A stretch of 37,112 nucleotides of DNA from Patescibacteria group bacterium (lineage in GTDB: Bacteria > Patescibacteriota > Minisyncoccia > Phycocordibacterales > SIBU01): the NCBI GenBank assembly GCA_040390045.1, contig JAZJZC010000002.1, positions 1 to 37,112 of the forward strand. The letters are read 5' to 3'. Numbering within the stretch: position 1 is the stretch's first letter; every line of letters begins with the position of its first letter. The notes under the pieces were generated by a model. The model ran no database searches. It saw only the letters and a program-made list of their open reading frames with translations, and had not been told where the DNA came from. The translations under genes and the position numbers were made by a program. Of this stretch, positions 1-37,112 are shown one piece after another.

Positions 1-3
1 GAG

Positions 4-843
4 CTATTTCCCATTCCAAAATCTTTTTTCCGCGTGCACCAAAGCCTTGTTATTTTTTTCAGCGTTACTTTGTGAAGTACTCGAACCCTTTTTCGCGTCC
101 CAAATGTAAGCTTTTTGAGCGGTCAGTGAGAAAAGTTGATTGATTGCTCTGGCGAAACCAGAATCTTCGGCCACAAAAGAGGTTTTATCAGCAGGAGAAA
201 TAAAAGCCACAGTATTTCCATACACTGAAAGCAGATAGTCTCCATCAATTTCTGGAACCAGTAAAACTTCCTGGTTTTTCGAAATTTTCATTTGTTGTAG
301 TTTTTCTCTGGTCAGTGCACTGTCCCGCAACACGATTCGTGAGGCAGGACCCTTTTCAAAGTAAGTTTGTAAATCGAATGGTTTTCCACCGGAAGTTTTT
401 TCGTTTGTGATTGCAATCACTGTATTGGCGTGACCTTTTGCTGAAAGTATTTGTTTGTAGACAGTTTTAATACCCTCAACGCCCTCAAAAACATTCATCG
501 CTGTTTTGCTGGAGGTTTTTTCTGGGCGAGATAATTTTTGAAGATCAGCGGAAATTTCCTTGCCGATTTTTAAAACTTCACTGGCTTCCTTAAATCGAGC
601 TTCGGCGATTTTTGTTAACCGCTCTGGTGCGACAGGGGAGAAGATCTTAATACCGCGACGTTCAGAAACACTTACAAGACCCCTTTTTGAAAGAGATTCG
701 ATTAACACATAGGCGGTACTGCGATTGATTTGAGCTCGTTCTGCCACGTCAGTTACTACCGAACTGCCGAGTTCGAAAAGGGCTTTGTAGATAAGCGCCT
801 CTTTGCCCGAAAGACCCAATTTTTGAAGTTTTTCGACTACCAT
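4..843 (-). CDS. TrmB-family HTH transcriptional regulator
   Basis: This 279-residue protein has an N-terminal winged helix-turn-helix (about residues 8-75; LGLSGKEALIYKAL, then INRSTAYVLIESLSKRGLV), the pattern of TrmB-type regulators. A helical linker follows (about 78-105), then a C-terminal effector domain (about 110-250) resembling the ligand-binding part of the family. TrmB proteins usually respond to sugars, but nothing here identifies the ligand. The start is ATG at 843. A TATAAT box on the minus strand (856-851) ends seven bases before it, so the mRNA is probably leaderless. The gene is transcribed away from the next gene, and its target is unknown. The family call is fairly secure; the biological role is not. 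Confidence 0.75.
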   Translation of the reverse strand: MVVEKLQKLGLSGKEALIYKALFELGSSVVTDVAERAQINRSTAYVLIESLSKRGLVSVSERRGIKIFSPVAPERLTKIAEARFKEASEVLKIGKEISADLQKLSRPEKTSSKTAMNVFEGVEGIKTVYKQILSAKGHANTVIAITNEKTSGGKPFDLQTYFEKGPASRIVLRDSALTREKLQQMKISKNQEVLLVPEIDGDYLLSVYGNTVAFISPADKTSFVAEDSGFARAINQLFSLTAQKAYIWDAKKGSSTSQSNAEKNNKALVHAEKRFWNGK

Positions 844-850
844 GTTTGAT

Positions 851-856
851 ATTATA
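851..856 (-). promoter_or_regulatory. -10 box giving a leaderless regulator mRNA
   Basis: TATAAT on the minus strand lies seven bases before the ATG of the TrmB-type regulator. No convincing -35 box is visible. The spacing predicts that transcription starts at or next to the start codon. Confidence 0.5.
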
Positions 857-977
857 CACGAACAACAAAGATTTATGAAACTCCAAAAGAAAGGTCAGGT
901 TAGGCGAAAGGTAGAAGTTATCCACATTTTACTTTGAGTTTCATTGGCGTAAACTTAGGGTACAAAATAAGTTGATA

Positions 978-1343
978 ATGTTTAACAATAATTTTATGAC
1001 TAAACTTCAAAAAATTTGGCTTTGGGTATCGGTTGCGATGTTTGTGGTGCCGGAGGTGTTGTGGAGCCCGGTTGTAAATTTAGTTTTTGATTTTTTACAA
1101 AATAGTAATAATATAAAAATTTTAAGACCAAATTTTTTAACGAATTCAGACAACATAGGTTCCTTACTATCTATATTAGCCTTTCAATCAATAGGCCTAA
1201 TATCTAGCTTAATTCCGGTGTTTAAATCAAAATTGCCCACTCCTTTAAGATTTTTTATAATTTTTGTGTTATCGGTAACCTTGATAATTACCACCTGTCT
1301 CTTTTTTTTCGGATACTCGTTGCGTCATGGAATTAGTTTTTAA
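978..1343 (+). CDS. small membrane protein of unknown function
   Basis: A 121-residue protein rich in Leu, Ile, Val and Phe with three likely membrane segments (about residues 8-30, 55-75 and 88-112). I chose the ATG at 978; a TTG six bases upstream is possible but less likely. No recognised motif and no clear Shine-Dalgarno sequence. It lies alone between a divergent regulator and a secreted lipase with 171 bases before the next start. Could be a family-specific membrane protein; no function is proposed. Confidence 0.5.
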   Translation: MFNNNFMTKLQKIWLWVSVAMFVVPEVLWSPVVNLVFDFLQNSNNIKILRPNFLTNSDNIGSLLSILAFQSIGLISSLIPVFKSKLPTPLRFFIIFVLSVTLIITTCLFFFGYSLRHGISF

Positions 1344-1514
1344 TATCGCTTAGATTTTTAGCTGACGATTTGTTGCCCAAAGTCTACCCCCCCCAGAAAG
1401 AGGTTTTTTTTCAACTTAAGTATGAAAAGATATTTATTGTTATCAACAGTTGACAACAATTTAATATCTTTTAAACTTAAGCTAGTGTTCAAGTTTATTA
1501 GTTATTAAAATTTA

Positions 1515-4322
1515 ATGAATAAAAAGCTTCTTTTTGTTTTCGCAATTCTTTTCTCTTTATTTTTATATTCATCTGCTCATGCTTTTATTGCATTTCCATT
1601 TTTTAATATCACAATCAATAAGGTTGCTGTTGGCGGAGATGACAATTTTAATTTTCACATACTAGCCACTCCAGCTGGTAATGCCCTTCCATATCTTAAT
1701 GATCAGTTTAGTGTTCAAACCGAAAGTGGAACTGGTTCAAGTTTGTATTCTCATGTAACTGGAGATGGTGACCATTATTATCTTACGGAGAACTCCTTGG
1801 AAGGGTGGAAAAATACAGATGTGACTTGTAGCAGTAACAACCCGAATGTTACAACTTCTTTTGTTAATGGAAGACTTGCCATTATTGCGCGTCAATACAG
1901 TTCTATTGAATGTACTTTTACAAACACAAAACAAGTTGAAAAAACTCCAGTTTTGATTGTGCCGGGGATATTGGGGACTAATCTTGAAAAAGATGGGGGA
2001 AGGTTGTGGTTAGATTTAAATCACAATTTAATTGACGTTGGGGATCAATTTATGGACCCACTTCAATTTAAAAACAACTTAACGCCAATAGATACAAATT
2101 TGATTGTGGGTGACGTGGTTGGCAAGCCAAGCACTTTTTATAATTATACCGATGGCCTTATTAAAGACCTCCAATCCCAAGGCTACACCGAAGGGGAATC
2201 GGCAACTTCGACCTTATTCACTTTCCCATACGATTGGCGCTATGGGGTAACGGGAAATTATCCCGATGGGAAAACCAATGTTGATTTACTCCAACAGAAA
2301 ATTGAAGACATTAAAACACTTACGGGTAGTGATAAGGTAGATATTATTGCTCACAGCACAGGCGGATTGATCGTCAAAAAATATATTGAAAATAATCTCA
2401 GCGGCCATTCCATCGACAAAGCGGTTTTTGTTGGTGTACCAAATCTTGGCGCACCAAAAGCCGTCAAAACTCTGCTTCAAGGTGACAATTTCGGAATCCC
2501 ATTTTTAGCCGATGAAGAGATGAAGAAAATTTCAGCAAATTTGCCTGTGGCGTATGAACTTGCGCCGAGTGAAAGCTATGTTACTAACAACGGCAGTTAC
2601 ATTAAAATTTTTACCTACAATTTTCCACATAATTCAGAAAAAGATTTAAGTTTCAGCGAGGTAAAAGACTTTTTGGTGTCAGATCACGGCCTCAATTCTT
2701 TGGCGGTAACTAATGCAGTTGCGTTGCATTCAAGTATTTTTGATTATTCGGACCCACGCAACGCAGGAGTCGATGCGTATTCTATTGTCGGGTGTAAAAG
2801 TGGAACTCTTTCTACAATAAAAGAGTTCAGAAAAAATGATGGGCAAACTGTTTTGTATCAAACTGATGATACGACAGGGGACGGGACGGTGCCAATGACC
2901 AGTGCCGAAAGCTTGCCAGTTTATGACGATCATCTTTTTTATGCGCCCAAGGTTGAACATGGGAAAATGCTGAGCGCTGATGGTGTTCGGCAGAAAATTG
3001 TAAATATTATAACCGGCGGCGCACTCCCTGTTGGTGGCAAAGTGATTTCGAAGCCAGAGCTTGAAGATGATCCAACACAATGCGAACTTCACGGACATTG
3101 GTTTGGAATTTTTAGCCCGGTTTCGATTGCAATTACTGACGAAGTGGGTAATCACGCAGGGCTTGCCTCTGACGGCAGTATCCAAAATGATATTCCAGGA
3201 GCTGATTATCAGATAATGGGCGAGCATAAATTTATTTTTCTTCCCGATGATGCGGGGCAAACCTACACAATTGGTCTTACGGGCACTGGAGATGGAACAT
3301 TCACGTTCAAAGACCAAAAGATAGATGGTGGCCAGCCCGGAGAGACGCAAGCGTTTGTAAATATTCCCGTAACACAAGGCGCGAGTGGGGGTATTGCGGT
3401 GGGAGAAGCCGTAGGGGAAACTGTTTTGTCTTTCGACACCAACCACGATGGAAATCCAGAAATTATTCCCACGTCAGCTATTTTAAATTCTGAACAATCA
3501 CAAGATGTCACGTTACCAATTTCCACTTCTACAATTTCGGGTGTTGTGGGAAGCGCTGGTTTTTATCGAAGTGATGTTACGGTCAGGCTTTCAGCGAGCG
3601 ATCCGGTTGTTTCAGGTCAGGAAAGTAACACCTCTGGCGTTTTGGAGACTAAATACAATCTCGATGGTGCTGGGTTTCAAATGTACAGTGCGTCCATGTC
3701 AATTTTAATTTCCACTGAAGGTTTGCATACACTCAAATTTTTCTCTACTGATAAAGCGGGCAATAATGAGCAGGAGCAAATTGTTACTTTTAAAATAGAT
3801 AAAACTGCGCCAACAATTAAAATTATTTCGCCGGTGCAGAAGGACTATCTTCGTTCGGACTCAATTGTTGTAAACGCCACTTCGAGTGATAATTTTTCCG
3901 GAGTTTCTATGTTTGGTTTAGCTTTTGACACCAGAAAAGTTAAAAATACTGATGCTGTTGATTTGTTTTATGAAAAACTCGGTGATCACTCGTTCTTTGC
4001 AAGCTCAACCGATTTCGCCGGCAACGCTATTGCATCGTCAACTCAATTTAGAATTATCGCCACACCCGCCAGTCTCATTTCCGATATCGAACGCGCCTAC
4101 ACACTTGGTTGGATTACTAACAAATCAACTAGAGACAGTTTGATACTTCAAGTTAAAGCTTCAACCATTATCGTAAAAAAGTTAGGGAACAACGTACCCG
4201 CGCTCGATAAAATTCTCGGTAAACTTTTCCTCAAAGAATTGGCCGCGTTGCATCCAAAATATGTAAACGGTAAGGCATATACCCTTTTGACAGAGGATAC
4301 TAATTGGTTGATCAACAATTAA
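1515..4322 (+). CDS. secreted LCAT-type alpha/beta-hydrolase (lipase/acyltransferase) with C-terminal adhesion domains
   Basis: This 935-residue protein starts with a signal peptide (about 1-23, ending AHA). Residues 30-140 form a beta-rich domain, possibly prealbumin-like. The hydrolase domain (about 143-500) opens with PVLIVPGILGTNL, typical of lecithin:cholesterol acyltransferase-like lipases. The nucleophile is Ser281 in AHSTGG; TGDGTVP (Asp456) and VEHGKM (His482) complete a plausible triad. DTNHDGNPEI (641-650) looks calcium-binding. Residues about 675-765 look like an OmpL47/Ig-like beta domain, and about 855-935 resemble a C-terminal FIMAH-like helical domain. It probably acts on lipids or esters outside the cell or on the surface of a host or neighbour. 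The substrate is unknown. The hydrolase call is strong; the flanking domain names are tentative. Confidence 0.8.
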   Translation: MNKKLLFVFAILFSLFLYSSAHAFIAFPFFNITINKVAVGGDDNFNFHILATPAGNALPYLNDQFSVQTESGTGSSLYSHVTGDGDHYYLTENSLEGWKNTDVTCSSNNPNVTTSFVNGRLAIIARQYSSIECTFTNTKQVEKTPVLIVPGILGTNLEKDGGRLWLDLNHNLIDVGDQFMDPLQFKNNLTPIDTNLIVGDVVGKPSTFYNYTDGLIKDLQSQGYTEGESATSTLFTFPYDWRYGVTGNYPDGKTNVDLLQQKIEDIKTLTGSDKVDIIAHSTGGLIVKKYIENNLSGHSIDKAVFVGVPNLGAPKAVKTLLQGDNFGIPFLADEEMKKISANLPVAYELAPSESYVTNNGSYIKIFTYNFPHNSEKDLSFSEVKDFLVSDHGLNSLAVTNAVALHSSIFDYSDPRNAGVDAYSIVGCKSGTLSTIKEFRKNDGQTVLYQTDDTTGDGTVPMTSAESLPVYDDHLFYAPKVEHGKMLSADGVRQKIVNIITGGALPVGGKVISKPELEDDPTQCELHGHWFGIFSPVSIAITDEVGNHAGLASDGSIQNDIPGADYQIMGEHKFIFLPDDAGQTYTIGLTGTGDGTFTFKDQKIDGGQPGETQAFVNIPVTQGASGGIAVGEAVGETVLSFDTNHDGNPEIIPTSAILNSEQSQDVTLPISTSTISGVVGSAGFYRSDVTVRLSASDPVVSGQESNTSGVLETKYNLDGAGFQMYSASMSILISTEGLHTLKFFSTDKAGNNEQEQIVTFKIDKTAPTIKIISPVQKDYLRSDSIVVNATSSDNFSGVSMFGLAFDTRKVKNTDAVDLFYEKLGDHSFFASSTDFAGNAIASSTQFRIIATPASLISDIERAYTLGWITNKSTRDSLILQVKASTIIVKKLGNNVPALDKILGKLFLKELAALHPKYVNGKAYTLLTEDTNWLINN

Positions 4323-4350
4323 AAGCTAAAGCTAAGCTAGAACTGTGAAG

Positions 4351-4378
4351 TTGACAGTTTTTGAGAAGCTGGTACGAT
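4351..4378 (+). promoter_or_regulatory. sigma-70-type promoter of the T-box leader
   Basis: A perfect TTGACA (4351-4356), a 16-base spacer and TACGAT (4373-4378) precede the leader. Transcription would start near 4385, leaving about 390 bases of untranslated leader before the first start codon at 4779. Confidence 0.65.
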
Positions 4379-4427
4379 TGATTTAGGTTGAAAATCACAA
4401 TATCCATATCTAGTTCCTCTGAAGGAA

Positions 4428-4463
4428 TGCGGATTTGCGCGGAACAAACGCGGAAAGACGCTG
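4428..4463 (+). repeat. CGCGGA array with 10/11-base period
   Basis: The words GCGGATTTG, CGCGGAACAA, CGCGGAAAGA and CGCTGAA start at about 4429, 4438, 4449 and 4459, a 10-11 base period. The same word with the same period occurs inside rnhA at 22523-22564. Confidence 0.6.
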
Positions 4464-4605
4464 AATCAGGGGGTTGGGGCTAGGTTGCTGGGCGGAAGCT
4501 TGGCGGATGGCCTGTGCGCAAGTGCAGGTCCGGTGTCCTCCGTAACCAAGGGAAAATTGATGTCGTTCCGAGCGCAAGCGAGGGAGTCTGAGTCAATAAG
4601 GTTTT

Positions 4606-4640
4606 GGTCATGCTCCATGTTCTATGGTTCATGTTCCATG
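4606..4640 (+). repeat. heptamer array, TTCCATG family, in the T-box leader
   Basis: Five consecutive 7-mers (GGTCATG, CTCCATG, TTCTATG, GTTCATG, TTCCATG) end seven bases before the T-box sequence. The ends GTCATG (4607) and CATGAC (4637) can pair. The same family appears as inverted arms at 12196-12321. Confidence 0.65.
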
Positions 4641-4778
4641 ACAAAGCAGGGTGGCACCACGGGTAATTTATCCTGAGAGAAATCGAAGGAAGTAAATCTC
4701 GTCCTTAGCATCGCAACATTGTTGCGGTATTGAGGACGGGATTTTTGTTTTCTCAACAACAACGAAAGGCAGTTCTCT

Positions 4779-4982
4779 ATGAATGAAAAAAATGAGCCCT
4801 TCCGCAAGTTCTGTGTATCCTGTCAGATGGAAACAGAATTTGTAAGGGTTGGTCAGACTGATCCATCGGGCGGCACTTGGTTGACTAGGCCAACTTCGGA
4901 ACCACTGTTGCAATGTCTTAGGTGCAAAACAGTGACCTCCAAAAGTTCTGCCAGAAAAAGATCACGATCGACGGGTTGGTAG
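4779..4982 (+). CDS. small zinc-ribbon-like protein under T-box control
   Basis: This 67-residue protein has CVSC (residues 12-15) and CLRC (about 46-49), the spacing of a four-cysteine zinc ribbon, and a basic tail (SARKRSRSTGW). A GAAAGG Shine-Dalgarno sequence lies about nine bases before the ATG. It is the first gene after the T-box terminator, so its expression should depend on antitermination by uncharged tRNA. It could be a regulator or small zinc protein. It resembles B. subtilis anti-TRAP only in being a small, cysteine-rich protein behind a T-box; the sequence is not obviously homologous. Function unknown. Confidence 0.6.
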   Translation: MNEKNEPFRKFCVSCQMETEFVRVGQTDPSGGTWLTRPTSEPLLQCLRCKTVTSKSSARKRSRSTGW

Positions 4983-5019
4983 ATGGTAAACAAAAATCGT
5001 TCTCAAAAAGTTCTTTAAT

Positions 5020-5289
5020 ATGAGCGCACTCACATTACACGAGATACCACATTCTGGTTTCTCAATCCACGCAGTTCTTTGTTCTTGCGACAGCGAGCCC
5101 AGGACATTTGAGTTTGAAATACTCGACACGGGACACGTGAGGTGTCCGAAATGTTATCATATCCTTGTGTTTTGCAAGCATTGCAGCACTTTCACTGCTG
5201 ACCAACGAGGAGAAGAAAATTTTTCCATTGAGTTTGGTAGCGGTCACACTTGGGTATGTTTCGGCTGCGGTAAACCGAAGTATGCGTGA
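5020..5289 (+). CDS. small cysteine-rich (double zinc-ribbon-like) protein
   Basis: An 89-residue protein with four CxxC-type pairs: CSC (22-24), CPKC (42-45), CKHC (52-55) and CFGC (80-83). This suggests two zinc sites. It starts 37 bases after the preceding small zinc-ribbon gene, with no promoter or terminator between, so the two probably share the T-box-controlled transcript. A strong terminator follows, so this pair may be the whole T-box operon. No family recognised. Confidence 0.6.
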
Positions 5290-5301
5290 CAGATATGTAC
5301 A

Positions 5302-5354
5302 AAGTCTTTCCCCAATTTTGCACCTCGCTGCAAAATTGGGGAGGGCTTATTTTT
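5302..5354 (+). terminator. strong intrinsic terminator before trpB
   Basis: CCCCAATTTTGC (5310-5321) pairs perfectly with GCAAAATTGGGG (5330-5341). The stem extends outward with AAG(T)CTTT against AGGGCTT, and TTTTT follows at 5350-5354. It separates the T-box cassette from trpBA. Confidence 0.75.
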
Positions 5355-5384
5355 AAATTAAACCACTATAGGTTAATTAACAAA

Positions 5385-6611
5385 ATGAAAAAAACAAAAG
5401 AAAAATTTGACGGACATTTTGGAAAATTTGGTGGACGCTACGTTCCCGAAATGCTTATTCCCGCACTCGAAGAGCTTGAGGCTGAGTATGAAAAAGCCAA
5501 AAAAGATCCAGAATTTAAAAAAGAATTTGAGTATCACCTTGAAACGTTTTCTGGTAGACCAACGCCATTAACTTTCGCTAAAAATTTAACCGAAAAACTT
5601 GGTGGCGCGAAAATTTATTTTAAAAATGAAGGTCTTAATATTACCGGGGCGCACAAAATTACTCACTGCATCGGCCAAGCGCTTCTCGCTAAACGCATGG
5701 GTAAAACTACTCTGATTGCAGAAACTGGAGCGGGACAGCATGGTGTTGCTACGGCAACTGTAGCGGCTAAATTTGGATTTTCATGCAAAGTTTTTATGGG
5801 CGCAACGGATATGGCTCGCCAACGACCGAATGTTTTTTTGATGGAGCAACTAGGCGCCACTGTTATTCCTGTTGAGTTTGGTTCGAAGACCTTGAAAGAT
5901 GCGGTGAACGCTGCGCTTAAGGACTGGATTGAGAATGTTACAACCAGTCACTATCTTTTAGGTTCAGTGGTGGGACCACACCCATATCCTTCGATGACCA
6001 GAGATTTTCAAGCGGTGGTTGGGAGGGAAGTTCGAAAACAGATTGTAGAAGCTGAAGGAAAATTACCTGATTATATTATTGCGTGTGTTGGTGGTGGAAG
6101 TAACGCAATGGGAATTTTTAATGAATTTCTAGCTGACGCGTCGGTTACACTTTTTGGTGTTGAAGCTGGCGGACGAGGAAGAAAAGTTGGCGAACACGCC
6201 TCTCGTTTTAATGGCGGGTCGGTCGGAGTTGTCGAGGGTTTCAAGTCATTTTTCTTACAGGATGACGACGGACAAATTCAAAAAACTCATAGTATTTCGG
6301 CCGGACTTGATTATGCAGGAATCGGGCCCCAATTGGCATATCTAAAAGAGGAACGCAGGGTTGAATTTCATTCTGCGACTGACATTGAAGTGCTCGGAGC
6401 TTTCAAGCACTTGGCGCGAACAGAGGGAATTATTGCGGCGCTTGAGTCGCTTCATGCTGTAGCCTACGCTATAAAACTTGCCCCAAAACTTTCTAAGGAA
6501 AAAATTATTGTAGTGAATGTTTCAGGTCGAGGTGATAAGGATCTTTTTATTCTGACGGAAGCTCTCAATGACCAGGGGTTCAAAGATTTTTTACGAACAA
6601 AAGTACAATAA
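5385..6611 (+). CDS. trpB: tryptophan synthase beta chain
   Basis: This 408-residue enzyme joins indole and L-serine to make L-tryptophan using pyridoxal phosphate, in the cytoplasm and normally as an alpha2-beta2 complex with TrpA. The start [20 protein letters not shown] matches TrpB N-termini, so I reject the upstream in-frame extension to 5286, which translates the terminator. Lys91 in TGAHK is the cofactor lysine, Glu113 in AETGAGQHG is the catalytic acid, and GGGSNA binds the phosphate. Full length. trpA follows after four bases. A terminator lies just upstream; a weak TATAGG near 5370 may provide a private promoter, or T-box readthrough may reach it. No other trp genes are in the window. 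Confidence 0.97.
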
Positions 6612-6615
6612 ATAT

Positions 6616-7410
6616 ATGAATCCTATTGATAAAAAGTTAGAGGAAATAAAAAAAAGAGGAACTGTTGGTCTTATGACCCACGTAGTGGTCGGGTACCCCA
6701 ATCTTAAAATGACAGTTGAGATCGTAAAAACTATGGCAAAAGCCGGAGCTGATTTTGTTGAACTTCAAATACCATTTTCTGATCCGTTGGCGGATGGGCC
6801 AACAATCATGAAGGCGTGTGAGAAATCTCTGGAACAAGGTACCAAAGTTTCTGATGCTTTCATCGTTGCTAAAAAATTATCGCGCGAAGTTAGTGTCCCG
6901 CTTTTGTTTATGGCGTATTTTAATACGGTTTTTGTTTATGGTGTGGAAAAATTCTGCACAGAAGCAAAAGTCGCAGGAATTTCAGGTCTCATTGTGCCCG
7001 ATATGCCCCTTGAGGAAGAAAGTCGTGAACATTTGGAGGGGTATGCTAAAAAAAATGGATTGTATCTTTTGTCCGTTGTTGCGCCCGTGTCTACAAAAGA
7101 TCGGTTACAAAAAAATGCTCTCGTTGCGAGAGGTTTTGTCTATTGTTCCGCCCGGCAGGGAATTACAGGGGCGAAAAAAAGTTTGGATCCAAATTTAACC
7201 AAGTATTTAAAAACCGTTCGGCGTTTCTTTAAAATTCCAGTCGCGGTCGGTTTTGGCATTTCCCGTCGAGAACAAGTTGATGTAATCGCCGCTTATGCCG
7301 ACGTTGTGGTCGTTGGGAGTGCCATAATCGATCTTATACACAAATCAGACTCAAAAAAAGTGCTTACAAATGTTGAGCACTTTGTCAGAGAGCTCTGTGT
7401 AAAGAAATAG
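6616..7410 (+). CDS. trpA: tryptophan synthase alpha chain
   Basis: This 264-residue subunit cleaves indole-3-glycerol phosphate to indole and glyceraldehyde 3-phosphate and passes indole to TrpB. Glu49 (in FVELQIPFSDPLADGP) and Asp60 are the catalytic acids and fall at the classic residue numbers. The phosphate-binding end (VGFGIS, VVVGSAII) is present, and GITGAK replaces the usual GVTGA loop. The ATG at 6616 lies four bases after the trpB stop, which fits translational coupling; an in-frame start at 6568 inside trpB is rejected. Without trpC or trpF nearby, the indole-glycerol-phosphate source is not evident here. Confidence 0.96.
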   Translation: MNPIDKKLEEIKKRGTVGLMTHVVVGYPNLKMTVEIVKTMAKAGADFVELQIPFSDPLADGPTIMKACEKSLEQGTKVSDAFIVAKKLSREVSVPLLFMAYFNTVFVYGVEKFCTEAKVAGISGLIVPDMPLEEESREHLEGYAKKNGLYLLSVVAPVSTKDRLQKNALVARGFVYCSARQGITGAKKSLDPNLTKYLKTVRRFFKIPVAVGFGISRREQVDVIAAYADVVVVGSAIIDLIHKSDSKKVLTNVEHFVRELCVKK

Positions 7411-7444
7411 GGTTTTATGTGTGGAGAAGGGCTCGGTTGTTTTC

Positions 7445-7453
7445 TGCTATAAT
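7445..7453 (+). promoter_or_regulatory. extended -10 promoter of pilB
   Basis: TGcTATAAT ends nine bases before the pilB ATG at 7463, predicting a leader of only two or three bases. Confidence 0.55.
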
Positions 7454-7462
7454 AAGTAGCAA

Positions 7463-9217
7463 ATGTTCATCGAAGAGAAACAATTTAGGAATTTTATTCA
7501 GGATTCCGGTTTAGTAACTAAAGCTGATCTTGAAGAAACTGAAAAAGAAGCGGACAAAAAAGACGAAAGCGTCGGTTCTATTTTGGTGAGTAAGGGCAAA
7601 ATTACTGAAGACGAGTTGAGGAAAATCCAAGCGTATATTTTAGGGATTACATTTGTGGATTTGAAAGATCAGAAGATTGATTTCGAGGTACTCTCCATGA
7701 TTCCCGAACCGATTGCGCGCAGTCACAACATTGTGGCGTTTAAAAAGACCGCTGATAGTTTGGAAGTGGCCATGCTCGATACCGATGATTTGGCGGCTAT
7801 CGACTTTATCAAAAAGAAAGTTCATTTGAAGATTCTATCGCGATTGACTGACACGGCTTCTATTAAAAGCGTTCTTTTGCAGTATCAAAAAAGTCTTAAG
7901 GCGGAGTTCGGTGATATTATTCAGAAAGAATCAGCCTCAATAAAAATTAGCGCAGATTCAGAAGGTGGCTCAAACATGAGCGCCAATGAGTTGAAAAAGA
8001 TGGCGGAGGATTTGCCGGTTATTCGAATTATCGATACTTTGCTCAAACATGCGGTGTTGCAAAATGCTTCGGACATTCACATTGAGCCGATGGAAAATCA
8101 GGTGCTCGTTCGGTATCGAATCGACGGAATTTTGCACGACACGATGACCCTGCCGAAAAACGCTGGGGACAGTATCACGGCGCGCCTCAAAGTGCTTTCG
8201 AATTTGAAACTCGATGAGAAAAGATTGCCACAAGACGGTCGGTTCAAAGTTGATCTAGGAAATGAAAAAGTTTCTTTCCGCGTTTCTATTTTACCGACAT
8301 ATTATGGAGAAAAAACTGTTATGCGTTTGTTGCGAGAAAGTGCTGGCGGGTTTACGCTCGAAGGTCTAGGATTTCACGGCGAATCATTGGAAAAAATTCA
8401 CGCAGGCATGAAATTAAAAACCGGTATGATTTTGACCACCGGCCCTACAGGTTCAGGAAAAACCACGACGCTCTACACCATTCTCGATATTTTAAATACC
8501 CCAGAGGTTAACATTTCCACCATTGAAGATCCTGTCGAATATCAAATGGCTCGGGTCAATCAAACGCAAGTAAAGCCTGAAATTGGTTTTACCTTTGGAT
8601 CGGGATTGCGTTCTCTTGTGCGACAGGACCCAGATATTGTGATGGTGGGAGAAATTCGCGACAATGAAACGGCGTCGTTGGCAGTCAACGCGTCACTCAC
8701 TGGACACTTAGTGCTTTCGACACTGCATACCAACTCGGCCGCAGGGGCTATTCCTCGACTTGTCGATATGAAAGTCGAACCCTTTTTGATTGTTTCGACA
8801 GTGAACGTGGTTATTGCGCAACGATTGGTGCGAAAATTGTGCGCCGTGAAGGATAAATATTTTTTGGACAAGGCTGCGCTTGCTACGCTCGCTAAGTCAG
8901 TTGATTTAAACCGAGTTTTAAAAGAATTGAAAGATGAAAAAATAGTAGATAAGGATGCGATCTGGGAAAAAATTCAATTTTATAAACCAAAACCTTCCGC
9001 CGAATCAAAAGACGGTTACAGTAGTCGCGTCGGCATTCACGAAACTTTGAAAGTGACGAGCAGTATCAAGGAGCTTATTTTGCGGGGCTCGCCATCAGAC
9101 GTGATTGAGGCGCAGGCTCGCAAGGAAGGAATGCTCACTATGCTCGAAGACGGCATTTTCAAGGCGGTGATGGGGCTGACAACAATTGAGGAAGTGTTCC
9201 GCGTGGTGTCAGAGTAG
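7463..9217 (+). CDS. pilB: type IV pilus assembly ATPase PilB (GspE family)
   Basis: This 584-residue hexameric ATPase powers pilus extension from the cytoplasmic face. It has an N-terminal MshEN-like region (about 1-150), then the GspE core with Walker A GPTGSGKT (327-334), Asp box STIEDPVEY (352-360), Walker B DPDIVMVGEIRD (389-400) and His box GHLVLSTLHTN (414-424). The four-cysteine zinc motif usual after QRLVRKLC is not kept: only the first Cys remains. An extended -10 box lies nine bases before the ATG. pilC follows after ten bases. The converging pilin-like genes at 10.4-14.8 kb are probably its cargo. Confidence 0.95.
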   Translation: MFIEEKQFRNFIQDSGLVTKADLEETEKEADKKDESVGSILVSKGKITEDELRKIQAYILGITFVDLKDQKIDFEVLSMIPEPIARSHNIVAFKKTADSLEVAMLDTDDLAAIDFIKKKVHLKILSRLTDTASIKSVLLQYQKSLKAEFGDIIQKESASIKISADSEGGSNMSANELKKMAEDLPVIRIIDTLLKHAVLQNASDIHIEPMENQVLVRYRIDGILHDTMTLPKNAGDSITARLKVLSNLKLDEKRLPQDGRFKVDLGNEKVSFRVSILPTYYGEKTVMRLLRESAGGFTLEGLGFHGESLEKIHAGMKLKTGMILTTGPTGSGKTTTLYTILDILNTPEVNISTIEDPVEYQMARVNQTQVKPEIGFTFGSGLRSLVRQDPDIVMVGEIRDNETASLAVNASLTGHLVLSTLHTNSAAGAIPRLVDMKVEPFLIVSTVNVVIAQRLVRKLCAVKDKYFLDKAALATLAKSVDLNRVLKELKDEKIVDKDAIWEKIQFYKPKPSAESKDGYSSRVGIHETLKVTSSIKELILRGSPSDVIEAQARKEGMLTMLEDGIFKAVMGLTTIEEVFRVVSE

Positions 9218-9227
9218 TTTTGAAGTT

Positions 9228-10442
9228 ATGAAATTTAAATTTAAGGCACAAAAAGCCAACGGGGAAATGTACGACGATGTGCAAGAAGCCGTCGATAAAT
9301 TTACCCTGTATCGGAATATCAAAAAGGCTGGTGATGTTGTGATTTCTGCTACTGAAATTACACCCGCTCAAAAGTTCGACGTAATGAATTATTTGAAATT
9401 TCTCGGCAAAGTTAAGACCCATGACAAAATCACTTTCGCTCACAATTTGGGATCAATGCTCGAAGTGGGGTTGCCACTTTCCCGCGCGCTGACGGTGATT
9501 GAGAGACAGAGCAAAAAGAAAAGTTTGCAAGACTTGATGCTATCGTTAAATGATAATATCAAAAAAGGTAAAACCTTAAGTCAAGGAATGGCCGAATTCC
9601 CCAATGTGTTTTCGAAACTGTTTATTTCAATGGTTAAAGCCGGAGAGGAGAGCGGTAGTTTGGCCAGCTCATTGAAGGCCGTGGCCTTGCAAATGGGAAA
9701 TATGTACGATTTGGAGAAAAAAATTCGTGGGGCCATGATTTATCCAGCAATTATTTTGACGGTTATGTTGATTATCGGAGGATTGATGCTTACGTTTGTT
9801 GTTCCTACGTTAACAAAAACATTCAAGGAACTAAAGGCAGAATTACCTTTTTCCACACAGATTATTATCACTATCAGTGATTTTCTTAGAGATCACACCC
9901 TCCTCGCTTTCGGGGGCCTTATATTATTTTTTGTTTCTCTCTATTATTTTTTGAAAACAACTATTGGCCGAAGAGTTTTTGATTTTGCGATTCTCCGGAT
10001 ACCGCTCATTTCCACTTTGGTAAAAGAAACCAATACCGCTCGTACCGCGCGCACATTATCATCTCTACTTTCAGCGGGAGTTTCTGTAACGAGTGCAGTT
10101 AGCATTACGAGCGATGTTTTGCAAAATTCATATTACAAAGAGGTTTTGTTGGTTGCGGAAAAAAATATTGAAAAGGGTTCGCCGATGTCTGTTGTGTTTG
10201 TTGAACGTGAAGACTTGTACCCGCCATTTCTTTCAGAAATGTTGGCGGTAGGCGAGGAAACTGGAAAAATTTCTGAAATGCTCTCTGGTGTGGCCACCTT
10301 TTTTGAGGACGAAGTTTCTCAAAAAACTAAAAATATGGCTACAGTTATTGAGCCATTTCTCATGGTTTTTATAGGCGCCGCTGTCGGATTTTTTGCTTAC
10401 TCAATGATCACTCCGATGTACACGGTTCTCAATAATGTTTAG
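9228..10442 (+). CDS. pilC: type IV pilus inner-membrane platform protein PilC (GspF family)
   Basis: This 404-residue protein has two type II secretion F domains (about 65-190 and 265-395) and membrane segments near 170-200, 230-250 and 375-400 (MVFIGAAVGFFAYSMITPMY). It forms the platform through which PilB drives pilin assembly. I chose the ATG at 9228 (MKFKFKAQKANGEMYDD) over an upstream start overlapping pilB. Its stop overlaps the stop of the reverse-strand gene that follows by two bases. Confidence 0.93.
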   Translation: MKFKFKAQKANGEMYDDVQEAVDKFTLYRNIKKAGDVVISATEITPAQKFDVMNYLKFLGKVKTHDKITFAHNLGSMLEVGLPLSRALTVIERQSKKKSLQDLMLSLNDNIKKGKTLSQGMAEFPNVFSKLFISMVKAGEESGSLASSLKAVALQMGNMYDLEKKIRGAMIYPAIILTVMLIIGGLMLTFVVPTLTKTFKELKAELPFSTQIIITISDFLRDHTLLAFGGLILFFVSLYYFLKTTIGRRVFDFAILRIPLISTLVKETNTARTARTLSSLLSAGVSVTSAVSITSDVLQNSYYKEVLLVAEKNIEKGSPMSVVFVEREDLYPPFLSEMLAVGEETGKISEMLSGVATFFEDEVSQKTKNMATVIEPFLMVFIGAAVGFFAYSMITPMYTVLNNV

Positions 10443-10822
10443 GCGTTGTTATTATTTTTGAGTTTCTTGATGAAAACAATAGCGCCGAGAGCGGCAATGC
10501 CAAGAAATGCCGGTAGCATCCAAAGTTTTGAAGCGCCACTTTTGGCAGTCGGGGCGTCAGGTACTTTTGTATTTTCATCAGGATTTTCCGTCGTCTCATT
10601 TTCAGAAGTTTCGGCTGAGAGTTTTTGATCGTAGCTAAATCCTGAACTTCCTGTGGAATTTATATTTCCAGAAATATTTGGCTTGATGGTCGAGTCTGGC
10701 ATCGGTTGGAGGGTTTTGCTGTCGGGAAACGTAGCGTAGACAATAGCCTCAGCGTTTTGTGTCAGTAGTAAAAAAAGAGTGGTTACGATAACAAAAAATA
10801 TTTTTTTTGTGTTCATTTTCAT
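10439..10822 (-). CDS. small secreted, C-terminally anchored protein next to the pilin genes
   Basis: A 127-residue protein with a signal peptide (about 1-26, FFVIVTTLFLLLTQNAEA), a Ser/Thr/Glu/Pro-rich middle and a C-terminal membrane helix (about 96-117) followed by KKLKNNNNA. The layout suggests a surface protein with a short extracellular stalk. It lies three bases after the last prepilin-like gene on the same strand, so it is probably the distal gene of that operon. No family recognised. A second Met at residue 3 could be the true start. Confidence 0.6.
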   Translation of the reverse strand: MKMNTKKIFFVIVTTLFLLLTQNAEAIVYATFPDSKTLQPMPDSTIKPNISGNINSTGSSGFSYDQKLSAETSENETTENPDENTKVPDAPTAKSGASKLWMLPAFLGIAALGAIVFIKKLKNNNNA

Positions 10823-10825
10823 GTG

Positions 10826-12307
10826 TTAATCGCTTAACCAGCTTATGATTTGATAGCCAGAAGACGAAAGAGGAAAACTTGGCGGAGGAGCATAGAGAAG
10901 ATTGCTGTCGTAGACGTCATTTGTCGTTTGATATCCCGAGGCGATGAGGCCAAGTGGAGTGACATATGACCACGTCCACTGACCAAACGACATGATTGAT
11001 CCGAAAATGGTAATGCTGTTTTTGACGTTTCCTGTGTGGTGGAAAATTTCAACACTACCATTTTGGGAGATCATGGCGGCATCAATTTCAATGTCGTTGG
11101 AGGAGTGACTTGTTACGACCACATCTTTTTGTGCAATTAATCCTAAAACATTTGTTCCGTCTTTGGCCGCATAGATGATGTTGTCTGGAATGTAAATAGT
11201 TGGAGCGGTCGCAGGATTATATGGCAGGAGTGCCGCGGCAACTGTTGCGCGTCCATTGACCGTACCCTCTACCCACACTTTATCCTCAACATAAATGATG
11301 CCGTTGGCAGGGATTGCTTGGGTAAATTGTAGACTTCTGTTGTTGTAATCAGTAAACTCGTTGTGAGCGACGCCGTTTACATCCCAGCCTGGCAGATTTC
11401 CTTTTAAATTTGTCACTTTGTAAACACTGACAGTACCAGCGGCATTAAATACCAACGAGTACCCTTGAGCATTTGAAGGAGGAAGATACATTCCTCCACT
11501 TTGAGCGTTGCTTTTGATGCTTGCTAGATCTGATGTTAAGGAAGAGAAGTCAACGGCGGGTACAGGAAATTGCCAGAAATTTTTTACCGATTGATCCGCG
11601 TTACCCCAAACTCCGTTTTTGGTAGTAGGACACGGGTTACCTTGAGATGTGGGGCAGGTGTAGGTGGATTTTGCAGAACCTATCGGCGCATTGCCAACAC
11701 CATCAAAACGTACGCCGTTGTTTGATTGTAATTCTCCACTGACCGTTTCCATGTCGCCAATCCAAATCACATCGTTGCTCAGAAAAGAAAATTTTGCGAG
11801 TGATGGAATGCCGTAGCGTGCTGTAATGCTGCGCGTGATGTTGGGGTTGCGCGTGGTCGCTCCTTCGGATCTGATTGTGACGATTGTTGAGCCGGCTAGC
11901 GGTGGGGTAATGGTGAGGGTAAATTGACCAATGGTTTCTTGGGTATCGAAGTCGACATAGTTGTGGGTGTAGGGTCCGGTCGCATTTGTTCCGTCTTTAT
12001 AGTCGCTTGGAAAATGCGCGAGATGCCACTGATAATAATTTATTCCTGTTTCGGCGATTTGAAGGCTTTGTTCACGATCGATAGTTGCTACCAGTACTCT
12101 CACAGCTCCGGCGACAAAATTAATAACGGGAAGCATCATTAAAGAGAAAACAAAAATGATGACGAGGAGGTAGATCAAGGTGAAGCCACGAGGAGATGGA
12201 ACACGCAACACAGAACATGGAACAGGGGGAAGTGAGCGGGGAGAAGAAGCCCGCGCGCAAAGCGCGCGGGCTTCTTCTGGTTTTCTGTTACGTGTTCTAT
12301 GCTCCAT
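10826..12307 (-). CDS. large prepilin-like protein (type IV pilus minor pilin)
   Basis: The segment PRGFTLIYLLVIIFVFSLM is a type III-cleaved prepilin leader plus hydrophobic helix, with Tyr in place of the usual Glu5. The remaining ~440 residues are beta-rich and Asn/Thr/Gly-rich, and probably form a surface or tip domain. The longest frame starts at ATG 12307, but its first 40 residues are encoded by a heptamer array and a 17-bp hairpin (12196-12321), so they may not be real protein. A GTG at 12211 would give a nine-residue leader. Third gene of a reverse-strand prepilin operon. Confidence 0.8.
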   Translation of the reverse strand: MEHRTRNRKPEEARALCARASSPRSLPPVPCSVLRVPSPRGFTLIYLLVIIFVFSLMMLPVINFVAGAVRVLVATIDREQSLQIAETGINYYQWHLAHFPSDYKDGTNATGPYTHNYVDFDTQETIGQFTLTITPPLAGSTIVTIRSEGATTRNPNITRSITARYGIPSLAKFSFLSNDVIWIGDMETVSGELQSNNGVRFDGVGNAPIGSAKSTYTCPTSQGNPCPTTKNGVWGNADQSVKNFWQFPVPAVDFSSLTSDLASIKSNAQSGGMYLPPSNAQGYSLVFNAAGTVSVYKVTNLKGNLPGWDVNGVAHNEFTDYNNRSLQFTQAIPANGIIYVEDKVWVEGTVNGRATVAAALLPYNPATAPTIYIPDNIIYAAKDGTNVLGLIAQKDVVVTSHSSNDIEIDAAMISQNGSVEIFHHTGNVKNSITIFGSIMSFGQWTWSYVTPLGLIASGYQTTNDVYDSNLLYAPPPSFPLSSSGYQIISWLSD

Positions 12308-12321
12308 GTTATATGTTTCTT
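12196..12321. repeat. inverted heptamer arrays (GTTCCAT family) around a 17-bp GC hairpin
   Basis: The left arm has four 7-mers of ATGGAAC type (12196-12223). The right arm has five of GTTCTAT/GCTCCAT type (12287-12321), complementary in sense. Between them lies a perfect 17-bp hairpin (12242-12258 with 12262-12278, loop AAA). The element sits between two prepilin genes and overlaps the apparent 5' end of the downstream one. Confidence 0.75.
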
Positions 12322-12973
12322 AATTGCCGAGGTTAGTTTTCAAATTTCTGATTGTTGCTCCACCGGTAACGATAAAAGTGCTCGTGGAATTTTTAATATC
12401 CTGATTGATTAAAATCATGTTTATTTTAATAAATTTTACCATAGTTAAATTGACTGGTTGAGAAAGTGGCGTGCTTGTGCCGGCGTAGTTACTGTCGTAA
12501 TAGTAAAACACCGGTGTGGCTCCTTGAGAGAGTCCTGTTTGGACGATTTTCACTACTTCAGAAGAGGTGTTGTAGGTTGGAGGAGTGCCCGTCGGAGTGA
12601 TTACCCCCTTGTATAATTTATTATTTGAGAGGTAATAGCGAAGCCTATAAATGATTGAGTTTGGCGCACCATACCCTGAATACAAAATAAGTTGGGTACT
12701 GCTGGCTTCGCTGATGGGGTACGAACCGCCGTTGCCCACGGTTGCGGTCCTGACTTCATTGGTAAAATCAAAAATTACTTTTCTGGCTTGGTTAGTACTA
12801 CTGACTGCAAGATTTTGTTGCCTGGCTGTGTTGAAGGTGGTTTGAAAGAGCGCCGCGATTCCACCGATCAGCATCGAAAAAATAAATATAGCCATGAGCA
12901 TTTCAAGTACTGTAAATCCGCGCTGGTTGCGCATGGAATTTTTTTGCACTACGGCAGTCTTAAAAAGTTTCAT
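12320..12973 (-). CDS. prepilin-like protein with N-terminal cleavage motif
   Basis: A 217-residue protein with the prepilin signature NQRGFTVLEMLMAIFIFSML: Gly-Phe cleavage site, Glu5 and a hydrophobic helix. A ~170-residue beta-rich C-terminal domain follows, like a GspJ/PilW-type minor pseudopilin. I chose the ATG at 12973, 14 bases after the stop of the preceding gene. An ATG at 12934, giving a shorter leader (MRNQRG), is equally plausible. Middle gene of the prepilin operon. Confidence 0.82.
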   Translation of the reverse strand: MKLFKTAVVQKNSMRNQRGFTVLEMLMAIFIFSMLIGGIAALFQTTFNTARQQNLAVSSTNQARKVIFDFTNEVRTATVGNGGSYPISEASSTQLILYSGYGAPNSIIYRLRYYLSNNKLYKGVITPTGTPPTYNTSSEVVKIVQTGLSQGATPVFYYYDSNYAGTSTPLSQPVNLTMVKFIKINMILINQDIKNSTSTFIVTGGATIRNLKTNLGN

Positions 12974-12986
12974 GATGCGTGTGGAG

Positions 12987-14804
12987 TTAATGTGAGAGTA
13001 AGATTTCGAGGGTCCCATATCCAGAGACGTTTACAGGGTTAATTATTTGAGTTTGATAGTCACTCAGACTCACTCTGACTTGATAATTCGTGTTTTCAAG
13101 GTCTGGGAACATGGCCTGTCCCGGAGTAAAACATCCTGAAACGTAATTGACGCTGATGCTCGTCAGCACAGGAGTTTTAGAATTGTCAGTCGTTGAAAGA
13201 AAAGTTTTGTATCTGAGGTAGCGCATATTGTTATTACTCGAGTGTATTGTTGTTCCGGGGACAGTGAAGTATGTACCGTTTGTACCGTCAGGTCCGACAT
13301 AGTTCCATGTTGCATTGTCACTGTTGGTGGCGATTTGAAATTTAACGGTCGTTGCAGGATCTTGCGAGGTTGGCTGCCAAAGGAGGTTGGTGTATTGGGT
13401 TTCTGTTGTGCCGGTATCAAATGTTGAAGATTCAAGAGATCCCGCCATAGCGTATGAGACACCGCCATAATCGGCGAGCCTTAATCCAGACGGAATACCA
13501 AGCGTATTTACATTGCCATCATCTTGAAAATATTTGCTTGGGTTAACGAAATTAACTTGGCCCGATCCATCTGACCACTCTTCCTGGCTCCAGACACTGC
13601 CGCTTGTCATCTCGGTGACATCAAATACGCTTGGATCAGTCAGGTTTACACTTGCGCCTTGAAGGGGGTTCCCGGTCGATGAATCTTTTACGATTACCAA
13701 GAGGCTGTTGTCGGTTTTTGGTCCAAGCACAAGCGTGTATGTCTGGCTGGTGTCCGGCAAAATATTTATTTGTTGAATTGGAGATGAACCATAAATCATG
13801 TAGGTATTCCCAATCAGCGCCGGAGTATAACTGTCCCATTCCAAGTTTGGAAGAGAAATTTGTCCGCTACCATTTGAGGTGTAGGAGTTATTAAATTTAT
13901 AAACACTTGGGGTTCCAATCAACTTTGCCCCGCGTACCCCAAGTCCGACATTTGGAATGGCGGTGCAGGTTTGGTTTAGGGTGTTGAAAACTAAATCACT
14001 CAAAAGATCGATTGAAAAACTTATCTGAGTAGCTTGGCCCGCGAGGATGGTGCCGTCGGGCTTGGTCGGGCTCGGATTGCCAACACTAATTGGGTAGGTT
14101 TGGTCGGTGGAGTAACCATTTTTTGTGACTACAACATGATAACTATTGGCGCTGGCAGGTAAACCAACTTCAGCCCAGTTACCTTGGGCGTCACTGGTTC
14201 TTGTCAGATTGATATCGGGAACAAGGCTTGTGTTGGTGATGGTGATGGTGGCATTTGGTACCGGCTGGCCAACCGCATCAAAAACTTTTATCGAAAGCGC
14301 TCCGCCTCCAGTTAAACCCTCAAGGCCTTTTGGGGAGAGTGTGCTTAAGAAACTCGTCGTGACATTTGTCAGAGTATTTTTAATATATAGCTTGAGTTGC
14401 TTGTAGTCGTTTGGTGAGATGTCAGTGCCAGCGAGAATCGTACCATCAGCGGGATCATCGATGTAGGTAACGACATAATAAATTTGGTAGCTGGTGCCGT
14501 TTATGGTTGCGTTAGTAGGACTTGCAAAGTCTGGAAGGTTTCCATGTGGGTTACCGTTTTCTGTACCGATTTGAGAGTACGGAAGATTTCGAGCGATTTC
14601 TAAGTACTGATCAGCGAGCCCGGAGAGTGTCGTATTTTCGCGAAAATTTCGGGATTGTCGAACCAACGCCAGCGCTGTCGTGGTGACTGCAATAAGTAAT
14701 AATGAAAATACTGCAAGACTGACAAGACTTTCAACCAGCGTAAACCCCCGACTTTTCTCAGCGTGAGCTTTTTGGTTTTGCGTTCCAATTTTAGAGGAGA
14801 GCAT
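12987..14804 (-). CDS. very large prepilin-like protein with carboxypeptidase-regulatory-like repeats
   Basis: This 605-residue protein begins with a prepilin leader (SRGFTLVESLVSLAVFSLLL; Glu5 present). After the helix come Ig-like beta domains that look like carboxypeptidase regulatory-like units: SIKVFDAVGQPVPNATITI near 170 and LLVIVKDSSTGNPLQGASV near 370. Most of the protein is therefore a surface-exposed stalk or adhesin carried on a pilin anchor, plausibly at the pilus tip. It is the first gene of the reverse-strand operon. The start ATG is at 14804; no strong Shine-Dalgarno is seen. The size is several times that of a normal pilin. Confidence 0.82.
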   Translation of the reverse strand: MLSSKIGTQNQKAHAEKSRGFTLVESLVSLAVFSLLLIAVTTTALALVRQSRNFRENTTLSGLADQYLEIARNLPYSQIGTENGNPHGNLPDFASPTNATINGTSYQIYYVVTYIDDPADGTILAGTDISPNDYKQLKLYIKNTLTNVTTSFLSTLSPKGLEGLTGGGALSIKVFDAVGQPVPNATITITNTSLVPDINLTRTSDAQGNWAEVGLPASANSYHVVVTKNGYSTDQTYPISVGNPSPTKPDGTILAGQATQISFSIDLLSDLVFNTLNQTCTAIPNVGLGVRGAKLIGTPSVYKFNNSYTSNGSGQISLPNLEWDSYTPALIGNTYMIYGSSPIQQINILPDTSQTYTLVLGPKTDNSLLVIVKDSSTGNPLQGASVNLTDPSVFDVTEMTSGSVWSQEEWSDGSGQVNFVNPSKYFQDDGNVNTLGIPSGLRLADYGGVSYAMAGSLESSTFDTGTTETQYTNLLWQPTSQDPATTVKFQIATNSDNATWNYVGPDGTNGTYFTVPGTTIHSSNNNMRYLRYKTFLSTTDNSKTPVLTSISVNYVSGCFTPGQAMFPDLENTNYQVRVSLSDYQTQIINPVNVSGYGTLEILLSH

Positions 14805-14895
14805 GGTGGTACTATTGGCAGTATTTTACCATGATTTCCGGATGAATTATAGAGTATTTTGAAATCCAGCGCTTCTGTTTTTTGTGCATGACGGG

Positions 14896-14904
14896 TGTTA
14901 TAAT
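14896..14904 (+). promoter_or_regulatory. extended -10 promoter giving leaderless tpiA mRNA
   Basis: TGtTATAAT ends seven bases before the tpiA ATG (14912). No good -35 is visible, as usual for extended -10 promoters. Confidence 0.65.
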
Positions 14905-14911
14905 TCCTCGT

Positions 14912-15676
14912 ATGAAAAATCGGAAAATAATTGTAGCCAATTGGAAAATGAATCCAAAAACGGACCTCGAGGCCCGTACTCTTTTTGCCGCGACCAAGCG
15001 AAGTGCGAAAATTTGTAAAAAAATCGATGTGGTTGTTTGTCCTCCAGTCTTGTATGCGCCTTTTTTTAAAAAAACCGACAGTAAAAATCTTTTTCTTGGA
15101 GCGCAAAATATTTTTTGGGAACAAGGTGGTTCATACACCGGAGAAGTGAGTGCCGAGATGGTTTCGGATATCGGAGCATCGTTCGCTATTATCGGTCATT
15201 CAGAAAGAAGAGCGTTTGGTGAAACCGATGCGATGGTTTCTAAAAAAGTTTTAGCCGCTCTTCGTTCTAAAATTACTGTAATTTTGTGTATTGGCGAGAA
15301 AGAGAGAGATGCTAGCGGCGCCTACTATGAGTTTTTGAAAAATCAAATTCGAACCTCTCTCTTTGGTGTTAAGGGTAATTCCGTGAAAAATATTTTAATT
15401 GCCTATGAACCCGTGTGGGCGATTGGGAAAAGTTTTAAGGATGCCATGAAGCCAGCAGAGCTCTACGAGATGACGATTTTTATCAAAAAAGTTTTTGCTG
15501 ATTTGTTTGGTGCCGATGTAGCGCACGCGCTACAGATTTTGTACGGCGGTTCGGTTAATTTCGAAAACGCAAAAAGTATCGTCACTGAGGGTCAAGTTGA
15601 CGGTTTTATAATTGGCAGAGAAAGTGTGGATCCAGAAAATTTTAAAAAGCTCCTCACTGTGGTCAATGCAATATAA
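14912..15676 (+). CDS. tpiA: triosephosphate isomerase
   Basis: This 254-residue enzyme interconverts dihydroxyacetone phosphate and glyceraldehyde 3-phosphate. The start MKNRKIIVANWKMNP is diagnostic. Lys12 (NWKMN), His96 (IIGHSERR) and Glu166 (AYEPVWAIG) are the catalytic residues, and YGGSVN plus IIGRESVD form the phosphate site. Upstream in-frame Met codons are rejected because the ATG at 14912 has a TGtTATAAT box seven bases before it. pgk overlaps its last 11 bases, so the two glycolytic genes are co-transcribed. Confidence 0.96.
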   Translation: MKNRKIIVANWKMNPKTDLEARTLFAATKRSAKICKKIDVVVCPPVLYAPFFKKTDSKNLFLGAQNIFWEQGGSYTGEVSAEMVSDIGASFAIIGHSERRAFGETDAMVSKKVLAALRSKITVILCIGEKERDASGAYYEFLKNQIRTSLFGVKGNSVKNILIAYEPVWAIGKSFKDAMKPAELYEMTIFIKKVFADLFGADVAHALQILYGGSVNFENAKSIVTEGQVDGFIIGRESVDPENFKKLLTVVNAI

Positions 15677-16832
15677 ATTTAAAAAAATTGAGGACGCTCC
15701 TATTTCTTCCGGTACGAAGGTTTTACTTCGCCTTGATCTCAACGTGCCAATTGTGGATGGACAAGTTCGCGATGATTTTAGGATTAAAAAAAGTTTGAAA
15801 ACTTTAGAGTTTTTAAAAAATCGCGGAGCGAAAACGATTATCATCGCTCACACCGACAGCAAAGAAACTGACTCTCTGAAAGTGGTGGCTGAGTATCTCA
15901 ATACGATTATCAAAGTTGATTTTGTTCCCTCTTTAGAAGAACTCCCCGAGCGCCTTGGGGCGCTCGGGGACGGAGGAATTTTATTTTTGGAAAATATTCG
16001 CAACAATCCTGGAGAAATTAAAAATGATCTTCATTTTGCGCAGACGCTCGCTTCGCTTGCGGATATCTACGTTAATGACGCGTTTTCAGTTTCTCATCGT
16101 GCTCACGCTTCGATTGTTGGCATTCCAAATTTTTTGCCGAGTTACGCTGGATTTTTGTTTTGTGAGGAAGTGGTCCATGTGTCTCGAGCGTTTAATCCGC
16201 CGAGACCCTTCTTGTTTATCTTGGCTGGTGCAAATAAAAAATTAACCAGCACATCTTTGGTCTCTGAAACAAAATTTCCTCTTGTGACCAAGTTTTTAAA
16301 ATCGGCCGACTCTGTGTTTGTCGGCGGAGCGCTTGCCAACGACCTTTTCAAGGCTGAAGGTTTTGAAATCGGACACTCGAAACATTCTGAGTCTGATTTC
16401 GGTTTCGAGGCGATGTTGCACAATCCAAAACTACTATTACCGCTCGATGTTGTTGTGGGAGACCCTCAAAACAAAATTTCAAAAAAACCAAACCAAATTC
16501 TTCCTGAAGAAATTGTCTTTGATGCTGGGCAAGAAACCTTGACGATGCTCACTGAAAAATTAAAATCAGCTCAATTTGTTCTTTGGAATGGCACGATCGG
16601 TGCTTATGAACAAGGTTTCGTCGAAGGTACGGAAGCTTTAGCGAAGGCGATTGCAGAAAGCGGAGTTGAGGCGATTGTTGGTGGAGGAGACACGCTTGCG
16701 GCTATCGACAAATTGGCGTTGAACGATAAATTTTCTTTTGTTTCAACGGGTGGTGGAGCGATGCTTGATTTTTTGGCTAGCGAAACTCTGCCCGGCATTG
16801 CCGCGCTCGAAGCGAGCGCGGCTCATAACTGA
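15666..16832 (+). CDS. pgk: phosphoglycerate kinase
   Basis: This 388-residue glycolytic kinase transfers phosphate between 1,3-bisphosphoglycerate and ADP. It starts MQYKFKKIEDAPISSGTKVL and carries LLRLDLNVPI, the substrate segment VNDAFSVSHRAHAS, and the C-terminal nucleotide-binding IVGGGDTLAAID and STGGGAMLDFL. The ATG at 15666 overlaps tpiA. Two palindromes are read as protein: an 11-bp hairpin encoding PERLGALGDG in a loop (15943-15970), and a 10-bp hairpin encoding the extra C-terminal tail AALEASA (16800-16822). The usual GGAKVSDK loop is replaced by LAGANKKLTST. The core is intact, so it is probably active. Confidence 0.95.
   Translation: MQYKFKKIEDAPISSGTKVLLRLDLNVPIVDGQVRDDFRIKKSLKTLEFLKNRGAKTIIIAHTDSKETDSLKVVAEYLNTIIKVDFVPSLEELPERLGALGDGGILFLENIRNNPGEIKNDLHFAQTLASLADIYVNDAFSVSHRAHASIVGIPNFLPSYAGFLFCEEVVHVSRAFNPPRPFLFILAGANKKLTSTSLVSETKFPLVTKFLKSADSVFVGGALANDLFKAEGFEIGHSKHSESDFGFEAMLHNPKLLLPLDVVVGDPQNKISKKPNQILPEEIVFDAGQETLTMLTEKLKSAQFVLWNGTIGAYEQGFVEGTEALAKAIAESGVEAIVGGGDTLAAIDKLALNDKFSFVSTGGGAMLDFLASETLPGIAALEASAAHN
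15943..15970 (+). repeat. in-frame GC palindrome in pgk
   Basis: TCCCCGAGCGC (15943-15953) and GCGCTCGGGGA (15960-15970) form a perfect 11-bp stem with loop CTTGGG. It encodes a surface-loop segment of phosphoglycerate kinase. Confidence 0.7.
16800..16822 (+). repeat. GC palindrome encoding the pgk C-terminal tail
   Basis: GCCGCGCTCG pairs with CGAGCGCGGC around the loop AAG. It lies eight bases before the pgk stop codon and has no T-run, so it is not a standard terminator. Confidence 0.65.
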
Positions 16833-16904
16833 TCGGCACTTCTCGATTTGACCGTCCGCCATAAATATGCAAAATGGGGGATAGAACACAAACGAAAGGC
16901 AACT

Positions 16905-17342
16905 ATGTCACAGCAAAGTTTGCAGGAAATGGACGCGCCAACCTTTTTGGCGAAAGTGGACGGACTTTTGGATTTCATAAAGCGTCAAGCCGACGCTGAC
17001 TCAATTGGCGAGTGGGCGCTCGACGCGTTGAAAGAGGAAATCCGCCGTCGGCTTCTCGATGAGAAAAAGCCTCAAGCCGAGCCTTTTCACATCCATGCGG
17101 AGGTTGGAGGTTTTGCTTGGGCCAATGTGCTTCCGTCTGATAGCCCATTTTCGCCAGGCTTCGGTTTTACGGAAAACCCTTTCTATGTGCTGGTACACGG
17201 AATGGTTGGGAAGGATCACAAAATTTTGAGAGTCAACCTCGTTGGGGTGGAAGCAGTACGAATTTACCTAGCTGGCCTCGAGGCAGCTTCGAAGTACGGC
17301 TTCAAGTTTACGGTATGTGGTTTAGATTACCTCAAGTCTTAA
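16905..17342 (+). CDS. conserved-looking protein of unknown function
   Basis: A 145-residue protein starting MSQQSLQEMDAPTFLAKVDG, preceded by an ACGAAAGGCAACT Shine-Dalgarno stretch like that of the 4779 gene. The N-terminal half is helical and charged (EALDALKEEIRRRLLDEKK-like), the rest is mixed alpha/beta with VGGFAWANVLPSDSPF and FYVLVHGM. A terminator follows. It behaves as a self-contained monocistronic unit. No family recognised. Confidence 0.6.
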   Translation: MSQQSLQEMDAPTFLAKVDGLLDFIKRQADADSIGEWALDALKEEIRRRLLDEKKPQAEPFHIHAEVGGFAWANVLPSDSPFSPGFGFTENPFYVLVHGMVGKDHKILRVNLVGVEAVRIYLAGLEAASKYGFKFTVCGLDYLKS

Positions 17343-17368
17343 ATCAGCGGAGCAAAATTTCAGATGCA

Positions 17369-17400
17369 AACAGTCCCTTAGAATGGGCTGTTTTTCTTTT
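17369..17400 (+). terminator. intrinsic terminator
   Basis: AACAG(T)CCC pairs with GGGCTGTT across a seven-base loop, followed by TTTTTCTTTT. It ends the unit of the 16905 gene and its T-run runs into the next gene's -35 box. Confidence 0.7.
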
Positions 17401-17427
17401 GACAGATAGGCTTTCCGGTAGTAATCT
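17399..17427 (+). promoter_or_regulatory. promoter of the homoserine dehydrogenase-like gene
   Basis: TTGACA (17399-17404), a 17-base spacer and TAATCT (17422-17427) lie about 43 bases before the ATG. Confidence 0.65.
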
Positions 17428-17470
17428 CAAAACAGATACGTTTTAATTTTCGGTTCTTTATTCTAAATCC

Positions 17471-18421
17471 ATGAAAGCTCAGAAAGTATTGATCGTTGGT
17501 GGCCAGGGAGTTATCGGCAAAGAATTCGCCAGGCAGTTACAGTTGCTCGGACATCAGACGGAATCTTTCAATTCCAGCGATGATCGCGGCACGTTCCAGT
17601 CTCGGCTTATGGGGGTCGATGCTGTTGGTATTACTATCAACGCAAATGACAGAGGAGAGGCCGCGCTTTCCTATCTGCTCGAGGCAGTTGAGGCAGGGCT
17701 TCCGGTCGTCACGTCCGAAAAACGCTCTTCAGCCTATCATTTTGAAGCTATCCGGCTGTACGTCGGTCTTGATCTTGTCGGCTGTACTGCAACAGTTGGT
17801 GGCGGGAGCGAAATGCTTGAACTTTTTCGACGTCCACACGCGCCTTTTGTGCACATGACCGGCGTAGTAAACGGTACTTTAAATTTCCTTTTTTCAAGGG
17901 TACAGGAGGGTTTGGATCCGCAGAGGGCTTTGGAAGCGGCCCAGAGGATGCATTTGTGTGAGCGGGGAAAAGGTGGTTTGGTGGAAACGGTTAACGGGGA
18001 ACGCCATGATGTCATGCTCAAACTCTGTAACCTATTCAACTTTTCGGGAGTATCCGAAGAGTGCCTCACGCCGGATGATCTGAATTACCCGATCTATAGC
18101 GAAGCTGAAATACTTCGTCTGCTTCGTCACCCAGATCGATACCGGTTTGTGGTTAAGATTTCCCAATACGAGATCCAGCGGCAGTCGCTCGAGATTCGCG
18201 GACGAAAAGGCCGATGGCATATTTGGGGAGGGTTTGTTCCGGCTCGCTCTGTAGATTTTCAACTGCCGTCTGGCGCTGACAACGTTCTTGTTTGCACTGA
18301 CCATCACGGGGATGAGGTCATGGCGTTTGGAGAGGGTGCCGGCGCAGAACCTACAGCATCGGCGATGATAAAAGATTTTCTTAGACTGACCAAAAAAGCT
18401 CAGCTGCAGGCGTGTTCTTAG
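17471..18421 (+). CDS. homoserine dehydrogenase-like protein
   Basis: This 316-residue protein has a Rossmann start (KVLIVGGQGVIGKEF, residues 5-19), VVTSEK (79-84, equivalent to VVTANK), GCTATVGGG (104-112), GVVNGTLNFLFS (131-142), a segment with Glu164, Asp180 and Lys184 at the dehydrogenase active-site positions, and GAGAEPTASAMIKDF near the C-terminus. The family reduces aspartate semialdehyde to homoserine with NAD(P)H. Two extra residues sit between the Gly and Asp180, and overall similarity is low, so the substrate could differ. No aspartokinase or threonine genes are nearby. The promoter is TTGACA-17-TAATCT and a terminator overlaps the stop codon. Confidence 0.75.
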   Translation: MKAQKVLIVGGQGVIGKEFARQLQLLGHQTESFNSSDDRGTFQSRLMGVDAVGITINANDRGEAALSYLLEAVEAGLPVVTSEKRSSAYHFEAIRLYVGLDLVGCTATVGGGSEMLELFRRPHAPFVHMTGVVNGTLNFLFSRVQEGLDPQRALEAAQRMHLCERGKGGLVETVNGERHDVMLKLCNLFNFSGVSEECLTPDDLNYPIYSEAEILRLLRHPDRYRFVVKISQYEIQRQSLEIRGRKGRWHIWGGFVPARSVDFQLPSGADNVLVCTDHHGDEVMAFGEGAGAEPTASAMIKDFLRLTKKAQLQACS

Positions 18422-18437
18422 GAACACGCTTTTTTTA
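18410..18437 (+). terminator. intrinsic terminator
   Basis: GCGTGTTC pairs with GAACACGC around TTAG, followed by eight T residues. The stop codon of the homoserine dehydrogenase-like gene lies in the hairpin. Confidence 0.85.
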
Positions 18438-18454
18438 CTATTTACAATATGAAA

Positions 18455-18490
18455 CCTCATTCACCCATTCGCACGAATGTGTGAATGAGG
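18455..18490. repeat. 36-base palindromic hairpin
   Basis: CCTCATTCAC pairs with GTGAATGAGG and an inner ATTCG pairs with CGAAT. It sits between two convergent genes and has no T-run. The CATTCAC/CCATTCG words suggest a very short relative of the heptamer arrays. Confidence 0.6.
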
Positions 18491-18528
18491 CTTGCCGGTT
18501 ATACGTTTAGTTAAAATTTAGCTAAAAA

Positions 18529-18933
18529 TTAAAGAGTTTTTTTAATTTTTTCCGCCACGCTCTCTCGCTCTCCCGTTTTGTATTCTTTGCCGTTCCAGAG
18601 TTTAAATGAGTCAGTGCTCAGGCGCGGCATGACGTGGATATGGGCGTGAAAAACAATTTGGCCGGCGGCCTTGCCGTTGTTCATACCGATGTTGACGCCT
18701 TCCGCGCCGAGATTTTTTTGAATTGAGCCAGCGATTTTTTTTGCCACGATCATCATTTTGGAAACGACTTCATCCGGTGTGTCGTGAATACTTTCGTAGT
18801 GACGTTTCGGAATAACCAGCGCGTGCCCTGGGTTTATTGGTTTAATATCTAAAAAAGCTAAAACATCCGTATCCTCGTAAATTTTTGAAGAGGGAAGTTC
18901 ACCGGAAATAATTTTGCAGAAAATACAATCCAT
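18529..18933 (-). CDS. HIT-family nucleotide hydrolase (HinT-like)
   Basis: This 134-residue protein has the histidine triad FHAHIHVMPR (His96, His98, His100), where the middle His forms the nucleotidyl intermediate. CIFCKI (residues 3-6) and the segment KPINPGHALVIPKRHYESI are typical of the family. HinT proteins hydrolyse AMP-linked substrates such as aminoacyl adenylates. Length is normal. TACTAT on the minus strand lies seven bases before the ATG, so the mRNA may be leaderless. The C-terminus is slightly longer than in minimal HinT proteins. Confidence 0.93.
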   Translation of the reverse strand: MDCIFCKIISGELPSSKIYEDTDVLAFLDIKPINPGHALVIPKRHYESIHDTPDEVVSKMMIVAKKIAGSIQKNLGAEGVNIGMNNGKAAGQIVFHAHIHVMPRLSTDSFKLWNGKEYKTGERESVAEKIKKTL

Positions 18934-18942
18934 AAGAAGAAT

Positions 18943-18987
18943 AGTAAATTGAAAATAGGAAATAGTAAAGAATGGTAAATAGTGAAT
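18943..18987. repeat. heptamer array, AGTAAAT family
   Basis: AGTAAAT, TGAAAAT, AGGAAAT and AGTAAAG follow in perfect 7-base register; a ten-base unit and AGTGAAT follow. It lies just upstream of the HIT gene and overlaps its -10 region. Confidence 0.55.
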
Positions 18988-19023
18988 AAAAAAAGACCAA
19001 ACGCAGAGGAAGCGTAAGATCTT
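18988..19023 (-). terminator. intrinsic terminator of the reverse-strand unknown gene
   Basis: On the minus strand AAGATC and ACGC pair with GCGT and GGTCTT around a TT/TT internal loop, followed by a run of seven T residues. The stop codon (19022) lies in the stem. Confidence 0.65.
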
Positions 19024-19552
19024 AGAGGTGGCTCATGCCAAAAATTGGCAGAAATACACGGCACCATTGGTGTACTGTTCCATCCACTCCGGCAATTTTC
19101 AGCCGGTCGATGTCTGCATCTCCCTTCGGGTTTTGCTCAAAGGCAACACTGACGAAGTTGCGGCGTTCGTTGTGGAATGACGAAGTGATCGTTATCCAGG
19201 GGTTGATTTCGTTTTCCCGGCTTCGGGCATGCTGTTCGTGGCTTACCCTGAGCAGGGAGGAAACAAGCTCCGAGTAGGGCAATTCTTCAATCCCTAACTT
19301 CGGGAGGAGGATGTCTCGCCATTGTCCGACAGTGCCGGTGACGCCGCGGATACTCAGGCGCTTGGAAGGATCCTCCGTTCCAAACGGCTCACAAAAAATC
19401 CGTAGCACCATTCTGCAACCACAGCCGCATCGCACTCGGACATGTGGCCACGGGTTGTTTGGATAGGGGTGGTGCCTCTTAATGTAGAGCGGGGCCACAG
19501 CTCCATGGGTGTCCTCGATTCTTTCAATGCACGGCAGATCAAGTGTCGTCAT
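19022..19552 (-). CDS. unknown protein with an internal duplication
   Basis: A 176-residue protein made of two similar halves. Residues 65-88 and 150-173 share the pattern RLxIxGVxGTVxQWxxxxLPxxGx, and each is preceded by a beta-strand-rich stretch (about 34-64 and 117-149). CGCGC (42-46) in the first half could bind metal but has no equivalent in the second. On the minus strand TTGACA (19607-19602), 17 bases, and TAAAAA (19584-19579) form a promoter, and a terminator overlaps the stop. Self-contained accessory unit; no known family recognised. Confidence 0.6.
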   Translation of the reverse strand: MTTLDLPCIERIEDTHGAVAPLYIKRHHPYPNNPWPHVRVRCGCGCRMVLRIFCEPFGTEDPSKRLSIRGVTGTVGQWRDILLPKLGIEELPYSELVSSLLRVSHEQHARSRENEINPWITITSSFHNERRNFVSVAFEQNPKGDADIDRLKIAGVDGTVHQWCRVFLPIFGMSHL

Positions 19553-19578
19553 GTTTCAAAAAGATTCTTTCTGTTGAT

Positions 19579-19607
19579 TTTTTACGCTTTTTAAATTGTT
19601 TTGTCAA
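19579..19607 (-). promoter_or_regulatory. promoter of the duplicated-domain gene
   Basis: TTGACA and TAAAAA on the minus strand with a 17-base spacer, about 27 bases before the ATG at 19552. Confidence 0.55.
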
Positions 19608-19626
19608 GGAATCGGGAAAAAGATCA

Positions 19627-19635
19627 TGATACAAT
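19627..19635 (+). promoter_or_regulatory. extended -10 promoter giving leaderless recJ mRNA
   Basis: TGaTACAAT ends seven bases before the recJ ATG at 19643. Confidence 0.6.
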
Positions 19636-19642
19636 TTGCTAC

Positions 19643-21376
19643 ATGAAAAAATATTTGGTCAGAGAAAACAAAGGCACGACACTTCTTGATCATCTGCTTT
19701 TTCATCGTGGCGTCGTTTCTCCGGATTCTACTCAGGCTTTTTTAAATCCCGATTACTCAAAACACATTCACGATCCGTTTTTGATGAAGGGAATAGACGT
19801 AGCAGTTGGGCGAATTTTAGAAGCGGTAGAAAAAAAAGAAAAAATAATTATTTATAGTGATTATGATACTGATGGTATTCCGGCGGGTGTCATTTTGCAC
19901 GATTTTTTTAAAAAAATCGGCTTTGCTAATTTCAGTAACTATATTCCGCATCGGCACAATGAAGGGTTTGGTTTAAACATAGAGGCGATTGAAGGGTTTG
20001 CGAAAGATGAGGCAAAAATTTTGATTACCCTTGATTGCGGTACCGGAGATTTTGATCAAGTGGCACGAGCCAATGAACTCGGGATCGATGTCATCATTGT
20101 TGATCACCATTTGCCTGTTGGGAAATTGCCCGAGGCTTTTGCCATTTTAAATCCTAAGCAACAAGGCTGTGAATATCCTGATAAAAATTTGTGCGGGGCG
20201 GGAGTAACTTTCAAGCTCATTCAGGCTCTTATAACGAAAATGACAGGAAGCCCCTCGACTTCGCTCGGGGCAACCGCGCTTACGCGCGGTTGGGAGAAAT
20301 GGCTGTTGGATATGGTCGCCATCGCCACACTTTCCGATATGGTACCGCTTGTGGGAGAGAATCGTTTGTTTGCCTACTACGGCATGATGGTTTTGAAAAA
20401 ATCCCCTCGAGCGGGTTTGGTGAAATTACTCTCTAAACTTAAAGTAAATCAAAAACATCTCACCGAAGAAGATGTTGGGTTTACGATTGGTCCGCGAATT
20501 AACGCCGCTTCTCGAATGGGTGTTCCCATGGATGCTTTTAAATTGCTTTCAACTACTGATGAGAGTGAAGCTGACGCTTTGGCTGACCACTTGAATGAAA
20601 TAAATGATGAACGAAAAGGCACAGTGGCCGCGCTGGCGAAGGAAATTAAAAAAATTGTGCGTGAACGGTACCCTTCGAATTCCTCAGGGCAAGCTACTGA
20701 AAAATCTAATCAGGTGATGGTCATAGGAAATCCATTATGGAAGCCGGCACTTCTGGGTTTAGCCGCCAACACCTGCGCCAACGAATATCAGTGTCCGGTT
20801 TTTCTTTGGGGGCGTGACGGCGATGATGTGATCAAGGGTTCGTGTCGCTCAGCGGAAAAAGCTAATCTTGTTGAGCTCATGACGGGGGCGAGCGCTGGAA
20901 CATTTTTGCAATTTGGTGGACACGCTTTTTCTGGCGGATTTAGTGTGGCCAACGATAAAATTCATACGTTAGAAGAGGAACTCAATCGAGCGTATGTCGC
21001 GGCTTCGTCGGCGGCCGACCTGGCCGCGACAACTCCTGTCGACTGGCAGTTTGCACTCGAAGACGTCAATTGGGATACCTATCGAACCATCGAAAAATTA
21101 GCGCCCTTTGGCACGGGAAATCCCAAACCACTTTTTATTTTCCGCGACGTCACACCGTCCGAAGTTAAACATTTTGGTAAAGAAAAAAATCATCTCGAAC
21201 TGGTTTTCCACAATCAAGTTGGCAAAAAAATTTCAGCTATCACTTTTTTCAAAACATCGAGCGACTGGGGAAGAGAAGTTGTTGCCGGCAAGCTAGTAAG
21301 CCTTGTCGCAACTTTTGAAAAATCCATGTTCAAAAATTTCCCCGAGCTTCGGTTGAGGATTGTTGACATTGTTTGA
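19643..21376 (+). CDS. recJ: single-stranded-DNA-specific exonuclease RecJ
   Basis: This 577-residue DHH-family nuclease degrades single-stranded DNA 5' to 3' in recombination and repair. It shows IIIYSDYDTDG (metal site, Asp73/75/77), IPHRHNEGFGL, TLDCGTGD, VDHH (Asp154-His156), then MVPLVGENR and GPRINAASRMG, the DHHA1 GGHAFSGGF and a C-terminal OB-like domain with FGTGNPKPLF. Start chosen at 19643 because TGaTACAAT ends seven bases before it; an upstream start at 19601 is rejected. Two palindromic insertions are translated in frame: residues 203-216 (PSTSLGATALTRG) and a segment near 450-465 (AASSAADLAATT). Both sit between conserved blocks. Confidence 0.93.
   Translation: MKKYLVRENKGTTLLDHLLFHRGVVSPDSTQAFLNPDYSKHIHDPFLMKGIDVAVGRILEAVEKKEKIIIYSDYDTDGIPAGVILHDFFKKIGFANFSNYIPHRHNEGFGLNIEAIEGFAKDEAKILITLDCGTGDFDQVARANELGIDVIIVDHHLPVGKLPEAFAILNPKQQGCEYPDKNLCGAGVTFKLIQALITKMTGSPSTSLGATALTRGWEKWLLDMVAIATLSDMVPLVGENRLFAYYGMMVLKKSPRAGLVKLLSKLKVNQKHLTEEDVGFTIGPRINAASRMGVPMDAFKLLSTTDESEADALADHLNEINDERKGTVAALAKEIKKIVRERYPSNSSGQATEKSNQVMVIGNPLWKPALLGLAANTCANEYQCPVFLWGRDGDDVIKGSCRSAEKANLVELMTGASAGTFLQFGGHAFSGGFSVANDKIHTLEEELNRAYVAASSAADLAATTPVDWQFALEDVNWDTYRTIEKLAPFGTGNPKPLFIFRDVTPSEVKHFGKEKNHLELVFHNQVGKKISAITFFKTSSDWGREVVAGKLVSLVATFEKSMFKNFPELRLRIVDIV
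20251..20292 (+). repeat. in-frame palindromic element in recJ (PSTSLGA type)
   Basis: CCCCTCGACTTCGCTCGGGG (20251-20270) is followed by CAACCGCGC/GCGCGGTTG, a perfect 9-bp hairpin (20271-20292). The first part is nearly identical to a segment of sodB (26455-26477, minus strand) and is read in the same frame. Confidence 0.75.
20995..21031 (+). repeat. in-frame compound palindrome in recJ
   Basis: TGTCGCGGC pairs with GCCGCGACA (9 bp) outside a 3x3 internal loop, then GTCGG pairs with CCGAC around CGG. Fourteen base pairs in total, encoding an Ala/Ser-rich insertion in RecJ. Confidence 0.7.
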
Positions 21377-21391
21377 AATCTACACTAGATT
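21363..21391 (+). promoter_or_regulatory. promoter inside the recJ 3' end
   Basis: TTGACA (21363-21368), 17 bases, TAGATT (21386-21391). The 8-bp hairpin GAAATCTA/TAGATTTC (21375-21393) overlaps the spacer and -10 box. Confidence 0.55.
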
Positions 21392-21417
21392 TCACTTCAG
21401 CACGCAGAAGGGATTAT

Positions 21418-21690
21418 ATGAAATTAAGAATCAAGGTTCAGGTTGGTCCGACAAGAATTGATACCTTTTCCAGAATGGCGGATATGTTGCTAGGCTACTC
21501 TGATAACATTCCTCCCTCCATCGAAGTCGGAAATGAGGGCGAGATTGTTGTGACTGTACAATCTCAGTATGAGCCCGGCGACGGTTCGGTGTTTTTTACC
21601 GAGAAGGGCCACGTAGCTGGTGCCATTGCTGGATTTTTGTTCGGCACCGGTGTCCAGGTTTTTGGTCGTTCTGTCGAGGAGATTGTCTGA
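21418..21690 (+). CDS. small unknown protein, first of a paralogous pair
   Basis: A 90-residue alpha/beta protein starting MKLRIKVQVG with an AAGGGA Shine-Dalgarno sequence. Its end (KGHVAGAIAGFLFGTGVQVFGR) resembles that of the next gene (RGYVEGLVEGILRGRGRVITK), and both are 90 residues long, so they look like tandem paralogs. It has its own promoter (TTGACA-17-TAGATT) and terminator. Function unknown. Confidence 0.6.
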   Translation: MKLRIKVQVGPTRIDTFSRMADMLLGYSDNIPPSIEVGNEGEIVVTVQSQYEPGDGSVFFTEKGHVAGAIAGFLFGTGVQVFGRSVEEIV

Positions 21691-21702
21691 TCGTCTTTCG
21701 TT

Positions 21703-21728
21703 AGTCCGGAACTTCTCCGGGCTTTTTT
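21703..21728 (+). terminator. intrinsic terminator
   Basis: AGTCCGG pairs with CCGGGCT around AACTTCT, followed by TTTTTT. Confidence 0.75.
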
Positions 21729-21746
21729 CTTGCTCGCTTCAATTTG

Positions 21747-21775
21747 TTGACTTTATCCGGTGCAATGCATAGAGT
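21747..21775 (+). promoter_or_regulatory. promoter of the second paralog
   Basis: TTGACT (21747-21752), 17 bases, TAGAGT (21770-21775), about 24 bases before the ATG at 21799. Confidence 0.55.
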
Positions 21776-21798
21776 GTCGCTAGTTTAGGGTTTTGTTT

Positions 21799-22071
21799 AT
21801 GAAGATCATTATCACGCTAGAGATGGCCGTTTTTGTGCCATTCGATCAGACCACTTTGGGCAATCATTTGGAAGAACTCAAGTACCAGTACTCGCTCTCT
21901 TCTTCAAATGGAAGCTTCACTGTTGAAGTTCAAATGCACAACAGTGATCCCAACACGTACGAATTTGCTAAGGAACGCGGCTATGTCGAAGGCTTGGTCG
22001 AGGGCATTTTACGAGGGCGAGGTCGTGTCATTACTAAACAGCGAGTTCTTTGGGGGGTTGACCCTCTTTAA
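21799..22071 (+). CDS. small unknown protein, second of a paralogous pair
   Basis: A 90-residue protein starting MKIIITLEMAVFVPFDQ. I chose the ATG at 21799 over a TTG six bases upstream. It shares length, strand pattern (an N-terminal K-I-I-I-type strand and a central VEVQ strand) and the C-terminal G-V-G-I-G motif with the 21418 gene. Own promoter (TTGACT-17-TAGAGT) and terminator. No known family recognised. Confidence 0.6.
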   Translation: MKIIITLEMAVFVPFDQTTLGNHLEELKYQYSLSSSNGSFTVEVQMHNSDPNTYEFAKERGYVEGLVEGILRGRGRVITKQRVLWGVDPL

Positions 22072-22086
22072 TACTTCCTCTCCATG

Positions 22087-22109
22087 CCCGGGCTTTTACT
22101 GGGTTTTTT
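22087..22109 (+). terminator. intrinsic terminator
   Basis: CCCGG pairs with CTGGG around GCTTTTA, followed by TTTTTT. Confidence 0.65.
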
Positions 22110-22115
22110 CTTTTC

Positions 22116-22124
22116 TGTTATAAT
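22116..22124 (+). promoter_or_regulatory. extended -10 promoter of rnhA
   Basis: TGtTATAAT lies 30 bases before the rnhA ATG, so this mRNA would carry a short leader that includes the start of the heptamer array. Confidence 0.6.
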
Positions 22125-22143
22125 CTCTTAATTATCCTACTTA

Positions 22144-22178
22144 AATCTTGAATCATGAATCTTGAATCTAAAATCACT
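22144..22178 (+). repeat. heptamer array (AATCTTG family) across the rnhA start codon
   Basis: Five consecutive 7-mers: AATCTTG, AATCATG, AATCTTG, AATCTAA, AATCACT. The rnhA start codon is the ATG inside the second unit. Confidence 0.75.
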
Positions 22179-22931
22179 ATCTTCACCGACGGTTCTTCGC
22201 GAGGCAATCCAGGGCCGGGAGGGTTCGGCGCGATTGTCGTTTTTCCAAACGACAATCGCGAGATTCATGATTCAAGATTCATGATTCAAGAGGTTGGAGG
22301 CAGGGAAGCACACACCACTAACAACCGAATGGAATTACAAGCCGCAATTGCCGCGCTTTCTTTTGTTTCTACCCTAACCCCTAAACCCTATACCCTTCTG
22401 GTGTACTCCGACTCTTCCTACGTCATCAACGGCATTACGAAATGGGTTTTCGGTTGGCAGAAAAATGGTTGGATCACTGCAACTAAAAAAGAAGTGGAGA
22501 ATCGAGATTTGTGGGAGAGGCTCGCGGAACTGACGCGGAACTACGCGGGACAAACGCGGAATAAGATTGAGTGGAAGCAGGTTGCGGGACATGTTGGTGT
22601 GGCCGGAAATGAAAGGTGTGATGTTATCGCAACTGAATTTGCTGATGGTAAAAACCCAACATTATACCAAGGTTCGCTTGCAGAATATCCAATTAAAGGT
22701 GTGCTGAATCTGTACGATATATCGTACAAAAAGCTCGAAACAAAAAAAATCTCGAGATCTCACCAAAAAGCTACAGCGTACTCCTATGTTAGTTTGGTAG
22801 ACGGTACGGTTTTAGTTCACAAAACCTGGGCGGAGTGCGAAGCTCGGGTGAAAGGCAAAAAGGCCAAATATAAAAAGGTTTTGAGTTCGGAAGAAGAAAA
22901 AGATTTGGTTGATTTGTGGAGAAAAAATTAG
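22155..22931 (+). CDS. rnhA: ribonuclease HI with C-terminal hybrid-binding-like domain
   Basis: This 258-residue protein cuts RNA in RNA:DNA hybrids. The RNase H core (about 6-160) holds FTDGSS (Asp12), NRMEL (Glu60), YSDSS (Asp86), GHVGVAGNERCD (His146, Asp156). It carries extra segments where repeats enter the frame: 30-48 (hairpin plus GATTCAA heptamers), 73-81 (STLTPKPYT, from CCCTAAA heptamers) and 125-137 (CGCGGAA repeats). Residues about 205-258 (YVSLVDG, HKTWAECEARVKGKKAKYKKV) resemble the hybrid-binding/viroplasmin domain found N-terminally in eukaryotic RNase H1, so the domain order is reversed. The catalytic residues are intact. Confidence 0.9.
   Translation: MNLESKITIFTDGSSRGNPGPGGFGAIVVFPNDNREIHDSRFMIQEVGGREAHTTNNRMELQAAIAALSFVSTLTPKPYTLLVYSDSSYVINGITKWVFGWQKNGWITATKKEVENRDLWERLAELTRNYAGQTRNKIEWKQVAGHVGVAGNERCDVIATEFADGKNPTLYQGSLAEYPIKGVLNLYDISYKKLETKKISRSHQKATAYSYVSLVDGTVLVHKTWAECEARVKGKKAKYKKVLSSEEEKDLVDLWRKN
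22229..22289 (+). repeat. 14-bp hairpin plus GATTCAA heptamer array inside rnhA
   Basis: CGCGATTGTCGTTT and AAACGACAATCGCG form a perfect hairpin with loop TTCC (22229-22260). Four 7-mers follow (GATTCAT, GATTCAA alternating, 22262-22289), complementary in sense to the array at the rnhA start codon. All of it is translated. Confidence 0.75.
22371..22398 (+). repeat. CCCTAAA-type heptamer array inside rnhA
   Basis: Four 7-mers (ACCCTAA, CCCCTAA, ACCCTAT, ACCCTTC) encode TLTPKPYTL. The same family occurs at 29106-29174, 30847-30914 and 35434-35461. Confidence 0.75.
22523..22564 (+). repeat. CGCGGA array with 10/11-base period inside rnhA
   Basis: CGCGG begins at 22523, 22534, 22544 and 22555. 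The same word and period occur in the T-box leader at 4428-4463. Confidence 0.65.
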
Positions 22932-22933
22932 AG

Positions 22934-22968
22934 AAGCTTTCAGCTGAAAGCTATAAGCTGATAGCTTT
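22934..22968. repeat. heptamer array, AAGCTTT family, after rnhA
   Basis: Five 7-mers (AAGCTTT, CAGCTGA, AAGCTAT, AAGCTGA, TAGCTTT). It contains an 18-bp perfect palindrome (22935-22952) and the stem AAAGCTAT/ATAGCTTT. A short relative follows the lipase stop codon at 4322-4340. Confidence 0.65.
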
Positions 22969-23016
22969 AAAACATTCTCACACGAATTCAAGATGGAGCA
23001 AAAGTAAAACTAAAAT

Positions 23017-24027
23017 ATGAAGAACAAAAATCTGACACCACTCCTCGGAAAAGTTTTACAAAAAATCGCCCCACGAATCGGCGCAAAGGTTTTCATGGAG
23101 CCACGCTGGAATATTGTCGGGCAAATTATTTTTAAAAGTGGCCGGAAAAGATATTTCAGATATTCAAGCCTTGATCTCAATTCACTCGGCGCCTCTGAAA
23201 TTGCTAAAGATAAAGATTACGCCAACTTTTTTTTGAAAAAAATGGGCTACCCAATTGTGCCTGGCAGTAAAACTTTTTTTTCTGATCAATTTGCGGAAGA
23301 GTTGGCTGTTTCTGGGCGTGATACGAAAGCTGGTTGGGTATACGCCCAAAAATTAGGTTTGCCGGTTATCGTTAAACCGAATAGCGGTAGTCAGGGCATG
23401 GGAGTTGCGCTTGTGTATCGGAAGTCAGAATTTTTCCGAGCCATGAAAATTATTTTTAAGAAAGATCGAGTAGCCATCGTTCAGCGGCCGGTTTCTGGAA
23501 AAGATTACCGACTCGTGGTGCTCGATGATCGAGTGATTTCAGCCTACGAAAGAATTCCGTTGAGTGTCCTCGGTGATGGCAAATCTTCAATTAAAAAACT
23601 TTTACTTTTTAAACAAAAAAAATTTGCCGCTTCGAGTCGCGATACCAAAATTAAAATTGATGATCCGCGAATTTTAGAAAAATTGAAACGCCAAGGGCTA
23701 CGTTTCCAGTCTGTACTCGCTCAAGGTGAAAGGATTTTTCTTTTGGATAACGCCAATCTTTCTACCGGAGGTGATTCAGTTGATGTGACTGCAAATGTTC
23801 ATCCAGAATTTAGAAAGATCGCGATACAATTAACGAAAGACATGGGTCTTCGGTTGTGTGGCGTTGACCTCATGATCGAAGGAGATATTACACAAGCACC
23901 CGCTCGGTACTTTGTTTTAGAAATCAACGCGGCGCCGGGCCTTGATCATTACGCCAAATCTGGAAAAGTTCAGGAGAAGATTGTTGAGGATCTGTATCTT
24001 GAAGTTTTGAAATCAATGGAAAAGTAG
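23017..24027 (+). CDS. ATP-grasp ligase, cyanophycin synthetase-like
   Basis: This 336-residue protein has an ATP-grasp fold: LPVIVKPNSGSQGMGV (about 115-130), the acidic core GVDLMIEGD, and LEINAAPGLDHY (about 307-318) for ATP and Mg. LLDNANLSTGGDSVDVT is characteristic of the ATP-grasp part of cyanophycin synthetases and related glutathione-synthase-like ligases. It lacks the Mur ligase domain of full cyanophycin synthetase, so it probably joins a single amino acid or peptide to a carboxylate. The substrate cannot be read from sequence. comEC starts 14 bases after its stop, so they may be co-transcribed. Confidence 0.82.
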   Translation: MKNKNLTPLLGKVLQKIAPRIGAKVFMEPRWNIVGQIIFKSGRKRYFRYSSLDLNSLGASEIAKDKDYANFFLKKMGYPIVPGSKTFFSDQFAEELAVSGRDTKAGWVYAQKLGLPVIVKPNSGSQGMGVALVYRKSEFFRAMKIIFKKDRVAIVQRPVSGKDYRLVVLDDRVISAYERIPLSVLGDGKSSIKKLLLFKQKKFAASSRDTKIKIDDPRILEKLKRQGLRFQSVLAQGERIFLLDNANLSTGGDSVDVTANVHPEFRKIAIQLTKDMGLRLCGVDLMIEGDITQAPARYFVLEINAAPGLDHYAKSGKVQEKIVEDLYLEVLKSMEK

Positions 24028-24041
24028 CTCAAGAAAAATGT

Positions 24042-25565
24042 ATGGAAGTGAGAGATAAAATTCTAGCCATCTGTATCGGAGGATTTATTACTGGAGTTTT
24101 GGTGCGATCGTTCGTTGATTTTAGTATTTATTTTTCTTGTTTCTTTTTGGTTATTGGTTTAGCACTTTTTCTTCAGGCAAAATTTGAAAATGGGCAATCC
24201 GGTTTCAGGCGATTTTCACTGGGCTTGTTTATTTTGGCCACTGGTCTCGGCATGCTTCGCTTTGACGTGTCCGAATTTAAAACTACCAATCCTATTCTTG
24301 AAAACCACCTGAGTGAACGGGTGACACTGACAGGCACGATCGTCGATGAGCCGGACGAGAGAGCCGATTCTAATCGGCTGACCGTAAAACTCGAAAACTT
24401 TTTGACTGGAGATGTTGCAACTCCAATTTTTTCTAAAGCACTTTTGGTTGCTGATTTATATCCTCAATTTCAATATGGTGACGCAGTAGAATTTTCTGGT
24501 CAGTTGGAGAAACCGAAAAATTTCGCCGATCCATCGGGGAAAATTTTTGATTACCAAAATTATTTGGCGAAAGAAGGAATTTACTACCAAGTGAATCGGC
24601 CAAAAATTACCCTCATAAAATCCGATCAGGGAAATTTTGTTGTTTCAAAACTTTTCGATTTAAAACATGCTTTTTTGAACCAGATTAGCAAGCTCATTCC
24701 TGAGCCAGACGCTTCGCTTTTAGGAGGCTTAGTTGTTGGGGCTAAACATGCGCTCGGTCAAAATTTGCTCGATGATTTTCGCCGCGCGGGCGTCATTCAT
24801 ATCGTTGTGCTTTCTGGGTACAACATTACGATTGTGGCAGAGTCGATTATCGGATTTTTCAGTTTTCTGCCAAAATATTTAGGTCAAAGTTTCGGGGCGC
24901 TTGGCATTATCCTTTTCGCGATTATGACTGGCGGATCAGCGACGGTCGTACGGTCTTCGCTTATGGCACTTCTCGTCATTGTTGCTCGAACCACTGGTCG
25001 ACAATACAACATTACCCGCGCGCTTTTATTTGCGGGACTTTTCATGGTGTTTCAAAATCCCAAAATTTTAGTTTTTGATTCATCGTTCCAATTAAGTTTC
25101 GCCTCAACCCTTGCCCTGATCTATGTTTCTCCTATTTTTGAAAAGCGATTTTTATTTGTGACCGAAAAATTTGGCTTGCGCGCGATTTTAGTTTCGACGC
25201 TCTCGACTCAAATTTTTGTTCTGCCGATGTTGTTGTACAAAATGGGGCAACTTAGCTTGGTTGCCTTGCCGGTTAACATTTTAATTTTATCTGCCATTCC
25301 AGCTACCATGTTGTTCGGGTTTCTTGCCGGTGTCATCGGATTTATTTCAAGCGTCTTGGCGTTTCCGTTTGCTACTGTTGCTTACGGACTACTCGAATAT
25401 GAGCTCAGAGTCGTCGAATTTTTTGCTCATCTACCATTTTCCTCCGTTGCTATCGCTGGATTTCCCCTCTGGCTGGCCGTATTTGCCTACCTTGTATACT
25501 TGTGGGGGATTGTATTTTTGTCTAAAAAAACTACTGGCAAAAAGCCAAGGGATTTGCTATCATAA
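24042..25565 (+). CDS. comEC: ComEC/Rec2-type DNA uptake channel, membrane part only
   Basis: A 507-residue polytopic membrane protein. Two or three N-terminal membrane segments (about 8-80) precede an OB-like DUF4131 region (about 85-190). The competence domain (about 220-490) includes VVGAKHALGQNLLDDFRRAGVIHIVVLSGYN, the signature of ComEC. It conducts single-stranded DNA into the cytoplasm during transformation. The C-terminal metallo-beta-lactamase domain common in ComEC is missing here and is encoded separately at 27903-28766. With the pilus genes upstream, natural DNA uptake is a reasonable inference. Confidence 0.9.
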   Translation: MEVRDKILAICIGGFITGVLVRSFVDFSIYFSCFFLVIGLALFLQAKFENGQSGFRRFSLGLFILATGLGMLRFDVSEFKTTNPILENHLSERVTLTGTIVDEPDERADSNRLTVKLENFLTGDVATPIFSKALLVADLYPQFQYGDAVEFSGQLEKPKNFADPSGKIFDYQNYLAKEGIYYQVNRPKITLIKSDQGNFVVSKLFDLKHAFLNQISKLIPEPDASLLGGLVVGAKHALGQNLLDDFRRAGVIHIVVLSGYNITIVAESIIGFFSFLPKYLGQSFGALGIILFAIMTGGSATVVRSSLMALLVIVARTTGRQYNITRALLFAGLFMVFQNPKILVFDSSFQLSFASTLALIYVSPIFEKRFLFVTEKFGLRAILVSTLSTQIFVLPMLLYKMGQLSLVALPVNILILSAIPATMLFGFLAGVIGFISSVLAFPFATVAYGLLEYELRVVEFFAHLPFSSVAIAGFPLWLAVFAYLVYLWGIVFLSKKTTGKKPRDLLS

Positions 25566-25594
25566 GAGCTTAGACAGTACTCCTTTTTTGATCT

Positions 25595-25990
25595 ATGAAA
25601 AATCCTCTTACTATCGAGGGATACCTCAATGCAATTCGAACTCTCCCTCATAGCGAGTGGAGTGTTTCAATAGTTGGGAAATGTGTTTACCTCAAGAGAA
25701 TTTCTACTGGGGAATTATTTTTCCCTCTTGGGGCGATATATTTTCAACGCACGGGTAAGAAGCCTCTGAGTCAAGCTGCTCTATTTCAGCTTCATCTCAC
25801 GAATCATTTTCGGATGTCCCAGCCGGACTTTCTGGAGATTCGCTACGCTGAAATGGGTTTCCCCTGCGCTCGGGCTCGATGTCCACAATTACGGAGGCGC
25901 ATCTTGCGCGCCTGCCTGTGGCTCAAGCCACGAATTGTGTTTATTGTCAGCCCGAGGAGTTTTACTACACGACTAACCAGAGCTGCGTGA
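25595..25990 (+). CDS. unknown small protein with structured 3' end
   Basis: A 131-residue frame. The first ~90 residues (MKNPLTIEGYLNAIRTLPHSEWSV onward) look like real protein. The last ~40 are Arg-rich and correspond to nested inverted repeats (25884-25939: CACAATT/AATTGTG, GGCGC/GCGCC, GTGGCT/AGCCAC), so the true 3' end is doubtful. TGcTATCAT (25555-25563) at the end of comEC could be its promoter. A terminator hairpin overlaps the stop. A different frame (25879-26001) encodes a 40-residue Cys-containing peptide. No family recognised. Confidence 0.45.
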   Translation: MKNPLTIEGYLNAIRTLPHSEWSVSIVGKCVYLKRISTGELFFPLGAIYFQRTGKKPLSQAALFQLHLTNHFRMSQPDFLEIRYAEMGFPCARARCPQLRRRILRACLWLKPRIVFIVSPRSFTTRLTRAA

Positions 25991-26010
25991 GCGATGGTTA
26001 GTTTTTATTT
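25972..26010 (+). terminator. intrinsic terminator
   Basis: ACTAACCA pairs with TGGTTAGT across a 15-base loop, followed by TTTTATTTTT. It lies between convergent genes. Confidence 0.65.
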
Positions 26011-26017
26011 TTCACTA

Positions 26018-26629
26018 CTATTTAGCTTTTGTGTAATTCTCTTCAATCACAGACCAATTTAGATTTGAAAAAAAATCTTCTATGTATGCTTTTTTTCCGC
26101 TTGGCTGGTAGTCCGCCACAAACGAATGTTCCCACATATCAAGTCCTAGAATGAGCGCGCAGTTTTGGAGTTGTCCCAAGTGTTGTTCATCAATCCAGGC
26201 ATTCAAAAGTTCGCCGCTTGATCTGTCGTAGTACAGCATTGCCCAGCCAATACCGCGAGTCATGGCAATAGCTTTAAATTCTGCAAGCCAAAGCTCAAAT
26301 GAACCCCACTTTTCCTCAATGGCTTTTTTCAATGAACTGGAGCCGAGCGGACTCGAACTACCTTCAAGACTTTTAAAATAAACTTCGTGGTTTCTCATGC
26401 CGTTAAATTCAAATCCAAATCGGCGCATCACTTCGCCCAAGGCGTAAGCGTTTCTTGCCCCGAGCGGGGTCGAGGGGTCTGCGTCTTTTTTCAATTCCTC
26501 TACTTTTTCCAAGACCAAATTGGCGTGTTTGACGTAGCCTGCGTAGAGTTTCAAATGTTCCTCAATGGTTTTTTTAGAAATGCCTTTTAGTTCTGGAATG
26601 GTAAATTTTTGTTCTTCAAATTTTTTCAT
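26018..26629 (-). CDS. sodB: Fe/Mn superoxide dismutase
   Basis: This 203-residue enzyme converts superoxide to oxygen and peroxide. The four metal ligands are present: His25 (TIEEHL), His81 (MRNHEVYF), Asp164 and His168 (LDMWEHSF). The second-sphere Gln found four residues before the second His in FeSOD is Gly here, and EQH149-150 lies where MnSOD places its Gln, so metal preference cannot be assigned as Fe or Mn. Two insertions, residues 51-58 (DPSTPLGA) and 91-99 (SSSPLGSSS), come from a palindromic element shared with recJ. TGcTATAAT on the minus strand (26665-26657) is a likely promoter, 27 bases before the ATG. Confidence 0.92.
   Translation of the reverse strand: MKKFEEQKFTIPELKGISKKTIEEHLKLYAGYVKHANLVLEKVEELKKDADPSTPLGARNAYALGEVMRRFGFEFNGMRNHEVYFKSLEGSSSPLGSSSLKKAIEEKWGSFELWLAEFKAIAMTRGIGWAMLYYDRSSGELLNAWIDEQHLGQLQNCALILGLDMWEHSFVADYQPSGKKAYIEDFFSNLNWSVIEENYTKAK
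26339..26359 (-). repeat. degenerate copy of the PSTPLGA-type element in sodB
   Basis: The core TTCGAGTCCGCTCGG on the minus strand resembles the better copy at 26455-26477 and is read in the same frame (SSSPLGS). Confidence 0.5.
26455..26477 (-). repeat. in-frame palindromic element in sodB (PSTPLGA type)
   Basis: CCCCTCGACCCCGCTCGGGG on the minus strand differs from the recJ copy (20251-20270) at only two of 20 positions and encodes PSTPLGA in the same frame. Confidence 0.75.
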
Positions 26630-26656
26630 GGTTGTAAGTAATTTTATAATAATTTG

Positions 26657-26665
26657 ATTATAGCA
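26657..26665 (-). promoter_or_regulatory. extended -10 promoter of sodB
   Basis: TGcTATAAT on the minus strand, 27 bases before the sodB ATG. Confidence 0.6.
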
Positions 26666-26747
26666 CGCTTGCCCTGTCCGTTGACTTATTGTGTGAAGAG
26701 ACTACTCTTAATGTAGTAGTTGCGTTGAAAATTCGTCCTTCGACTCG

Positions 26748-27254
26748 ATGAAAATGAAAATATTTCCCAGTGGCGCTCAATGGCTCGATGTATACCGGCG
26801 CGTGTTTTGGTACACTGCGATTTCGGCCTTTATGGTTTTTTTCTTTTGGCGCTGGCACTTTCGTTATACGGGTGGCCGTGAGCTCAATGCTTCCGGTTTG
26901 CCTCGAGCATTCGATTCGCTCGCTCTGGCGCTGTGGGTTTTCGTTTTGTTGCTTCAGGCTCGGTTTGCGTACTACGTCCATACTTTACCAGAAGCCACAA
27001 ACAATTTGCTCATCAGGGTGGCGTACCATTTGAGAGCAGCAACCAATCTCTATCTCATTTCAGGCGGGCTTATTTTGGCGATTTGGAATGTATGGAATGG
27101 AGTTGATTTGCAAGAGGTGGCTTGGAATGGCTGTGCAATCTTGCTGTGTTCTTTGTTGATTTTCGGAGTGTTTTCCATCACCATAGGAATTCTTCGCCTG
27201 CTTGCGTGGCGATATCCGCGACAAAGATACCTCTGTCAAAGAAAGATTTTCTAA
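26748..27254 (+). CDS. four-helix membrane protein of unknown function
   Basis: A 168-residue protein with four likely membrane segments (about 20-36, 58-76, 98-113, 126-150), joined by short basic loops and ending RYPRQRYLCQRKIF. Met1 or Met3 may be the start. It is divergent from sodB and followed by its own terminator. No motif gives a function. Confidence 0.55.
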   Translation: MKMKIFPSGAQWLDVYRRVFWYTAISAFMVFFFWRWHFRYTGGRELNASGLPRAFDSLALALWVFVLLLQARFAYYVHTLPEATNNLLIRVAYHLRAATNLYLISGGLILAIWNVWNGVDLQEVAWNGCAILLCSLLIFGVFSITIGILRLLAWRYPRQRYLCQRKIF

Positions 27255-27256
27255 CT

Positions 27257-27280
27257 ACCCTCGTTTATCGGGGGTTTTTA
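27257..27280 (+). terminator. intrinsic terminator
   Basis: ACCCTCG pairs with CGGGGGT around TTTAT, followed by TTTTT. It ends the four-helix membrane protein gene. Confidence 0.75.
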
Positions 27281-27289
27281 ATATATAAA

Positions 27290-27316
27290 AAAATCGCAGA
27301 AAGTTTCTGCGATTTT
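27290..27316 (-). terminator. intrinsic terminator of the reverse-strand unknown gene
   Basis: AAATCGCAGAA pairs with TTCTGCGATTT. On the minus strand the hairpin is followed by a T-run, so it terminates transcription of the gene at 27334-27798. Confidence 0.7.
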
Positions 27317-27333
27317 GCGAATGTGGCCTGTTC

Positions 27334-27798
27334 TCAATCAACGAAGGACGACGGAATTATCGGCATCGGCGGGCACCTGCTTTCCACAAAGGTTCTGTAT
27401 ACGCACAGGGTGGAGTATGCCACAGCTGCCGAAAAAACCCCAGCGATTGTCACATTTGAAACGTAGGAGGAATTGCTCGGCATGACAATTGGCATCACTT
27501 CGAACTTCACCCTTTCCTCCATGAGGTTGTTCGTCTGATTCCAGTACGTTGTGATTTTCAGGGTTACACCGACGGGTGATTCTTCGGGGGTGTCGAAGTG
27601 GCTTTCTGGCGCAAGATGGAGCATTTGCCTATATTCCGATTGCCTAAAAATCAACCAGAGATCTTTAGTTTTATCTCCGATCGGCGCCGCCAGCGTCAGA
27701 AGGACGTCATTCTCGCGCCGTTTGACTGGGCATTTTCGATTGCGGAGTTTTTGAAACAAGGCAAAGGGGAGCGTGATAAGTTTCTGGGGTGTATTCAT
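27334..27798 (-). CDS. unknown protein with one membrane segment
   Basis: A 154-residue reverse-strand protein. Residues 30-105 are mixed alpha/beta (DVLLTLAAPIGDKTKDLWLIF, VGVTLKITTYW); a membrane helix may lie at about 113-135. The minus-strand terminator just beyond its stop supports this strand rather than the overlapping forward frame 27598-27903. No Shine-Dalgarno and no clear -10 were found. No family recognised. Confidence 0.5.
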   Translation of the reverse strand: MNTPQKLITLPFALFQKLRNRKCPVKRRENDVLLTLAAPIGDKTKDLWLIFRQSEYRQMLHLAPESHFDTPEESPVGVTLKITTYWNQTNNLMEERVKFEVMPIVMPSNSSYVSNVTIAGVFSAAVAYSTLCVYRTFVESRCPPMPIIPSSFVD

Positions 27799-27887
27799 TA
27801 TGTGCAGAGGGAGGTTTTCTTGCCACAGCTTATTAAATTAGGCCTTCAAAGGCAAGTTTTAAATGTAACGGACCATTTTCTTTTTAA

Positions 27888-27896
27888 TGCTACAAT
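27888..27896 (+). promoter_or_regulatory. extended -10 promoter giving a leaderless mRNA
   Basis: TGcTACAAT ends six bases before the ATG of the metallo-beta-lactamase gene at 27903. Confidence 0.6.
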
Positions 27897-27902
27897 TTTC
27901 TG

Positions 27903-28766
27903 ATGCAAAGGGTTCGTGAAAATGCGCGCGTGTATTTGTTAGTGGCGCTTTTTGTTGCAACTTGTTGTATCTGGTTTGCGGTCTTTCACGAAAGCCGCGG
28001 GAATATTTTAAAAATCGCAATGTTGGATATCGGTCAAGGTGACGCGATTTTTATTGAAGCGCCGAATGGCAATCAAATGCTTATTGATGGTGGGCCGCCG
28101 AAAACTGTTCTCTCGGCGCTTCGAAAGGTGATGCCGTTTTATGATCGCTCGATTGATATGCTCATGGTGACCAATCCTGACGCGGATCACATGGCCGGAT
28201 TTATCGATGTGCTAAAAAGTTTTAAAGTGGGGGAAGTGATTGAGCCGGGAACAAATTCACCTTCGGCGACCTATGCTGAACTCGAAAGAACAATTAAAGA
28301 GAAAAAAGTGCCGCAAGTTGTGGCGCGGCGTGGTGAAATAATTTGGCTCGATAAAAAAGCTGGCGTTGGATTCTACGTACTTTTCCCCGACCGAGACATT
28401 TTAGGATTAGCGACTAATGACGGTTCGATTGTCGGGCGGCTTGTCTACGGAAACACGTCGGTGATGTTTACAGGGGACTCACCTTCAAATATCGAGCATT
28501 ACTTGGTCGCGCTCGACGGAGAAAAATTAAAAAGCGATGTTTTAAAGGTCGGCCATCACGGTTCGCGAACTTCTACCTCGGAAGAATTTGTCGGGGTTGT
28601 TGATCCAACGATGGCGATCATTTCAGATGGGAAGGATAATAAATATGGACACCCGCATCAGGAAACTTTGGATACGCTCGAAAAATTTGGCGTGAAAGTT
28701 TTTCGCACTGATCAGGTTGGGACGATTATTTTAAAATCGGATGGGGAGACGATTAGAAGGGAATAG
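27903..28766 (+). CDS. ComEC-type metallo-beta-lactamase domain protein, membrane-anchored
   Basis: This 287-residue protein has an N-terminal membrane anchor (about 11-28) and a metallo-beta-lactamase fold: LDIGQGDAIFIEAPNGNQMLIDGG (41-64), TNPDADHMAGF (90-100), MFTGD and VLKVGHHGSRTS. This is the arrangement of the C-terminal ComEC domain, proposed to process incoming DNA. The first His of the usual HxHxDH motif is Asn, as in many ComEC domains. The separate gene and own leaderless promoter (TGcTACAAT) suggest it works in trans with the membrane part at 24042-25565, on the outer membrane face. Confidence 0.85.
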   Translation: MQRVRENARVYLLVALFVATCCIWFAVFHESRGNILKIAMLDIGQGDAIFIEAPNGNQMLIDGGPPKTVLSALRKVMPFYDRSIDMLMVTNPDADHMAGFIDVLKSFKVGEVIEPGTNSPSATYAELERTIKEKKVPQVVARRGEIIWLDKKAGVGFYVLFPDRDILGLATNDGSIVGRLVYGNTSVMFTGDSPSNIEHYLVALDGEKLKSDVLKVGHHGSRTSTSEEFVGVVDPTMAIISDGKDNKYGHPHQETLDTLEKFGVKVFRTDQVGTIILKSDGETIRRE

Positions 28767-28855
28767 GAGATAGAAAATAAAAAATCCCCCGCCGCGCAAA
28801 GCGCGGCGGGGGATTTTTTCATTCTTGAATCTTTAATCGTGAATCCTGATTCTGT
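28759..28855. repeat. heptamer arrays on both sides of a 19-bp terminator hairpin
   Basis: GGGAATA, GGAGATA and GAAAATA (28759-28779) precede the hairpin and overlap the lactamase stop codon. ATTCTTG, AATCTTT, AATCGTG, AATCCTG and ATTCTGT (28821-28855) follow it and run up to the bL28 stop codon. The second arm belongs to the same family as the rnhA start array. Confidence 0.7.
28779..28819. terminator. bidirectional 19-bp terminator
   Basis: AAAAAATCCCCCGCCGCGC pairs perfectly with 28801-28819 around AAA. A-run and T-run flanks make it work for the lactamase gene on the plus strand and bL28 on the minus strand. Confidence 0.9.
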
Positions 28856-29098
28856 TTAAATAAGGCCGGCTTTTTTGAGAGTTTGATACGCTCCGTTCTT
28901 GTTGATAGTTTTGATTGCTTCAGTTGAGATAGTCAATCGAATGCTCTTTTTAAGTTCAGGAATATAGATCTTCTTTTTTTGAAGATTTGGGTATTTGCGA
29001 GTCATGCCGGTAGGATTAAACTGCGTAGCACGAGTGCGGTTGCTGTACCCTCCACCCATTCGGGTTCCTTTTTTAGTTATGGGGCAAATGTTGGCCAT
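28856..29098 (-). CDS. rpmB: 50S ribosomal protein bL28
   Basis: This 80-residue ribosomal protein starts MANICPITKKGTRMGGGYSNRT and carries KYPNLQKKKIYIPEL and the IRLTISTEAIKTINKNGAYQTL tail typical of bL28. It binds 23S rRNA in the large subunit. Only one cysteine remains of the zinc-type form. It is a single gene, preceded by a CCCTAAA-type inverted array and followed by the 19-bp terminator. Confidence 0.93.
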   Translation of the reverse strand: MANICPITKKGTRMGGGYSNRTRATQFNPTGMTRKYPNLQKKKIYIPELKKSIRLTISTEAIKTINKNGAYQTLKKAGLI

Positions 29099-29105
29099 TG
29101 AAATA

Positions 29106-29174
29106 CAGGGTTTAGGGTACAGGGTGAAGGGTTTAGTTTTCCGAATTCGGTCTAGACCCTAACCCCTACACCCT
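29106..29174. repeat. inverted CCCTAAA-type heptamer arrays
   Basis: CAGGGTT, TAGGGTA, CAGGGTG and AAGGGTT (29106-29133) face AGACCCT, AACCCCT and ACACCCT (29154-29174) across the palindrome CCGAATTCGG (29141-29150). It lies between the divergent bL28 and protease genes. Confidence 0.75.
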
Positions 29175-29215
29175 TCTTATAATTAGTTTCGCTATGCTAT
29201 CATATTCTTACATTT

Positions 29216-29830
29216 ATGCAAATAGATATTGTCTTCCCAATTTTACTTCTGATTATGTCGATCGTCATACACGAAGTAAGTCACGGGTACGCCGCAGAAG
29301 CCTTGGGCGATCCGACTGCTCGTTACGCAGGACGACTCACCCTAAACCCGATTGCTCACCTTGAGCTCGTGGGTTCAATTATTGTGCCGATTATCACTGC
29401 TCTTGTTCCTCCGCACATGGTGTTTGGCTGGGCCAAACCGGTGCCGGTCAATCCCTACAATTTAAAAAACCAAAGATGGGGAGAGGTTTTGGTTTCTGCC
29501 GCCGGACCAGCATCGAATTTAGCCATCGCTATTATTTTCGGGTTGCTCATTCGCTTTGACGTCATCTATCAATTTCTTCCTGTTACTTTTGCCAGTCCTG
29601 TCGTAACCTTGGTATATATCAATCTCTTGCTGGCAGTTTTTAATCTTGTACCCATCGCGCCGCTTGATGGCTCAAAAATTTTGTTCGGATTTTTCCCAGC
29701 ACGACTTTTCCATATTAGAAATTGGATCGAAAGTCACTCTCTTATTATTTTAATTTTCTTTATTCTGTTTCTATGGCAGTTTGTCGATCCGCTCATTACC
29801 TTTCTTTTCAGGCTGATTACGGGCTTATAA
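29216..29830 (+). CDS. site-2 protease family membrane metallopeptidase (M50)
   Basis: A 204-residue membrane protein with HEVSHGY (residues 19-25; HExxH zinc site and catalytic Glu) in the first helix and NLVPIAPLDGSKIL (about 141-154; the third zinc ligand motif NxxPxxxLDG). Hydrophobic segments are at about 1-22, 55-70, 90-115, 126-148 and 175-195. Members cleave transmembrane proteins; the short form lacks a PDZ domain. TGcTATCAT shortly upstream is a possible promoter. Substrate unknown. Confidence 0.9.
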   Translation: MQIDIVFPILLLIMSIVIHEVSHGYAAEALGDPTARYAGRLTLNPIAHLELVGSIIVPIITALVPPHMVFGWAKPVPVNPYNLKNQRWGEVLVSAAGPASNLAIAIIFGLLIRFDVIYQFLPVTFASPVVTLVYINLLLAVFNLVPIAPLDGSKILFGFFPARLFHIRNWIESHSLIILIFFILFLWQFVDPLITFLFRLITGL

Positions 29831-29836
29831 AATTTT

Positions 29837-30256
29837 ATGAAAAAAATTTATTTATTACTTTTTCATGGACTCCTGAGTTGGCTGTTTTCCTTCGTTCTTG
29901 GGGTTATCACACTCTCTTTTTTATGGACAGATTCCCACAATATTTTTAGGTATTATCTTGGAAACGCTTTAGCTACCGGTTCTCTATTTTTGGCTGCATT
30001 TTTTTCAGCACAAATTGTGAGAAAGCTGATGCATTTTGATAAAAAAGATTCCCAGTTTGTCTTAATTTTCGGGACATTGATTTTATTTTTATTATATACG
30101 CTCCCTATATTTATAGGGAGACTTCCTGGTATTGAATCTTCTTCGAGTGTCATAATAATAATTAATTCGATTTTGGTGTCATTGAGTTATTTCCTTGGCA
30201 CCCTATTTCTCAAGCCGTCTCGGGTTACTGATGTAGACAATTCTATGGAGTCGTAA
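29837..30256 (+). CDS. four-helix membrane protein of unknown function
   Basis: A 139-residue protein beginning MKKIYLLLFHGLLSWLFSF, six bases after the protease stop, so probably co-transcribed with it. Four hydrophobic helices (about 5-30, 40-58, 72-92, 103-128), a short cytoplasmic loop HFDKKDSQ, and a polar C-terminus. No motif identified. It may be a partner or simply a neighbour of the protease. Confidence 0.6.
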   Translation: MKKIYLLLFHGLLSWLFSFVLGVITLSFLWTDSHNIFRYYLGNALATGSLFLAAFFSAQIVRKLMHFDKKDSQFVLIFGTLILFLLYTLPIFIGRLPGIESSSSVIIIINSILVSLSYFLGTLFLKPSRVTDVDNSMES

Positions 30257-30322
30257 AGATTGCTTGTGGCAGCTATGCAAGGTTGCTTTTTTTGCCGGTT
30301 TATATTACATTACTCCCACCGC

Positions 30323-30415
30323 AAGTTTATAAAGTTCCAAGTTCGTCAAGTTTATCAAGTGGGGAAAAAGCCTCTGACTTTATGAACTTTACAAACTTTA
30401 AGGACTTGATGAACT
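30323..30415. repeat. inverted AAGTTTATC/ACTTTATGA arrays before rpsL
   Basis: AAGT recurs at 30323, 30332, 30339, 30348 and 30357 (mostly nine-base steps). The inverted arm has ACT at 30377, 30386, 30395, 30404 and 30413, an exact 9-base period. The arms flank about 17 bases and can form a long imperfect hairpin ending eight bases before the rpsL start codon. Confidence 0.7.
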
Positions 30416-30422
30416 AATTATA

Positions 30423-30836
30423 ATGCCGACAATCAACCAATTAGTAAAACGAAGACGAGTTATTCCAAAGCGAAAATCAAAAACGCCAGCTTTGACGCGA
30501 TCATTCAACGTTTTGAAAAATCGCCCAATCGAATTCTTCGCGCCATTTAAACGAGGTGTCTGTACTAAAGTTACGACCAAGACTCCCCGAAAGCCAAACT
30601 CAGCTATTCGAAAAATTGCTCGCGTACGTCTCACGAACGGTATGGAAGTTACCGCGTACATTCCAGGTATTGGACACGCGCTTCAAGAACACTCCGTAGT
30701 TTTGCTCCGAGGTGGTCGCGTAAAAGACGTCAACCTCAGATACACGATCGTTCGTGGAGTCCTCGATGCTACGGGAGTAGATAAGAGAATGAAAGGACGA
30801 AGCCAGTACGGAGCCAAACGGCCTAAGAAAGCTTAA
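30423..30836 (+). CDS. rpsL: 30S ribosomal protein uS12
   Basis: This 137-residue protein of the decoding centre starts [12 protein letters not shown]. The conserved block reads [12 protein letters not shown], with Arg56 at the position of E. coli Lys42. [19 protein letters not shown] keeps the second key Lys (Lys101) and the Asp modified by RimO in other bacteria, but the usual LPGVRY is shortened to VNLRY. An insertion ([16 protein letters not shown]) is present near residue 30. The ATG follows directly after the inverted AAGTT array. rpsG comes next. Confidence 0.96.
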
Positions 30837-30846
30837 ATTACAAATT

Positions 30847-30914
30847 AGGGTATAGGGGTTAGGGTCTAGGAAAAATTCAGAAAACTAAACCCTTAACCCT
30901 CTACCCTAAACCCT
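30847..30914. repeat. inverted CCCTAAA-type heptamer arrays between rpsL and rpsG
   Basis: AGGGTAT, AGGGGTT and AGGGTCT (30847-30867) face AAACCCT, TAACCCT, CTACCCT and AAACCCT (30887-30914). The arms can form an imperfect hairpin inside what should be one transcript. Confidence 0.75.
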
Positions 30915-30923
30915 TCACCGAAA

Positions 30924-31394
30924 ATGCGCCGAAAACATAAAAATAAAAATATCGTAAAGCCAGATGCAGTTCACAACTCAGAGAAAGTTGCGAAGCTCAT
31001 TAACTATGTCATGGATGCTGGCAAGAAAAACGTCGCCCGAAAAATTGTCTACGGCGCTTTTGAATTCATTAAAGAAAAAGAAAAGACTGAAAATCCAGTT
31101 GAAGTTTTTGATACTGCTCTTAAAAACACCGGCCCAGTGATGGAAGTTCGCTCACGCCGTGTTGGAGGCGCCAACTACCAAGTACCTGTTGAGGTTCGAC
31201 CAGAACGCCGACTCGCGCTTTCCATGCGTTGGATTATCGAAGCCGCCAACAGCAAAAAAGGCAAACCAATTCACATTAAACTAGCGGAAGAGCTCATCGC
31301 CGCCTCAAAAAACGAAGGTGAAGCGGTTAAGAAACGCGAAAATACTCATAAGATGGCTGAGGCTAACAAAGCCTTCGCCCATTTCGCTTGGTAA
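30924..31394 (+). CDS. rpsG: 30S ribosomal protein uS7
   Basis: A 156-residue protein that organises the head of the small subunit by binding 16S rRNA. It starts MRRKHKNKNIV and contains KLINYVMDAGKKNVARKI, VRSRRVGGANYQVPVEV, and the C-terminal NKAFAHFAW typical of uS7. Length is normal. It sits after rpsL as in the standard str operon, but the next gene is not fusA; a hairpin with a T-run lies 119 bases past the stop. Confidence 0.96.
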   Translation: MRRKHKNKNIVKPDAVHNSEKVAKLINYVMDAGKKNVARKIVYGAFEFIKEKEKTENPVEVFDTALKNTGPVMEVRSRRVGGANYQVPVEVRPERRLALSMRWIIEAANSKKGKPIHIKLAEELIAASKNEGEAVKKRENTHKMAEANKAFAHFAW

Positions 31395-31512
31395 AACTGA
31401 GCCGCCTCGGCGAGCGTGTTACCAGTGCAAAATGGAGCATCCAGCAAAAATTTTTACGCTAGAAATTTCAAAAAAATTTTTGTCGGACAGCATGTTATTG
31501 GTAGTAATGTAA

Positions 31513-31540
31513 AAAGCGGGCAAGAGAGCCTGTTTTTTTT
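31513..31540 (+). terminator. intrinsic terminator after rpsG
   Basis: AAAGCGGGC pairs with GCCTGTTTT (one G-T pair) around AAGAGA, followed by a run of T. It would end the rpsL-rpsG transcript. Confidence 0.65.
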
Positions 31541-31564
31541 CTTGCATCTTGAAAATTTTGATGT

Positions 31565-31570
31565 TCTAAT
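31565..31570 (+). promoter_or_regulatory. possible promoter of the 31604 gene
   Basis: TTGCAT (31542-31547), 17 bases, TCTAAT (31565-31570), about 33 bases before the ATG. Confidence 0.4.
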
Positions 31571-31603
31571 GGCCATAGAACCGTACGTCTGGGATTTTGA
31601 AAT

Positions 31604-32341
31604 ATGAAAATTATTGAACTCAATAGCAAGTTACTTCGAATATGGCTTTTGGAATATACAGGGTTAACTTTCGTGAACGATGCGTGTTACGAAAATGGGC
31701 AATGGCGAGAATTAACAGGAATGTCTAGGTTGGTGAGCGCTTCTTCTTGGCGTTTTTCTGTAAGAGGTGCATTTTTCGATGAATTACCAAAACATAAATT
31801 TGCGTTCGGGCGAAGTGGAGGAGTTGGGATCCCTGTATATCAAGAAAAAAGTCCACATCGGCATTGCTGGGTTGCCATTGATGGGGGGCTACAGGTTTTG
31901 GATGTCGCGATTATTTGTGAATTGTCCCGAGATCAAACTGGAGTTATATTTTCTCCGCAGGTGCGTTGGATTCATCATAATCTAGGTGACCATTCAGCAG
32001 AGCAAGGAAGAAGAGTCACTGACCTTGATCCTTTGTTTCCAATTCTCATCCAACACGGACAGTTCGTAGGAGAAAAGAAACCATCTTTTCTGGATCGGAT
32101 TGGAGAAGGTGTTTTACGTCTATCGTTTAAAGCTATGGGACATGATCTGCGTTCACTCAGTTCGCTTTTTACCGAGTTTACCGGCGGGAACCTTGCTTTC
32201 CAAAATATTCGCTCTGAATTCGACCCAACGCCAGCGAAAGATTTTTTTGTTAATGCGACTGGCGCAGATCAGGTCAAGGTTCTGCAGGGGTGGCAGCAAC
32301 AACTTGTCACTTACAAAACAAAGCTCGTTGCCGCGATCTGA
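31604..32341 (+). CDS. unknown 245-residue protein
   Basis: A 245-residue soluble protein starting MKIIELNSKLLRIWLLEYTG. Its first half is mixed alpha/beta with HRHCWVAIDGGLQVLDVA and WIHHNLGDHS, giving several His/Asp residues that could be a metal or active site. The second half is helical. It has its own promoter-like boxes and a terminator overlapping its stop, so it is a monocistronic unit inserted between rpsG and fusA. No known family recognised; function not proposed. Confidence 0.6.
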   Translation: MKIIELNSKLLRIWLLEYTGLTFVNDACYENGQWRELTGMSRLVSASSWRFSVRGAFFDELPKHKFAFGRSGGVGIPVYQEKSPHRHCWVAIDGGLQVLDVAIICELSRDQTGVIFSPQVRWIHHNLGDHSAEQGRRVTDLDPLFPILIQHGQFVGEKKPSFLDRIGEGVLRLSFKAMGHDLRSLSSLFTEFTGGNLAFQNIRSEFDPTPAKDFFVNATGADQVKVLQGWQQQLVTYKTKLVAAI

Positions 32342-32361
32342 AATAGTGGTCGCGGTTTTTT
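32331..32361 (+). terminator. intrinsic terminator
   Basis: CCGCGATC pairs with GGTCGCGG, followed by TTTTTT. It overlaps the stop of the 31604 gene. Confidence 0.75.
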
Positions 32362-32375
32362 CTTAAGTAAAAGTG

Positions 32376-32412
32376 TTGACCGTTTTTATACCAAAGTATA
32401 TACTTTGGTATA
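32376..32412 (+). promoter_or_regulatory. promoter and 26-bp palindromic operator of the toxin-antitoxin pair
   Basis: TTGACC (32376-32381), 17 bases, TATACT (32399-32404). A perfect 26-bp palindrome (32387-32412; half-site TATACCAAAGTAT) covers the spacer, -10 box and the A of the start codon. This fits autorepression by the antitoxin and a leaderless mRNA. Confidence 0.8.
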
Positions 32413-32687
32413 TGAAAACTATTTTAAATATAAAAACTGATAAAGCAGTTAAATTAGCGGCGAAAAAAGCGGCGGATGAAATTGGCATGCCGCTTGGCAC
32501 TATTGTCAACGCTTTTTTGCGACAATTTGGACGGGATAAGGAGGTTACCTTTTCTACTTCATTACACCCAAATAAGTACTTGCGAGATATTCTTGATGAA
32601 GCAGAACAAGATATTAAGAATGGAAAAAATATGTCTCCCGCATTTTCAAATGCTAAGGATGCAGTTCGTTGGCTTAACTCAAAATAA
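32412..32687 (+). CDS. RelB/DinJ-type antitoxin
   Basis: A 91-residue protein starting MKTILNIKTDKAVKLAAKKAADEIG, a ribbon-helix-helix DNA-binding start with the RelB/DinJ pattern (GMPLGTIVNAFLRQF). The acidic C-terminal part (DILDEAEQDIKNGKN) should wrap the toxin. The start is the ATG at 32412, whose A is the last base of the 26-bp palindrome, so the mRNA is probably leaderless. An upstream start at 32373 would translate the operator and is rejected. The toxin gene follows with no gap. Confidence 0.88.
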   Translation: MKTILNIKTDKAVKLAAKKAADEIGMPLGTIVNAFLRQFGRDKEVTFSTSLHPNKYLRDILDEAEQDIKNGKNMSPAFSNAKDAVRWLNSK

Positions 32688-32948
32688 ATGCGTGTAATTT
32701 TCTCTCGCAAGTTTCAAAAGATGTACGGAAAATTGCAACCGAGTAAGAGGTCACTTTTTGATCACAGGTTAGTCTTGTTTATGGCTGACCCGTCAAATTC
32801 AATGTTACGCAAACACTATTTGTCAGGTAAATATTCTGGTTGCTTGAGCATAAATATCGGGGGCGATATTCGCGCTATATACAGAGAGGAGAGTAAGGGA
32901 GTTTCAGTTTTTGTAGCCATCGGCACGCATAGCGAGTTGTACGAATAG
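32688..32948 (+). CDS. RelE/YafQ-type mRNA interferase toxin
   Basis: An 86-residue toxin starting directly after the antitoxin stop. The order of elements, KFQKMYGKL, HRLVLFMADP, LRKHYLSGKYSGCLSINIGGDIRAIYREES and FVAIGTHSELYE, matches YafQ/RelE toxins; the His in GTHSELY corresponds to a catalytic His in YafQ. It would cut mRNA at the ribosome when free of antitoxin. Full length, no visible lesion. Confidence 0.88.
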   Translation: MRVIFSRKFQKMYGKLQPSKRSLFDHRLVLFMADPSNSMLRKHYLSGKYSGCLSINIGGDIRAIYREESKGVSVFVAIGTHSELYE

Positions 32949-32998
32949 GCATCTGTGTTAGGATAAATTTACATTTTACAAACTAATTATAAAACCCC

Positions 32999-33907
32999 AT
33001 GCCCCTTATCATTTTAATTCTCATCGTGCTTGCGATCATTTTCTTCGGCAGTATTCGCATCATTGAGCAGAACACCGTCGCGGTTGTGGAATTTTTGGGA
33101 AAGTATCGCCGAACGATGACCGCGGGGTTTAATCTAAAAATTCCCATTTTGGAAAAAATTGCCGAACGCATCACCTTGCGACAGCAAAACTTTTCTATCG
33201 ATGGCAAATATCCTTCGAATGACAAGGTGATCGTGACGGTTTCGACCAACCTCATTTACACGGTTAACAACACCGATCAGGGTATTCAACACTTTGCCTA
33301 TGTTTTGCAGAGCCGCCAGCAATCAATCGCCGCGAGTGTGGAAAATTCTCTCCGAACCTACATCGCTAAAGAAACTCACGAAGGAATTTTAGAAAAAAAA
33401 GAAGAATTAGCACTTCACATCAAAGCTGATCTCGCTAAACAATTTGAAGAGTGGGGTATGGTCATTATGAGTTTTCAAATTACCAATGTCACATTCCCGC
33501 TTGCTATCACGGACGCCATGTCTGAAGTCGTCGCGTCACAACAGTTGCGAAAAGCGGCAGAAAATAAAGGAGAGGCGACAAAAATTCAAGCCATCAAAGA
33601 AGCCGAGGCGGAAAAAGAACGCAAGCGATTGCAGGGAGAAGGAATTGCCCTCGAACGATCAGCCATTGCTGAAGGATTAAAACAGGCGATTGAGGTCGTC
33701 GGTAAGGCGACAGGTCAGAAAACCCAGGATGTTATGGCCATGCTTACACTTACGCAATATCTCGACACTCTAAAAAATATCGGCATGTCTAATAATACTA
33801 AGGTTATTTACTTAGATTCTCACGTGGGTAAAACAACAGAACTGATTCAGCAATTAAGTAGTGCGATGGAGACGGGGCATGGGTACGGGGTACATAACAA
33901 CAAGTAG
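32999..33907 (+). CDS. SPFH/band-7 membrane scaffold protein (stomatin/prohibitin-like)
   Basis: A 302-residue protein with an N-terminal membrane hairpin (residues 1-20, MPLIILILIVLAIIFFGSI), an SPFH domain (about 20-185: QNTVAVVEFLGKYRRTMTAGFNLKIP, WGMVIMSFQITNV), a charged coiled coil (about 190-225, KAAENKGEATKIQAIKEAEAEKE) and a C-terminal helical tail. Such proteins form oligomeric rings that organise membrane patches. A TATAAA box five bases before the ATG may produce a leaderless mRNA. The bidirectional hairpin after its stop ends transcription. Confidence 0.9.
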   Translation: MPLIILILIVLAIIFFGSIRIIEQNTVAVVEFLGKYRRTMTAGFNLKIPILEKIAERITLRQQNFSIDGKYPSNDKVIVTVSTNLIYTVNNTDQGIQHFAYVLQSRQQSIAASVENSLRTYIAKETHEGILEKKEELALHIKADLAKQFEEWGMVIMSFQITNVTFPLAITDAMSEVVASQQLRKAAENKGEATKIQAIKEAEAEKERKRLQGEGIALERSAIAEGLKQAIEVVGKATGQKTQDVMAMLTLTQYLDTLKNIGMSNNTKVIYLDSHVGKTTELIQQLSSAMETGHGYGVHNNK

Positions 33908-33916
33908 ACCAAATAA

Positions 33917-33937
33917 AAAAACCGCATAGCGGTTTTT
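33917..33937. terminator. bidirectional terminator
   Basis: AAAAACCGC pairs with GCGGTTTTT around ATA. It sits between the convergent SPFH gene and the small reverse-strand gene. Confidence 0.8.
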
Positions 33938-34182
33938 CAAAACCAGATACCAAGATTTATTGCCGCATTTCTCCATGCGTCGCGAGCGGTTTTGCCCTCC
34001 CCCAAGTACGTCGCTGCGTTTACGTGACGCATAACAGTGCTCTTGCAACGTGGACATTTAGTTTCAATTTCAACCTGAAACCCGACCCTGAAATTGCCAC
34101 ATTCTTGATAGATGTAAGCTTTCGGGTGCTTACTCTTAACTCTTCTTTGAGCGCTGCGCGGCCGCTTTGTAGATATTGGCAT
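33937..34182 (-). CDS. small protein with one CxxC, unknown function
   Basis: An 81-residue basic protein: a Lys/Arg-rich start (MPISTKRPRSAQRRVKSKHP), then a beta-rich part with CPRC (43-46) and a further Cys at 28. I chose the ATG at 34182 because AAGGA lies five bases upstream and the longer frame to 34356 runs through the promoter region. On the minus strand TTGACT (34241-34236), 18 bases, TACATT (34217-34212) forms a promoter. It may bind nucleic acid or zinc; no family recognised. Confidence 0.55.
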   Translation of the reverse strand: MPISTKRPRSAQRRVKSKHPKAYIYQECGNFRVGFQVEIETKCPRCKSTVMRHVNAATYLGEGKTARDAWRNAAINLGIWF

Positions 34183-34211
34183 AACTTCCTTATTCTCTAA
34201 GTCTAAGAGGC

Positions 34212-34277
34212 AATGTATCAAGTTCAATGTGGAGGAGTCAAGAAAATAATTGACATTTATTTTTAACCTGATTAAAT
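34212..34277. promoter_or_regulatory. divergent promoter pair
   Basis: Plus strand: TTGACA (34250-34255), 16 bases, TTAAAT (34272-34277). Minus strand: TTGACT (34241-34236), 18 bases, TACATT (34217-34212). The two -35 boxes are eight bases apart, so the genes could be co-regulated. Confidence 0.6.
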
Positions 34278-34298
34278 CACAAAGGAGCAGTCCATTTT

Positions 34299-34334
34299 CT
34301 AGCCTGTTGGCTAGAACGTTTGTGTATGCAAACG
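34299..34334 (+). other. two adjacent hairpins in the leader of the 34395 gene
   Basis: CTAGCC/GGCTAG around TGTT (34299-34314) is followed by CGTTTG/CAAACG around TGTATG (34317-34334). The predicted 5' leader is about 110 bases long, with AAAGGAG sequences before the hairpins and again before the ATG. Confidence 0.5.
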
Positions 34335-34394
34335 AAAAGGTGTTAGGCATATCCACCGATTGATATGTCGCTTTGAAAAAACAAAGGAGGCTGT

Positions 34395-34964
34395 ATGGCC
34401 AAAAGAAGAGATGACGAAATTACTAGGGGCCCGGGAAGAGATGAACTCAGGCGGGCGATGTTTGATGTTAGTCGTAGACCCAGACTGGTGTTTGGGAACA
34501 ATCGTAATCAATGGTTGGTGCAAGTGCACACAGTCAAACGCTTAAGTACAGCTGACGGCAATACATTTGATCTCGTTGGTTTTTCCCACTGGCAAAGCTG
34601 GTCATCACCGATTTTTGTTGATGTTGAAATTTTCAACTACTCAGTCCATCGTCGTCGCGGTGAAGAGATCAGGTTGGGTCAGGATATATTTGAAATGAGA
34701 GATGATATTCCTCCCATCCAAATTGACCTAGGTCAGTTTTACAGGTTTGATTTGCACACAGAAATCACTCAGTCCTTGCCGGCTTCTTACAAACTCAAAG
34801 ATCATTCGTGGGCCAGCCATAAAGGTGATCCATGTGGAATTGGAGAACGTATCAATTGGGAGTGCGATCTGCGCAAAGGTATGGCCAATGTCCAATTTGT
34901 TCGTCCGCGCCCGGCGGAAACGGATAGGGTCGATGTCACATTCAAGAAGACTATTTATGTCTAA
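34395..34964 (+). CDS. unknown 189-residue protein
   Basis: A soluble 189-residue protein starting MAKRRDDEITRGPGRDELRR with a strong AAAGGAGG Shine-Dalgarno sequence. The middle is rich in aromatic residues and beta-strand pattern (VDVEIFNYSVHRRRGEEIRLG, IDLGQFYRFDLHTEI). It has the forward promoter of a divergent pair and a hairpin leader, and its own terminator follows. Self-contained accessory unit between rpsG and fusA. No family recognised. Confidence 0.6.
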   Translation: MAKRRDDEITRGPGRDELRRAMFDVSRRPRLVFGNNRNQWLVQVHTVKRLSTADGNTFDLVGFSHWQSWSSPIFVDVEIFNYSVHRRRGEEIRLGQDIFEMRDDIPPIQIDLGQFYRFDLHTEITQSLPASYKLKDHSWASHKGDPCGIGERINWECDLRKGMANVQFVRPRPAETDRVDVTFKKTIYV

Positions 34965-34989
34965 CCGCTTTCATGACAGCGGTTTTTTT
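34963..34989 (+). terminator. intrinsic terminator
   Basis: AACCGCT pairs with AGCGGTT across an eight-base loop, followed by a T-run. It overlaps the stop codon of the 34395 gene. Confidence 0.8.
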
Positions 34990-35047
34990 ATACTCTCCTT
35001 GTTTCTAGGTTTAAGGACTTTAGAAATTTGATTATTATTTCCGTCCT

Positions 35048-35056
35048 TGATAAAAT
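35048..35056 (+). promoter_or_regulatory. extended -10 promoter giving a leaderless mRNA
   Basis: TGaTAAAAT ends six bases before the ATG at 35063. Confidence 0.5.
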
Positions 35057-35062
35057 TTTAAA

Positions 35063-35371
35063 ATGAGTCCAGAAATTCCTAAAATAAAAGAAGAATGGAA
35101 GCCGGAACCAGCTGAGTCATTTGGAATCGAGTTCGGTAGCGCCAAGATTCTTGAGTTTCAGCAAACTATGAATTCTCTAGGTTTCAGACACAATGGTTCT
35201 GATTCTAGTGATGATGAAGTTGTTGTTAAGGGACAACGTCTAAATGGTGATGGGACAGAAATCGAAATTAGAATTAGAAGGGGTCCAAAATATAAATCTC
35301 CGATGGAATTGGCCAAGGAAGAAGCAGAACGAGAAGAAAAAGAAAGAGCTCAAAAACAGGGAAAAGCATAA
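35063..35371 (+). CDS. small charged protein of unknown function
   Basis: A 102-residue, highly charged protein starting MSPEIPKIKEEWKPEP, with a short beta-rich middle (DEVVVKGQRLNGDGTEIEIRIRRG) and a C-terminal Glu/Lys/Arg-rich helix (about 78-100) likely to form a coiled coil. TGaTAAAAT ends six bases before the ATG, suggesting a leaderless mRNA. The small terminator at 35408-35427 separates it from fusA. No family recognised. Confidence 0.6.
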   Translation: MSPEIPKIKEEWKPEPAESFGIEFGSAKILEFQQTMNSLGFRHNGSDSSDDEVVVKGQRLNGDGTEIEIRIRRGPKYKSPMELAKEEAEREEKERAQKQGKA

Positions 35372-35407
35372 TTTTGCAATTTCCCTTCTTTCCTGTATGC
35401 TATTGGC

Positions 35408-35427
35408 TACGCTTCGGCGTATTTTTT
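35408..35427 (+). terminator. intrinsic terminator upstream of fusA
   Basis: TACGC pairs with GCGTA around TTCG, followed by TTTTTT. Confidence 0.7.
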
Positions 35428-35433
35428 ATTACT

Positions 35434-35461
35434 ACACCCTAACCCCTATACCCTTAACCCT
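35434..35461 (+). repeat. CCCTAAA-type heptamer array before fusA
   Basis: Four 7-mers: ACACCCT, AACCCCT, ATACCCT, TAACCCT. Only one arm is visible; the fusA start codon lies 12 bases later. Confidence 0.75.
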
Positions 35462-35472
35462 TTTATATATAT

Positions 35473-37112
35473 ATGAACCGTGATTATCCGTTAGAGAAAG
35501 TTAGAAATTTTGGAATTATCGCGCACATCGATGCCGGAAAAACTACCACCTCCGAGCGTATTTTGTATTACACCGGAATGTCCCACAAAATCGGTGAAGT
35601 GCACGATGGTAACACGACCACTGACTGGATGGAGCAAGAACGAGAGCGTGGTATTACGATTACCGCCGCCGCTATTACCTGTTTTTGGAATCCAACCTAC
35701 ATGGCAAAAACCGATGTTTCAAAAAAGCATCGTTTCAATATTATCGACACTCCAGGGCACATCGACTTTACCGTTGAAGTGAAACGCTCGCTTCGCGTGC
35801 TCGACGGAGCCGTCGTAGTTTTTGACGGAGTGGCTGGCGTCGAGCCTCAAAGCGAGACGAACTGGCGCTATGCCGAAGAAGGAAAAGTGCCTCGCATTTG
35901 TTTCATCAACAAGCTCGACCGCATGGGAGCGTCGTTTGAATTTTCCTACAAATCTATCCTCGAACGTTTGAGTAAGAACGCCGTTCGAATGCAAATTCCA
36001 ATCGGACTTGAAGAAAATCACGAAGGCGTGATTGATCTCATGAAAATGAAAGCCTATCACTTTGAAGGTGAAATGGGATTTGAAGTTAAGGAATCAGAAA
36101 TTGCTCCAGAAAATCTCGATGAGGCCAAAAAATATCGCGCCGAACTCGTGGAAAGAATTGTGGAGCATGATGATGTTTTGATGAGTCAATATCTTGAAGG
36201 CAAGGAAATTTCTATCGATGTTTTGAAAACCACACTTCGAAAAGCCACTATCGATGCTAAAATTTTCCCTGTGTACTGTGGTTCCGCTTTGAAAAATAAA
36301 GGTGTTCAGCTCGTACTCGACGCCGTGGTAGATTATCTTCCATCACCAGTTGACATGCCTGCAGTTAAAGGAATTGATCCAAACACAGGAAACGTTGTTG
36401 AACGAAAGCCTCTCGATAGCGAACCGTTCTCAGCGCTTGTTTTCAAATTGCAGTCTGATCCATTCGTGGGTCAATTGAACTTCTTCCGCGTCTATTCGGG
36501 AAGTGTTGAAGCGGGAAGTTATATTTACAATTCAACCACAGGAAAGAAAGAACGTTTGGGACGTATCGTTCGACTTCAGGCCAACGATCGTGAAGAAGTG
36601 AAAAAAGTGTATGCCGGAGAAATTGCCGCCGCCATTGGACTCAAAGATGCACGTACCTCGCATACCCTTTGTGACGAAGCCAATCCAATTGTGCTCGACG
36701 CTATCAAATTTGCTGAGCCAGTTATCTCGATGCGCATTGAACCAAAAACCAAGGCTGACCAGGAGAAAATGGGTTTTGCGCTCAAGCGTCTTACCGACGA
36801 AGATCCAACCTTTAAAGTATTTTCAGATTCTGAAACTGGAGAGACGGTAATCAAGGGTATGGGAGAACTCCAACTTGAAATTATGGTTGATCGTATGAAG
36901 CGCGAATTTTCTGTTGAGGCAAACGTCGGCAAGCCACAAGTGGCCTACAAAGAAACTATTCAGGGAGCCGCAGAAGCCGAGTACAAATACATTAAACAGT
37001 CTGGAGGAAAGGGTCAGTATGGTCACGTCAAACTCAATATCAAACCACTCGAACCAGCTCCTGAAAAAATACCTAAAAATGTTTCTCGTTATGATGAATT
37101 TGAATTTGTCGA
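35473..37112 (+). CDS. fusA: elongation factor G (cut by window end)
   Basis: The first ~546 residues of EF-G, the GTPase that moves tRNA and mRNA through the ribosome. The start [20 protein letters not shown] is followed by AHIDAGKT (18-25), ERGITI (switch I), DTPGH (92-96), NKLDRMG (146-152) and GSALKNKG. Domains II and III follow, and domain IV begins with QYGHVKL near the end. The reading frame stays open to the last base, so the gene continues beyond the window. It is separated from rpsG by about 4 kb and preceded by a terminator and a CCCTAAA-type array. Confidence 0.96.

Follow-up and report, generated by a model that had tools for sequence, protein, structure and literature searches.

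The rnhA gene described here raises the question of whether the short repeats that crowd its reading frame were inserted into the gene or belong to the ancestral protein and, if they were inserted, by what process. The gene lies in a window (the whole stretch of DNA analyzed, 37,112 nucleotides) from a 953-kb Patescibacteria genome (G000, here the source genome) whose named relatives are mainly Ca. Taylorbacteria. Useless DNA would be expected to disappear from small bacterial genomes, yet short repeats have entered the same loops of essential enzymes again and again and are tolerated.

Repeats within the rnhA reading frame

The product of the gene is an RNase HI. Its sequence matches PF00075 (E = 1.5 × 10−37), with the catalytic domain spanning about residues 5 to 161, and its structure model matches E. 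coli RNase HI in Foldseek (E = 1.8 × 10−17). The RNase H fold is present together with the Asp/Glu catalytic residues and the histidine; D12, E60, D86, H146, and D156 do not vary across an alignment of 51 RNase HI sequences. The expectation that the frame stays open and the catalytic residues are kept was therefore borne out. The AF2 model used throughout was built from the 51-sequence alignment (pLDDT 93.4) and replaced an earlier six-sequence model (pLDDT 54.9). At the C terminus, about residues 220 to 250 match a Cauli_VI (hybrid-binding-like) domain with a score at its cut-off. This RNase H1 N-terminal (hybrid-binding) type of domain usually stands at the N terminus; here it ends the protein (window positions 22770 to 22928), and a Cauli_VI-type C-terminal domain of RNase HI was also seen in the relatives L004 and L007.

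The original prediction, made from the letters of the window, had placed the start codon of rnhA inside an AATCTTG array, a 14-bp hairpin and four GATTCAA units in frame downstream of it, a CCCTAAA array encoding STLTPKPYT, and a further repeat family past the stop codon. All of these were found as described (Table 1), the last as an AGCTNNN array. The hairpin is perfect, with a 4-nt loop, and the array at the start codon is the inverse of the S1 array, with which it shares a 23-nt exact inverted match; congeners have a similar array at the rnhA start. The CGCGGA repeats, expected at about residues 125 to 137, are present at residues 123 to 135, but their unit of 10 to 11 bp is no heptamer. 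Similarly, the claim that all segments fall in loops held in the 51-sequence model for S1 (residues 32 to 41, the β2-β3 turn) and S2 (residues 73 to 79, the αA-β4 loop) but not for the CGCGGA segment (S3), which forms the C-terminal part of helix αD (residues 117 to 134).

Repeats of this strength are rare by chance. A period-7 array of the observed strength turned up once, singly, in 4,000 Markov-1 simulations of the 421-bp segment, and a 14-bp hairpin never did; the real segment has three such arrays, one of which merely overlaps its start.

Table 1. Features of the window, with positions counted from its first nucleotide
Feature	Position	Strand	Basis
rnhA, RNase HI, 258 aa	22155-22931	+	PF00075, AF2 model, Foldseek
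Period-7 array AATCTTG/AATCATG over the rnhA start codon (22155)	22140-22169	+	TRF
Hairpin (22229-22260), left arm: ancestral coding DNA of strand β2 (GAIVV)	22229-22242	+	Conserved residues
Hairpin, 4-nt loop (22243-22246) and inverted-copy right arm (22247-22260), read NDNR	22243-22260	+	Own-strand templating test
S1 array, GATTCAT/GATTCAA ×4, residues about 36-46, β2-β3 turn	22261-22291	+	
S2 array, CCCTAAA type, residues 73-81 (STLTPKPYT), αA-β4 loop	22371-22396	+	
S3, CGCGGA repeat, 10-11-bp unit, residues 123-135, end of helix αD	22523-22561	+	
AGCTNNN array directly past the rnhA stop codon	22934-22970	+	
Leader element of prepilin-like ORF (10826-12307): AACATGG-type array, 17-bp hairpin (12242-12278), inverted GTTCCAT-type array	12190-12310	−	
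Intergenic TCTTGAA array, same family as the start-codon array	28823-28853	+	
Intergenic array, inverse of CCCTAAA	29104-29132	+	
Intergenic CCCTAAA-type array between two ribosomal protein genes	30888-30919	+	
Intergenic CCCTAAA-type array	35432-35461	+	

Inserted and ancestral segments of rnhA

We compared rnhA orthologs from the order (n = 97) with a control set of 69 usable orthologs from other phyla. The extra residues of S1 and S2 are missing in most orthologs, and congeners carry different words at the same positions: L003 has a hairpin (GCCGTCATTATTTT/AAAATAATGACGGC) with GAAATCC words, L004 has a 22-bp hairpin with TTGAAAG words, and L005 has nothing comparable at these sites. Given this absence and the different words in congeners, S1 and S2 are inserts that the reading frame tolerates. 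Alignment with orthologs had been proposed at the outset as the check on ancestral origin, and the comparison with these 97 and 69 sequences did not bear that origin out for S1 and S2. In contrast, the CGCGGA segment, repeats included, is among congeners common to L004 only; this sharing and its 10- to 11-bp unit led us to treat it as a separate, older feature. The alternative that the segments are ancestral protein or chance sequence, with no insertion at all, may apply to S3, whose residues L004 shares, and is refuted for S1 and S2 by their distribution among orthologs, by the other words in relatives, and by the simulations above; as an account of the locus it is very improbable. Active, frame-tolerated insertion, as originally proposed, thus describes S1 and S2 and not the CGCGGA segment, which is of another kind.

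Comparisons between close relatives show that S1/S2 inserts arose recently in several lineages. In L143, AGCG-type words stand at S1 and the inverse words at S2, and its congeners L010 and L147 have neither; the same picture, an inverted S1/S2 array pair versus none, was obtained for L007 and its congener L150, and L052 versus L132 is a further comparison that points to recent insertion. An inverted S1/S2 pair is also present in L139. Across all 97 orthologs, the inverse relation between S1 and S2 is weak (P = 0.19 at 8 nt; P = 0.03 at 9 nt), since few genomes carry both arrays. No target-site duplication was evident in the congener rnhA alignments, in which the high divergence could hide one. 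Insertion, frame tolerance, and repeated recent activity are well supported. A long S2 insert of a nonrepetitive kind was observed in the rnhA gene of G007 (L156), with 58 residues at this site versus a median of 13.

The hairpin could be traced to the gene itself. At S1, 9 of the 97 orthologs from the order and none of the 69 others have a perfect hairpin of 12 bp or more; the left arm is the conserved β2 coding strand and the right arm is its inverse. When left arms were compared with the sequence on their own right side, matches of at least 8 nt were found in 11 of 97 orthologs (permutation mean, 0.8; maximum, 5; 5,000 permutations). The rnhA hairpin is no foreign element: the left arm is the ancestral coding strand for GAIVVF, and the sole new part is the right arm, an inverted copy. 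The insert right after β2 therefore begins with an inverted copy of the genome's own adjacent coding strand. Hairpin carriers are spread over about eleven families in the rnhA tree, making several independent gains likely, although their number is an impression only because the tree is weakly supported.

Arrays and words across the order

The proposal that rnhA is a hot spot did not hold in the sense of a singular site, since mnmA and the genes for a pseudouridine synthase, a glycosyltransferase, and a prepilin-like leader carry like inserts, the latter three in the source genome. Of 28 readable mnmA orthologs, 14 have period-7 arrays in the loop between TGHYAR and NKDQSYF (one of these carriers, L228, is close to a simple purine run); the words are nearly all different, and short local hairpins are present in several orthologs. 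The prepilin-like leader contains a complete unit of array, hairpin, and inverse array. The finding is larger in extent than first noted, and rnhA exemplifies something seen across the order (Patescibacteria, Ca. Taylorbacteria and relatives), a populous group of very small, uncultured bacteria. Separately, we observed in the mnmA loop of G069 (L233) a 22-bp perfect palindrome, itself of an inverted unit, in frame in MnmA.

Stretches from 15 genomes contain 0 to 42 period-7 arrays per 100 kb, with other periods near zero; these densities are underestimates because highly degenerate arrays, AGCTNNN for example, escape the strict lag-7 scan. For other phyla, the density around rnhA is 0.7 per 100 kb. 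Most of the genomes are metagenome assemblies, from which an assembly or binning artifact might be suspected. However, the same pattern occurs, in frame and with hairpins of local sequence, in independent assemblies of many families, and array density in the genomes sampled follows clade, not assembly quality. We therefore regard an artifact as extremely improbable.

Arrays of 7-nt words occur beside a hairpin or alone, and those of the same word that lie close together are mutually inverted. Within 200 bp, 24 same-word pairs are inverted and 3 are direct, versus 53 and 58 for far pairs (Fisher P = 7 × 10−5); the gaps within inverted pairs are about 6 to 104 bp. Each word consists of a constant 4-nt core and three variable nucleotides, the minority fraction being 0.29 to 0.37 at the three variable positions versus 0.07 to 0.10 elsewhere, a difference that exceeds random phase assignment. 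These properties bear on slippage, in which chance 7-mers would grow by polymerase slippage, a mechanism put forward for long simple sequence repeats, and the hairpins would be a separate matter. In many bacteria, long repeats are most often heptanucleotides, and a polymerase contact of 7 nt has been proposed (Mrazek et al., as cited in PMC4679880). However, slippage predicts neither the inverted pairing, nor genome-specific vocabularies with a 4+3 word structure, nor hairpin arms joined to arrays, and plain slippage of a fixed unit gives no account of a core with three free positions. Slippage is an unlikely explanation.

Vocabularies differ between genomes. Two arrays share a word about threefold more often within a genome (0.151) than between genomes (0.053). 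Vocabularies differ even between congeners: AGCTNNN×4 occurs 55 times in the source genome and 0 times in its congener G003, and ATTCNNN×4 occurs 15 times in the source genome versus 53 times in G003 (reversed-pattern control, 0 in both genomes). Selection on signals could be invoked in two versions, one in which 4-nt cores at 7-nt spacing are binding sites and another in which inverted pairs act as RNA hairpins in termination or translation control; in both, the signals would now and then spread into coding DNA. Core positions are indeed far less variable than the other three, intergenic inverted pairs lie at gene ends, some with T-runs, and a regulatory role has been proposed for TAACTGA arrays in Beggiatoaceae (PMC4679880). 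On the other side, the arrays sit in loops of unrelated enzymes, congeners' words differ at the same site, vocabularies turn over within one genus, and selection inserts no DNA. The two versions together are unlikely.

The inverted doublets recall REPINs, and RAYT-type transposases were considered for that reason. Under such a model, inverted doublets would form a single-stranded DNA hairpin that is moved in trans by a Y1 (RAYT-type) transposase. The arrays resemble REPINs and BIMEs with RAYT in having inverted doublets within about 100 bp, a short spacer, the capacity to form hairpins, and words shared genome-wide (PMC3116915), and Y1_Tnp genes were found in 10 of 15 genomes searched, including array-rich ones. 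However, neither the source genome nor G081, both array bearing, has a Y1_Tnp match; arrays lie close on the flank of 1 of 20 Y1_Tnp genes inspected; and we saw no conserved REP palindrome. Apart from one duplicated gene start, spacers within inverted pairs are unlike each other, which led us to reject the idea that spacers move along with arrays. At rnhA the S1/S2 spacer is native gene sequence, so that a single moved unit cannot explain the pair. A RAYT/Y1 transposase as mobilizer was thus not supported in these 15 genomes and 20 flanks, and mobile elements of the REPIN kind are an unlikely source. Many relatives (L311 to L330) have 2 to 4 solitary Y1_Tnp (TnpA-like) genes of 210 to 250 amino acids with no neighboring arrays. 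A reverse transcriptase was likewise rejected as the writer, being absent in the source genome and in array-bearing G104 and G058.

Proposed fold-back template switching and related systems

The explanation we favor, tentatively, is an ongoing DNA process that acts genome-wide throughout the order, probably combines fold-back template switching with 7-nt iteration, and is tolerated in surface turns. Both hairpins and arrays would arise from fold-back template switching during DNA synthesis, when the nascent strand pairs back on itself and copies upstream sequence in inverted form. A loop of 2 to 6 nt would yield a palindrome, and a loop of about 100 nt would yield an inverted array pair; copying would iterate in 7-nt steps before returning to the template. 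Absence of the hairpin nuclease SbcCD and of MutS mismatch repair may be what lets the products persist. Within genes, in-frame insertions in surface turns would be the only ones to be seen, which would leave RNase HI functional. This account draws on comparison of genomes, no insertion event having been caught directly, and is about as likely as not. If it is true, the inserts document template switching as it occurs in nature when SbcCD and MutS are lacking, and they supply new protein loops.

The repair genes are rare throughout the order, with SbcD above the cut-off in 1 of 247 genomes and MutS in 3 to 4 of 247. The MutS-bearing genomes G005 and G188 have 2 arrays in 402 kb, and their MutS-less family mates G091, G148, and G220 have no ATTCNNN or AGCTNNN arrays. 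Loss of MutS as the switch for arrays was rejected, since this family (f3) is array poor with or without MutS. The scarcity of arrays in f3 is probably a clade effect, and repair loss is at most permissive.

Local fold-back leaves without account the same few words at many loci of one genome, and the spread of a word family would require an additional trans-acting step. It is possible, though unlikely, that a dedicated trans-acting process writes 7-nt words (a fixed 4-nt core and three free nucleotides) as inverted array pairs. Such a process would include the genome-specific vocabulary and fold-back copies of the target, would act in intergenic DNA and tolerated loops of essential enzymes, and would represent a DNA-writing or mobile element of a class whose only conserved sequence is the core. 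If true, this would amount to a genetic element of a new kind.

Palindromic DNA that enters protein genes in frame and is tolerated is familiar from the Rickettsia palindromic elements, which form families of about 100 to 150 bp with a shared consensus. In-frame insertion in protein genes (rnhA, mnmA) is a likeness to these elements; in contrast, the hairpins here have no shared palindrome consensus, each copying its own gene. Perfect inverted repeats in coding genes that keep their function are also known in Nematomorpha mitochondria (PMC6649704); there, both arms encode conserved protein, whereas in the present hairpins conservation is confined to one arm, the other forming an added loop beside heptamer arrays. 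Tandem repeats of Borgs are similarly recent, both intergenic and genic, and add new protein segments (PMC9879509), but their units are perfect head-to-tail copies in archaeal extrachromosomal elements, unlike the degenerate 7-mers and inverted pairs of these bacterial chromosomes.

The closest likeness in unit length is to the STRR/heptamer arrays of cyanobacteria, Xanthomonas, and Beggiatoaceae (PMC4692102, PMC4679880), which share with the arrays described here a 7-bp unit and degenerate tandem copies that are scattered through the genome and mostly, though not exclusively, intergenic. Reports of STRR-type arrays describe a single fixed word or a small set of them per genome, for the most part in direct orientation and between genes. 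Here, the words are many and have a 4+3 structure, arrays form inverted pairs and adjoin local hairpins, and the same enzyme loops have been entered repeatedly. Heptamer arrays are thus already known, and the in-gene, hairpin-linked, inverted-pair form appears to be new: a search of the open-access literature found no report of this combination in Patescibacteria. The order comprises hundreds of genomes whose vocabularies differ at shared sites, which makes testable the old question of why heptamers are the favored long repeat of bacteria.

Several further structures were noted. The pgk coding sequence contains a perfect 12-bp hairpin at window positions 15943 to 15970 (TCCCCGAGCGCC-TTGG-GGCGCTCGGGGA), possibly another fold-back insert. 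A perfect 14-bp hairpin with a 6-nt loop (window positions 5309 to 5342) lies in the called 5′ extension of trpB (ORF 5286 to 6611), probably upstream of the true trpB start. Finally, two ORFs of G104 about 1.9 kb apart (L250:370-500 and L250:2250-2390) have the same leader of array, spacer, and inverse array, both with an identical 36-bp spacer and a prepilin-like motif at the end.
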